Shown here in pieces: positions 1 through 64,000 of a stretch of 64,000 nucleotides of DNA. This stretch comes from Nannochloropsis salina CCMP1776. Lineage: Eukaryota; Sar; Eustigmatophyceae; Eustigmatales; Monodopsidaceae. The notes below the pieces were generated by a model. It had not been told where the DNA came from, ran no database searches, and saw only the letters and a program-made list of their open reading frames with translations. The translations under genes were made by a program, and so were the position numbers. Within the stretch, counting starts at the first letter, position 1. Every line of letters starts with the position of its first letter. The stretch covers positions 628,884-692,883 of the forward strand of contig SDOX01000002.1 in NCBI GenBank assembly GCA_004565275.1, written 5' to 3'.

Positions 1-133
1 CACGAGTTCGTCAAGCCCCATTATACAACTGTACACGTCCCATCATGTCTTGCTCCCTGCCTAAGAAGTTTTGGAACAACTAGTGCAATTCTAATCAGAA
101 ATGCCGAGGCTGCACGTATCGTTTTAATTCCTG

Positions 134-1902
134 TTATTCCCGGCTAAAATTCTGATTTGCCAACACGTAAATTCCTTGTCCAATTATCCACGCGAAACTG
201 CCAATAAAGGTCGCTAAAAACAAGACACCTGCACACTTATTGGCCCCAGCGCGGTCACGCATCTTATTTTCTTGCTCACGATCAATTGGGAGAAGGAACA
301 AGAGCATCAGGGGCGCAGGAGAGACACACGATGTGAGCACAGTAAGCCGCCACAATCCACGAAGGTCGCCTCGCCTCAAGGCGCTGTTGCTCACATCCCA
401 TATTAGTGACAAAAGGGACCCCAGCGAATTGCCCACAATAAGAGCCAGGTTGGAAAAGGTCGTAAGCATAGAATACGTCGCTCCCTCACTCCCGCCGGGG
501 CAGAGTTTCATGTACACGATAGTTAAGGGAAGGAACTGCATACCTTATCATGTATTGGGAAAGTCGAGAGAATTCTTAGAGGCGCCATGATAGCAAGATG
601 CAGCAAATCAAAAATATTTCAATCACGATGTACAAGCAGGTCGAGACCGCTGCGTAAGGAAAGCGTAGAGACGAGAGAACGTCCAAAATGCGACAAGAGC
701 CAAAAATACCCACCACTTATGAAGGCACTCATCACGTCATCGCCAAGGGAGAACAGAAAATTGGAGATACCAAGGTACTCGTTGATGTGAAATATAAGTA
801 AAAGCTGCAGCACGCTTAGCACCGCCAGCAGGCACGTAGAAAAGATGTACACTGAGCGCCAGCTGGAACGAAGGAAATACCGCTTGTAAATGAGTATCCC
901 TACGAAAGTCATGAGCCGACCTCCGAAAGATAGAGCTCCTAACATCACCGGCGTGAAATCCAGAGTCAGCTGAAGGAAAGAGTTCCAGGATACATTCGGC
1001 ACTGTGAGTGGTCAGGCATGGTGATAAATGCGTGACTAAGGCTTGAGCATTTACCTTATTCTTGCCTTCAAGGCCAAAATCTTCAAGCCAGTACCTCACT
1101 GCCACCAGTTTCGCTTACCTTGAAAAAGATTGTATATAAATATGAAAGCCATTGGTTGGAACACGACGCGAAGGGTTACTGTTTCCCATATCTGCTGCAG
1201 TTGATGCGACACGGACGGGCGATCATCTATGCCTAAGCCGCCGGCAGCCATTCCAGTGAGTGAACGGTGCATATCCTTGAGAAAGCTTATCGAAGGCAGT
1301 AGCACAAGTAAGGGTGCCAATCCCGTAAGACACATGATCTTTTCAAAAGACAGACTGTAGGTCCAGGTTTCATTGTAAACTACACTGCCGAGTACTGAAC
1401 CAAGCACCGCAAATCCGAAACGCACAGTGTAAACCAGGCTTTGGAGGTGCCCATGGTCATCCTCATCCTCATTCGTACTTCTCTCCACAATCATCGCGTC
1501 AGAGATCGTGTCGCACATTACCATTCCCATTGTGGAAATGCAAAGCCCAATACCAAGCGTGGGCGCTGAGGGCGTATCCAGCAAGCCCAGGTAAACCAGA
1601 CTGCTGCCCCAAAGAAGGACGCCGAATAGAATATACGGTCTGCGGCGCTCTCCACACAAGGGCATTGCGTCCGATGTGAACCCCAAAAAAAATTTGAACG
1701 CCCAGGGGAGAGACGTGCAAATCATCACTTGGTTTTGTATCACAGGATGTGCGTTAAGTGAGCGCACCAAATAGACCGCCAGTGGAGTCGAAAGGAAGCT
1801 GGGAACAAACCCTACAAGGGCATACACTAAGCACAGACCAATATTATGCGCCTGGATTTCGAAAAAAATTGTGAGGATGGGTCTTATGTAAGTTGGTGTC
1901 AT
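134..1902 (-). CDS. BT1-family folate/pteridine transporter
   Basis: Predicted membrane carrier for folates or pteridines (BT1/FBT branch of the major facilitator superfamily). Three exons fit in phase: 1902-1119, 1001-634 and 535-134, joined by GT-AG introns of 117 and 98 bp, giving 517 residues, normal for the family. Exon 1 holds the family signature (PWAFKFFLGFTSDAMPLCG followed by ERRRPY) between the first membrane helices. Exon 3 has the second conserved block (KLCPGGSEGATYSML), and about twelve hydrophobic segments are spread along the protein. No plastid presequence is visible, so a plasma-membrane or internal-membrane location is likely. The exon 2/3 junction is the least certain, but the chosen one restores the FLPLTIVYMKLCPGG block without a stop. 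The family call is firm. The substrate is inferred from the family only. Confidence 0.87.
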
Positions 1903-2747
1903 TCACCGCTGCTTATGAAACACGATCGAAGAAGGGCAAATCTATGAAATGACGGGGCCTGAAATTTGATTTAGGGGTCGTCAGCATTCATCTCTGCTAC
2001 CTTGAGATTTATAAATCCTTGCGAGCACTACATCATTCAAAGCCACCGGTAGTGAAGCTTCAGTTCATGTACATTGCTTTCAGCCTCCCTGGAGCACATC
2101 ACATTATTGCTTCCAGCCTTCTTGCCACACATAATTCACCTACCTTCCCCATATTCGTCCAATAATCCTCCTCGTCGATCACTTCTTCGTAAATGTGGCG
2201 TTGTTCGTTCTGCCCTGCCGACCGGATTTCGGAACAGAGTCGAGGACCCTGGGGCAAAATGATCGCAGCGTCGGTAGGTGCGAGCGATGAATGATGTTGA
2301 AGGCCAATCATTTCCCTGTCATGCGAGCCAGTGAGAGTAGATCTTCGGGGGGTGCTGTCAGACCTCCGACTGGTTCTGTTCCCGCGGTGTGCCGTACTGG
2401 CACGGGAGGGAGAGGAGCAAGTGCTCGCCCAAGGGCCTCGGCGACCCTTCCTCCGGCCCCGGCCTCAGCGTGGGCGCCCCCACCTTCCCGCCGGCCTTAT
2501 CTCGTTCGCTTTAAAGGAAGGCGACCATGCTCTCAGCCAGGAAGACTTATGAGAAGGATAGAGCGTACTCGTTTTCTGGGGGCTGTGTACCTTGAAAACT
2601 CGTGCTCGGTTTCTGTACCCGTACCAACATCGCTAGCATATATGGACAGCTTATATATTGTATAGCAACCCACTCATTCGCCTGTCCACGAATGTCAGTT
2701 ACAGCTTACATCTAGGCACAGTCTTCGTATTCACGGTGTAGAGTTTA
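1903..2747. other. Intergenic, divergent promoter region
   Basis: About 0.8 kb between the transporter (-) and the kinase (+), which are transcribed away from each other. Short frames here have no recognisable domain or conserved composition. A GC-rich patch at about 2340-2520 may be 5' UTR of the kinase gene. No gene seen. Confidence 0.5.
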
Positions 2748-5700
2748 TTGCCCACGTGCAATTGTTGGGGAGCAAGGTGGCGACCAAACTACTCGGTCAT
2801 ATACGGCGTTCGTTTGATGCTTCTGTCGCCGCAAAGTGACGCGCCATGTGCTAGAGCGTGCGGTGCAAGTGGAAGAGAAAACAATGAGAGCTTTTCTAGC
2901 CGTGGCCCCACACAGGTTGAGGACGACTTTCTCGATTCGTATGAGGAAAGAACGTTGATGAGCGGAGATACTCAGCAGGAGCCCGGCTTCACCAACGGAG
3001 ATGCGACACGAGATGCAGTTTTGGAGCCTTGGGGTCGCCTCTTGCCTCTCAAACGTGGTGCTGCACACATCAAACTTCTGTTCCGGCCGGCTGAGACATC
3101 ACATTGTCAGGCCAATACTTATATTTTGGGAAGAGGGCGATCGTGCGACATTCGGTTGGACGATGTTCGCATTTCCTCTCAGCACTGTCGCGTGTACTGT
3201 CTGGAGAGCAGGGAGCCTGGAGGTCGCACAACTTTCAAAGTATATGTTGAAGATATGAGCTCCAACGGTACATTCGTGAACCGTCGGGTCCGATTGGCCA
3301 AAGGGCAGCGCCGTTTGCTTAACTCTGGGGACGAGCTGTGCTTGGTCAAGGCGAGGGAGGACCAGGACTACGAGGCCGCCTCTTATGTCTTCATTCCCAT
3401 GGAGCCTAAAGATCGACAGCAACGCCAACCTCGCCAAGCAGGTGGGATGCCGTCTCCGTCGTTCGAGTCCTCTCTGCCGACCACCTCGATCCCCCCGCCT
3501 ACGCATGCAATAGCGTCCTGTGTCTTCTCGAGTGCATCTTCTCCAAGGGCCGCGCAGACAGTGTGCAATCAAAATCCATGTAGCCGGCCGCTGGTGCCAT
3601 ATGATGGTATACACTCCTTTGCAGGCAATTATGTAAGGCGCATCGAGGAATTCTACGACATACGAGAGGAAATCGGGCGCGGCACGTGTGGACGTGTCCA
3701 TGTGGCTTTGCACCGCAAGACTGGGGAGTCCTGGGCGATCAAGATCATCGAAACGCGCAAATTTGGCCTTACGCCGGGCCTGTCTCCCAAAGAACTGGTG
3801 CAAGAAGCGGAGGTGCTTCGCAGTATCGCTCATCCCCATGTGGTGCGGTTGCAGGACATCTTTCAGACGGAGGACGTGATCTACTTGGTCATGGAACTGG
3901 TGCAAGGAGGCGACCTTTTCGACCGCATCGTTGACCGAGGTCGATACCCGGAGGCAATCGCGCGCAAGCTGATGCGGAACGTACTGCAAGCGGTGCAGTA
4001 TCTACACGCCCGTAACATCGTGCATCGGGACTTGAAACCCGAGAACATTCTGTTGGTGCACCGTGACTCGGACGTGGATGTAAAGCTCACAGACTTCGGC
4101 CTGGCGAAGCGCACTACCAGCGAAGGTCTCAAAACGTTCTGTGGTACCCCTCAATATTTTGCTCCTGAAGTTTTGAAGCGTCGCAACACCACGCAAGGAA
4201 CGGGCCGCTACGGTCGGGAGGCAGACATGTGGTCGTTGGGCGTGATTTTGTACATTGTTCTGAGTGGGACGCCACCATTTGATGATTCTACGCTTTTTGA
4301 ACAGATACGCACAGCCACTTACACATTTGAGGGGCCAGAGTGGGAAGGTGTGAGCACGCAGGCCAAGGACTTGGTGAGCCGGCTGATGACCGCCTCCCCA
4401 GCCACTCGCTTGGAGGTGGACCAAGCCCTGTCCCATCCTTGGTTTGCAACGTCATTGCCACCTTTTGACGTGTCTGAAACAGACGATCAGCGCTCAGCTC
4501 TTGCTGAGGGATCAAGAAATAATGGAAGTCCTTCATCGATGACAGACGGAGAAGACGAAATTGTCGTAGCGGCATGTGAGGAGCATTGTAAAAACATTGT
4601 CACGGTCACCGAGACATCACATTGCCCGAAAGGCGAGTCCAGTATCACGACTTCTGTAATGGTGCTTAGCAAGAACAGGAAATCGAAAAAGGATCAAGAA
4701 AAAATGGCTTCATCATTGTATGAGGCAAATTGTCTCAAGCTAGCTCAAAAAGAGATAACGGGTCCGCCCGGCGTGCCTCCGCTGACGCTCCAAAATGCAG
4801 CAGCCTTGCGACAGGCTACAACAAAGCAAAACCAGCAATACAAACAGTGCCAGGGTTTGGGTGCTAATTTACAGATATTAGATAGTCCACTGCCTTCTGC
4901 TTTTGAAGCGAGCCGAGAAAAAGTGCGTGATAAAAGGCTGGATATTGTAGGCCGCGACTGTGGAAAGGGACCTGTAAAGCGGAGGAAACCGGGGAGGAAG
5001 ACATTTGAAGTAGGGGTGACAACAGTAGAGTTACCCGACGATAAGATAGCTGAGTATTCAAGCGCCGAAGAAGGTGAAGCTGAAGAGAAATTGATGATTT
5101 CGCAGGCCGTCGGGAGCTCCTCTCCCCAAAGTTTTGGCGAAGCTTTCGAATCAGACGACGGGCCTACCTCACAGTCAGGAATTACCGGAGCGATGGTACA
5201 GCGAGAATTTGTGGGAGTGGCAAGAATAGCAGAAAGTGCTGTCTCTGAAGCCGCAGCAGGAATAGAATACTTACGTGATAGATTTCCTTCCACAACAAGA
5301 GATTCGAAGCAGTCAGCAGCCGGGATATCGCCAAGCCCTGCGGGACCGATCGCCCTCGCTAATGTGGAGGGAAAGCGACTCGTCCGAGGTCAGGGGATGC
5401 TATCAGTGGCCATTATTCAGCGAAAATCGACCTCTAGCAAGGAAAAGGAAAAGCGGGTAGCTTACGACGGACTGCAGCAAGAAAAGACTTATCTAACCTC
5501 GAAAATTGTCAAAGATCCGGCTGCTCCGCCCAAAGCTTCGAGAGCCGCCATCCTTGATACATACTCGGCTTTGGCTTTACCCGTATCTCCTTGGAATGCG
5601 GATACAGCTTCATCAGTAGCTCATTCATCTTCATCGCCTCGTCAGCCGGTGGAAGCCACGTCCAAGCCGAGAGGGCAAAATGTGATTCGAGAGCGAAAGA

Positions 5701-5777
5701 CCAAGCAGACAATGCTAACTCAATTCCTTTACAAAGGGGGGGGGGAGAAGGTGGCGGAACGCAAGCTTCGCGAATGA
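2748..5777 (+). CDS. FHA-domain Ser/Thr kinase, CHK2/Rad53-like
   Basis: Checkpoint-type protein kinase with the order FHA domain (about residues 107-198; GRGRSCDIRL, SSQHC and SSNGTFVN motifs) then a CAMK-group catalytic domain (about 305-567). The kinase looks active: glycine loop GRGTCGRV, Lys332 in AIKI, HRD at 426-428 followed by LKPEN, DFG at 449-451, and an APE motif. This is the architecture of CHK2/Rad53, which read DNA-damage phosphorylation through the FHA domain. The protein is long (1009 residues against about 540 for animal CHK2) because of a low-complexity, Ser/Glu-rich tail of some 440 residues with no known domain. The tail ends in a PCNA-box-like QTMLTQFL. The start is uncertain: Met at 2748, 2817 and 2958 are all possible, and all precede the FHA domain. 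No intron is needed. Confidence 0.88.
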   Translation: MPTCNCWGARWRPNYSVIYGVRLMLLSPQSDAPCARACGASGRENNESFSSRGPTQVEDDFLDSYEERTLMSGDTQQEPGFTNGDATRDAVLEPWGRLLPLKRGAAHIKLLFRPAETSHCQANTYILGRGRSCDIRLDDVRISSQHCRVYCLESREPGGRTTFKVYVEDMSSNGTFVNRRVRLAKGQRRLLNSGDELCLVKAREDQDYEAASYVFIPMEPKDRQQRQPRQAGGMPSPSFESSLPTTSIPPPTHAIASCVFSSASSPRAAQTVCNQNPCSRPLVPYDGIHSFAGNYVRRIEEFYDIREEIGRGTCGRVHVALHRKTGESWAIKIIETRKFGLTPGLSPKELVQEAEVLRSIAHPHVVRLQDIFQTEDVIYLVMELVQGGDLFDRIVDRGRYPEAIARKLMRNVLQAVQYLHARNIVHRDLKPENILLVHRDSDVDVKLTDFGLAKRTTSEGLKTFCGTPQYFAPEVLKRRNTTQGTGRYGREADMWSLGVILYIVLSGTPPFDDSTLFEQIRTATYTFEGPEWEGVSTQAKDLVSRLMTASPATRLEVDQALSHPWFATSLPPFDVSETDDQRSALAEGSRNNGSPSSMTDGEDEIVVAACEEHCKNIVTVTETSHCPKGESSITTSVMVLSKNRKSKKDQEKMASSLYEANCLKLAQKEITGPPGVPPLTLQNAAALRQATTKQNQQYKQCQGLGANLQILDSPLPSAFEASREKVRDKRLDIVGRDCGKGPVKRRKPGRKTFEVGVTTVELPDDKIAEYSSAEEGEAEEKLMISQAVGSSSPQSFGEAFESDDGPTSQSGITGAMVQREFVGVARIAESAVSEAAAGIEYLRDRFPSTTRDSKQSAAGISPSPAGPIALANVEGKRLVRGQGMLSVAIIQRKSTSSKEKEKRVAYDGLQQEKTYLTSKIVKDPAAPPKASRAAILDTYSALALPVSPWNADTASSVAHSSSSPRQPVEATSKPRGQNVIRERKTKQTMLTQFLYKGGGEKVAERKLRE

Positions 5778-5957
5778 TTTAGAACAAATTTGTTACTCCA
5801 CAAAATAAAAATGTTAAATAGTGTATCATCTTTGGCGTATGCAATTCTTGTTTAGCTGTGGACATGACTACATGCATATGAGCTCGTGATGCCTGTTCTC
5901 GACATACAGCATTCCTGTCGGCAAATTGCAATTCAAATTTCGTCAACTATCTTCTCG

Positions 5958-7031
5958 TCACGTCATGGGACCCTTATCTTCCAGCAGTGTTTCACACTCC
6001 GTAGGCACAGACATGAGGTCCAGATCGTCCATCACAAACAACTCGTCCAACCCCTGCCCCGCCAAGGCGCTACTAAGATCTCCGGCTTCGGGAACACATA
6101 CTCCCAGCGCTCCGAGGAGGCCTCCAAGCCCAGCTTCATGTGCGACCTTGACTGTCTCGCTGTCCTTCTCGAAGGCCTCAATCTTTGCCTGCGTGTTGTC
6201 AATATCTTGCTGAATCTTCTCCCGCGCCGACTTCCCTGTAGGTGTCATCTCTAATTTCTGTTTATGGGATTCCAGACGCTTTAGCAGACCTGAAAGTGCT
6301 TCGGCCGCTACCAACTCCTCACCCTCGTCGCTACCTTCCTCCACCACCAGGCCTGCGCTAAGGCTTTGTAACTGCCCGTCCTCGTTGAATGCCACCACGC
6401 AGACCTCCTTAAGACCTTGATATTTGAGGCCACTACCCTCATGAATGTCCTGGCCAATTTGTAACTGACCCGTAAAAGTACCCACAGCCTGAGAGACATA
6501 AAGGACTGTCCCATCTGCACCGACCTCAAATCGCGAGGAATCCTGCCGGAGGTCCGGGAGAGCTCGCTCCATGATGGCGACCAAGCCTAAGTATTCTGCA
6601 CGATCTAGAGGGCCTGTGGCGCTGCTGTAATAGACAAAGTCTTCGGAGAGCACATTCCAACCCCGAGAGACTATGATACGCGGAGCCATATTCGCAAATG
6701 CCTTCGCGCGGATGAGCGCGCGATCAGTATCGGTGCTTTTGCTATTCGGACGGATAGCGGACAAAAAGCCTGGCGCGACTTCCACATTTGGAAATGATCG
6801 TCGCAATACAACTTCAGCACACAGAGGTATGGATGAGGAACTTGAGACAACATCTGACGGAGAATGCGCCACTGCATCTCGACCACCACTTTCTTTTGTC
6901 CTTGTTGAAGTCGTGCCGGTGATGAGCACAGAGGTTTGGGGGAAATCAAGGCGGGGAACAAAGGCCTGTACAATTTTGGACATCATGAAGACAGCGGCCA
7001 CAAGGCTAGAAGACGCCACGAGGCCCTTCAT
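5958..7031 (-). CDS. Plastid-targeted protein of unknown role, NTF2-like region
   Basis: Single-exon protein of 357 residues. The N-terminus is a hydrophobic signal peptide ending in VQA-FVP, with Phe at the predicted +1 position, followed by a Ser/Thr-rich stretch: the bipartite import signal of stramenopile plastid proteins. The middle (about residues 105-215) has the look of an NTF2/SnoaL-like cone fold, with the helix RAEYLGLVAIMERALPDL and a following strand GTFTG; this is a weak assignment made by eye. The C-terminal third contains a heptad-like helix (LLKRLESHKQKLEM) and an acidic tail. It converges on the kinase gene, with only 180 bp between the stop codons. Likely a stromal or thylakoid-associated protein. 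No enzyme activity can be named. Confidence 0.75.
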   Translation of the reverse strand: MKGLVASSSLVAAVFMMSKIVQAFVPRLDFPQTSVLITGTTSTRTKESGGRDAVAHSPSDVVSSSSSIPLCAEVVLRRSFPNVEVAPGFLSAIRPNSKSTDTDRALIRAKAFANMAPRIIVSRGWNVLSEDFVYYSSATGPLDRAEYLGLVAIMERALPDLRQDSSRFEVGADGTVLYVSQAVGTFTGQLQIGQDIHEGSGLKYQGLKEVCVVAFNEDGQLQSLSAGLVVEEGSDEGEELVAAEALSGLLKRLESHKQKLEMTPTGKSAREKIQQDIDNTQAKIEAFEKDSETVKVAHEAGLGGLLGALGVCVPEAGDLSSALAGQGLDELFVMDDLDLMSVPTECETLLEDKGPMT

Positions 7032-7494
7032 ATTGGTGGAGAGGACCTGTGCATGAGTGGGGGCGGTGAGGGAAGATACAGGTCCGGTTGAGCCTCGCCA
7101 GACCCTCGCCCTTTCTCCCTCTCCGCCGACTCCTCTTCAAGTGCCCCGAGTAGCAAGTGCCCCCGTGGCGCCCTTAAAATGCCTTTCTGCCCTATTTCAA
7201 GTGCCTCCCGTGTTCTGCGATCTCGCTACGAGCCGAAGGCCTGAGCGGCCCCGCGCGCTAGCTGTACTTTAGTGTTTGTTGGGCTTGAAGAGGTCTTTCT
7301 GCTTCGTGGCGCGCGGCTCGATTCAGCATGATGGTTGGGAGGGAAGTCTAGCAGCTTGATACTTGGGAGAAGACGTGAAGTATGTGTTGATTGTAAGGGG
7401 TTTCTCACAAGGGACTGGCATTCAGCCTTTTCTTTGCATCTGGACTCATTTTTTATCATTGGCAGGCATAATTGCATACGCCATTGACAAAGTT
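7032..7494. promoter_or_regulatory. Divergent upstream region between plastid protein and MCM9
   Basis: Roughly 0.46 kb separate the two divergent start codons. It contains a CT-rich tract near 7110-7150 but no TATA-like element I would defend. The MCM9 frame stays open back to 7363, so part of this may be coding or 5' UTR. Confidence 0.35.
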
Positions 7495-10104
7495 ATGTTC
7501 TGTCATGCGTCACCCTCTCCACCTCCTCCACCTCTTCATGCTGGTCATCCCGTCGCGCCACACAGAAATGCGGCAGCAGTTCGCCTTATCCGTGCCGGGC
7601 ACACTTTGCTGAGCCCCGATGAGCATCGTGAAATTTTTGCCAACTTCATTCAAAGCGGGCGAAATCCGGGATACGTGGATGCGCTCAAAGAGCTGTTACA
7701 CAGAGACGACGAAATGGGTCATCACTCGTTTGTTGTTAACGCGCAAGACATTATTGCGTTCAATCCGATGGTCGGCTATCTCCTCATGTACAATCCCATG
7801 GTTCTTTTACCGATCTTCGAGGAAGCTGTGCTTCGGGTCCAAATGACGCTCCTAAAGACCCTCGAAGCCAAGGATCGTGTCGATCAGCCCGACAACGCGA
7901 CACAGCAACTCCGTTCACACCGGAGTGTTAAAGGGCACGTCCATGTCCGCATTTTCCACATCCCGCCCATTCCAGAACTTTACAAGTCTAGTCTGAGTGA
8001 CATTCGTGCCCACGACGTAGGCCGTCTCATACAAGTGATCGGAACGGTGGTGCGCTTGGGAGCGGTGAAGATGCTGAATGCGTCCCGAGAGTTCACGTGT
8101 CGCAATGGTAAATGCCGTCATCGATTTCGCGTGTACGCGGATTTTGAACAGGGGTACGTCATGCAGGCTCCTCAAGCGTGCCCCCGGGAATGTCGGTCGA
8201 GCGAATTTGAGGAGGCGCCGGAGGCAGACGAGTGCACTGATTATCAGGAGATCAAGATTCAGGAGCAAATACAGAATCTGAGGTTTGGCTCCATCCCACG
8301 CTCGATTTTAGTCGCCCTTGAGGACGACTTGGTTGACACTTGTCGTCCAGGGGACGACGTGGTCATCTCCGGGTGTCTCATGCGGCGTTGGCGGCCTGTC
8401 TGTAAAGACCGGCGCTGCGAGGTGGAGGTAGTTTTGCGCGCTAACAGCGTGCGCCTGATTAGCAAACCTAATCTGTTCCAAGGCCGCTTGGTTATGCGTG
8501 AGGAGAGCCGACAGAGCTTTATGCGCTTTTGGGCGCATTATTACGATATAAGAGAGCCTCATGTGGCGCGCAACATAATTGTCCGCTCCGTTTGTCCGCA
8601 GATATACGGCATGCTCGTCGTCAAGCTGGCTATCCTTCTGACTATTATTGGTGGCGTGGAAATGGATACAAAACATTGTTCCACCAGCGCCTCAGACGGC
8701 AATACATCGGATCGGGAGAAAGCCGCGGGAGAGGACAAGTTTCGGGTCCGCAGTCATCCCCATCTCCTGCTAGTGGGCGATCCGGGGACGGGCAAGAGCC
8801 AATTTCTGCGCTTTGCGAGCCGCTTGGTACCTCGCTCAGTACTCACAACGGGGATAGGGACCACTAACGCAGGTCTAACATGCAGTGCCGTCCGGGATGG
8901 GAACGAGTGGGTTCTTGAAGCCGGTGCTTTGGTACTGGCAGACCGCGGACTATGCTGCATCGACGAGTTTTCCTCGATTCGTGAACACGACCGCACAGCG
9001 ATCCACGAGGCTATGGAGCAGCAAACACTTTCAATCGCAAAAGCTGGACTGGTGTGTAAGTTGAATGCACGGGCGTCTGTTATCGCGGTGACGAATCCCA
9101 AGGTGAATCTTGGATCGGACGATGGTGGAACGGAAGTCGGTATGACAGATCTGACCGTCACCACGGCCATAAATGCCCCTCTCCTTTCGCGCTTCGATCT
9201 TGTCCTCCTGCTCACGGATAAGTGCGGTGAAGAGTGGGATGAAGCTGTTTCCACATTTGTGCTGAATGGGTCCATCTCGCAGAAATGTGAGCACGAACGT
9301 GCCAACAGGACCGCGTCCGCGATCGAGAATCTCAGCACTTCGGCAAATCCTCAATCCAGCAGTCACGGAACAGCTTTCGAGTCACCGACTGTGCCGTTTT
9401 GGACTCTTCAGCAATTACAAAACTACGTAGCTTTTGTCAAAAGTACCTTTAACCCTGAGCTTTCTCAGGAAGCTATGACCGTACTAGAGTGCTATTATCA
9501 GGTACAACTATTCGAGACATCATAAATACCTTCAAATAGAGAATGTTTGATAGGTACTTTTGACTTACCTGCATTACCACAGATGCAACGGACGTCGGAC
9601 AATCGAAATGTGGCTTTGACAACAGTTCGTCTCTTGGAAAGCCTCATCCGGCTTTCAGAGGCTCACGCTAGACTCATGTGTCGAGACAGTGTGACGCTGC
9701 AGGACGCTGTTGTAGCTGTTTTTTGTGTGGAATGCTGTCGCAAGTCGATTCCCAGTCTGGGGGCTTACAGAGGTAGGAATGTACAGAACTTTCAACACAA
9801 CTTTTTACACTTCTGCATTTCCCTCTTTTCACTCTTTTCAATTTTTGACCATTAAGATTATCATTATGATACCAAGGATCCCGAGAGAGATTATGAAGAC
9901 ATGCAGAGTGTAGTCTTTCAACACAACTTTTCACACTTCTGCATTTCCCTCTGTTCACTCTTTACAATTTTGGACCATTAAGATTATCATTATGATACCA
10001 AGGATCCCGAGAGAGATTATGAAGACATGCAGAGTGTAGTGCTTCGGTCGCTGGGGTTGCGGATGCCGACTGTAAAGGTAGGTGCGAACAGGCTACATGA
10101 GTAG
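7495..10104 (+). CDS. MCM9: MCM9 DNA helicase
   Basis: Homologue of MCM9, the AAA+ helicase that works with MCM8 in homologous recombination and mismatch repair. Three exons fit in phase: start-9501, 9583-9772 and 9983-10077, the last reading on to a stop at 10104. The zinc-binding OB region with the family string [10 protein letters not shown] is followed by Walker A ([10 protein letters not shown]), Walker B (CCIDEF), the MCM9-type stretch [15 protein letters not shown] and arginine finger (LLSRFD). Exon 2 supplies the winged-helix region ([17 protein letters not shown]). At about 770 residues it lacks the long C-terminal extension of animal MCM9 (1143 residues in human). The frame is open from 7363 but homology begins near 7612, so the Met at 7495 is the preferred start. 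The last intron/exon boundary lies in a tandem repeat (9789-10040). Confidence 0.9.
9789..10040. repeat. 126-bp tandem duplication across MCM9 intron 2/exon 3
   Basis: Two adjacent copies of 126 bp, 9789-9914 and 9915-10040. The 5' halves differ at about five positions. The 3' halves, from the acceptor region through the coding part, appear identical. Each copy carries its own splice acceptor and the first part of exon 3 (encoding [15 protein letters not shown]). Only use of the second copy reads on into the rest of the exon; reading from copy 1 into copy 2 meets a stop. The first copy is therefore probably spliced out with the intron. Confidence 0.9.
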
Positions 10105-10435
10105 TACGGGTGATTACATCTGAAGAATTGATTGATGGTGGTTACAACTGAAGAATTGATTGACGAATAGATACCACGACAGTACGTCACATTCGTCAGA
10201 AAATCTCAATAATGTTTATTTGGAGATATAGAGTAGAAATATGTAGATACAAGTAAAACATGAAATACACAGTGCCCTATTCGACTTTGTACAAGCTTGT
10301 ACAGGTCTGTATCCACTGCTGTTGTGTTTCAAAATTTTCTCCTCCGCTTGAAATCATCATTCTTCAATTCTTTCACTTCATCTTTCTTCAAGTCCCGCGA
10401 TTCACAAAATAAACATAACACACCCGTATGTCGCC
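10105..10435. other. Short convergent intergenic region
   Basis: About 330 bp between the 3' ends of MCM9 (+) and gamma-tubulin (-). It is AT-rich, with a small near-repeat (a string like gaagaattgattga occurs twice near 10120-10160). No gene seen; probably both 3' UTRs. Confidence 0.45.
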
Positions 10436-12277
10436 TTAATGACGCTGATAATGATCATATTGAAAACTTTGCGATTGTGGCTCAGATGCTGATGACGGTA
10501 AATTTGCCGCGTAACCGATATCACCTCCATGAGCCCATGTAATGTAGTCAGGACGTTCTGCGGCCTTATATTCATCAATGAGACCTTGTACCACTTCACG
10601 CGACGAGTCGAACTCATCCAATGAATCCTGAAACATTGGCTCCTTACGATAGTTTTCCACAAAAGCGTTGCGCTTGCGAATCTTGTCGTACTGGTTAACA
10701 GAGCGCTGAAAAAGTGAGGCCATGCAAGTATGATTGGCCAACATTAAACCCGACACTTTGTGAGCAGTCTCAACATACGCGGATTTCCGTGATAAGGCAA
10801 CTTGTATCGAAGCTGGACCCCAAGGAATAAAATTAACCAGCTTTCGTTCTCGAATACGCTGTAAGGCCTTGTGCACTTGCGACGGGTCTACGTCCCCTTG
10901 GATGATATTTAAAATAGATATGTAGCAGCCTGTGCGTGTCGAGGCGGACACCATGATGTTCTTGGTCTGCGTCAGGCGCCGCATCACATCCAAAACGGTA
11001 GTTTTTCGCACCGCGCTTGCCTGCACATCGGATATAACAAGTGGTGTGTAGCCCGTCATCAGAAAGTGACAGCGTGGGGTCGGAATCAAAGATGCCACCA
11101 ATCCAATCAGGTCGTTGTTCATGTAGCCTGGATATCGCAGAGTTGTGGTAGAAGCCGCCATCACCTGCAAAGAGGAGGAATCATAATAACAAACAAAAAA
11201 TTAAATGCCCAATATTGAAGAAGCTCAAAGATGTCTCGTCCATGCCTGCCCCGCAAAGCGAGAGCCCCTTGGCGGATGCAGCGGGACCCAAACTATAACT
11301 TACCGTGGAAACAAGGGAATTGAGCTGATTCACAGTTGGGTTGGTAATGCGCAAGCGATCGACGGCAATGCGATTCAAAGCAGTGTTGTCAAGTACCACT
11401 ACGCAATCTGCATTCAGGGTGAGCCGCTTGAGCGTAAGCAGAGAATTGTAAGGCTGCACCACCACGTCGCTTTGAGTCTGGTCCCAGTTAGGAAACACAG
11501 AGTAGGTCTGGATCAGCTTTTTCGGAAAATGATCATTCAGTCGCTCCAACAGGTATGAGCCCTATTCCAGATGTTGGATGGTAGAAAATAAGTGTACGAC
11601 GAGTGTTGGCAGACACGTAACACGTAATTCCCAAGGCATACAAATATGGAGACAGTGTTTTATGGTGTGAAAGTCCTCCACATTTCAACCAAGCCCTCGT
11701 TCATCTTTTGATCTGGACATAAATCTTATAATCTGGACATAAACAGCGTGGCAAAGGTGATGATTGACCTTCAATGCCTCTCAAAATTTACGTATATGTA
11801 TGCATAGTATCTCAGAGGTCACCTTCATACCATGCCTGAGCCCGTACCGCCCGCAATAGAGTGACAAAGCACGAAACCCTCCAGACTATCGCTGCCATCC
11901 GCCTCCCTGTCGATCATTTCCATAAGTTGATCGTGGTGTTCCTCGGCCTGACGGTGGCCCGACGCCCAGTTATTGCCCGCACCTCCACCATTGCTGGCCA
12001 TAAAGACGTTTTCTTGGTTGTACAGGCTCCGGTACTCTGAATTAAGGATAGAATTGATCACTCGGGGCTCCAAATCCATAAGCAGGGCGCGAGGGATGTA
12101 ATGGTCGTCGTCCGCCTGATAGAAAAAAACATCCTTCCGGTCATTCCCTTCTGTTGCAAAATCCTGCAGCATACCATCGGGACTGATACCGTGCTCTGCA
12201 CATATCTGCTTCCAGAATTCGCTGCCGATTTGATTGCCACATTGACCGACCTGCAGTGTTATAATTTCGTGTGGCAT
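10436..12277 (-). CDS. TUBG: Gamma-tubulin
   Basis: Gamma-tubulin, the microtubule-nucleating subunit of the gamma-tubulin complex. Three exons join in phase 0: 12277-11831, 11561-11304 and 11164-10436 (introns of 269 and 139 bp), giving 477 residues. The N-terminus ([18 protein letters not shown]), the tubulin GTP-binding loop (GGTGSGM continuing into GS), the gamma-specific [12 protein letters not shown] and [12 protein letters not shown], and the C-terminal RPDYITW before a divergent tail all match gamma rather than beta tubulin. The exon 1 end and exon 2 start rebuild the conserved GSYLLERL. The tail after RPDYITW is about 30 residues and Gln/Ser-rich. Confidence 0.95.
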
Positions 12278-13303
12278 AGTCCTTCCTCTTTGTTTCGTGG
12301 AATGCGGGAAAAGGGGTACAAGGAGCTGAGAACCTGACGATGAAACATAGCGAGTGAAGTCAGGTAGGCGACATCAAGAGTCCCCGATACTCGCTATGCC
12401 CCTCACACTTTCACACTGGTGTTTGGTGACGAGTTCGAGAAAGATCGTCTAAGAAAGTCGTGAGCAAGATCACATGTGAGAGGCTATTGTCTCAGAAAAA
12501 GAGCAAAGAAAGCTTGATGAGTGATACGAGATGAAGCTTCCCAGTGAAAGAAGCGACCTCGGGAGAGCGAAGAGATCAGTACAGGCACTGAGCCCCGCCT
12601 GCGATGGCTTCTACAGTCAGTAGACCAGTCCTGCAACCGGAAGGCTTAACGAAAGATTTAAAGACAGTGCTTCTCACGGAACCCTTTCTGAATCACGTCT
12701 TGGACAGGATCTGGTGCCCAACGTCTCGGAGGCGAAGCGCGATAGACAAGAGCGCGGCTGTCGCGTGGAGTCCGCGGCCCATTCTGTTAGAGTACTCCGC
12801 TAATCGTGGCTTACTCAAATTTATGTGCGAACGGTCGAACGATATTTCAGATTATTAATGATGGAATGACGCTGGTAAAATGAGAGCAAAATTTTCCTTT
12901 CGCTGCCGCGCAATCGGAATCCGGCGGCGCTTTGTTCATTCAAGCTACTTGTCCCAATTTTGGCCTCGGAAGGGGCTTGTCCCTTTCACTTGATCCGGAA
13001 ACGCCTTCACAGCGCTAGGTGACATGACCACAAAGTCGCCAATGAAGGGACACTGTTGGCACCTTTTAAACTCCCTTTTCAACGTTGTCGGTCCCCCTTC
13101 AAATAGCGTGCATGGAACAAACCTGTTGATGCGCTTGCATGGTTTCGTGAAGCATTACAAACCCACCAACTATCTCTATCCAACTTCTTTAGCCATGTAT
13201 GAATCAAAATTACACGCCTCATCGAATTTTAAGTTGTTCTCCACAAAGAATCACGTAAATGGTAGGAAAAAAAGCCAATTTCTGACGTTGATTTAGTCAT
13301 CTT
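12278..13303. other. Intergenic, no gene seen
   Basis: One kilobase between the start of gamma-tubulin and the 3' end of the IleRS gene. Short open frames on the plus strand at 12604-12858 and 13024-13296 have no recognisable motif and no splice context. It presumably holds the gamma-tubulin promoter and the IleRS 3' UTR. Confidence 0.5.
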
Positions 13304-16300
13304 TCATTTCGAAATGCTTACGATCGGCTGTTGCAACTTCAAGCCACCGCGCGCGGTTACTGCATGGACACATCGCGAGCAAATGTGAGGAAAAGTAGCG
13401 TCTGCCGGGGAGAGATCGCCATAATACCAGCACCGGCTACATTTTTTGCCGGACGCACGCCTAATGCCGACCGTAGCTCCGCTGGCAGTATCGCCTCCCT
13501 TATTTAAGACAATTTCGCATTTGCTCGTTACTTCTGCCGCAGTGCTGACAATATGTACCTGAGATGCAAGAAGTAAGAAACGCAGGTCATCAATTCCGTT
13601 GCTTCGAATTGGTGGGTACTTCAGACTGTTATCCCCCATGAGACCATCCAGTATTTTACAGAGCTCCGGATCATGCGCATAGACGTAAACGGCGGCCTCC
13701 AAAGAAGCACCGATTAGTCCCTCCCGTCGCGCTGCCTCCATGCACTTGTTCACGTCGTCCCGCACACGCAAAACTGCCGACCACTTCTCATTTTCGTAGG
13801 ATGGAAATCTGCGCTGCTCGGGGATCCAGCCTGCCTGAAAAATACTAGTGGTGGGTCGAGCATATGGAAGGTTCTGCCATATGTCTTCAGCCATGTGAGG
13901 TAGAACCGGGCTCATGGCCGTCGCCATTCCCTCCAACAGGAGTCTCATCGTCGTTTGGCAAGTGCGACGGCGCTCATCGTCCGGAGCTGCAATGTAGAGT
14001 CTGTCCTTGGCCACGTCTAGGTAGAAGTTTGAAAGATCCGCAACGGCAAAGCGTTGCAAAGCCTGATTCGCTCGGCTAAATTGGAAAGTCTCGAAGGCAT
14101 CTTCCACCTCTTGAATCATCACCGATAGGCGACCTAGAACGTACTTGTCTAAGCGTGGCAAAGAGTCATAGGGGACAGCATCTCGATCGGGATCAAAGTC
14201 GTGCAAATTGCCGACCAAGTACCGTGCTGTGTTACGAAGCTTTCGATACGCATCGCCAACCTGCTTCAGTATGTTGCCTCCCACGCAGACATCGCTGGAG
14301 TAGTCGACCGAGGACACCCAGAGTCTCAAGACGTCCGCACCGTAGGCCGGGTCTTGCTTCTTATTGTTGCCACCCTCGATTACTTTTATCGGGTCGACCA
14401 CGTTACCAAGGCTCTTACTCATTTTATAGCCCTTTTCGTCTAAGACGAAGCCATGGGTCACTACAGCCTTGTAGGGTGCCATACCCGTCGCAGCCACGCT
14501 GGTCAAGAGCGACGACTGGAACCATCCTCGGTGTTGGTCCACCCCCTCCAAGTAGACGTCCGCGGGGAACTGCAAGTCGTCTTTCCTGTTCTTGAGCACG
14601 CCAGCCCAAGAGGAGCCACTGTCAAACCACACGTCCATAGTGTCGGTGCCTCTCAGATAAAGCGATGCCCGCTCACGGTACTCGATGGGAAGCAGATCTG
14701 CCACCTCCATTGTCCACCAGGCATCTGATCCATGCTCCCGGAAAACCCCTTCCAGATGAGAAATGGTCTTGTCGTCCATTAGAATTGACCCATCGTCCAC
14801 ATGATAAAACACGGGGATGGGCACGCCCCAGGAGCGTTGTCGTGAGATGCACCAGTCAGACCGGGACTCGGTCATGGTAGAGATGCGCTTTTTGCCAACA
14901 TCAGGTAGCCAAGTGACAGTATCGATGGCTGCCAGGGCATCCTGCCGGAAAGAGTCGACCGATGCAAACCACTGATCAGTAGCTCGGAATATGGTAGGCT
15001 TCTTGGTCCTCCAGTCGTAGGGATATTTGTGGTGGTAGGGCTCCATCAAAATCAAGGCCCCTGTCTCATTCAACGCCTGAATAACCTCAAGATTCCCGTC
15101 ACCAAGAACATCTTTGCCTTCAAAGCGTTCTCCAGCTTCTTCAGTAAAGCGACCCGCGTCATCTACGGGACTTAAGAGGGGGAGCCCGTACTTAATACCA
15201 GTAAGATAATCTTCCTGGCCGTGCCCAGGGGCGGTGTGCACCAGACCTGTGCCGGTCTCGGTTGTAATGTAATCCCCGCCTTCCACAATCTGCGACTCTC
15301 GATCAATCAAAGGGTGCCGATACCTGAGCCCAACTAAATCACGGCCCTTCAATGTGGCGAGCCGCTTCAAGCCGCCCTTTGAGACTTTAAAGACGGTTTC
15401 AGCCAGTTTATCTACCAAATCTGTGGCCACCAAGTAAGCCTCTCCCGGCATGTCAGAGTGCGTGACTAAGGAGTAATCGATTTCAGTATTTACTGCTACA
15501 GCCAGATTTGCAGGGATGGTCCAAGGGGTGGTCGTCCAGATCGCCACACGCAGGGCCTGCACACCCGCAGGGTGCGCGGTAGACAAGGCGGCCGCACCCG
15601 GGCAGCCTTCCAGGGATGTAACAGGAAAGCCAACATATATTGATTTGGATACATGGTCCTCTGGGTATTCAAGTTCCGCTTCAGCCAAAGCTGTTCGGGA
15701 CGAAGGACTCCAGTGCACGGGCTTGAGGCCGCGATAGATGTGGCCTTTCAGCACCATGTCCCCGAAGGCTCGGATCTGCGCCGCCTCGTACTCGGGCTGC
15801 AATGTAAGGTAAGGCTGCTGCCAGTCACCCATAATTCCATATCGCTTGAAAGAGGCACGTTGACGCTCCACGGTCTCCAGGGCGAAGTCTCGAGCTTTGA
15901 GGCGCAATGAGATGGGCGTCAAGGCCTGACGGTCTGCCTGCTTCAGACTCTGAAGCACCTTGAGCTCGATTGGCAGGCCATGACAGTCCCATCCTGGGAC
16001 ATAACGTACTTCAAAGCCCTGCAATACTTTATACCGATTGATGAAATCTTTAAGGATTTTGTTTAGGGCGTGGCCGATGTGTAGGTCTCCGTTCGCGTAT
16101 GGGGGACCATCGTGCAGCACAAATTTGGGTGCCCCCTTCTTCCTGCTACCCTCATGCAACTTCCTATAAATACCCTCGGTTTCCCAGAATTGGTGTATTT
16201 GAGGCTCACGTACGACTGCGTTCGCACGTTGGTCGAATGTGCTCTGCGGAAGGGTTACCGTATCACGATAGATGTTTGAGGGGTCGGAGGGATCGTCCAG

Positions 16301-16525
16301 CTGTTTTTTTGCTGAATGTAGGTTGTGCCTCAGCCTTGTCGTAGATAAATCAAAGTTAACGGCCCTATGCTTTACGTGATGGTTTCTGAGAATGATGAAG
16401 CTGCCGCACTGCGCGCCTCGGCGCCATGTTACTTGAGCACCTGACCTGTAGAGGAAGAGCAGGCACGTCATCAACGCGTAGGTCGGCAGCCGGGACATCA
16501 CCGACGTGGTTGCCTGCGGGAACAA
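13304..16525 (-). CDS. Isoleucyl-tRNA synthetase, organellar (bacterial type)
   Basis: Class Ia aminoacyl-tRNA synthetase charging tRNA-Ile. One uninterrupted 1073-residue frame carries every landmark: the HIGH motif (GDLHIGHALNKILKDF), the CP1 editing domain with GTGLVHTAPGHG, KMSKS in GYKMSKSLGNVVDP, an anticodon-binding helical domain, and a C-terminal zinc finger (CSRCWYYGD and CSRC) typical of bacterial IleRS. The first roughly 90 residues are an extra presequence with an early hydrophobic stretch and many Arg, fitting import into the plastid, the mitochondrion or both. The start could be Met1 (16525) or Met10. A gene this long without introns and of bacterial type fits an endosymbiont origin; that is inference. 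Confidence 0.94.
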   Translation of the reverse strand: MFPQATTSVMSRLPTYALMTCLLFLYRSGAQVTWRRGAQCGSFIILRNHHVKHRAVNFDLSTTRLRHNLHSAKKQLDDPSDPSNIYRDTVTLPQSTFDQRANAVVREPQIHQFWETEGIYRKLHEGSRKKGAPKFVLHDGPPYANGDLHIGHALNKILKDFINRYKVLQGFEVRYVPGWDCHGLPIELKVLQSLKQADRQALTPISLRLKARDFALETVERQRASFKRYGIMGDWQQPYLTLQPEYEAAQIRAFGDMVLKGHIYRGLKPVHWSPSSRTALAEAELEYPEDHVSKSIYVGFPVTSLEGCPGAAALSTAHPAGVQALRVAIWTTTPWTIPANLAVAVNTEIDYSLVTHSDMPGEAYLVATDLVDKLAETVFKVSKGGLKRLATLKGRDLVGLRYRHPLIDRESQIVEGGDYITTETGTGLVHTAPGHGQEDYLTGIKYGLPLLSPVDDAGRFTEEAGERFEGKDVLGDGNLEVIQALNETGALILMEPYHHKYPYDWRTKKPTIFRATDQWFASVDSFRQDALAAIDTVTWLPDVGKKRISTMTESRSDWCISRQRSWGVPIPVFYHVDDGSILMDDKTISHLEGVFREHGSDAWWTMEVADLLPIEYRERASLYLRGTDTMDVWFDSGSSWAGVLKNRKDDLQFPADVYLEGVDQHRGWFQSSLLTSVAATGMAPYKAVVTHGFVLDEKGYKMSKSLGNVVDPIKVIEGGNNKKQDPAYGADVLRLWVSSVDYSSDVCVGGNILKQVGDAYRKLRNTARYLVGNLHDFDPDRDAVPYDSLPRLDKYVLGRLSVMIQEVEDAFETFQFSRANQALQRFAVADLSNFYLDVAKDRLYIAAPDDERRRTCQTTMRLLLEGMATAMSPVLPHMAEDIWQNLPYARPTTSIFQAGWIPEQRRFPSYENEKWSAVLRVRDDVNKCMEAARREGLIGASLEAAVYVYAHDPELCKILDGLMGDNSLKYPPIRSNGIDDLRFLLLASQVHIVSTAAEVTSKCEIVLNKGGDTASGATVGIRRASGKKCSRCWYYGDLSPADATFPHICSRCVHAVTARGGLKLQQPIVSISK

Positions 16526-19330
16526 TCGACGAGCACATCAGGTTAGTATTCTTTTTTAAAAATCGATAGTGTCTTATACTTTGCGCAAATCAGGATCAGG
16601 ACAGCTCGAGTACGCGACCAAGGGCCCTCCGATCGTATCTTTCTCCTCTTTCGAAACCTGTCTGCTTTTGAGTCTGCATCAGGACTTGACTTTCCGATTT
16701 CCGGCGGCAAGGCATGTTTGCACGAGATTATAGCTGTAACCTTAATGTACACATTAGCACCGTGTAGCCTTCTGAAACTTATAAGTCGTAATGTCCCCTC
16801 GTCGTCGACATCATAAAAAAGGGGCGATGAGGTGGAAAAGGCGAAGTCCGAGTCGTTGGCGGTGCCTCAATGACTCCAAAAACTTCCCCCCCGAACAGGA
16901 TGCAAACATTTTTTAAAACGTATATTCAATTGATGTGTAAAGTATTTTGTAGGCGAAACCCCAGCCGACACTGATTGTCTGCCTGAACATTTTGGGAAAG
17001 TGCGCACTGAAGGTCAGAGTTCACGTGAGGAAGCCAAAGCGGATGGAGCGAGTAACGAATAATCTATTACGAAATGAATAACGAACATTGCTGAAGCCTT
17101 ACAGCTCTTTAATTACGAAATAGCTGGTCTGGCTAAAAGAATTGAGGGCAACCTGTGATAAAAGCGTGATTTTTTATGAAGAAATTTCCAAGATCGTTGC
17201 GTGTGGAGAGAGGAGGTTGCCAGAGTCGCCTTCAATTTTACTTGGAGGCATTGAATCACAATCCCCCAAGAATCTCACGCCATTTTCGGAAGATTCTTTT
17301 CTCAAAAGTGCAAGGGAATTATTCGAAAAAGCATCGACATAGAAAAGCGCCCAGAAATGAAAGCTATCCAAGAGTCTGCGCCTTCACGAACGGGAAGACC
17401 TTTGGTTTTAAACCAGATAGAGATGATTTACATTTTGCTTAACTTGACTTGTAGTGAAGGGTGTGACCAAAGAAATGCCAAAATGAGAATCTATTAGACC
17501 ATTCCGGATAATAAAATGGGAGGCAACATAACACACGAAAAAGTGACTAGGTTTCAAGAAAGGATTTCACAACGTATGGACAATTTTGGAAATTACAAGT
17601 CGTCAAAAGTACCCTACATTATATTGCTGCTCAACCAATTGTTCGCAGGGTCCGATACTACCATCACATTTGATTTGCGAGCTTTGTGTGTGGATTAATT
17701 CTTTATTGTCAACAGCACATGGAAGTTTCGTGCTGATCTTCCTAGAATTATCGATGTTGCTACACTTACTTCTTCTAAGTGTATTTTTCAAAACCAGCTA
17801 ATTGAGGCTTCATGGCCAATTTAAGTACTTGTCAAGACGCCTCTGTCGCTCAAGTGTTACCCATGGAAGCGTCATTCAAACTCTCACATTTGTCACATTT
17901 TCGGAAGCAATGAGGAGCTATTACTCGTTCAAAAAGGAGATAGAATGCGCCGTAATGTCCACACACGAGACCATTCATGTAAGGCCATACAATGTCGAGC
18001 AACTTGAGGCACGCTTCCACTTTCACTAAAATAGGAATTATCGCGCGCTCTGTTTCGTTACAAATTCGCTTCGTTTTGGCTCTGAGATCCTTTGCCCTCT
18101 CCTTCCCACCCGTCCACTCTATATATTGTTTTAAAATTAAGGTATGTGTGATATATAATATATTGCTTATATATAGATAGCTTCAGCTATATATATATAT
18201 GTATATAATATATAGCTGGTCCATCAGTCTCATGATCCCCTCCTGTCCACCTTCTCACAAAACCATCCAGATGCGGACACGGCTGTTAACAACGACTAAC
18301 TTGTGGGAGACCCAGACCTGCAATGCTTTTTCAAGGCTCTGTATGGCACATTCAGCTTTCAAGTCTTCGTCTTCGTATAAGTAAAGCGGAAAATGCATTT
18401 CCGGAAAACGCACACAATTAATTGGCAGGGAGACGGGAGAGAACAATATTCGCATACGTACACACTTTTGATCGAGTTTTCAATGAGAACGATTTCACTC
18501 CTCAATTCAGCATCATTCATCGCCTAGCGTCTGCATGTGGAAAAGCCTGCATTTCCCCCCATCCGCCATGCTCGGGCACCCTTCTTCCTCGCATCGCAAC
18601 ACGAATTTCGAAGGGTACTTGCAATAAAAGAACAATTATAGAATTATTATGTTTTACTTTACATAAATGCACCTGAGATTGATAAGTATGGAATCAAGAA
18701 AAGCGAAGGATGAAAAAGAGGGAAGGGAAGCTGTGGAACGTAGCGTTGTTGAGCCAATGTAGACGACATCCAGTCGACGTACGCGTGGTATGTGGATTGG
18801 CATTTTTCTTCCTAATTAGAATGGTACCCGAAGCTACTAATCTCAAGAAGCGTGTTATCGGGAGAAGCGCGCTCAAAAGTACGAGGAAGCGCATGGTGTA
18901 CGGGACACCGAGTACCCTCCCACCGCCCAACCTCCCCTCTCGCCGGCCCGGGGACCTGCTCGCCCGCCCGGCCTCATCTGGCACATGCCCCAGCAAATAC
19001 AATTTTTGCCCAACGGGAACGGTATGCCTTAGTAAAGTAGATGGAAATTCGCAGCAGGGGATGCCGCGTGTGCAAAAAACAATTCATCGCACATTTTTGT
19101 AATATACTCGGAAATGAGCAGGAGGAGGCATCTAGTCTTCATATCTTTAACATATAAAAAGGCGACCTAGAGGCGACCATTGTTAAAAGCTGAGCGCAAG
19201 TTGGGAAAGAAGGAAAGTAAAGTAGCCGAACGAAAAAGAACATTTTTTTGTCCCCTTGAAGATATTGTCACTTCTTACCAAAGGTGAAGGCGCACTTTGT
19301 AAATAATGTTGAACTGCGAAGCGAGAGGTC
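16526..19330. other. 2.8 kb gene-poor, AT-rich region
   Basis: The longest stretch here without a recognisable gene. Open frames are all under about 130 codons and carry no motif. Composition is clearly more AT-rich than the flanking genes. At about 18151-18216 there is a run of TA-rich sequence containing a near-perfect inverted repeat centred on about 18183 (a string like tagatagct facing agctatata). It may hold promoters, a non-coding RNA or nothing. Confidence 0.5.
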
Positions 19331-20971
19331 TTATGTTGGTGCAAGCAACGCTGAGCGTCTATGTCGATTCGAGATCGATTTTAATACGAATTTTACCATT
19401 TGCTCTTCGGACCCATCTTGGATCATTTCTGAGTTCAAAAGGATATTGACGATGGCCACGATGATGCCTTGATCTTTCGCATTCACGTAGAAAGCCCCAT
19501 TTCTGCCGACGGCCACTTCGAAGGGGACTCCATGCTTTTGCAACACCTGAAGAACACGGCAGTCCTTGTCCAATAACCTGCAAAGACAAATCCGTGATGG
19601 AGGTTCGAAAATGGATAAGTTGTCTACTTCTACAAATTCACACACCAAGCACGTAATCAAACGCAATAAACAAAAGTTGGCAAGCACATCCACAGAGCTT
19701 ACTGTCGGCATAGGCCTAGAGAACAGCGCGTTACGGTACCCCCCTTCAACTCTCCGAAGGTTGACTCTCCTGTCATCCAATCCTTTTTAATGCCCTGTGT
19801 GACTTTCGTAGTCGAATCAGTGGAAATTTCAATATTAGCTCAAAAAGCTCTCTGCCCAAATATTTTTCCATTTTTCCTCCCTAGTGCTTGATCGACTGCA
19901 AACAACAAATCGTAACCTGTCCCTTCCTCCCCGAACTGCCGTTGGTTCCTGGACCCCGATCCAGCTGCGCAAACTTTCTGTTACCTCACCAGTGCACGTG
20001 AGCTCGGTGTCCACATCTATACATGCCAAAGCAACTCGACAGTAGACCAACGATCCAGCCCTCAAAACGGGCTTGTTGCGTTTCGAGGCACCGTCGAATG
20101 CTAAATGTGGTAGATATCCTGGTGCACTGCACAGATCAGGAAAGAAAGAGATTTATAACTCGGTTCTAAGTAATAGCCTGTGACAAAAATTTTATCACCC
20201 AGTGAGTCACTTACCTTGCGAAGATGTTGAGACGATAATTCTCAGGCCCTCGGTCCTCAACAATGCCCAGGACCATGTCATCCCTTTTTGGCACATACTT
20301 GAAGCATGAATGAAGAAACATCAGTCTGAGTGATTAGAGAAATTTTCAAGTTCCCAGTTAATATCTGCCTCACCCGGCGTTGTTGATTGTCGATTCGGTA
20401 GGTGTTAGGCGCCTGAAAACGAAGAATCCCAGCTTTGGTGGCCTTTGCTGCCCTTGGAGGTGAGTGTGCACTGACGAGCCCGTTGCCTGCGGGATATTTC
20501 ACGTAAAATTGGCATTGAGATAGCACCGCTAAACACGGTAGCCAGCTTCTTGCTTCTTCTGTCTGCTGATTCCGACTTACCAAGCTTAGCTCTGGACAAG
20601 TGGTCGGGCATCTCGCTTGTGTCTCCGGGAAGCAACACACGTGGGGCCGCAATGCGCAGCGTAGCCTGCACCAGCCCCGCCGCTGCCTCTGACAGATCCA
20701 TGTGACCTTCCTCCTCCATATTCTCCTCATGCATATCCTGCCGCTTTCCTCCGCCCCACTCCTCGACCGCAGCCGCCTCCGCTTGAGTATCTGCGGTGCG
20801 TGTCGCGAAAGCAAATGAGACATTATCCTTGGGAGTGTCCCTTGCAGACAAACAAAGCTTACGGCATGATATAAGGTCTAGAGGGGAAATCGGGCAAGTA
20901 TCATCCCAAGTATATGGAGGGGAACGACGCGCTCCAGGAATCGTGCGACTGGCAAGGCGTCCCTTTCCCAT
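19331..20971 (-). CDS. RRP40: Exosome cap subunit RRP40 (EXOSC3)
   Basis: S1/KH cap protein of the RNA exosome. Exons read directly: 20971-20581 (its end encodes VLLPGD then AKLG), 20486-20374 (KAGILRFQAPNTYRIDNQQRR), 20297-20215 (YVPKRDDMVLGIVEDRGPEN), 20126-19990 (LAFDGASKRNKP then GSLVYCRVALA) and 19577-19331 (KH domain: PFEVAVGRNGAFYVNAK). The phases of these junctions agree. The segment joining residues after ELTCT to LLDKDC, within 19580-19989, could not be resolved into one clean exon. The start may be a later Met (20734 or 20701), since known RRP40 proteins begin shortly before the VLLPGD strand. Confidence 0.82.
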
Positions 20972-21253
20972 CTAGCACCTCGCCCTCCTCTCGACCACTT
21001 TGGTCCCCGTCTTTGCCGGCGGTCAACGTTTCGTCATTACTTTGGGTGGGGGCTTCCGCTTCCTCGGCAAGATATAGAGACGCATGCTTGACCGTCTGTC
21101 ACGGTTGTTGACATGCAATGTGAGAAAGCAAGGCATTTATCACCTCCTCGCTCGCCGTTGCCTGTTGAACGACGCGGGCGGCATTCACCATCTCCTCGCC
21201 ATGCCCGTACAAAAGCCTGACCAGTTTATCTTCTAAAAGACACACGTAGGATC
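20972..21253. promoter_or_regulatory. Divergent upstream region of RRP40 and TCF25
   Basis: Up to about 280-550 bp (depending on the RRP40 start) between two divergent genes, so the promoter is probably shared. No defined motif seen. Confidence 0.35.
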
Positions 21254-23914
21254 ATGAGCGCCCGACATTTGAAAGCGCTTAGGATATCAAACGTGGGCTT
21301 GGCGGATGGCGTGGACGCGGAGGAAGCGGAGGACGCGGACAGTCCCGTGGGAGGCTGCCGGGGAGGCTTTGACGTCTTGATCGGGAGCAGCGACGAGGAG
21401 GACGACAGCATAGATGCGGGAAAAGGACACGACAAAAATATCGTGGAGGTTGGCAGATTTTCTCATGAGCTACGGCCAGTAGCCCTACTCAAGCCAAAAG
21501 CAAAACGGAATGACGCTTCGAAAGAGGAAGACGACGAGGATAAGTGGTGGCAAATTGAAACGTGTGCGCGGGGAGCCGAACGGGATGAGAAGGAAGGGGT
21601 AAATGTTTCAAGTGACAAGACAGAGTGCTCAGGCCTCAGGGCTCTTTTTATCGATAGGAAGGCCCTCAATCTTGATAGGGAGCTAATGTTTCGTTTCGGG
21701 CAGGAGGGGCTAGTGGAAGGGGGAGGGGGAGGGGGAGGGGGAGGCCCGGGCAACCGTTCTCGGGCAAGGACAAATTTCGGTCATAGTGGAGGTGCTTTGT
21801 CACGCATGTACCACCGTCGATGCTTTTTTGGTGGACCCAAGGAGGACTGGCAGCGGCCGCCCACGTTTGTCGGAGGGGGTCTGCGACTGAGCCGCGTCCG
21901 AGCGCCGGTGGATTGTGAGACCAGTTCGGGGGAAGAGGCCCGGGCTTGGTTTGCCTTTGAATGGTCCCCAGCTCTACAGGCCCTGCAGCATGATTACCGG
22001 CGTGTGCAGGAGACGTGTAACCCGAATGCTTTGGCCATCTTCTTAGCGCAGCATCCTCATTACGCAGAGGGTCTCCTGACACTCGCCCTTGTCTTGGCTG
22101 CACACGGTAGGACAGCGAAGTGGGAGAGTCGACCACTGATATAGAATAGGGTGGCTGAACAAGGCGAGTTTCCACTCACGCCAAGCATTCAATGACAAGA
22201 TGTATGTGTAAGCGATTCGTTATTAAATCAGGCTTCTCCGCTCACAGCGTCGCCCTTACATTTGATGATGCCTCACAGGTCAGATGGATCGCGCCCATGA
22301 CCACGTACGTCGTTGTCTTTTCATCCACGAAACTGCCTACGTTGAGTCCTTCAGGGCTCTTTTTTCCGGAAGACACGAAGATGTCTTGGTTGGAGATGTG
22401 GATTGCCGGATGGATGTGCGGCGCCTGGAGAATCGCCTTTTTTTTATGGCACTATATCGACACGTCCAGATGCTCGGGGGCAGGGGGTTGTATCAGACAG
22501 CTTTTGAGGTGGCCAAGTTTATTCTAGCACTCGACCCCAGGTAAGCACTTTTGCCAGGTTTTATTGGTCTCAGTGTGTGCGACGCGGCATCTCAGGCTAC
22601 CGAAAGACGGTAGTAGCACATGCATGTTGTTAATGACATCATCCTGATTTTCCATGTCATGGAATCAAAGCCGAAAGCGTATGCGTTTTGACTGCAAAAT
22701 CAAGCGTATGCGATAGTCGCCGAGTATACTATGTAGGAAAAGTCTATCGTGTGGTTGTCCTACTTTGTCAGGTGTTATTGTATACACGATACATATAAAT
22801 CTCTATACGCTTTCATTGACCTTGTGCAGGGGAGACCCGACGGGTATTTTGTTGTGTATAGATTTCTACGCCGTAAAAGCGGGAAAAGCGGAGCAGCTGT
22901 TGGGCATGCGTGATGCAGGGTTTACGATCGGTCGAGGTTGGGCCGGTAGTGGGAGTGAAGAAGTAAAGCAGGAGAGGGCAAAGACTGAGGATGCGAAATT
23001 AGACGGTGGAGAGGATCAAGGTTATCACCTCGCAGAAGGGATGTGTGGCGGTGATTGGACTGTTTTAGAGCTGCCAAACATTTGCTTCTCTTGCTCGCTG
23101 GCTCAAAAATTGAGCGCAAAGGCTGAGGAGCAGCTGAAAAGCAAGGACGATTTGCAAGAAGCGCTGCGGCGTTTCCCTTTGGTGTTGCAACCTCTAGTGG
23201 AGAAGTGTCGGAATGAGCTGGGCTCGCGTATCACGCAGGAATGGTGAGTGCATTAGTTGCGGTTCGAATATGATGTGATCATTCGAATGATCTTCTTCAA
23301 GAATTCGAGTTTTATTGAACAATAATCGATCGATACCTTTCTGATTCAACAGGGGCCCCATTTTGTGCCATCCCTTCTTTGCTCGTGCAGAAGCGCGTTT
23401 GCCTCCAGGATGCATTCTGCCGCGTTTGGTCTCTGTGTACGTGCAACGGAGCTATAATTTGTGGGTCCATCCGGAGGACATGCAATTTCTTTATGACGGG
23501 GCCAGGGAGGTACTGTCTCAAGCAGAACAGCAAGTCGAGGCGTGGTTGTATGATTTAGAGGTAAAAGAACTTGCCCGACATTCTGGCTTCTGTCCTCTTG
23601 AAAAATATTGTGCAGTGTCTGTAAGTGACTATGGAGACGAATGGCCACGCCTTCCACCGGAAATAAACCCGCTGGATCCCGCATTAGCGGACCCGGCGGT
23701 TGCAAGGCGGGGCCGACTGCGCCTCCGTCGGGCATTGCCTGCAGAGATCGCCGCATTTCCACCCCCCCGACATCAATTCTGGAACGGTCCTGACCAAAAT
23801 CGTGGTAGGAGATTGACTCAGGAATTTCTTGATCCCAATCTTCCCTTGCTGGAGCTTTTTTGGCGTAGTTTTTTGCCATGGAACGCCATCGACAGCAGCA
23901 GGATCAATCGGTGA
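21254..23914 (+). CDS. TCF25: TCF25 / Rqc1 homologue, ribosome quality control
   Basis: Homologue of human TCF25 (NULP1) and yeast Rqc1, a subunit of the complex that handles nascent chains on stalled 60S ribosomes. Four exons join exactly in phase: 21254-22106, 22279-22540, 22830-23243 and 23353-23914, giving 696 residues. Conserved blocks are the region before the repeats (YHRRCFFGGPKEDWQRPPTF), a TPR-like helical array (AWFAFEWSPALQALQHDY; RRLENRLFFMALYRHVQML; AKFILALDPRGDPTG), LPNICFSCSLA, and the C-terminal LLELFWRSFLPW. The N-terminus is acidic as in the family. A run of nine Gly at about residues 157-165 comes from a G-rich microsatellite (21720-21750). Confidence 0.9.
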
Positions 23915-25890
23915 TATGAGAAACGAACTGTAGGACATGAGTAAATCATGTCATTTGTATTGATTAATGTCAAGGCATAGTCGGAAAGTTGTTGCGTCAA
24001 AAAACGCGATTTATAACATTAGGTTGTCCTAAATTGTGGCGGCACACTATGAGCGTGAGGCGGTAAGCTGGTTGGTATTTGAATGACCTGAGCATGGGAC
24101 GTTGTTCGTCTAATTCGGTTACAAAAATAAAAGGTCTTCTATCGAGAGTGTTTGGGGTGGATGAATTAGCTAAGAAATCCAAAGAAATAACTTTAAACGG
24201 CGCGACAAGAAATGGTTTAGCGCCTGTGGTAAGACCGGAATTCACATTACGTCAATCTATGATTACAAGGAAATATACCGCTTGGAGAGAGGGTGAAACT
24301 TCAATTTTATAACGCTGCGCATTTACAATGGAGTAGAACGCATTTTATAGACATGGAGATGCGGACACTGTGATCACGCACGTGACGCGGCCCATGGGGG
24401 ATGGGGAGGTTGGATCGTGGGGCGGGCGCGGCCCGGCGCCTCCACAGTCTGCGCCCCCCTCTTGCTCCCTTCCACCCGTTGGTTTCGAAGCGCGTTGTCC
24501 ACAGGTCCATGACAGCACAAATGCGTTTTGTGTTCATGCGTATGCCGCATTGATCACGAGCCTGCTCTCTCAACCTTCTGGACGGCATTAGATATTCAGC
24601 CCCCTGGCTTATCTGCCCGAGCTGCAATTCGTTGGTTGGCATGCTCCATCAGCCGGTCCCGAAGGAGTTCTTTACGCACTTCTTTCTTTTCATCCTTTTC
24701 AATGTTGAACACCTATCGCAGACAATCATGGGACAGAAAGCTCTTCAGAATGCACATCCAAAGAAATACGGCAAAGGTGGCCGCCTTTGCCGAGTGTGCG
24801 GTACGTGAGCATGTGACAGAAGACGCATTGAGAGGAAGATGGGCGGAATTGGGCGGGCGGTGTGCATATGTAGTATCGAAGGGTAAATATGGTGTTTCTC
24901 CTAAAGTGCGATGAAATCTTCTAGCAAAAAGACTTCCGTGTAGTGGTGCCTTTATTTATCTCCGGACGAGATAAGGACATCGAGAGGTGAAAGTAATGTG
25001 CGTGGCATGAAGGGGTTGCTAGCATCTTGGCAGCGGGTCATAGAGAGTGTAGACACTCTACGTGGTGCAGCGCTCTCGATCTTTCCCCAGTATATGTATG
25101 CCTGACGCAATAACACAGGTCGAGGGTGTCTTACCCGGTCACTCGATACTCCTTCCATACTAGAGTAACTCGGTACTGCAGCACTGGGACTCACATGTTT
25201 TTCACTTCCCTCCATCTTCACTCCACCCGCGCAGGTAATGGCCACGGTCTCATCCGTAAGTACGATCTGAATATGTGTCGTCAGTGCTTCCGCGAGAAAG
25301 CGAGCGATATCGGTTTCGTCAAGGTAAGCAAGAGCCATGAGGAATGGAACTTGCGCTTAGTCCCTAGAAGGACTGTAGGAAGGGGGTCAACATGTCTTTC
25401 ATTCCATTCAACTGTTTTTATTTCTCCCTTTGCAATTTTTTTTTTCATATGTTGCACACAGTATAATTGAGTCACATGTAACGGCCGTGTTTGCACGAAG
25501 ACCGCCCTGAGCTTGGACAGTGGGATAGGACGATGTCGCCACCTTCACGTCGCCCCTTGACTTGCCTCGGAATGGGTTGGAGGAATACCATCCAGCTTAA
25601 AATTCGTGTGTTGATCAAAAGTAGAATCAAAAGCGCAAGGCAGGTCGAACCCGTAACGTTAAATTTTCCTTTAAATTTGAGGTGCGGGCGCAGGCCTCGA
25701 ACCCGCCATGAAATCGTGTCGTTTAACGTGAGTGTCGTGCTCTCACTTTGCCTTATTTTCGTGCGAGCGTCGCCTGTATCCGTTCGATCCAAAAATAGCC
25801 GCCTTGAGGCCTGCAACGCTTCAATGTTGCTTGTCTGTCTTCTGCGATTTTTCAGAGAGGGGTCACTGCCGCTGGCGGCAAATGGTGCGG
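23915..25890. other. 2 kb without a secure gene; possible minus-strand exons
   Basis: No protein I recognise. Two minus-strand frames are the best candidates for exons of an unknown gene: 25816-25472, with one strongly hydrophobic segment (CLALLILLLI), and about 25350-24952, reading [21 protein letters not shown] into a Ser-rich tail. They lie in one direction but no clean splice between them could be proved. The plus-strand frame at 25491-25943 overlaps the first and looks like its shadow. The part from 23915 to about 24950 shows nothing. Confidence 0.3.
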
Positions 25891-27889
25891 TCAGGAATCA
25901 TCGAGTACGGCGATTTCCCCCTTGGAGAACAGCCGCGGGATGACCAAAATCCGAGTGAGGATGAGGAGCCCTATCACGGAAGGGAAAAACATGCCTGTGG
26001 CAGGATTGCTCTTAAGGCACCAAAGAACGGCCAGACAGCCCATCTGGATGGAGGTGTACTTGTTTACAGTAGCTCGGCCTAAAATTTTAAACGGGGAATC
26101 CGCTGCAAGCATGGATTTGTCGAAGAAGGCTCCCTTGATGCGCTGCAGGAAGGTGTTGCCCGTCATGACCGTTCGCCCCAGATACAGGAAGATCCCGCTG
26201 ATCACCGGGGTGGGAATCCGTCGCAGAAGGGGGAGCAGACCGATGCTGCACAGGACCATTGCGTGGATACCGAGGCCCGTCAGTCGAGTCTCCATCACAT
26301 TAGTGGTTCTCTGCTGCTCATCCGGGCCACCCTTGCTCTCCGACACGGTCACAGGCCCGGGTGCGGGCACGTAGTCGGTGACGCTACGTACGTGGTTCAA
26401 GCTCTGAATCGTGGCTGCACACATCCAAGGAAGGCCCAAAAGAGAACAGAGAAGAACGATACTCCCTAGCACCAAGAGGTCGAGGTGGTAGGCGGGGCTC
26501 TTCTTCATCTTATTGTCGGGCGAGTTCACGACACGAACGCTGATGTTGTGGTCGAGAAAAAAAAGAATTGTCAAGAATGCGGCCGGTATCAGTGCAAGCC
26601 CACGTGCCCAGAGCGGTAGATCCCAGAGCGGGACCAGCCAGCTTCGGCCATTGCCGAGCTGAAAGCGCTTGGGTGCCTTCAGGTACTCGATGCCAAGGCT
26701 CGAGACCATGGGGAGGGAGCCGACGAATGTCATGATAATGATTGTCAGCGCCGGCCCGAAGTCAGAGAGGAATTCTCGAATGCGATGCGTGAAAAGGATT
26801 GAGGAGCGGTAGCTAACCAGGCGTTGGGAAAGTGCAAATGTCGCCAAAGCCATGTTGAGGGCCAGTAAAGGCTGAGTTTTGTCCGTCCCCGTAGTGAAGA
26901 ACCGGACCGCGATATTCTTGAGTGCCTCATAAATAAAGTTAAGGGCTAATAGGGCGTTAAAAACTTCGTCTGTGAAGCGCGTGCAGTGCTTGGTCAGCGA
27001 GCATGCGTTGGCGGAGGAGAGAAGGCCGAGCATCAGAGATGTCCAAATGCCCACCCAGGTGTACATGGGCATGAATGCCACCCCGAAGGAGCTGCAGAAG
27101 TTGAATAGAGCGGCCATGAAGCAAAGAGTCAGTCCTGTGGGCCCAATGAAGGTCATTGGTTGCCCTGAAAAAATGGCGTAAAGCATCCCCGACATGCCGC
27201 AAGAGACCAGGAACTCGATCACACCCATGGCGCCCTGGGTAAGGCCATAGCTGATGCCACCAAAGGCAACAGCAGGCGCCAAGCAGGCGAAATATAAAAA
27301 TAAGATAGTTGGCAATGTCTTGCCTTTTACGCCGTCCACCCAATCTGACTTGTAAAGGGGCAGCCGATTGGAAAAGTCTTCGCGGATGCCCCGGAACCAT
27401 TCTATTCTTCTCGTTTTTGATTGGGCACGACTGGACCCAGGGGCCAAAGCAGGCGACGACGTCAAAGGCATATCCATACCTTCGAACTGCGTGACAGGAT
27501 TTGCGCGAAATCTTACGTAGAACGGCATGTGTGCATTCGAATGACCTGCGAGGGGTGGAGAATGTGGTTGGTTCAGCAATCGGAGCCTTGCTGTCTTTGC
27601 CTGGAAGCAAACTTGTGGTGTGTGGGGTCTTGGTGTATCCATTTCATGTTTTTGCTTTCTTTTCTTTGATGCGATTCTTACCTGGGCAACCTGCCATCCA
27701 CACGAGCCGGGGATCTCTCCGTGGGGAAAGTGTAGGAGGCGAGGACCGTGGAAGGACTCCTCGTCTTGACGTGCCGGCGACCATAGGAGTGAGCCTATAC
27801 GAGCAGAAACCGTCGGCCATAGTTGTGCTTAACACGACAAGGGCCATTGCACCCATTGCGGAATACATGATTTTGAAAATGCTATTCAT
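25891..27889 (-). CDS. SLC4-family bicarbonate transporter with plastid-like presequence
   Basis: Anion transporter of the SLC4 (HCO3-transporter) family, predicted to move bicarbonate. Two exons join in phase: 27889-27682 and 27545-25891, giving 620 residues. The core begins with WVDGVKGKTLPTILFLYFAC and AFGGISYGL, and includes the family's GQPMTFIGPTGLTLCF and about 10-14 membrane helices; the C-terminal SLC4 helices (PTPVISGIFLYLGRT) are present. Exon 1 adds a signal peptide (MNSIFKIMYSAMG to ADG) followed by Phe-Cys and a Ser/Thr/Arg-rich stretch, which resembles the heterokont bipartite plastid signal. The long cytosolic N-domain of animal SLC4 is missing. The donor reads CAG|GTAAG and the acceptor CGCAG|GT. 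Without exon 1, the frame opens with an unconvincing leader. Confidence 0.85.
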
Positions 27890-28334
27890 CCTCGTCTGGA
27901 TTGGCGTGTCGGTGCAGGAGGGATCAGCAGCGGAACGCGGCCTTGACGAAAGGATCCCAGTTTTCCGGCCGTCGCCTCCCTGACTCTGTCCCAGACAGGA
28001 AATTAGACAGTGTACCAGCCTGTGAGGGTGACATCGTAAACAGGTTACTCTTCTTGAAGGATTGCGACGGCCCGGAGTGCATGCCGCTGTGCCCGCGTGG
28101 CTCAGCTCGCCGACAGGAGCAGGCGAGCAGCGCCTGTCGCCAGTTCTCCTTCCCCCTAGCAGGAACCCTCTCTCTTTTTTCGCAGTCAATTGGATCTCAG
28201 TCCGCATTTTCATCCTTTCCCAATATTATCCGACTCTCAAGCGGTCTTTATACATCTACACGAGGTTGCGTATCCTTTGCGTCGGCTCCAAAAAGACTTT
28301 TCCCTGTTGCATCCACGTCTAACCTCCCGACTTC
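27890..28334. promoter_or_regulatory. Divergent upstream region of transporter and amidase
   Basis: About 445 bp between two divergent genes. The minus-strand frame stays open to 28213, but its composition there is Arg/Pro-rich and unlike protein, so this is more likely promoter and 5' UTR. A CT-rich tract lies at 28140-28180. Confidence 0.35.
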
Positions 28335-30324
28335 ATGCTGTCTTACCCAAGGAAGATCATCACGACAAGTTGTAGACACGGAGTGTGTATTCGTCCTGTG
28401 AAGGTCCAGATAAATGTGCGACATAAGTTCCCGCCACTTCTTTGCTCGGCGTCACCCGGCTTGTCTTTGACCTCGATGCCTTGCCGACCTTCAAGTACAA
28501 GGAAACCTGCGTTCAAAGCCCCAGCAATTCGCGTACCCACTATCGACCGTTTGAAAAGCATTGCAGCAGACTGGAATCTACAAATAGAGGAAAATGATAT
28601 CCATGATCTACGAGGGTGTATGGGTAGTGCTGTTGATTCTTACCGGCGCATTGACGAGCTTACGAACTCGAGTACATCGTCTCCATTCGCCCCGGTTGCG
28701 AAGTTCCCCCGTATCCCAGGCGGTTTTCGACCTGAAGCCAAAGATAACTTTTGCAACGCTTGGTTTATGAAAACAAATATTGAAAACGCTTACCAAGCCA
28801 ATAATACTCATGACGAATCCAAAGCGAAGCGTATCCAGTCTTCCTTTCAAATACTGAAGGGACGGACGATTGCATGTAAGGACACTATCGCGGTTGCCGG
28901 AGTCCCCATGATGAATGGTTCCCGCATGTTGGAGGGCTACACACCTGAAATCGAAGCGACAATTGTCACGCGCGTACTTGAGGCGGGGGGGATTATTGCG
29001 GGCAAAGCTGTGGCTGAAGACCTGTGTTGCTCGGGGAGTTCGTTTGCCACGGCGCATGGGCCCGTGCGCAACCCATGGAACGAGGAGTTCGCGGCCGGGG
29101 GATCAAGCTCAGGGTGTGGGGCGCTGGTAAGAAAGACACGTCGCGCATTTTTAAAAGCTTATGAAAACTAAATCCTCGGTTCTTTTCTGCCCAATAAGAA
29201 CGCGCATTAGTTGAATGAATGTTAGTTATAAGCTTGACGCAGGCAGAAGTTTTTCTCACGCTACCTCTCATCTTCTCATATTCGCTTAGGTTGGGGGAGG
29301 TATAGTAGATATGGCGCTTGGGACGGATCAAGGCGGATCTATTCGCCTCCCGGCCTCGTGGTGCGGGTGCGTGGGCTTGAAACCGACCTTTGGCCTGGTG
29401 CCCTACACAGGAGTTTGCTCTCACGAGTTCACGCTCGACCACGCAGGGCCCATGGCCCGCACTGTGCTCGATACAGCCCTTCTTCTAGAGGCCATTGCCG
29501 GACTGGACCCCATACGGCGCGACGCACGCCAGCCGCTGGACATGGCGCCCGTGCCCCAGTACTCGGGCCTCGCTACGGGAGAGGTTTCAGGCATGCGCAT
29601 TGGCCTGCTTCTGGAGGGCCTCGAAAATTGCGAAGACGATGTACGGCATCACACCATGGCGGCGGCGGACATGTTACGAGGCGCTGGTGCTCGCGTCGAA
29701 GAAGTCTCGATTCCACTGCACCGGGACTCCGCCGCGATCTGGCTTCCCCTGTGCCTGGAGGGCGGCCACGCCACACGCATGCAGGGTGAGCGGGGTTTCC
29801 GTGGCTACTATCCTGTGTCACTCCAGCAGGCCTACTTTCGCGGCTTCCACCTGCAGGCTGCTGAGTTGAGCTTCACTAACAAATACTATATTCTATTCGG
29901 GGAGTACGTGCAAAAGGCTTACGGCGCACAGTACTACCAGAAATGCCAAAACCTTGTGCCGGCCCTCACGCACGCTTACGACGAGCTCCTGGCAAACCCA
30001 TCAAGCGGCGGTGCGATGGATGCTTTGCTCTTGCCAACAACGACGACCAAACCACAGCTTTTGCCGCGGGCCGACATGACGGCTGCCGAGTGCATTACAA
30101 ATGCCTGGTCGGGCTTACAGAACACGGCGGCTTTTGACCTCACGGGCCACCCGGCTCTAAGCATTAATGCTGGCTTCTCCGAGGGCCCGGTGCAGTTGCC
30201 TGTTGGCGTACAAATTGTCGGCCGGCGCTGGGGCGATGCCACTGTGCTCAATGTGGCACGGGCCATCGAAATGTGTCGCAAACCTACACCCTTACCGCCA
30301 TCGTCGATCGCAACGAATTGCTAA
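28335..30324 (+). CDS. Amidase signature-family hydrolase
   Basis: Amidase hydrolysing a carboxamide to acid and ammonia. Two exons join in phase 0: start-29126 and 29290-30324 (intron 163 bp). The Ser-cisSer-Lys triad is visible: Lys in GRTIACKDTIAVAG, the cis-Ser in GTDQGGSIRLPAS and the nucleophile region in AGGSSSGCGAL. The intron falls right after the last, rebuilding GALVGGGIVDMALGTDQGG. Overall it resembles bacterial amidases (AEDLCCSGSSF and GPVRNPW) more than GatA or fatty-acid amide hydrolase, suggesting bacterial ancestry (inference). The first 80 residues are poorly conserved. The start could be 28335 or the Met at 28482. Full length from 28335 is 608 residues. Its natural substrate cannot be told. 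Confidence 0.87.
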
Positions 30325-30686
30325 AATCAACAAGCCGATTTCGTTGATGTTCGTCAGTGTAACATCTTATTTTTTAAAAAAGAAAGAAAATTACAGCGAT
30401 CGATAGAAGTTGCATGCACAATACGCTCAATATGCCTTATTACATGCTGAAGTAGCCATGAAGGGTAATGTCTCTTCTCGAGTGCATATTCAACCCTCCC
30501 TGTACAATGATGTCCATTTCTGAACCTTGACCATCGAGGAAAGTGCGTGGAGCGGTGACATGCACCCGATCTCCATGACGGTGTATACCCCTTGACTTCC
30601 TATGGCTTCCAAGCTTACGAGAAGCGCGCAAAGCGCTGCCTCACACATGACCAGCTGGTGGCCCAGCAGGGAGCGGAGAGGCGCCC

Positions 30687-31960
30687 TTACACATAGATGG
30701 TCAGGAGAATCAGGACGATCAGCACCACGGTCAAAACGATAATGAGCCACAACTGATATTTGTCTATAGTGGCCAGAAGAGAGACCAAAAGGATTAGTAG
30801 GGTCGAGAGAGGGGGTTAGGACAGTCAGATATCTACTGCTATAACCACAGAGACTTGAAAATTCTGCCCGCCGTCGTCCGCTTTATGGGGAAGTCACGTA
30901 CCTTTGGTTTTCAAGAGCTTGCTTAGTTTACCCATCACGAAACTCATTTGTTCGTTCGTATTTTCCACTTCCACTTCCAAATCGCCCAACATTCGATTTT
31001 GCGCGTTCAGCTCCTGGTTCATTGCATCCGCCATACGTCCCACCCTGTCGACAGCTGTGCCTAGCTCCTCCAGCCCTTCATCCTGCTCACAAAGCATCAA
31101 CTGGACACCGCGCAGATAGGACGGGAATGCGAAAAAATAAAGTTCAGATGGCACCAGTGAACAGTGCCAGAATCATAAATGCGAAGCATGGGGCCCGCCC
31201 GTCCTCCACCTACGTGTTGCCTCGAGCGCTGCTCCTCAATGAAGTCGTTCGCCCGCTTACCGCTCCTTCCAGTCCTGTGACCCTCCGCGCCTCCATCGAA
31301 TGACCGACTGGGCTGGAGGTTATGCGCGAAATTAGAAAGGTCTTCCCCGTCTTCGCAATTCGTTGTGCGTAAGCCCACACAGACATACTCACATCCCTTC
31401 GGTCGCCGCTCATCTTGTTCTTCACGTAATCGCTTTCCAAGTTATTCCAGATTTTGACAAGTGATTGCTTCATTTTGGTGACAAAAGCCCTGCGCTGCCC
31501 AATTTCGTGCTGTAATTTGTGGTTTAACGAAGTTTAAATCTGTAAAGCCCTGAAACAGCTGAAACAGACACTTTAAACGTTCCTCATCACGTACATTATC
31601 GATATGGCGGAAGCGCTGGCGATTTTTCTCGACGACTGCAACCACTTTCTCTAATTCACGGCACTGATTTTCCGCAGCTTCAATGTCTCGGCACAGCGCT
31701 ATATAGAGAAAGAATGTAAAATGTGGATGTATACCAGCGTGACTGAGTATTCCAAGCACAGAAGGATAAGTGGTCAGCGCCCGACCCAATACAGTCTATT
31801 GACAGCGCTCTTAGTCACTTACAGTCTCGAAGGTCTCTACAGGATAAGTCCGGAGCCGTGTTGGTTGTTTGCAGAAGTCGTAGAAAGTTCTCATGTTGAG
31901 TCTGTATGTAATCTACCCGGCTGCGCAGCTCCCTGAAGGAATTCGTGTCGTGACGTGATT
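30687..31960 (-). CDS. Qc-SNARE, syntaxin-6/SYP61-like
   Basis: Tail-anchored SNARE for fusion at the trans-Golgi or endosome. It is read in several short exons. One near 31835-31930 encodes RELRSRVDYIQTQHENF. One at about 31610-31700 encodes DIEAAENQCRELEKVV and RFRHIDN. One at about 31400-31515 encodes IGQRRAFVTKMKQSL. One near 31220-31260 encodes NDFIEEQRSRQ. The SNARE helix ends at 30902 (LMLCEQDEGLEELGTAVDRV to LSKLLKTK). The last exon, 30763-30687, encodes KYQLWLIIVLTVVLIVLILL plus TIYV, the membrane anchor. The central SNARE residue is Gln in NAQNRML. The FIEEQ motif before the SNARE helix is typical of syntaxin-6. Exon 1 and the start codon were not pinned down; coding may begin near 31960-32080. 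Confidence 0.82.
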
Positions 31961-32979
31961 TGAATTTACAACAGTGAGAGGGAAAAACTTTCACACTCCT
32001 GCATGGCTATAGTTGTAGTGTGACGCGAAGTTTTAAAAGCCTCCCTACCCAAAGTCATCGTCTGAAGGAGGCTCATGTTCTCACGTGAAGACATGTAGCA
32101 CCAAGCGGGCGACGACCCGGAATGGGCCCCTCATCTCCTCGTTTTAAAAGCCGACAACGATCACTAAACTGACAATGGGACGAACAACCGTCTCCAAGTG
32201 ATTTAATTTGTCGATGATTTCGATCAAGGACTCGAAATTTGCAAACTGTAATTAACGCTTCCAAGTCAATGACCACGACCCAGCCCCATGACTTACTCTC
32301 GAGCTGCAAAAAATGGGTCCTGTGCCATTTTGAGCGGTGCGGACAAGCTGTGGGTCGTCCGGTCTTGTCGCCTGTAAGCGTTAATGAGGAACACGTGACG
32401 GGCGTCGTGAAGGAATCTCGTTAAGGGTGGAGACGTGGGCGTGGGCTCGGGATGCAGGGTCGGCGGCCGGGCGGGAGGGCGGCGGCTGTCTCGCCTCGCT
32501 GGGGGCCATCGAAGAAATCCCTGCCCTGCCCGCGCGCTATATGACCTTCCGCCACCGCCTTCGCTCGCGTCTCACTGCCGAAATCTCACTCACGAGCGTA
32601 CATGTACACGAGACAGGGTACGCTCGGGCCACCGTCGCTTTCAGAGACTCCGGATTTTCTTCGTCGCGGTAGAGCAGGGCGAAGAAGACAAGTCCTGCGG
32701 TCGACGGGTGGTCCTCACTATGGAGCTCGGAGCGGACACGAAGGTGCAGAGGGTGTGTTGGGAATAAGACGAGGCGGGAGAAGCAGAGGAATGTAACGTC
32801 CAGTTTGCGTGGCACGGTTGTGGTGGCTTTCGCTGTCACAATGATACCTCCCATCACATCTTCGTATGATGTCCGCCATCCTCATCAAGCGTTCCGCGTA
32901 AAATCTTGAAAAGGTGATTTCGTTGTCACCTCAAACTTCTCACTCTTAATTGTTGTGATGTGAACAGGACGCTGGGGCG
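31961..32979. other. Intergenic between SNARE and ARS2
   Basis: About 1 kb between divergent genes. It may include the first exon of the SNARE (a Met near 32070 on the minus strand has a GT donor downstream). Frames at 32427-32857 on both strands overlap one another and carry no motif. A GC-rich patch spans 32430-32540. Confidence 0.45.
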
Positions 32980-35900
32980 ATGAATTCCGGGGTGAGCGCG
33001 GCCCCGAATGCGGAGCAGGACCAAGGGGACTTGCAAGCCCCCTCGGGAGGGGAGGGCGCTGAGGGCGAGGCGGGTGGCGAGGAAGACGCGTGGGCCACCG
33101 GGGGGTGGTTGGATGAAGAGACTGGTGCTGGATGGGGGGAAGAGGGGGGTTTACAGGGGGGAAGGGAAGACGCGGTAACAGGGGCCGAGGGCAGCACGGC
33201 TAAGGACGGGCAGGGTGCAGGACTTGGGATGTCGGCGCGCGCTCAGGGCGGCGAAGCGCGGGGAGCACGAGGAAGTGGTCATCGTGGAGAGACTGCGGCG
33301 GCGGTCGTGGGCTTGGGGAGAGGAGGCGAAAGCAGCCACGCTGGCGGGGAGTGGGGGGCCGGCCGGCGCGTATTGCCCGTTGGGGGAATGCGAGGAGGCT
33401 CGTCGGGGGCCGGTGCGAGCGGCGGCAGCGGGGCGCGAAGGGGGGGTATGGGGCGGAGCAGCAACTCATATGGGCCGCGCGGAGGCCAGCCCTCGTCTTC
33501 GCGGCCGGATTACGAGCGACGCTACGGAGCGGGGCCCGCGGGCCCTGGGTGGGACCCTGGCCGGAGGCTCCCTGCCCCCATGGCCTTGCCCCCGCCCACT
33601 CACCTGGGCGTGCCCCCGCCCATGTCCTACGACCACCGGCCCCCGCCGCCGGCGGGCTACTACTCTGGCGGGGGAGACCCCCGGTTCAGCGCCCCACCCC
33701 CCCAGATGCCGCCTCTCGGACCTTTCGGCCCCCCCCCGGGGCAGCAACTACACCCCCGCCCCCCCCCCGCCCTACGGCGCTCCCGTCCCTATGCACCATC
33801 AGCAGCAGCAAGCACACCTCTTGCCGCCTCAGCACGTCCCGGCGCCCCAGCCTCTCCATCCGCTGCATCGAGGCGTGGCCGTACCTCTGCACCCCACCTC
33901 TGCCGCCGGCATGCCGCCTATCCAGTCCTTTCAGAAGTTCATGCTGGAGCAGACGGACGAGCCCTCGGCAGAAGAGTCGTTGCAGCGATATGCCGAGTAC
34001 AAGTTCAAGTACATCGAGGTAAGGGAGGCAAAAGAGAGACCTCTGCGACGTCGTCGAAAGTAAATTACTTTGGATGGTGTGCTTTCCCTTGGTCTGAAGG
34101 CGAGCCTCTCTTCCCCTCCATGCCTTGATAGGACTATTCGAAGATGGTATTCGAAGAGAAAAAATCAGAGGAATGGTTTTTGGAACGGTATCTTCCCTGC
34201 GCACGACAGGAGAAGGAAGTTGTAGCCAAGCGAGAGTGGGCGAGAGCGGAAGCCTCACGCTTCTCGGTGAGTCATGGGGGGCCCGAAGAGATGCTTTGCG
34301 GCCACAGTGCGTCGTCGAGGAGAATCTCTTGCGGGAGTGTTCGGTTGTGGGGAACACCCCACTTACCCGGATGGCGTGACTCTTGTTTCTCACACAGCCT
34401 TCCTTTCATGTTCTTGTAGCGACAGCTGCTCCAGCAGCCCGATTTATTCATAGTCTCAGCTTCATTAGAGCCTAATATGGAGCTTGAATACCATGCCCTT
34501 GTAAAACGATACGCCAAAAGTGGCGCCGCAAGATCTCATTTACCATTGAGTGCGGCTGCGGAGAATGCTGTGGAAAGCAAGGTAGCAGAGGGCGTCAATG
34601 GAGAAGGTGATTCAGGGCACGGGACCACAGAGAGCGCGGGAAGATCAGAAGAGGCAGCAGGGGCGGGCATAGGTCTGGACGCGAAGGGCTTGGAGGGTCA
34701 TGCGGACGCGACGCTCTATGTCAGGCCCTTTCCCTCGACGGTCCCCCGTGCTCCTCTAGAGAAGCTGCTGCGGGAGCGCGGAGGGCCCTTTGTCCGCTTC
34801 CTCCTCTCAGACCCCGCCAAAAGTACTTACTGCAACATGCGATCAGCGTGGCTAGTGTATGCCACGAAGGAGCAGGCAGATTCTGCACGTCAGACACTTC
34901 ATAATACCGAGGCAGAGCATCCTCTGGAGGAGCAGGTGCGCGCAGGCCAGCAACCCCTTCCGCCGGACTACTTTCGACCCTTCACTCTGCAGCTGTCCGC
35001 GCATAACGGGAAGCGAACGGTACCAGTGCCGCTCGACCTCTCCGATCCCAAGCATCTCGAAAAGGATGCGACACAGGTAAATCGACAGCGAGATTGCGTT
35101 CAAAATGTGAAACTTACCAGCCATCTGACGGTGTTTGCGGTAGAAAATTCCTAGATCACTCGATGGGGACGCACCTCAACCTTAGTGTGAGAGGCCAGGA
35201 GATCATATAAAGACGTGTGCGTTATAAATTAGCTGCAAAACAGTGCGCAGTCTGCGTCCTCTATGGGCGTCGCGGGCTGTGTCTGTCTCACAGTCGTGGC
35301 GATGCTTCCACCCACTTCTTCGCGTATGTGTTTGGCATGTCATTTTGTGCGAAAAAGAGCTTCAAGAGCAGGATGTTTCTTATTTCTTCATAATTTCTCA
35401 GGCTTTTGCGCTGGCTCAAGCACTTGATCGAGAGCGGGGTCTGGACGGAGAAGGACTGGAGGCAGTATTGAGTGCGCCTGCAGTTAAAGCGGAGCTTGAG
35501 CGGCGAAACCTGTCTTTTCGCCTAGATGTGGTGATGGCATACTTGCGGCGGGTACACTTCTTGGTTTTTTATGGCGGCGATGAGTTTAAAGATGAGGGTG
35601 ATCTCCTGTTTTCAGCGGTAGGATGGGAGCTGGGGATTGATGAAATATTGGGTCTTAGGAAGTTTCTGCCCGGACAGACTTCTCCGTGGCTTTACTCATT
35701 CAATTGCATGTTTTACATGTCTTAAGCCTCAACTTTACAAGCGCGTGGAGCCATTCAAGCCCTCTGAAAAGGATGAAAAATCATCGGGAAACGTTGACGA
35801 GTCTGGTACGGAAGAAGGGATATGTGAAGGCACTTCTAGATCTTTACAACCGGTGTTTAAATTTTATAGAAGGACAAGAGGGTGGTACTGTTCTTTCAAG

Positions 35901-37369
35901 GTCGCCAGCACGTTAATTTTTGAACACACCATTTTCATGCTTCCCTCCATGCAGGTGTCATATCAAGCGAGTGGACCAAGAGCATGGATGGCAAGGTCTG
36001 CAAGTTGTTGGCTGCGGTTCAAGAAGGTTCACGATTGAAGGGGCTTGACGAAGAGGCGCAGACTCAAAGAGATGCGGAAGAGAAGGTAAGAATGGGGAGT
36101 TTGCCCGCCAATGGGCAAGGAGTATGTCACTCACGCGAACGGAGCCCTGAGATGTGGCGGCTTAGTCGGTTTTCCTCCCCCTCGCACCCATGCTGCAGGC
36201 CAAACAAAAGTGGCTGGCGGAAAACATGTCGAATGAGGACGAAGGGCGGTGGCGATGCGGGGCAGAAGGGTGCACGAAACTCTTCAAGAGCAGTGAGTTT
36301 CTGCAAAAACACCTGCTGCTTAAGCACGGTGGTGGAGTGGAGGAAGCGCTGCGCATGGTCCGCACAACGATTGTACGCTCGGCCTTCGAAGCAGACCAAG
36401 AGAAACCGTTACCGCCCGTGCAGGTTGATAAGGGCAGCAATGTCCTGAAGGCCGTTCCCGTCGGCGAAATCTTAAGCGAGGTAGCCGCCGTTTTGGGCAA
36501 GGATATGTCCAGTTGGAGACGACTCATTGAGGAAAGCTCTCGTCGCCGTGCGCGTGCAAGTGGTGCAGGAGGTGGTGCGGGCGCGTATCGTGGGCGAGGG
36601 CATTATGGTCCTCGGTCGATACCTGGTGTAGGTGTAGGCGGGGCGTCGGAAACAGGCCCTCTAGGACTACACGGGGCTGGTACCGCTCAGGAAGCCCCCC
36701 CTCCTCGCGTGAGCAAGAACTACAAGGACATCGACGTCCCAAAAGTAAGTTGAAAAACACGCACTTCTGTAGATCGGTGCCCTGCCTCGTTAGTGCTAGG
36801 CATCGTATGTTGACCATTTACTAGTCAGAGGGGAGTCATGTGTCGATGGGCTGATGATGAGTTGTCAGCCTCTAGGCCTCTCAAAAGCTCTCCTCGTTAC
36901 GTGAATGGAAGAAAATCGCCGCCTTGGGTCCAGAATCCCCCCGCCGTCCTCCGCTGTCACCTAATCTGGTGCAGTGTAGGATTTGGGCATTTTCGTTCTG
37001 AAAAATCGCCCGTGGTAGGGACATATCCCAAACAGGCAGGCTTGCGAGAGTAGGCGGCGGTCTATCGTCTTACGAAGCTCGATTTGTTGATGCGCTGCCT
37101 TAGTCGTAGAGCGGACATTAAATATTGTGATCGAATTTCCAGGTTTTTACTTTGTATGTCTGTAGGATATATGGCGTGGTAGAAGAGCGGCCGGGCGGCC
37201 CGTAGGCTTCGCCGTCCTCGCGTTGCTAACAACTTCATCTTTCATCCATTTTTGTTTCGCGCAGTCTACCTTACTGACAGTAGATTACGGTGATGTGGCC
37301 ATTCCGCCCCCTCCTAAGCGAAGGCGCAAAAAAGGTGCACCTTCTGCACCGGAAGTCAGTGGCCCATAG
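32980..37369 (+). CDS. SRRT: ARS2 / SERRATE homologue
   Basis: Zinc-finger protein linking the nuclear cap-binding complex to RNA processing and decay. Exons seen: start-34018, 34132-34266, 34420-35076, one from 35402, others near 35720-36090, 36199-36744 (about), and 37265-37369. Landmarks in order: a Gly/Pro-rich N-terminus, the DUF3546 region (QSFQKFMLEQTDEPSAEES then EEKKSEEWFLERY), an RRM-like domain (ATLYVRPFPSTVP), the helix AYLRRVHFLVFYGGDEF, a C2H2 zinc finger (CGAEGCTKLFKSSEFLQKHL), and the C-terminal NYKDIDVP joined to TVDYGDVAIPPPPKRRRKK. The reading frame of the Pro-rich part of exon 1 does not match that of the DUF3546 part: the switch is at C-runs near 33730-33767 (see findings). 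Exon ends between 35590 and 36090 are approximate. Confidence 0.88.
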
Positions 37370-38352
37370 CTGAGCAGATACCCTGGTTGGAATGATGAAC
37401 TAAAAGCAGCTCCATCAGGAAACTTTCAGTCACGATTCAGCCGAGACAAGACTCGGCCACTGTTGCCTAAAAGGACGGCGCCCACGTTTTTCGCTTTCGA
37501 AATGAGCGCACCTGAGCACTCCCGTATCATGGTAGTTACGCAGTCGGAAATGGAGAAGAAAGAAAGACTCCGTGCTTTGCGCTTGACGAGGAGTTGGAGG
37601 TGAATTTCTCTCCATCAGATTTGGTAGGGCGTCAGGCATAGGGCCGCGGAAACGCTTTGGATGATATATAGGATATTTCATGAGATAGCATGGCCTGAGG
37701 TGTGCTCTACGACTCGAAAAAATATTGAAGGACCTAGGACTTGTGTTTATTACGTTCGGATCTACTTTATAACGTCAGGCTTTAGTGCACCTCATATTCG
37801 TTCTGGTCGGGCATCCATGAACCCCCAACAACCGTCCCCGCCCTTTGGCCGATTGTTTCCTACCCGGAAGTGGAAGTCGCTTTGAGCTTCAGTCCGCGCT
37901 ATCTACAAGTGAACACCGGACAAAATCCGATCAGGGCCTGCTAAGGCAAGCTTGTCATCACACACCCATACTACGTTGCCGCTGATTATGTTGACCATCG
38001 CATATGATGTACTTTAAACCTGGCAATGAAGGATTTTGTTCAGAGGTGTCAGAAGAGCACTAAAGGGAGCCAACAAACAGGAACAGAAACCACCGAAGAC
38101 ACAGGTCGTGAACAAGTGCTCGAGAGCAGGTATTGCCTAGTCTGGCGGGACCTAGTACAAGACGACCATGGAGGTATGATTATTTGAGGGCAGTACGTGG
38201 CATCCTTAGCAAGGTTTTGCCCTACTTTGACTGCGAGAGCGAAGGTCTTCTCCAGCCAAATGTCTTCCCTATCCTTTTTCTGCTTCGTGCTATCGTCTAA
38301 TGGTGCCCTCTCATGTTACGCCTTTTACCATGTGGTCTGACAGGACACGAGT
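37370..38352. other. Upstream region of the Zn2Cys6 gene
   Basis: About 1 kb between two genes on the same strand. No coding signal. It likely holds the ARS2 3' UTR and the promoter and 5' UTR of the zinc-cluster gene. An in-frame stop lies 15 bp before the chosen start (38338), so coding cannot extend upstream without another exon. Confidence 0.5.
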
Positions 38353-41300
38353 ATGACTGATACAACCTGTTTAAGCTGCTTCCGTTCGCACGTGAAGTGT
38401 GAGGTACGTCCACTTCTGAGACACGAACATCTGTTTCTTGCGAAAGGCGCGCATGTCCCTGCAATTCTTACTTCTCACATCTTCCATCGACGCATTTTCT
38501 ACCCTTTTTGATGATTCTACCGATACCAGAAATCAATCCCCTGCCGTCGGTGCCAAAGACTGAACCTTCGGTGCGTGCCGAACCCAAGACCTCGCGGGAG
38601 ACCCAGGAAGCCGACCTTCGCGCTCAATCACCCGGCGCGCGCTAAGAGTGATGCCAACAGCGCTGCGAGGAGTGGAAGAGACGAGAGGGGCAGAGCTAGC
38701 GATCGCGGCGTGGAGGGACGGGGCCCCTCAGACGACGGCGGAGGGCGCCAGGCGGGGCGAGGGGTCGGGGTGGGTCTGGCCTTCCCTCCCCCCCTGCAAC
38801 ACCAACATCCGGTTTTGCCTCACGTCGGTATCGGTGGGCCACCGCACCCGCCACGCATGCCATTAGATTTAGGCGCTGGCCCTTACTATGACGCGGGAGT
38901 GGCCACGAGCGCAGCAAGCGTGAGACAAGGCGTTACCATGCCCCTTGGGGCCGCCCTGGCTCGCTCCCATGCCGCTCTGCACGGGGGGATGGGGCCTCAG
39001 GGTGATGGCGCTGTCGGTGTCATGAGTGGGATTGGTGAGGGAATGGGCCAAGGAATCTCGCCAGCTTATTCGGCCCCCACTCTAGGAGATAGGCTACAGC
39101 TCCCGGGCATGCCATCTCGCTCTCCCTTCTACGACCAGCCGTCTCGATCGGCTGCCGGGGGGGCGCCCCGACAGCAAGTGCCACAACACTTTCAGTTTCA
39201 ACATTTCTTCCAAGAACAGGAGCAGCAGCAGCGGCGACAGTATAAAGGGCTCCACGCACCCCACGGGTCACAACATCACCAAGACCAAAACCAGCAGCAG
39301 CAGAACCAGCTCCTCCAACAGCAGCGATACCAACAGCCACCACAGCAACATCAACAACAGCTACAACTACAGTCACAGAAGCAGCAGGCACAGCATCATC
39401 ATTATCATCAAGAGCAGCTTCAGCAACCAGGAGAGGGAGGAGAGCAAGAGAAAGAAGAGAGAGACGAAGGGGGAGAACCAGAAGAAGAGGAGAAAGATAG
39501 ACATCGACACCGCTACCGACAGCAGCACCAGCATCAGCGAGTAGAAGAACTATTGCGCGAGGAGCAGGAACAACGAGAGCAAGGGCGGATGGAGGAAGGG
39601 CAACACCAGCGAGAGCCCCGACACGGCCACGGTCAACAACAGCATGAACAGCTGCCGCAGCCGCATCGACAGGCTCAGCCAAACTATCAACACCACCATC
39701 AACAACAAGATCGTCAACGAGAAGGAGGTGAAGGGGAAGAGGGTAAAGATCGACAGCATGAGAGGCCAACACCCTCAGAGTCGTCTTCAACACCACTGCC
39801 CGATCGACCCATCTTTAAAGTTGCACACCCGCCCCATTTCCAGAGGTGTGACAGTCAAAGGCGTCAAAAGCGAGATGAGGGTACCTATCTTAATGCACAG
39901 CTGCAACCTCAAGGTCAACAGCAGGGCGGCGAATTGTCAGGTCAAAAGCAAGAGACAAATCAGCAAGCAATTGTGGAACATCACGGGCATGGCTTGATTC
40001 AAGAGCAGGATCAGCCGCCGCCAGCGCGACAAGAAACATCGCAGCAGCTTGCTAACCGCCACCAGGAGAAACAGGGACAGCAGGCATTACAAGGTCTGGA
40101 GCAAGTCAAACACGGACAAATGCATCAGAAACCGCAGTCATATCAATTATATCGAGAACAGGAACCGCATCAGCAGCAGCAACAGCAACAGCACCATCGA
40201 GATGGAGAGGGTGGAGAGGACGATAATGTGAAAGAGGATGAGGAGGCAGAAGAAGGCACTGAAATGTCAGCTGCATCCCTGTCGTCCCCAGCACTTCCGA
40301 AAGGACATCAGGCTCCGGCCTCCCCGTCTTCGTTCCGGTCAACAAGTCTTGATGCACCCCAATCGCACGCGCAGGCAGGGCGAGCTTGGGATCTGCACGC
40401 GAGTCAGCGCTCAGCGCCTCAAGAAGCACCGAAGCCCTCTGAGCCCCGCAAAAAGGAGCGGTCGGCCCTCACAGATCCATTCCAGTGCTTGCCCTCGGGC
40501 GAGGGGCCCCAAGACAGCCGTGCCTCAGGAATCGCCGGAGGTGTGGGCTCTGCAACGAACGGGAAGGAGAGTCAGAGGAGCGACAGCGCCTGTATCAACA
40601 ACAGTGTAAGCGAGAGCAGCAGCGAGAGAGGCAGTGCCATGGTCACTTATAACAACTTCCAAGGTCCACCAGCAGATGCATGTGAAGTTTTTCATTCGGA
40701 TACCGAGAGAGTAGGGTTCTTGGGTGGGGGGTCCAGCACCCTCGCCGGCAGCGATCACGAGACTGCTCGGAGCGCATGTACAAAGAAGCATAATTCTTCA
40801 GCAAGAAGCTTTGCGAGCGCTGGCGGGGAAAATACAACTCTGGAGATGACGGGACCCTTCTTGAATTTGCTATCCAGCGGCGGGGTGGCTGTAGAGCGCA
40901 CGCGTCATTTGCTGACGTCCTGGCACCTGTGGAGCGTGGAAACACGGAACGCGAATGCGAAGGCTCACGTGGACCAGGAAGCAAAGGAGGATCTAAAGGA
41001 GGTCGCAAAACTGGTTCGGCTTTCTCTTCCCTCGTCGGTGGCGGAATGGATGGAGAGCCGCGGCCCTCAGGTCACGTCTGGCGCGTCGATGGCTTTGCTC
41101 GAGGAAGAAGAGCAAGTACAGAGCTTTCTGGACATGTGTGCCGACGACGATGGCTCGGCTATCTGTAGCGCGGTTTATTGTGGTGGTCGGCTGCAACTGA
41201 CATTGAATTCTCGCTTTGCAGCAATGTTTATGACATTGGAAGAGCTGGAAATGACAATCTCTCAAGAGATAGTTAGACCTGAGCTCGTGTGGCGAAGATT

Positions 41301-41532
41301 GCTGAGTCCAGAATGCTTTGTGGCTTATAATGAAGCGCTTTGCCAAGCATACTTTAGAGGACAAAATCTTGGTGGGGAAGTTTGCGAGATCATCAAATGT
41401 GTGGATCGCTTTGGGCTGGAGTTGCCCTGCTTTATGCGCGTCCGCATTTTCGCCTCCTCTCATGGTTCAATAACGGCCTCAGTCATTTTACTTCTTCCGC
41501 TTCAGCTATCGCGATTGCTAGAAAACATGTAA
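38353..41532 (+). CDS. Fungal-type Zn2Cys6 transcription factor with AT-hook and PAS-like domain
   Basis: Predicted DNA-binding regulator of 1017 residues from two exons, 38353-38403 (17 codons) and 38530-41532, intron 126 bp, phase 0. Splicing completes a binuclear zinc cluster at residues 6-32 with the exact spacing C-x2-C-x6-C-x5-C-x2-C-x6-C; three Cys come from each exon. An AT-hook follows directly (RPRGRPRKP, 37-45). About residues 215-560 are rich in Gln, His and Glu with CAG/CAA repeats. The last 140 residues are ordered again (GRLQLTLNSRFAAMFMTLEEL to RIFASSHGSI) and look like a PAS domain; that is a judgement by eye. Zinc cluster plus PAS is the layout of fungal ERT1/AcuK-type regulators of carbon metabolism. 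A Zn2Cys6 protein (ZnCys) controls lipid accumulation in Nannochloropsis gaditana; whether this is that gene or a paralogue cannot be decided here. Confidence 0.85.
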
Positions 41533-41924
41533 AGAAATGTATATGTAATTATATGTAGTAAGTGTTACCTGATGGATAGTCCCGACGATGTCCAGATAAA
41601 TGATTCGCACGAAACCTTTTTGTGGCGCACTCTTTTTCTTTTGATAGAAGATCATCTCGTCGAACGAGGCGAGTTCGCACATCGCACGTAGTGCATCATG
41701 CAATGGAACTTAAGAATGTGATCGTCTCTGTGCGCTATGTAGGACGAACAACTGCCTGACAGAGCGCGGCCAACCTCAGCTCTCTCTACCTCCCCCCAGT
41801 GTCTGCGCAATCCTACCCGGAGGAGCGACCGAGGCGCTCAGAGGCCGCACGAGCCGCACGTCGGCACATTGAGCTCAGTTATGCTATGGCCATCTTCACC
41901 GCCTCTATCTGATCTCTTCCGACC
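41533..41924. other. Intergenic, no gene seen
   Basis: About 390 bp between two plus-strand genes. A 61-codon minus-strand frame (41703-41518) overlaps the 3' end of the zinc-cluster gene and has no recognisable motif. Contains the promoter of the next gene. Confidence 0.45.
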
Positions 41925-44185
41925 ATGCGCCCATTCTCGCAAAAACCTAGCATGGCAGGTGTGCTGCGATGCATTTTTCTGGCTTTGGCGCTGCTGTTGG
42001 TAATTTTCATCAATGAAGCCAAGAAAGTGGGGACCTCGCGCAGCAGCGGCGGCATGCCCGGTCGTGCCAAGCCTGCCACAAAAGCTGCAAGGTAAGCATG
42101 TACAACACTGCGTCGCACTTGGGCACATTTTTTCTCCATATAAGGATAAGGCATCTTTTCAGGAGAAAGTGGCTGTAAGACGTCCATGAAGACGAGTGTG
42201 GAGTGATCGCCCTCATCTTGCGGGAATCGGGATCCTTCCGCTTTGATTGACGTTGATGTGACACTTATGGAGCTCTTACAACATGATGAAATTGCTTGAC
42301 AAATGTCTGTCTTGGCTCTCCATCTTTTTATATCGATGCAAAGCCGCGATCTAACCCGAAATTATGCTTTATCAGCGCCAGGAGATCGAGCAAATCTACT
42401 CTCTCCACCCCAGGGGCACGGAGACGGCAGCCTTCAGTCGAGATCTACAGGGAAGAGGAGGCAGAGGATGAAGAAGACTTTGAAGACGACTACTTGTCTC
42501 CACCTAAGCGACGAAGTACTGGCACGCGAGGGAAGAAAAGGCCCGACTTCGGGAAACGAGCCATGGGAGCGAGCCATAAGTCGCGTCGTGTCTATATGGA
42601 CGAGGAGGAAGACGGGTTCGACGGCATGGCGGAAGAGGATGATTACGAGGAGGATATATACGAGGACGATGAGGGTGGCGACGAATACGGTGGGGAGCTA
42701 GATGGGCGCGAATACATGAAGGCGAGAGGCGCCAGAGGGCGGAAGGCGGCCCGCTCCGGGCGCTCGAGGTCGCGAGGGAGAGAGGTGCGTGGCCCCGCCC
42801 CGAGGGCGAGGTATGCCAGAGGCAAGAAGGGTAAGGCGCTGGCGTACAAGCCTTCCGGCTACGGGGTGGCGCGGGAGCCGCTGCAGGCGCGGATGATGCG
42901 GAACGTGTTCTTCTTGACGGAGAAGGTGCAGGGCATGGCGAGCAAGGGGAAGAAGATGACCAGAGAGCTGAAAGAGTACTTTAGCGGGGACTTTGAAAGC
43001 ATGCTCCTTAAGGCAACACGGCCAGACGACGCCCGCCCGCCTCCCGAGTTCATCGGCGCCATCCTGGACGCGACCGCCACCTTCCATCGGGACGAGGACC
43101 TGACTGCGGGCAGCAACCCCTACCGAGTCACGCTGCGAAAGCTGTGGGCGAAGATGGCGGAGAGGGATTGGCGCACCGTGGCCAAGGCCCTGTACCTCTT
43201 CCACGTCCTCCTCCGCGAATGCGAGCCCGACGATGTGCGCATTTACAAGAAGGTGTGCGCCAAGATGAGCCGGGAGGGGTGCAAGAAGACCCGGTCTCGG
43301 TATTTCGACGCGGGGGCGATCAGCGCTGTGGACGTGATGGACGGGGCGGGGGTGGGGGGGGCGGGGGCCTGTTTGGACCGACGCGACTTCATCGCCCGCT
43401 ACAGCAAGTACGTGCTCCAGCGGGCGAAGACCTTCACCTCCAAATTCGAGGAGATGAAGGTGATAGGGCAGCGGGAGATCGAGGCCAAGGACCTTGTGGG
43501 GCAGCTTGGCAAGGCCGAGAAGGTGCTGAGCTCGGGGCTGGAGTGCGCGCTGGGCGAGGCAGAGGAGGACGCGGACAGCGAGGTCACGCTCATGTGCGCG
43601 GAGCTGGTGGCCCGCGACGTGTACGACCTCTCCCGGCTCTTCCACGAGAAGCTCCGGTGGGCGATCGACAACCAGGCGGCGGCCTTCGAGGGCGCGGACA
43701 GGGCGGAGGTGGCGAAGATCCTGGAGCGCTTTCAGGCGTCCTACGCTCGCCTGTACCCGCAGGTGCAGCAGTTCCTGACACAGACGGCGCAGCTGCTGGG
43801 CGTCTACGGGATCAAGCTCCGCACAAAGCTTGAGCCGGCCCACCGCTTTGAGGAGGAGGCAGTGGCCGTGGGCGAGATGGTGGAGGGAGGAGAAGACATC
43901 GTGGAAGGAGAGGTGGTGGGAACAGCCACGGGTGACACGGCAACGGAGGCGGCCGAGGGAGCGGGGGAGGAGGGAGGCGGGGCAGCTTCAGCAGTAGAGG
44001 CGAGTGCGGATGCCAGGGGACCGGCGAGTGGGCGCGTCCGAAGGAGAGAGGAGGAGGAGGAGGAGGAGGAGGAGGAGGAGGAGGAGGAGGAGGAGGAGGA
44101 GGAGGAGGAGGAGGAGGAGGAGAATGATGATGATGATGACGACGATGATGAGGATGAAGAAGAGGAAGACGAGGAGGAGGAATAA
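41925..44185 (+). CDS. ANTH/ENTH-domain protein with N-terminal hydrophobic segment and acidic tail
   Basis: Two exons join in phase 2: 41925-42091 and 42382-44185, giving 656 residues. Exon 1 is a signal-peptide or signal-anchor sequence (Met at 41925 or 41952, then VLRCIFLALALLLVIFIN). Next come an acidic stretch, an Arg/Lys-rich stretch (about residues 95-210), and a helical domain with ANTH features: LLKATRPDDARPPPEF (compare the phosphoinositide-binding KAT...PP signature), LRKLWAKMAERDWRTVAKAL and YLFHVLLREC, and FIARYSKYVLQ. The last 100 residues are Ala/Gly/Glu-rich and end in an unbroken Glu/Asp run of about 50 residues. ANTH proteins normally sit in the cytosol and load clathrin adaptors, so the hydrophobic leader is unexpected. 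Fold assignment is by eye. Function is inferred only. Confidence 0.68.
44049..44122 (+). repeat. (GAG)n microsatellite encoding poly-Glu
   Basis: About 24 uninterrupted GAG/GGA triplets in the 3' coding end of the ANTH gene, followed by mixed GAT/GAC and GAG codons to the stop. All frames stay open, so length change by whole triplets would be tolerated. Confidence 0.93.
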
Positions 44186-44440
44186 GAAGCCCTGACGCCG
44201 AGGGGGAAACGAGAGCAACACGCTTTGAAAAGGAGGCCTGTAAGGACCGCATTACAAAGAATCGCAAAGCCGCAGCGCCGTTTCAGACAGGTTGGAACGA
44301 ATAAAAAGAACAAAATTCAAATTATTATTTTAAAACGTTAGCATCAGGGCATCAACGTGGCTTGGAAAGGCGTTTCCCAAGATACCCCACGCTCGACGCT
44401 CGAGAATGACCCGAGCGCGAATGTATCGATATCGAATGCT

Positions 44441-45573
44441 TTAGCTATTACGCCGCGTCTTGATTTGCGTGCGACACGCAGGGCAAGTCTTCTGAAGGGC
44501 TAGCCACTTCCTAGCACAGTCGGCGTGGTAGCTGTGCTGGCACGGCAGTCGTAGGATCGTCTCCCCCTCGGCGAAGGAGCAGATGCAGATCAGACACTCC
44601 CTTTCCACCCTGGACGCTGCCAGTCGAGCCGCCAAGGGCTTACCAGGGGTCTCCTCTGTCGCTCTCCCGGCCAGTCGCCGGAGAAGCTCCTGCCCGTGCC
44701 CCTGGGAGACCATGACTATGAAGCAGGAGGCCGCTTTCTGCTCCCCGCCGCGCGCGGACAGGTGCTCTACCAGACGCGCCTCGCCCCGCCCGTCCCGCAT
44801 CAGATAAGGCCAAAGCGGTAAGGAGTTCACCACTACAACGCCTCGCGCCTCCACCTCCCTTGCTGCCCGAAGCATTGCTCCGAACGTCTGTTTTCCCCTT
44901 TGCATCACAAGCACCTTATCGCGGTACGTAGACCGATGCCGCAAAGGCAAAACGTCCGCCGTCAACGGCACTGTCGGCACTAAATCTATAAGCGCGCCAT
45001 CAGGAGGTATGGGTGAAAACGATCCTGGTATGCATTCCATCGTAATATCTGACTCAACCTCATCCGATTCCAAAGTGAGGGTTACTGCCGGTGAATTTAA
45101 GAGAGAGACAATCGTACATCAGTGGTTTGATTTCGGAAATAAATTGTAAATATAAGGATCAAGCCCCCCTAGTTACCTGATATGAGCATAGAACTGGTGC
45201 TGTGTAACTGTGAACGCGGCAGCCTGTCAATGTCTTCTTCGCTCAAGCCGTTCCCTCCGCCGAGTCCATCTCTTCTCGACAAAAGTCTTTCCAGATCTAT
45301 GTCCCCGCCAAAAGCGTCCGATTCTCCAATCCACCCACCTTGCAGGAGCAAAACTCTTAGGCGCTCTGCAAGATGCGTTGCGACTTCTCCTTGAAATGCG
45401 TGTGGTGATGAAGGCTCATTAGCTTGTTCCGATTGGAGACGGAGGAGTGGGGCGTGGGCGCTGGCTGGCGCTACAGGATTGGAGAATGCAGCCCCACAAA
45501 TCGGACATAGTCTATCTCTCGTATCATATATTTGATTGCAGTCATCGCAACGTTTCCCCTGGATTGAAGACAT
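44441..45573 (-). CDS. Zinc-ribbon / PA-domain / RING-H2 protein, likely E3 ubiquitin ligase
   Basis: Two exons join in phase 1: 45573-45177 and 45084-44441 (intron 92 bp), giving 346 residues. The N-terminus has a four-Cys ribbon (CDDC and CPIC, residues 9-26), like that of RNF126/RNF115 ligases. A protease-associated (PA) domain follows in exon 2 (DKVLVMQRGKQTFGAMLRAA then VVVVNSLPLW). The C-terminus is a complete RING-H2 finger (CLICICSFAEGE, LPCQHSYHADCARKW, CPACR), with ligands C3H2C3. PA-RING proteins usually carry a signal peptide and a membrane segment between the domains; neither is visible, so a cytosolic ligase is suggested. Substrates unknown. Confidence 0.85.
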
Positions 45574-46144
45574 GCCTGGCCGTGATCAAGGAGGGGGCTG
45601 AGTCTCGGCGGCAGGGAGGGGAGGTTGTTGATGTATGATACTCGTCGTCTTCCCCCTTTTGCTCGTCCAGCACTACGTATACCCATTGCCAGACCTCTCC
45701 AGGCGAGAGGAGCAACCACGCTTGTCTAGTGCCAGAGTTGGGCTGGATGTAATAGCGACGATTGTGCTTGGCCCCTGTAAGACGTCTCCGAACTAGAAGG
45801 ACAATCAGGCCGTGATCGCTAGGCTCAGTCGCCGTGCGCTCGACAGTCTCGGCGTCTTGCCCACCAACGTTTTTTAGTGCTTAGCCGATAAGTTTTCCGG
45901 GCTCACTCACCATTATTTTTATCATTTTCTGTCTTCATGGTGCACTTATCTCTTGTCTTGGCTCAAAGAGCGCGTTTCTAGGGAACGTGGGATTTTCAAG
46001 GATCTTTCTCGGCTAGTGAAACGAGAAATCGTTTTGGAAAAGGGCAGCTTCATCTCTTCTGAACTAGAGTTAGTTGCAGAGGGCGCGCAGGAAGTCTAAC
46101 ATTTCGAAATCCCTCTTGTGCCGTCTGTCAATCACCCTACGGAG
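45574..46144. other. Divergent upstream region, no gene seen
   Basis: About 570 bp between the RING gene (-) and the ZCCHC17-like gene (+). Short frames only. Probably the promoters and 5' UTRs of both genes. Confidence 0.4.
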
Positions 46145-47860
46145 ATGGTAAGTCTCTTCTGCTACCGATGCGCGCTCAAAGATGCTCACCGCCTCTCTCA
46201 CCATCACCAGCTCGTCCCCGACCCTTTCCACATAACACAGCCTCGCGGGCGCTCTCGCTCTCGGTCCTTATCCCACTCTCCAAACGTGGGGGACAGAGAC
46301 AAGTCGAAGACTAGCTTACGCCGGGATGGTCGTCGCAGTGCCGGCCCGCGGTCTCCGACATCCAGGGGCCGCAGGTCTCGCTCGCGCTCTCAGTTCAGAG
46401 ACGCTTTTCCGCGGTCAAGACGAGGACGCTCTGAACGCAGCCGGAGCTGTGACCGCAGTAAAGACCGCCTTTCCCGAAAGTCGTCGCATTCCCCTGACTC
46501 ACGTCCATCCCGCCGCCGACGTAGGTTTTCTCGCTCCCTCTCACCTCCCCCAGAGCGGCGTCAACTTGAAAGAGGTAGACTGGAAGATAAGATCGACCCT
46601 CAAAATGGTAGCGGCGGATTACTCAACGCAATTCCCGAGTTGGGGAAGATCTACGAGGGAGAAGTTGTGAAGGTCGAAAGCTATGGCGCCTTCGTGCGCA
46701 TCCCTGGCTTTCAGCGCCAAGGACTGGTGCACATTAGTCAGCTGCAGAAAGGAAGGACAGAGAAGGTGGACGATGTGATCGACACGGGTCACAAGGTGTT
46801 TGTGAAGGTGGTAGAGGTGACGAACGAGGGTGGTGCCCCGCGAGTAAGCCTCTCGATGCGGTACGCCCATCAATCCACGGGCCAGGACCTGGACCCTGGG
46901 AACGAGGACCTTGAGAGGGATCAACAGCGGGGGGGGGGCGGAGGCGGCGGGCGTAGGGGTCTTCAGCCCAGCGGAAAGATCGAAGTTGGGGCCTTCGTGA
47001 ACACCACGTGCAGTAAGTGCAAGGTCCGCGGCCACATGCCCTTCGAATGCCGAGGCCTGCCCGACGGCAAGAGCTACGGACTCATAGGGGATGACGAGTT
47101 CGCCGCCTTGACCCGGCAACCCAACCAGCAGAAACCCTCTATGCTTCCTTCGACTACCACCGCGGGGCGGGGCCGAGGGCGAGCCATGCTAACGCCGGCG
47201 TGGATGTCGAGGCAGGGGCTCTCCTTGGAGGGGGCCAAGCGGCCTCAGCCCGACCCCGCCGCACTCTCCTCGACATCACGAGCCTCTCCACCTGCAAATG
47301 ACAGGCCTTCTCGCTTTCAGGAACTGCGCTTCGAAATGTCCAGAAACGACCAGCGTGGCGGCGGGCTTCGCGGTTCGAATGCCTTCGAGAGGGGAGAGGG
47401 TGGTGGGCAGGGGGTCGTCGGCATGGCTGGAAGAGGTCGAGGTCGCGGTGCGACGCTGCCGGCTTGGATGACTACGGGCGCAGGTCCCTCCGCCCCCGCG
47501 GAAGTCGTAGACATAGAACGTCGGAGCAGGGAGTCGTCCAGACGGTCTGAAGGGAGGAAGGATGAGAGGCGCTCGAGGAAAAAAGAGGATTCTGGAAGCC
47601 AGAAAAGGAAGCGGAGTGATCGAGATGAAGATCGGAAAGAGAAGAAACACCACAAAGATAAGGATAGAAAGAAGGACAGGAAGAAAGAAAAGGTGAAGCA
47701 CAAGCACAAGCACGAAATGAGAAGCCGTAGTCATAGTCGCAGCCGCACAAGGCACCGGCATCCCCGCTCCCGTTCTAGGTCGCCGAAATTTCGTAGTACG
47801 AGCGAAGCCTGCCGCATATTGGAAGCGTACGAGCGCAAACATCGACACAAGCACTCGTAA
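46145..47860 (+). CDS. ZCCHC17-like S1 RNA-binding zinc-knuckle protein with RS domains
   Basis: Nuclear RNA-binding protein. The order is an N-terminal Arg/Ser-rich region, an S1 domain (GKIYEGEVVKVESYGAFVRI, QGLVHISQL, VFVKVVEV and RVSLSMRY), a linker, a CCHC knuckle (NTTCSKCKVRGHMPFEC), then an RGG-like region and a Lys/Arg/Ser-rich tail. The block GQDLDP after the S1 domain and VNTTC before the knuckle match human ZCCHC17 (pNO40), which is smaller (241 residues). The first ATG (46145) is followed at once by GTAAGT, and a good acceptor lies at 46240, so the start codon may form the whole coding part of exon 1 (intron 46148-46240, 93 bp, no in-frame stop). Retained, the intron would add 31 residues. 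Total about 540-571 residues. Confidence 0.85.
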   Translation: MVSLFCYRCALKDAHRLSHHHQLVPDPFHITQPRGRSRSRSLSHSPNVGDRDKSKTSLRRDGRRSAGPRSPTSRGRRSRSRSQFRDAFPRSRRGRSERSRSCDRSKDRLSRKSSHSPDSRPSRRRRRFSRSLSPPPERRQLERGRLEDKIDPQNGSGGLLNAIPELGKIYEGEVVKVESYGAFVRIPGFQRQGLVHISQLQKGRTEKVDDVIDTGHKVFVKVVEVTNEGGAPRVSLSMRYAHQSTGQDLDPGNEDLERDQQRGGGGGGGRRGLQPSGKIEVGAFVNTTCSKCKVRGHMPFECRGLPDGKSYGLIGDDEFAALTRQPNQQKPSMLPSTTTAGRGRGRAMLTPAWMSRQGLSLEGAKRPQPDPAALSSTSRASPPANDRPSRFQELRFEMSRNDQRGGGLRGSNAFERGEGGGQGVVGMAGRGRGRGATLPAWMTTGAGPSAPAEVVDIERRSRESSRRSEGRKDERRSRKKEDSGSQKRKRSDRDEDRKEKKHHKDKDRKKDRKKEKVKHKHKHEMRSRSHSRSRTRHRHPRSRSRSPKFRSTSEACRILEAYERKHRHKHS

Positions 47861-49130
47861 TCTCCTGACATCTTGAGCTGCGTGGCTGCTGCGATAGCAT
47901 CGTCGCGTCTCATACGAAAGCATTTCTCATATACTAAAGCATTCTTACTTCTCATGCTTCAAGGCATTAGAGCCCTCAAAGTTTTCCCGAGGGGCACATA
48001 CTTCTTTTATTTTTCTATCTCGGGTGGATGACCAGCTCTTTCATTTAATCGATCCCATTGCTCTCATTTCCAGTCCTTTCACTCCTCCGCGACGCTTGTC
48101 ATGGCATCTGGCAGCAGGAAGTCCACACAAGCGTAAGGCTGCCAAGGTCCACACCGGCGAGTAATATAATGCGGATTTTTCTGTGAGTTTAAAGACGTCT
48201 CGCCAACATTCCTAGATGATATTATTCAACGTGTTGGCTGGAGAAAACATTACAATACCGGAGTGCGCCATCGTCAGCTGCCGAGAGCTAAGAAACGGAA
48301 GTTTATAGATTACTTTTTACCTTACGGATACATGATTTCTCCCTGCGGCCTTACGGATGCATAATTTCTTCCTGCGGCGTGAAAAAGAAATTCTATGTAT
48401 GTACAACTCCGTGAATTAATTTTTTCAAGTTTACACGTCCAAGAATGAGGATATTCAGACAGCTGAGGGGGCTAGGACGGGCAGGTTCCTTTCCTATAGT
48501 TTGTAAAGTAAAGTATGCAATGGCTGCTGACCAAGGCGTAATGGTAAAATCTAACTTTCGTTACAAAGTAGGAGACGTACCTCACCTATCTTCAAGATTT
48601 TACCGAACTTTTATCTCATTAACGCAACTAGCCTCTCGCCCTCCCCCCCTACCCCTCCTGCGCCTAAAAATGCTACCCGGATCCCACCGGACCGTAACCT
48701 ATCCAGCCCCTGCTGTGTGTGATTGTAGGGAAGCGCTGCCTTTCACAGCGAAGTCCTGGTTATGATACCAAATAATCGACGCATGGATATAATTTATGAA
48801 GGACCTAATTGTTTGTATGCGAGACGAGGTCGGGGCCACCGCGCGTGAGCTCCTATTGATAATAGTTGACGTTGACTCGCTCTCTCCAGCCTCGCTAGAA
48901 ATGAAAAGCTTCAAGATGTGCATTCGACGGGATTCGGTGCCATCCGTCGCGAGGGGCGACGAATGCGAATTGACTGAAAATCCTCAAATCCCCGACAGGC
49001 CTTACCAGAAAATCTCTATTCGGAAGTCGGCTTTTGGTGAGCTGGTCAGCCGAAAGACGAGGAGCTGCTAAGTTTTCCTTTCAAGTCCTCCACCCCATCT
49101 TGAAAAAGTCGAATCTCACGGACATACAGT
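47861..49130. other. Intergenic, no gene seen
   Basis: About 1.27 kb between two plus-strand genes. Frames at 48445-48765 and 48796-49071 lack motifs, and their composition is not protein-like. A short imperfect repeat (ttacggat...catgatttc / ttacggatgcataatttc) lies at 48330-48370. Contains the promoter of the dehydrogenase. Confidence 0.45.
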
Positions 49131-52100
49131 ATGCATCGCACCGTGCTTCGGGGAAGAGTTTTAGCGGCGGCTTCCGTCTCCCGTCTTGGAGGCGTGGCGC
49201 ATCGGTCTGCGCCAGTATTTTTGCACTTGAGGGCGCAAGCACGGCAGTACACCCGGGAAGGCGATGGCGACAACCCTGCACCAGGGGAGAATAAGTCATG
49301 GGTACCGGTTGAGGACGCCTCTCTACAGAAAGTGACTCGACAAGCACTGGTCCATGAACTAATGCAAGTGCAAATGTCCACGGCGAATCAGGTGGTTCCT
49401 TGGTTTTTAAACCAGATGCCGTCCTCCTACTTTCGACAAATCCCAGAGGAGGTACGCGTCAAGCATTTGCAGGCCATCTGCGCCTTGCAGGACACGGGCA
49501 ACAACACCAATATCATCCTTAAGTCTGACAACCCTGATGGCCGCCGCGACATGACTTTCATCCGATCGGGCAACTTCACGGGCCAGCTCCGGGAGATGAT
49601 CTCACTGCTCCCTCGGGATTTCGGGCCTCTCAGTCGGGTCAAGGTCTTCACCTCCTCCGACGAGAGCCTGGTGCTCAACGTTTTCACGGCCGATTCTAAG
49701 GCAGATGACGCTGTGGAATCTTCGGCTCAAGATCGAGAGGCGATCTTAAAGTACGCAGCTGAGGTGCAGGCAGGCCAATACCAAGGCGATCCTCGCCATG
49801 CCGCTCCCTCCCCGAGCCTGGAGCCCGGGCCCCTCAATGCCTACATTGACCTCTGCACGCGATTTCACGTGGCCACATCCAATCCTCGGCGTTTTGTGCG
49901 CGTCAAGCAGCTGTACGACAAAATTGCAGGCTCTGAAAATTGTGCTGTGGACGTGGAGGCTTACGAGCCCGACACGGCCGCCAAGGACTCCAGATTCTGG
50001 GTGAGCCTGGCACAAACCAACGTCTTGCCCCGCGTAGGTCTCGATAAGTGCCTGAAGCTCTTCAAGCTCCACAACCTGGACGTCCTCCGCTGTCACATGG
50101 ACCGCGTCAACGACCCGGGCAATGGTCAGGTCTGCCTTCTTCGGATGCTCGTTCAGCTCCACGACACTGACCAGGAGCCCTGGCCCCTGGATGGGACGGA
50201 ATGGACCACTCTCAAGCACGAGCTGCGTCGAATCAAGTGGCTGGATGACGCGACCATTGATCGTAAGTGTGTCGCTCCGATTTGGCCTGCACCCCTCCCA
50301 TTTTTTGACTCAGCTAGTCGAGGTCGCCCCTCCCCGGGCCAGGCATTTCTTTGTAAGAGAACGGCAAACTCTGTTATATTCATAGCTAACCAAACTATCG
50401 CATCTCTGATCCGTCCTATAATCAGTTGCCACCACCAAGTGTCCGGCTCTCGGATTCGACCGCGCCGAGATAATCGTCGCTCTCGGCCACATGCTGCACG
50501 GGGTCCTCGCCAAGCAGAATCTGTGGGCCTTCTCCAAGGCCAGCATTTCCACTAAGCTCTCGGACCCGCGTATCGTTGTACATGCTGCAAAGATTGCGGA
50601 TTTGTTTGCCGCGAGATTTGACCCTGCGCACCCCCTGCCTCCCCAGGAGGTGGCGGACCGCGCGTCGGCTCTACGCGCGGACGTCCGTCAAAGCGTGGAG
50701 GACAGCACCACTCTTGTCCTTCTGGACAAAATGGTGGACGTGGTTGAAAGCACTTACCGCACAAACCTTTACATGCCTAACCGCTACAGCCTGGCGCTTC
50801 GCATCGACCCGAAAATCATGATGGCACCTGGTGAGAACAGAGTTCTGCCATACGGCGTCTTCTTCGTGCACGGCCGCCGATTTAACGGTTTTCACGTCCG
50901 CTTCCGAGATATCGCCCGGGGGGGTCTCCGCATCGTGAGCCCGCCGATGCCTGAGCAGGTTGCGATTGGTGCGTATAGAAGAAGGGGCTCGCGGTCAACT
51001 TCAATACTATTGCGTGTTAATGTCTGTATGAATTAACTTAACATGAATGACTTGCGGAGGCCGACATGGACCGTAGCGCCTTTTTGAGGTACTAGAAAGT
51101 GTGCGTGGAAAACTTGACTTCTTTCTTTTCTGCCTCATATCTGAATTTATCTGTGACTCGCAGAGTCGGCCAGGCAATTCGACGAGGCCTACGGACTTGC
51201 CTACGCTCAGCAACTCAAAAACAAGGACATCCCCGAGGGTGGATCCAAGGCAGTGGTGCTGGTGGACACCGTGAACGTCCAGGCCAAGTCCCGAGATTTC
51301 GCCAAGCGCAAGGCCGTGAAAGGCTTCGTGGACGGGCTGCTCGACCTCATCACCGAGACGGAGGAGACCAAGGCTCATATTGTCGACTACTGGGGCCGCC
51401 GCGAGTACCTGTACCTGGGTCCCGACGAGCAGATCATTCCGCAGGACATCACGTGGATCGTGAACCAGGCACAGAAGCGGTGCTACACCAATCCTTCCAC
51501 CTTTATGTCCTCCAAAGCCGACACGGGCATCAATCACAAGGTCTACGGCGTGACCAGTGAAGGTATCGCTGTCTTCTTGGCAGTGGGTCTGAAGCGCTTG
51601 GGCCTGAACCCGCACGAGGACCCTTTCACAATCAAGCTCACGGGTGGCACAGACGGAGATGTGGCAGGGAACATGATCAAAATACTCGCACGCGACTACG
51701 GGGCCCGCGCTCGGGTCGTGGGCCTGGCGGATGGCACGGCCGTCGTGGAAGACCCCGCGGGCTTGGACATGTCTGAACTCTTGCGCATGGTGGAGGGCTC
51801 GCTCCCTTTGTCGGCGTTTGATCCCACCAAGCTGTCAGACAGGGGCGACTTTCATACCGTAGATACCGAGGAGGGCATTCGTCTTCGCAACACTATGCAC
51901 AGTCGGGTGGTGGCCGACGCCTTCATACCCGCGGGAGGGCGGCCCGGCACCATTGATGGCACTAACTACCGCGCATTCCTGCAAGGCCCTGATTACAAGG
52001 TGCCAAGCTCTCGCCTCATTGTGGAAGGAGCTAACATTTTCATCACGCCCGAGGCTCGCAAGAAGCTCTTCGAAGAGGCGGGAGTGCTCATCATAAAGGA

Positions 52101-52719
52101 CTCCTCGGCCAACAAGTGCGGGGTCATCTGCTCCTCGTTTGAGATCGCTTCCTCCATGCTTCTCACCGATGCTCAGTTCAAGGAACATAAAGAAGAAATT
52201 GTCGCCCAGGTCCTGGAGAAGCTCCGTTATTACGCTCGTGTCGAAGCCGAGCTGCTTTTCCGAGAGTTCGCAACCTATCCCGGGCAGCTTCCTTACTTTA
52301 GTGAGCGCATTTCTAATGCAATCAACTTGGCCCGCGACACACTCACAGTAGGCCTTGAAAGTATGAGCGAAGAGCAATATCAGGACCTTTTGCCTCTTTT
52401 TAAAGAGCATTTGCCTCCCACAGTGGTTGCGCTCGGCTTCGATCAAGTTCGAGAAAAGGTACCTGCGCAATACATCACGAATGCCTTCGCTTGCTGCTTG
52501 GCCAGCCGCATTGTCTACCGGGAGGGAACCAAATTCTTCGAGTCTCAGCCCCGCGAACGCTTGGCTGAGCTCTGCTTGCGTTACCTCGATGAAGAGCGTG
52601 AAGTGCAGAGGCTTGTCCGGTGCCTAGAAAGCGGCAAGCTTGATCGTGACCAGATGAAGACGGTTCAGAAGATTCTCGACGTGGGTGGGGTTCGTTCTCT
52701 TCTGTTTGCCTCAGAATAG
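49131..52719 (+). CDS. GDH2: NAD-dependent glutamate dehydrogenase, large (GDH2) type
   Basis: Mitochondrial enzyme converting glutamate to 2-oxoglutarate and ammonium with NAD. Three exons join in phase: 49131-50262, 50426-50968 and 51164-52719, giving 1076 residues, close to yeast Gdh2 (1092). The N-terminus is an Arg-rich, acid-free presequence (MHRTVLRGRVLAAASVSRLG). Exon 2 carries the substrate-binding block (FRDIARGGLRIVSP) and exon 3 the NAD-binding fold (GGTDGDVAGNMIKIL), then VEGANIFITPEARKKLFEEA and DSSANKCGVICSSFE. The junctions rebuild LATTKCPALGFDRAEII and EQVAIESARQFDEAYGLAYA. All regions of the family are present, so it is probably functional. Role: amino-acid catabolism and nitrogen remobilisation. 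Confidence 0.94.
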
Positions 52720-53042
52720 TGAAAACAATAGGGATTCTAACATTGTAGAATGAAGTTTTGAGATGTGTTGGTGTCATCACTGCTAATGTGACTCCTGAAA
52801 ATGTCTTCGTTTTCGAACACATCATCCGCATGCGAGCATATTCTATGCTGCGACGAGACAAATTATCCTTTTAGCTTTGGCTCTCATGAGAAAGACGTAG
52901 CTTGGTTTGAACACGCGATTTTATTTCTAGAATAGAAAAGCACACAAAAACGATCTACAATCACAGCTCCACCTGACTCTGTCTTCGGTGAAGGTGGGCT
53001 ACGCCCATCATTTTTTATTCACATCTATCATAATATAATGTC
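52720..53042. other. Convergent 3' region
   Basis: About 320 bp between the stop codons of the dehydrogenase (+) and the methyltransferase (-). AT-rich, no gene; probably both 3' UTRs. Confidence 0.45.
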
Positions 53043-54059
53043 TCAATCATCGCCACGCTGTAGCTTGGCGTGTACAAACACGCGCTTGAGTTCCTCTCTC
53101 GTCGCTCTGTTCTTGGATAGTACAGTGGCATACTTGCATTCTTGTACATGAAAACCAGCTGTAATGGCCAGCTGATTGATATCTTCCGCCGTGAAAAAGT
53201 ACGCGAGCGTGCCGTCTGCACGTTTGTACAACTGTTGCCCGATCCTATTCCTGCTTCGTACCATTTTCGCATCACACCAACCATAGTCTCGAAATAAGAG
53301 CAATCCTCCAGGGCGTAAGGCTGCATAAGCACGGTGGAAGACGGCTTGATGCTCCTCCTTCTTGCCAATTGCCGAAAGCATGAAAGTCATCAGGACAAAG
53401 TCCATGCTTCCTGGAAGAACTAGATGACAAGGTATATCATTTTTTACCACGTCGCAGATGAAAGCTGTCAAGCGCTGCTTGTAAATGTTTCCGAGCGCTC
53501 TCTCTAACAGATGCAAGGCTGTGGTACTAAGATCGCAGGCAAAACATGTCAAGTCGGGGTTTGCCTCCATAATGGCTGCAAGGCTTGAGCCGTACCCACA
53601 TCCAATCTCGAGTAATCGGCGCTTGACGAAATTATTTGTGGCTGCGTATTCCCCAGCCTTGTCCAGTAGTTCCGGAAATTCCAATACCAAGTATCGCCTT
53701 TTTTTGAAAAAAGTAGCTTTATCGGAGTGTCGATGGAAAAAGGATTCCCATGCTTGGACTGGTGGAGACTCAGCTCGAAAGATGTCTTCCCGAGGAAGGC
53801 AAGAGACCGTGGCCAGGGTTGGTTCGGTCGACCTTCGATATGCATCGAAATCGAAATCATGGTCATGATATGCTCCTGCGACCGCACACTTATCGCCAGA
53901 CATAAAACTAGACATTGAAGGGGCATTAGAGGGACATGAGACTATGCATTCGATGATTCTATGCGGAAGTATCAAGTTGAGCTTTGCGAAGTGAAAGGGT
54001 AGCATAGTGGTACATATTTTACAATGATCCCGTCCAAAATAGTAATCTATCGCGAGCAA
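53043..54059 (-). CDS. METTL2/6/8-type tRNA m3C methyltransferase
   Basis: SAM-dependent methyltransferase of the Trm140/METTL2/6/8 family, which makes 3-methylcytidine at position 32 of tRNAs. Single exon, 338 residues if the first Met is used. The likely start is Met49 (53915, MSSFMSG), since the preceding part is not conserved. Hallmarks: WESFFHRHSDKATFFKKRRY then EFPEL before the fold, SAM motif I (LLEIGCGYGSS), the MDFVLMTFMLSAI strand, and the family-specific LRPGGLLLFRDYGWCDAKM with YKRADGTLAYFFT. It is divergent from a pseudouridine synthase gene 225 bp away. The choice between METTL2, 6 and 8 orthology is open; the short N-terminus favours METTL6. Confidence 0.88.
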   Translation of the reverse strand: MLAIDYYFGRDHCKICTTMLPFHFAKLNLILPHRIIECIVSCPSNAPSMSSFMSGDKCAVAGAYHDHDFDFDAYRRSTEPTLATVSCLPREDIFRAESPPVQAWESFFHRHSDKATFFKKRRYLVLEFPELLDKAGEYAATNNFVKRRLLEIGCGYGSSLAAIMEANPDLTCFACDLSTTALHLLERALGNIYKQRLTAFICDVVKNDIPCHLVLPGSMDFVLMTFMLSAIGKKEEHQAVFHRAYAALRPGGLLLFRDYGWCDAKMVRSRNRIGQQLYKRADGTLAYFFTAEDINQLAITAGFHVQECKYATVLSKNRATREELKRVFVHAKLQRGDD

Positions 54060-54284
54060 AACACAGATCCTGGTTCGTTTGCTCCAATTCTAGGGGGAAA
54101 CGACACAACTGTCCGACGCAACAGACACTGACTGACTTTATCTTCCTTACTTGCTGGCTTTAACCTCCCGGCCGCAGGGACCACCACGTACTTCTCCGCA
54201 GGGCTCGGAGCGTGATAAAAGACAGAGATTGATAAGTCACACGAAATGTACAGAACAGATAGATGTAAACTTGGCTGAAAGGTT
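54060..54284. promoter_or_regulatory. Compact bidirectional promoter between two RNA-modification genes
   Basis: Only 225 bp (about 370 bp if the later methyltransferase Met is used) separate the two divergent start codons, so both promoters must lie here. No TATA box or clear element recognised. Confidence 0.5.
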
Positions 54285-55685
54285 ATGACGACACCAAAGC
54301 TTTGGCATTTTATCGCAGCTTTGGACCTTATTTTTTGCGCGACTCCTGCCATGTCTTTTCTTCATGTACCGCTTCAACTGAAAATTTCTGAGCCCGTCTA
54401 CGAGAACCAGGGCAGACGATGGGATCAGGACAAAAATCGGGGGGGGGGTAATCAAATCTACGTCGAGCATCAGGACCCAGCTTCCGGTTATAATCAAATT
54501 TTCAGGAATTCCTTCCTATACTTGACGAAGTCTCCACTCCTCCGAGCGCACGGAGCCGGTCGTGTTCCAACCACTGAATCTCTTCACGCCCTGGACTTGT
54601 CGGCGGCAGCCAAAGGCCAGACGGTTGAAGAAGTATTACTCCTGGCACAAGTGCCGAGGGACATTGTTGCCAAAGCTTTGACATCTTTTCCAGGACTTCG
54701 CGATTGTCATCCGCATGCTGAAGTCCTCGGCCGACTGCACCACCTTAATTTCATTATCGAACAAGGAGTGTATTCCTTCTCTGAGGCCTTGCATTTGATT
54801 GCCAATCAACCGCATTTTCTGGAAATGCCTTTTTCGATAGTTTATGAAGACGATGATTTGGTTGTCATCAATAAACCCAGTGACGTGCGAATGGATGTGC
54901 CCCAGCGGAAAGGCGTCCAAGGGCAGCGGAAGTGGCCCATGGAGTTTACATGCTCAGATTGGCTCGATACTCCGGGGCTGATTGAGCCCCCGCTGGAAAA
55001 AAAACGATTCTGCCACAATTTAGATTCGGCCACCTCTGGCATCCTTTGTGTGGCTCGAAACCAGGCTGCGGCCGCGCGAGTAGTGGAGCTGTTTTCGAAG
55101 CGGATGGTGGAAAAAGAATGTACGTCGAATCCCACGTGCTTAACTCATGTCGTCCTCGTGGTAGGCACTATACTATGAGTCTAGCTACTCGCCTGATTTC
55201 TTCTCGTAATCAATCAGAGACTTATCTAAGCTCTTCATCCTTTCTGCTTTCCTTCAGACCTTGCGGTCGTGTTCGGCCATGTGTCCTCGACCGCCGACAG
55301 CGACACGCTTTTTATCGATGCTCCAATCGAAAAAGATCCGCATAGTGATTTCAGGATGCGAATCGGGCCAGAGGGAAAATCTGCGCAGACACAAGTAGAG
55401 GTCTTGGAGAGAGGATTTCTGAGGTTGCAAGGGCCGCACTTCAACGCTCCCGTCTCAAAACTCAGACTAAAGCCTATCACTGGTCGGCGTCATCAATTGA
55501 GGGTTCACACCATGTCCTTAGGCCACGGTATAGTGGGGGACACCTACGTAGGGGACTGGGCGAGCTACCGGATGATGCTGCACGCGCACAAGCTCGGCCT
55601 CCCCATGGCCCCCGACAAGCATCTACAGCTGGTCACGGTGGACCCTTTCCAAGCGCTGATTTCTCCACAGCCACTGACCGGGTGA
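54285..55685 (+). CDS. RluA-family pseudouridine synthase, probably plastid
   Basis: Isomerises uridine to pseudouridine in RNA. Two exons join in phase 1: 54285-55119 and 55258-55685 (intron 138 bp), giving 420 residues. The catalytic motif is HNLDSATSG, with Asp as nucleophile (the family usually has R/Q-LD-x-x-TSG). IVYEDDDLVVINKPSDVRMD opens the domain, the junction rebuilds EKEYLAVVFGHV, and LKPITGRRHQLRVHTMSLGH with IVGDTYVG closes it. The N-terminus is hydrophobic (HFIAALDLIFCATPAMS) then Phe-Leu-His-Val-Pro, resembling the plastid ASAFAP-type signal. About 180 residues between presequence and core are poorly conserved. The target RNA (rRNA or tRNA) cannot be told. Confidence 0.86.
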
Positions 55686-56041
55686 TAAAGTAAGGGAGAC
55701 AACGAGTCTCCACCTCACCAAGTGTCTCAGAGCAGACGACAAGCTGGCGTGTTACGATTGAGGTGAGCAGCTGTTAAACAACAAGGTGTGACAAAGAAAC
55801 AACACGTCAAATTTCTCATGCCACGAAACTCCAATTGTAGAACGAGGAAGAATGCGGCTTTCTTGCACGAAGGCAGACATATTCTTTTTTCCAGAAGACT
55901 CTCAGTGAAGCGTCCCTATGGACTGTCTCCCATCTTTCCCTCTCCCGAGCACCCGCCACGACATGCGTTCGCCATCTTCTCAGCATCACCTTCAGAGGAC
56001 GGCGACGACTCGAGGGCGTTCTGCTACAACGCTGTCATCCC
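55686..56041. other. Convergent 3' region
   Basis: About 355 bp between the stop codons of the pseudouridine synthase (+) and PA28 (-). No gene seen. Confidence 0.4.
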
Positions 56042-57051
56042 TTAGAACATGGATAGATGCGACGAGTCGCCCTTGTCCCCGCGAGGTGCGTTCAAGAGCG
56101 TAAAATTCTTCTCGAGGATGTCGAAGCACGTCAGGTAGGCCGAGTGGCACAGCTCGACATCTCGCTTGAAGATAGTGAAGAATTTAGCATCCAGCGCCAC
56201 CAAATGCTCAAGCTGGTCAGGAAGGAACTCGCTCTTCTTGATGGACTTCTCCTCTGTCTGGGACTCGCTACCCTTCGTCTCGTCTCCGTCTTTGCCGCCC
56301 GTGGTGCTGCTCTTGCTCTTGCTTTCTTTGACATCCGTCGATGTGCGCGCCACCAACTTTTCCACAGCGCTCGCTCGCTCTGAGAAGTAGTTCGGGAGCT
56401 CGTCCAGCCCCTTGTTCAAGACCTCTACCTTGCCCTCAATCGTCTTCACCACCTCCAGTATCACAGCCACCCCAAAATTGCCCCCGTCACTGACTTTGGG
56501 CACTTTAAGCTTGAGCCACGTGCACACTAGATGCAAGTCTTCCACAGTGCGGAGAAGCACATCACGCGCTGTGCCCAAAGACCCGGACACCTCGGCGTTG
56601 GCGGCCACCGCAGCCCGAGAGTGCGTCATAACCTCAGAAACGCTCTTCCCGAAGGGCACTGCCTGGAGCACGGCCTCCACCTCGGCGATGCGTGCAGGCA
56701 TCACGCTGCGCAACTCCATGATTTTTTTCTACAGCCACGAACAGAAGACGTGAGTATTGGTTAGGATGGAGATGGAGTGGTGGCACTTCATCAGAACGAA
56801 AGTCTTCGAGAGGCCCCAGGACAAAAAGAACACGCGACACAATGTCGACGTCAATGAGGGGCGAATACATTGAATTTCAGTATCTTGAACGAACAATTAA
56901 GTAAATGGCGTGCTGGCTGACAATGGTACGCAAAGGGCTACCAAAAACTCGCACACAACGTTGGCACGTAGTCGAGGAAAAGAAGGGGAGACTGCCCCCC
57001 CCTTTCCTGTGGACATACCTGATACGTTTCGAGAAATTCCTTGGTTGCCAT
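56042..57051 (-). CDS. Proteasome activator PA28 (REG gamma type)
   Basis: 11S activator that caps the 20S proteasome and opens its gate independently of ATP. Two exons join in phase 0: 57051-57019 (only 11 codons, MATKEFLETYQ) and 56728-56042, intron 290 bp, total 239 residues, the usual size. The family core is clear: VEDLHLVCTWLKLKVPKVSD followed by GGNFGVAV (compare the activation-loop region of REG gamma) and the C-terminal helices (QLEHLVALDAKFFTIFKRDV). A Lys/Ser/Glu-rich insert of about 40 residues lies before the last helices. The single-gene, REG gamma-like character is usual outside jawed vertebrates. Confidence 0.88.
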
Positions 57052-57404
57052 AGTATGTGTGCGGTGCTCGAACCTGTGTAAAAACCTTTGTGCGCAATAA
57101 TTGTTATGGAAAAAAAAAATTAAAAGCCCGTTTCCCCCAACGACGGGCGGCTTCTTCGGCTTCTTCACCCCCGTGGCACGTACACTTGCGGCGGGAGGGG
57201 CGGGCACACAATGGGCGCCGCCGGGAGACGCACTCGGAATTCGCACACACATGAATATGCGTGGACTCAATTTTTGGTCTCTATCGGCACGCATTTCTTG
57301 GCAAACGAGTACAGGGTTCAGGCCCCCGGGACGAAATCGCTTCCTATCCTGTCTGCCCGACTCAACCTGTGGGGCGACCCGTCGACCTTACTCACCTCAA
57401 CACT
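57052..57404. promoter_or_regulatory. Divergent upstream region of PA28 and ETFA
   Basis: About 350 bp between divergent starts. The frame upstream of ETFA is open from 57261 but its sequence is not presequence-like. Probably a shared promoter. Confidence 0.35.
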
Positions 57405-58591
57405 ATGCTGCGACGGCCTCTCCTGACGGTCATGGCTCAGCCACGACGCTTTGTGGGGGTACTGATGTCCAGATTTGGCACGCGTGATGCCTCAACGTTG
57501 GTGGTGGCCGAACACTCCGAGTCCAAGGGGACTCTGAGCCCCAGCACGCTGTGCACCATCACGGCCGCGGGTCAACTGCAGAATCCTGTGACGGTCCTGG
57601 TAGCTGGGGGGAAGGGTATCAACGCAGTGGCTCAGCAGGCTGCCCAGGTTCCAGGTGTCAGCAAGGTCCTTGTGGCGGAGCACGCTGCCTACGAAAAGGG
57701 AATAGCCGAGAATCTCAGCCAGGCGGTCGTGGCCACACACAAAGCTGGTGATTATTCGCATATTTTAGCTCCTTCCTCCATGCACTCTAAGAACTACGTC
57801 CCCAGGGTAGCAGCCTTACTGGATTCGCAGCCTATCACCGACGTGATCGCTATCAAGGACCAGGCTACCTTCGTGCGCCCCATGTACGCGGGAAACGCCA
57901 TCGCCACCGTGACTACATCCGAGCCACTGAAGATACTTACAGTGCGCACCACCGCTTTTGAGAAGGCACCCTCCACAGGCGGAAGCGCGGCTACGGAGGT
58001 AGCACCGGCGGTGGCGAAGCCGGAGGCAGGCTTGAGTGCCTTCCTGAGTGAGAGCGTCAGTCAGTCGGCTCGCCCGGAGCTGTCTTCGGCCAGGGTGGTG
58101 ATCTCAGGTGGACGCGGGCTCAAGACCAAAGAGCACTTTCAGATGTTGGAGGCGCTCGCTGACAAGCTGAAGGGTGCAGGTATACGTCGGGGTGGGGGGT
58201 CTGGCATGGCGGTGCCGGGTAGGATCGGAGGGGCGGGGGCCGGTCTGTCCTCCCAGTGACTGCTCTCCTCGTCGGGGGGTTGGATTTTTGTGGTGACCAC
58301 GATTCTCATATCATTGCCACTCACCACACAGTGGGCGCCTCTCGCGCGGCCGTGGACGAGTTTCATATGCCCAACGAGCTCCAGGTAGGTCAGACCGGGA
58401 AGGTGGTAGCGCCGGACCTCTACTTGGCTGTGGGCATCTCGGGCGCCATCCAGCATCTCTCAGGCATGAAGGACAGCAAGGTCATCGTGGCCATCAACAA
58501 GGACAAGGAGGCGCCCATCTTCCAAGTGGCCGACTACGGGCTTGTCGCGGACCTCTTCAAGGCGGTCCCGGAGCTCACGGACAAGGTTTGA
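57405..58591 (+). CDS. ETFA: Electron transfer flavoprotein alpha subunit
   Basis: Mitochondrial FAD protein that takes electrons from acyl-CoA dehydrogenases and passes them to ETF-ubiquinone oxidoreductase. Two exons join in phase 1: 57405-58179 and 58332-58591 (intron 152 bp), giving 344 residues. It starts with an Arg-rich mitochondrial presequence ([16 protein letters not shown]). The FAD-binding C-terminal domain is complete: [15 protein letters not shown], the junction rebuilding [50 protein letters not shown] and [12 protein letters not shown]. The Met at 57405 is chosen because the presequence follows it; a longer frame from 57261 is less likely. Confidence 0.93.
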
Positions 58592-58979
58592 GTTGCGAGA
58601 AATACTGGGTGAGGAGGGGACGGAGACGTCGGGCCGTCTGGATGCGCTCGCAGAGGCTTGCGAGCTTCCTTGCGTGCAGACTGGCACAGACATGTGCAGA
58701 AGCAGGTCTCCTTGATGGGAAGAGTGGTATGTGAAAATATTCGAGCCTCGTAGCTGTGTATGGAATACTAAATTGGAAGAAAAAAAGCCAACAAGGAAGC
58801 AAATTTTCTTTCCGTGACATCCTTTCTCGCGTGTATAGTCTGGAGCGCTGCGAGCCTTATGTTGTCAGCCCGACACAGAAATTTAATGCTGAGATTTGAA
58901 GATGAAACGCACTTGAAACGCTCCTTGGCAGGGATGCAGCTTACATATACACATTTTACCGGGTCAATGCGGACACGCT
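58592..58979. other. Convergent 3' region
   Basis: About 390 bp between ETFA (+) and the coiled-coil gene (-). No gene seen. Confidence 0.4.
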
Positions 58980-60356
58980 TCAATCCCGTCTCAAGTGCGC
59001 TGACAACAAAGAGATGCCTGACATGAGGGTGGGCGTCGCGGTCTCCTTATCCGCCGGAGCCCTTGCTTCTCGGTTGGCGGGGTTATTCTCATACTCGCCA
59101 GCCCCTGGTCTCTCGCGCGTGCTTTTCCTTGCTTCCAGTCCGTCGCGCGGCCCCTGACGGATGGCTTTGTCAACTCGCGACGGCTTGGACTGCAGGAGGG
59201 AGGTCACGGCCGTGCTGGTCTGGCCCAAGCTTTCTACGCGCCGGGCGAGAAGCTCAGAGCCGCCCGCAAGCTCCTCCACGCATTGCTTCGCCTTCTCTTG
59301 CAGCGGCGATATCTCTGCCAAGACGTCCCGGCCCCTGAGAGATTCCACCGCTTGCGCCGTCGCGCGCCTTTCCGCCTCTGCCTCGGCTGCCGCTGCCTCC
59401 GCCGGCCTAAGCGCCTTGCACCAGCTCGCGCACCGAGAGGACGTCAGGTCCAGCACCTTTCTGCGCATCACCGAGACGCGACATTTCAGTTCTGCTATCT
59501 CCGCCAGCTTGCGCTTCTTCGACTGCAGAAGCTTGTCGACTGTTGTTGGGTGTGGTGTCAATAAGTCAAAGATGCCAGAGTCCAACATCCTAGACGGGCA
59601 GGTGACCCCGTGAGAGCCACCGCAGTTATGAACTTCAACGGGCATCCTCACTAAGCGGATGCTTCGACTGATTCAAGACGTATTGCACAAGAGGTGGGGC
59701 CTGAGCATGAGAGGCAGGCACGGGGACATCATCTCACCTTCGGTCGCTTCAGTTTCTATGTCCACTTTAAGCATGGCCCCTTTGCTGTCGCAGAGGTCGG
59801 CACGCTTGCGAATCTCCCCCAAAGTGTTGGTTACCATACGGCCTTTCAGAGCGATGGAGTGAGACCAGCTTTTAGATAACAATACGTCGGATGAAGCACA
59901 GGGCATACCACAGCAACGTGAATCGTTCACACCCCTGAGCAGAACACTTACCGAGCCAGCGCTGTTCTGTATTTTGCCCTTCTTTACAATCAGAAGGTCT
60001 CAGAACAGCGCGGTCCTCGTGAGGTCCCTCGCTGCGAATGGGAATCGCAATCTGCTCATTGAGTGATGAAGGGGTACTTTGTCGGCTTACGGAAAGTCAT
60101 GCAAGACGTCAATACGGATACCGGTTCTCACCCGCAGCGCATCTTCAGACGCAGCATTTAGCTCCCCTTCCAAAAGATTCAGATGCCGCAGCTTGACCTT
60201 GAGCATGGTGCAGATTGCAGGTAGACGCTGGTGCAAGTTGCAGGACTTTTCTGTGTTGAGTATGGGTGCGGTGCGGCAAAATGTCGAGAGTGTTAGGCAG
60301 AACGACGCCCGCGTCAGGACCGCGGTGATCGAACGTAAGTCGGGACCCGTCAGCAT
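58980..60356 (-). CDS. Unidentified multi-exon gene, coiled-coil protein
   Basis: I do not recognise the family. The best-supported part is the last exon, from about 59600 down to 58980: a protein with a long heptad-type helix (VDKLLQSKKRKLAEIAELKC; Ala/Glu-rich stretch AEAAAAEAEAERRATAQAVE; then SPLQEKAKQCVEELAGG). It ends in a basic, disordered tail. Upstream exons are likely at about 59860-59730 (LKGRMVTNTLGEIRKRAD) and 60356-60132 (LPAICTMLKVKLRHLNLLEG then a GTGAGA donor), with a possible 27-30 bp exon at 59981-59952. The junction phases between these did not all resolve. A structural or kinetochore/augmin-like protein is conceivable but unproven. It is divergent from the glucokinase gene. 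Confidence 0.42.
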
Positions 60357-60570
60357 CCACGGTCACTTTTATTAATGTTGAAAACGCTGCCCACCTGATA
60401 GGAGCAAGGTTTCCTTCCGCCCGCCCCCCTCCCCGCCCGCCCGCCGGCCCGCCGACTCGCCAGGCCCGGTCGCCGCCGTTGTTCTGCCTCCCTGCCCCTT
60501 GCAGCCCCCTCACCGCGCTCCATCTTTCTTCGTCCTCCCTCCTCGTCGAAAACACACAAATTTTCCAGGC

Positions 60571-62860
60571 ATGAGCTACCAAGTCATCGGCGGGGATGTG
60601 GGGGGGACCAACAGCCGACTGGCACTCTACACGGTTCCGGCAACGAAGCTCGCCCTTAAAGAGGGTCGTATGTAAGTCGAATATAGCGAGGTGTCCTCAT
60701 CCGCTTGAGGTTTACGCGAAGGGGATGAAAAGAAGACCTCCATGCAAAGATATTTGGTTGGGTTTTGTGTCCATGGACGGGCGTAGAGGTCAAGTGTCGT
60801 CACGCTGGGGTCGCGTCGTGCGCACACGCGTCGTCTGCACATGGGTCTCTGTGAACGTTGATTGACCTTTATCGTTAACACGGATATTTCAGGCCCCCAG
60901 GAACAATTTTATACAGTATGTGGTATCGAAATTCGGAATTTACGACCTTCACCGATGTTTTTAAGGCTTTTTTGCAGGAGGTCGCGGAGGCAGGTGCGAC
61001 CGCCAAGGTAAGCGATCAATTTTTCCTGTCTACCATTGGCTCATCAAATAGATCTTAAATCTTCAATTATACCAACTAGATGCAATATAGTGTGCATTAA
61101 AGTGCATTTCTATGCCGCGCGACCCTCTACGAATTTGAGCTTATCCACACCCTTTGTCTCGCCCTCGGACGGCCTTGCGCCCTGTTTCATATTTTAATCC
61201 ATTCGAACACTCCCTTAGGACATTAGCACGGCCTGTGTGGCGGTGGCCGGGCCGGTAGCACACAACGAAGTGAAGATGACGAATCGGGGTCGGTGGATCA
61301 TCAACGGGGATAGGGTACGTTGGACGGGCGAGGAGGAAATGGTCACGGGCGGGAGGGAGACCGATCCTTCATAAGCTTCTCATGATTGAATTCCCTTTTC
61401 CCCTCGCAGCTGGCCAAGGAAGTCGGCTTAAAGCGCGTGGTTCTTATCAACGATTTCGTCGCCCAGGGCTACGGGCTGCTGACCGTAGACCGCACCGACA
61501 CCAAGGAAGTCCACGTCCTGCAAGACGCCTCGCCCGAGCCCGGCGCCCCCATCGCGACCATTGGCGCGGGCACGGGTCTGGGCGAGTGCTTTTTAACGCC
61601 GGGAGAAGACGGCTACTACGTGGCCTATCCATCCGAGGGCGGACATGCGGAGTTTCCACCGCGCACAGAGACCGAGGTGAGAGGCGGCCGGAACCGGGAG
61701 TGCGTGGGGAGCTTGCGATGACATATGGGCCGTGCGTTAAAGTTGATCACTCAAACGGCTCGCGCTTTCTTATCCCAGTTCCAACTTTTGGAGTTTTTGA
61801 AGCGACGCTACGAGCAGAAGCATCGCGTGTCTGTCGAACGAGTGGTCAGCGGCCCCGGCATTGCCAATGTGTAAGTCTCTTTCACCTAGGATTGTAACAA
61901 TGTAAGTGCTTGCGCTCCCTGTTCGTTGATGAAGGACCTTTTGCCTCAAACAGGTATGATTTTCTTGCGGAGCACTACCCCGACCAGGTGGATAAGAGCG
62001 TGGATGCAGGTGAGCGCGGCAATGAGTCCGCAGGGCAGAGTCCCCTCGGCGCTAGTGGGGGCCCAAGGCTAGGGGTAGGGTGTGGTGCCGCACGAAGGAT
62101 GGGCGCTTTTCTTGTCGCCTCACACTTGTCTTTGCACATCTCGTCCGCACCTGCCCAGCATTCCGCGCGGCCGGTGAAATGGGAGGCAAAATAGTGTCCG
62201 AGAACGCCAAGCCGGGCACGCTCGCGGGGCTGGCGCTGGACATCTTCGCGGGAGCCTACGGGTCCGAGGCGGGAGTGGCCGGCCTCAAGTGGATGCCCTT
62301 CGGGGGGCTCTTTATCACGGGTGGTCTAACCCCGAAGAATATCGATCGTATTGCGGGGAAAAACAGTTTGTTTATGGAGGCATTCCGCGACAAGGGACGT
62401 GTCAGTCCTCTCCTGAGCAAGATTCCTATGTACGCCGTCTTGGTGGAGGACTTGGGAGAACGTGGGGCTCATTGGATGGCCATCAAGGTAAGAGATGTGG
62501 CAGAAAGAAGGGTGGATGCGGGGGATCGACGATTCTTGGGCGGGGTCTAGGACTGTATTGCGAGTCCTTCGACCTGTGCCTCGACTTCATAACCGACGGG
62601 GTACAGAGACCCCGATGTGCAGGGGGAGCAATGAACCTGGCTCCCCTTGACCGTCCATCCATGCCCCCCAACAGACGCTGCTGGAGCACCTGAACTCCGG
62701 TAACGTCCTCAGGGGCGTCTTCAAGGGCGCCGCCACCGGGTCCGCCAGCCGGGCTCACGACGGCATTTCTTTCTGGCGCTCGCAAACAGCCGTCACTATG
62801 GTAGGAGGAGTAGCGCTAGCCTCCCTTTCTTTTTTGGCTGCCAAATTCTTCAGAAAATAG
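60571..62860 (+). CDS. Bacterial-type glucokinase with C-terminal tail anchor
   Basis: ATP-dependent glucokinase of the bacterial Glk family, phosphorylating glucose to glucose-6-phosphate. Eight exons join exactly in phase: 60571-60671, 60893-61007, 61219-61314, 61410-61676, 61779-61870, 61954-62009, 62159-62487 and 62675-62860, giving 413 residues. Motifs: phosphate loop (GGDVGGTNSRLAL), catalytic Asp in VVLINDFVAQGYG, GAGTGLGEC, the glucose-binding SEGGHAEFPP, and GGLFITGGLTPKN. After the enzyme domain the last exon adds a linker and a hydrophobic segment (VTMVGGVALASLSFLAA) followed by KFFRK at the very end. This fits a tail anchor of an outer mitochondrial, peroxisomal or other membrane, which bacterial Glk (321 residues in E. 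coli) lacks. Confidence 0.93.
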
Positions 62861-63585
62861 CCAGCTCACTTGCGCAGTGCAGACGTCTGCTCCGTGGGAA
62901 AAGCTCAACGCAGGCAGGACAGTCGAAATTGGGGCTGAGATGGGGATTTGATTGAAACCCATGCGTATTGCATTTGCTGGGAGAGGGAGGCGGGACGTGT
63001 GTGCCACATGGCCCGCAGTAAACTATATTCGCTCCCTTTTGAGCATCTTTATCATGGATGAATGGCAGAATGCTGAGCTCGTTGTGGGCACAAGTCTTGA
63101 AAAGGGATGTTAACCTGGCAAGGGAAAGTCGATCCAGCCCTTTGGCAGATGTGGGGGGGAAAGGAGTGGGACAGAGGAACTGCTTGAGGGGAAGAGGTCT
63201 CGGAGAGCGGCGGGAGAGAAAGCCTACACGTGTTTTGGGAGGGGGAATTCATGCATGTCTTATACGTATATTGGAGGCTGTTTTCGGGCACGGAACAGGC
63301 ATGTCAAAGGGGCAAATTACCATATATGCATCCAAAGCCAGCGATTTTACTTTTTCAATCCTTTTTGTTTTCTCAACTCTTTTTCGGTCCATGCTGGCTG
63401 CAATGACCTTAGTACGGTCTACCAATGCATAAGAAACGCATTGTCTCCAATGCGTGAACAAACATCACGTGCAATTTAACGCAACTAAAAAGATGCTCAG
63501 GAAGAACAGGGCGGGAGGGGACTCCTGCTTACCGGATCACAGCCACCAGGCCTGGCAACCTGGCTCCTCCTACACGCTATACCCA
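62861..63585. other. Convergent intergenic region
   Basis: About 725 bp between the stop codons of glucokinase (+) and the PsbP gene (-). Short frames without motifs. No gene seen. Confidence 0.45.
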
Positions 63586-64000
63586 TCAGAGTTTGGGCAA
63601 GAAAGAGCCAATGACGCCCTTAAGCAGGTCGCGACGCTTGGGCCACCGTTTGGTGGCACTCGTGGCGCTAAGGTTCCATAGCCGGCCCTTGGCGACGCAC
63701 AGGCAAGCGACTTCAGAGACAGCCTCGCCCTTGAATTCAAACTCATAGAAGAGGACGCCCTCCGTCAGGCGCGCCTTTGCTTCCACAAGCTCGGCACCTC
63801 GGCCCGCGGCCAGCTTCTTCCCCACGTCCTGCACGTCGCCCAGAGCGTCGACGGCCGTGGTAGAGGCCTTCACAGGGGTCGAGTTGAGGATCACCACCTC
63901 GTCTCGGTTGATGATGTCGCTCCACTTCACCACGTAGGTCTCGGGCGTGCCTTCAAACTGATTCCAGCCCGAGGGCCGGGAAAGCTTGAGCCCCTGTGGA
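63586..64000 (-). CDS. PsbP-domain protein, 3' part
   Basis: C-terminal part of a PsbP-type protein of the thylakoid lumen, associated with photosystem II or related complexes. The frame runs from the right edge: SRPSGWNQFEGTPETYVVKW, RDEVVILNSTPVKASTTAVD, GVLFYEFEF, and LWNLSATSATKRWPKRRDLL match the strand-helix order of PsbP, ending in the helix LLKGVIGSFLPKL. The start, with the expected plastid and lumen targeting signals, lies beyond the window. Whether this is PsbP itself or a PsbP-like/PPD paralogue cannot be decided from the fragment. Confidence 0.8.
   Translation of the reverse strand, partial: PQGLKLSRPSGWNQFEGTPETYVVKWSDIINRDEVVILNSTPVKASTTAVDALGDVQDVGKKLAAGRGAELVEAKARLTEGVLFYEFEFKGEAVSEVACLCVAKGRLWNLSATSATKRWPKRRDLLKGVIGSFLPKL

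What the first reader, a model, noticed from the sequence alone, without database searches (positions are those of the whole stretch)
38353..41532. Zn2Cys6 regulator with intron-split zinc cluster, AT-hook, Gln-rich body and PAS-like end
A 17-codon first exon supplies Cys6, Cys9 and Cys16, and the long exon supplies Cys22, Cys25 and Cys32; only the spliced product shows a perfect binuclear zinc cluster. An AT-hook sits immediately behind it, giving two DNA-binding elements side by side. The ordered C-terminus looks like PAS. This matches the ERT1/AcuK layout of fungal carbon-source regulators, in an alga. A gene caller starting at the long frame would miss the DNA-binding domain. A Zn2Cys6 protein is known to govern lipid storage in Nannochloropsis, so this gene is a candidate member of that regulatory class.
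Basis: partly seen in the sequence, partly recalled or inferred. Interest (0 to 1): 0.85.

Follow-up and report, generated by a model that had tools for sequence, protein, structure and literature searches.

The report
Intron-split zinc-cluster regulator with PAS domain
This algal gene encodes a fungal-type zinc-cluster transcription factor whose DNA-binding domain appears only after an intron is removed, and it belongs to a gene family in which the same thing happens repeatedly, so that annotation can cut the DNA-binding part off.

Summary
Joining 38353-38403 to 38530-41532 (126-nt GT-AG intron) gives a 1017-aa protein with a perfect Zn2Cys6 cluster: Pfam Zn_clus 31.6 bits, cut-off 21; the unspliced frame scores 13.1. 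0 of 30 Markov nulls give one. The genome matches Microchloropsis salina CCMP1776. An N. gaditana protein, 98% identical over the last 238 residues, is already annotated as Zn(2)-C6 with this splice; a more distant one (P0002) has an insert at the same point and the same hook. The C-terminus has no Pfam hit, but its predicted structure is PAS.

New here: a family. The C-terminal module recurs at about ten other loci. Nine of the 16 complete zinc clusters that I found are intron-split, at three positions; two have two introns around a 35-nt exon. All nine carry GRP after the last Cys, none of seven unsplit ones does (partly biased sampling). A protein annotated in this species, NSK_001268, starts downstream of an unannotated split cluster. 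ERT1/AcuK membership is not supported; the Gln-rich body is not conserved in P0002 and P0003; a link to ZnCys lipid control is untested.

The parts
38168..38173 (+). Possible first coding mini-exon ATGGAG (start implied by the N. gaditana protein MEDTSV...)
   Evidence: unproven without RNA
38174..38343 (+). Possible upstream intron, 170 nt, GTATGA...TGACAG
38353..38403 (+). 17-codon exon with Cys6, Cys9, Cys16 (extends to 38344 in the alternative start model)
38404..38529 (+). Intron inside the zinc cluster, phase 0, 126 nt; reading through it meets two TGA stops after 52 residues
   Evidence: same joint in P0001 and a 30-residue insert at the same point in P0002
38530..41532 (+). Long exon to the stop codon, 1000 codons plus stop
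38542..38574 (+). Second half of the zinc cluster: Cys22, Cys25, Cys32
38575..38610 (+). AT-hook-like motif, VPNPRPRGRPRK
   Evidence: VPNPRPRGRPKK in P0002; GRP after the last Cys in 9 of 9 complete split clusters
39079..40398 (+). Gln/Glu/His-rich body; poorly conserved in P0002 and P0003
40882..40953 (+). Predicted helix before the PAS domain (in VERTRHLLTSWHLW...), in the stretch shared with paralogues
41158..41499 (+). PAS-fold domain, strands and helices in the order EEHHHHEEE

Best explanation
It is a nuclear transcription regulator of a family in this alga with the plan Zn2Cys6 cluster, GRP hook, variable linker, helix, PAS domain. Shown by sequence: the cluster formed by splicing, the hook, the family. 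Predicted by structure: the PAS fold. Inferred: the cluster reads a CGG-type half-site in the major groove while the hook lies in the neighbouring minor groove; the linker recruits the transcription machinery; and the PAS domain pairs family members with one another or takes up a small ligand, as proposed for the fungal AcuK-AcuM pair. The intron inside the cluster must be removed to make a DNA-binding protein; reading through it would stop after 52 residues.
Confidence: 0.8

Rival explanations
1. It is an algal member of the fungal ERT1/AcuK/AcuM family of carbon-source regulators, gained from fungi or shared with them.
For: Same order of domains, Zn2Cys6 first and PAS last; the review PMC12719309 (passages) describes both domains for AcuK and AcuM and gives a PAS core NPEF... 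for the Cryptococcus homologue Pas2; the window has NSRF.
Against: PAS_13, the Pfam model that I recall as the ERT1/acuK PAS, has no match in the genome at E <= 10 (its first look had no candidate) nor in the window's protein. The relatives found in the genome are paralogues in the same alga.
Confidence: 0.07
2. The joined zinc cluster is a chance product of two unrelated frames; the real protein starts in the long exon and does not bind DNA.
For: No RNA evidence in hand; short first exon.
Against: 0 of 30 nulls; the N. gaditana protein has the same joint; P0002 has both halves with an insert between them; eight more complete split clusters in the genome, of which the seven scanned after joining score 32-42 bits.
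Confidence: 0.02
3. The end domain is a LOV-type light sensor, so the protein is a light-driven regulator like aureochrome.
For: The top structural matches include aureochrome LOV domains, and the genome has frames with bZIP-like regions and NCRFLQ LOV motifs.
Against: The NCRFLQ motif, present in those frames, is absent from the window's protein. LOV domains are abundant among PAS structures.
Confidence: 0.04
4. It is the orthologue or a direct partner of ZnCys (Naga_100104g18), the lipid regulator of N. gaditana.
For: Same organism group and DNA-binding class; ZnCys is described as a homologue of a fungal Zn(II)2Cys6 gene (PMC11122798, passages).
Against: No sequence of Naga_100104g18 was available; the genome has at least 16 complete zinc clusters, so the prior for any one is low.
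Confidence: 0.07

Closest known systems
N. gaditana Zn(2)-C6 fungal-type DNA-binding domain protein (P0001)
   Same: Orthologue, 98% identical over the C-terminal 238 residues; same cluster and same joint inside it
   Different: Lacks the hook, and its Zn_clus score is only 21.9 bits; starts further upstream; no Pfam domain is precomputed for it and the part of its name shown mentions no PAS
Fungal AcuK/AcuM, ERT1/RDS2
   Same: Zn2Cys6 and PAS in one protein, in that order
   Different: No PAS_13 match; hook beside the cluster
GAL4-type Zn2Cys6 domain (PUT3, Pho7, PPR1, LAC9)
   Same: Six-cysteine cluster alignable by sequence
   Different: Pfam lists no fungal_trans middle domain anywhere in the long exon; an alga, not a fungus
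CeGAL: fungal MHD-only proteins whose Zn2C6 domain was lost by annotation errors (PMC10141177, abstract)
   Same: Same kind of annotation fault: the DNA-binding domain falls off the predicted protein
   Different: Fungal and with an MHD domain; here the domain left behind is a PAS module
Stramenopile bHLH-PAS and bZIP-LOV proteins (PMC4827209, passages)
   Same: DNA-binding domain plus one PAS-type domain in one protein
   Different: Different DNA-binding domain; no LOV cysteine motif here

Membership tests
Zn2Cys6 binuclear cluster (PF00172) | C-x2-C-x6-C-x5-16-C-x2-C-x6-8-C | tested here: met
   spacing as given in PMC4827209 section 17
Zn2Cys6 binuclear cluster (PF00172) | Pfam score above 21 bits | tested here: met
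   31.6 bits, 33.2 on the shorter piece
Zn2Cys6 binuclear cluster (PF00172) | Binds two zinc ions and DNA | not testable with these tools
   needs protein
AT-hook (PF02178) | GRP core flanked by basic residues | tested here: met
   PRPRGRPRKP by sequence; 11 of 12 residues the same in P0002 by eye
AT-hook (PF02178) | Pfam score above 17.4 bits | tested here: not met
   not listed for the window; 13.6 bits in P0002. Called hook-like for that reason
PAS fold | Two strands, four helices, three strands | tested here: met
   predicted only
PAS fold | Match to a Pfam PAS model | tested here: not met
   no family at E <= 10 for three C-terminal pieces, and only Zn_clus for the long exon
ERT1/AcuK | PAS_13 domain (PF24990; its link to ERT1/acuK is recalled) | tested here: not met
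   0 matches in the genome at E <= 10; none in the window's protein
ERT1/AcuK | Zn2Cys6 followed by PAS | tested here: met
   domains named in PMC12719309, the order recalled
ERT1/AcuK | Controls gluconeogenesis, works as a heterodimer | not testable with these tools
   needs genetics
LOV photoreceptor | NCRFLQ-type photoactive cysteine motif (recalled) | tested here: not met
   absent from the 1017-aa sequence; present in LOV frames
ZnCys (Naga_100104g18) | Orthology by sequence | not tested
   sequence not held

The most novel reading that the evidence does not exclude
The gene belongs to a eustigmatophyte family of Zn2Cys6, hook and PAS regulators, unmodelled in Pfam, that arose apart from the fungal Zn2Cys6-PAS proteins and expanded to a dozen or more genes. 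Introns entered the zinc cluster of about 30 codons at three or more positions, so that splicing of the cluster decides whether each gene gives a DNA-binding regulator or a PAS-only partner that could act as a dominant inhibitor.
Probability: 0.2. Interest if true: 0.68.

Novelty: new variant of a known kind. Interest (0 to 1): 0.47.

Why it matters
Nannochloropsis species are studied for oil production, and a Zn2Cys6 protein is a reported brake on their lipid storage (PMC11122798, passage). If many members of this class have their DNA-binding domain broken up by introns, published counts may be too low (a table row in PMC3499364 gives 9 Zn-clus, which I take to be the N. oceanica column), and annotated 'hypothetical proteins' such as NSK_001268 may be unrecognised regulators. 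The family also offers a comparison case for the fungal AcuK and AcuM pair.

Tried and rejected
ERT1/AcuK membership: searched the genome with PF24990, nothing found. PAS_3 (PF08447) search: of its four hits three are frames with LOV motifs and one a bHLH-PAS-like frame, by eye, none of them this family. Sequence-only route to PAS: profile A1 against PDB sequences gave calmodulin and other noise. NCBIfam: no match. Third protein search, with the zinc region of the C72 paralogue, found one close relative of that paralogue among 2 candidates, so it says nothing about other algal groups. Zinc clusters for the C57 (1264k) and C40 loci were not found by half-motif and split scans, the C40 scan reaching further upstream in L044; the C37 and second C57 loci were not fetched. 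C72:1281k, C80 and C2 have half clusters whose missing piece I did not place and are left out of the count of 16. I first took the C6 intron to be at the window's position (note); one search shows it lies four codons earlier (SK|KRC against CE|K). One search used start coordinates one base off for the upstream exon; one search corrects them. Literature: nine searches; seen: PMC4827209 (passages and section 17), PMC3499364, PMC11122798, PMC10859422 and PMC12719309 (passages), PMC10141177 (abstract and outline); the rest only as listings. None of the passages seen describes a Zn2Cys6-PAS family in Nannochloropsis; the ZnCys paper itself did not appear in these searches and was not read.

Full report
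What is there. The window lies at C55:628884-692883 of a 26.5-Mb genome in 103 contigs. P0005, named NSK_001268, Nannochloropsis salina CCMP1776, has a longest contig of 1,563,141 bases, the exact length of contig C70, and its sequence is read in the C70 frame, so the organism is very probably Microchloropsis salina. Joining them lifts Pfam Zn_clus from 13.1 to 31.6 bits, cut-off 21, and solved relatives by sequence include PUT3, Pho7, PPR1 and LAC9. In a strict scan the window holds this one spliced motif; 0 of 30 first-order Markov nulls hold one.

Orthologues. Of 2035 candidates three passed E <= 0.01 with the last 238 residues. P0001, N. gaditana, 884 aa, is named a Zn(2)-C6 fungal-type protein and has the joint inside the cluster exactly as proposed, so that part is already in a public record. 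Its sequence, however, jumps from the last Cys to GDGAVGV and loses the hook; in the window this corresponds to 38575-39000, flanked by GT and AG, and its Zn_clus score is only 21.9 bits. P0002, a record with no name given, has MMEATCLSCFKSHVKCE, then 30 extra residues, then RSIPCKRCQRLSLRCVPNPRPRGRPKK: I read this as an intron left in at the same place (its DNA was not seen), and the hook is the same. This makes the hook-free N. gaditana model doubtful. Between the window and P0002 with the insert removed, identity is 27 of 34 in the cluster, 108 of 130 in the PAS part and 48 of 167 aligned positions, of 440, in the Gln-rich part. P0003 lacks the N-terminus. Q is 15.5% and 17.6% in the middle of the window's protein and P0001 but 3.7% and 4.2% in P0002 and P0003. 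The Gln-rich body is therefore not part of the conserved plan.

The start. N. gaditana begins MEDTSVTDTTC. The window can give MEDTSMTDTTC from ATGGAG at 38168-38173 and an intron 38174-38343 (1022 aa). Which start is used is open.

A family. With the window's C-terminal module as query, 10 places match in the genome at E <= 1, the window included, two of them pieces of one C6 gene and two a near-identical pair on C57. Queries with the C15 and C72 modules gave 26 and 13 rows at E <= 1; under 1e-3 they add C1, C37 and another C57 gene, raise C40 from E 0.5 to 6.7e-15, and give weak ones on C70 (two places) and C2. I set aside the 13 of 26 rows with E above 1e-3: ten match only the low-complexity tail of the C15 query and one is the C6 module; the one such row of 13 was set aside too. 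A profile of eleven modules scores the C15, C86, C70, C72, C57, C6, C1 and C40 frames at 78-279 bits; all but C40 were in the profile, so C40 (78 bits) is the independent one. Before the PAS part they share a stretch with R-x-W in five of the eight genome modules aligned (not in the window, which has TSW).

Split clusters. A scan of 15 loci, some overlapping, plus the window (198 kb) for zinc motifs spanning an intron gave 724 candidates; six rows, five genes, scored 34-46 bits and the next scored 0.3. The same scan of reversed sequence gave 4 candidates, the best at -75. With the half-motif scan and later matches the list of complete split clusters is nine: window, C15, C86:752k, C70:1440k, C6 and four genes near one another on C86. 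The introns sit at three positions: before the third Cys (SK|VKC), after it (CE|K, the window alone among these), and between the fourth and fifth Cys (R|C, phase 2). C86:752k and C70:1440k have both the first and the last, leaving a 35-nt exon. Eight of the nine, the window included, were scanned joined: all pass the Pfam cut-off, 32-42 bits. Seven clusters are unsplit: C1, C33 twice, C99, C72:551k, C29, C30. GRP follows within 14 residues of the last Cys in 9 of 9 split and 0 of 7 unsplit clusters. This is partly biased: C15, C86:752k and C70 came from a pattern that asked for GRP and C86:31.6k from a query containing it. The five found without that aid are 5 of 5 against 0 of 7, and the C86 genes are not independent. 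Half clusters on C72:1281k, C80 and C2, the first two with GRP, are not counted.

Cluster and PAS in one gene. They share one frame in the window, in C86:752k (last cluster exon), in C1 and in C72:551k. For C15, C70 and C6 the cluster lies upstream of the PAS frame on the same strand, but I did not trace the splice that joins them. For C40 and the C57 pair no cluster was found. The C86 group has one weak PAS-module hit between two of its genes (21.8 bits).

Annotation loss. NSK_001268 (P0005) starts at MSGTHRQDSS, downstream of the three exons that give the C70 cluster. P0006 and P0008, relatives of C15, start at MLFS and have no cluster. CeGAL (PMC10141177, abstract) reports the same fault in fungi on a large scale: over 90% of about 17,000 MHD-only sequences were attributed to annotation errors.

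Function. In AcuK and AcuM, PAS mutations impair function and PAS is thought to pair the two proteins (PMC12719309, passages). I infer pairing or ligand sensing here by analogy. The class is known in algae: fungal TRF in N. gaditana and others (PMC4827209, section 17), a table row of nine Zn-clus in the N. oceanica genome paper (PMC3499364, passage), and ZnCys, whose deletion is reported to raise carbon allocation to lipid from 20% to 40-55% (PMC11122798, passage). Nothing here connects this gene to lipids.

Verdict. A real regulator gene, correctly read; partly known through the N. gaditana record. The new content is the family, its unmodelled PAS module and the repeated splitting of the zinc cluster.

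Noticed in passing
C86:12.9k-31.6k of G000 (L034, L035, L048): Four neighbouring genes with intron-split zinc clusters and a GRP hook; a weak PAS-module hit (21.8 bits, L034:6180-6380) lies between the first two of them.
   Followed up: partly
L025 and L026 (C57:1264k and 1269k): Two near-identical copies of a PAS-module gene 5.4 kb apart, no zinc cluster found upstream: recent duplication or assembly effect.
   Followed up: no
L032 and L033 (C29, C30): Two proteins with similar zinc clusters (YCHxKKxSC type) behind a region that by eye looks like a degenerate response-regulator domain; no GRP hook.
   Followed up: no
L058 (C72:1281k): Close relative of the window's half cluster and hook (RCVRLNLSCVPNPRPPGRP); the fourth Cys would have to come from a very small exon that I did not locate.
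   Followed up: partly
L060 (C80:6700-7300): Half cluster with a full hook core (RCQRMNLVCVPQERGRGRPRGS); the first half was not located.
   Followed up: partly
L030 (C33:41k and 45k): Two neighbouring zinc-cluster genes that share a long repeated stretch (TEASLPLRDGTSMPRSDVIRTW...).
   Followed up: no
window 42290-44182: Downstream frame with an ANTH-like region just under cut-off (19 of 21.5 bits) and a long Glu/Asp run at its end.
   Followed up: no
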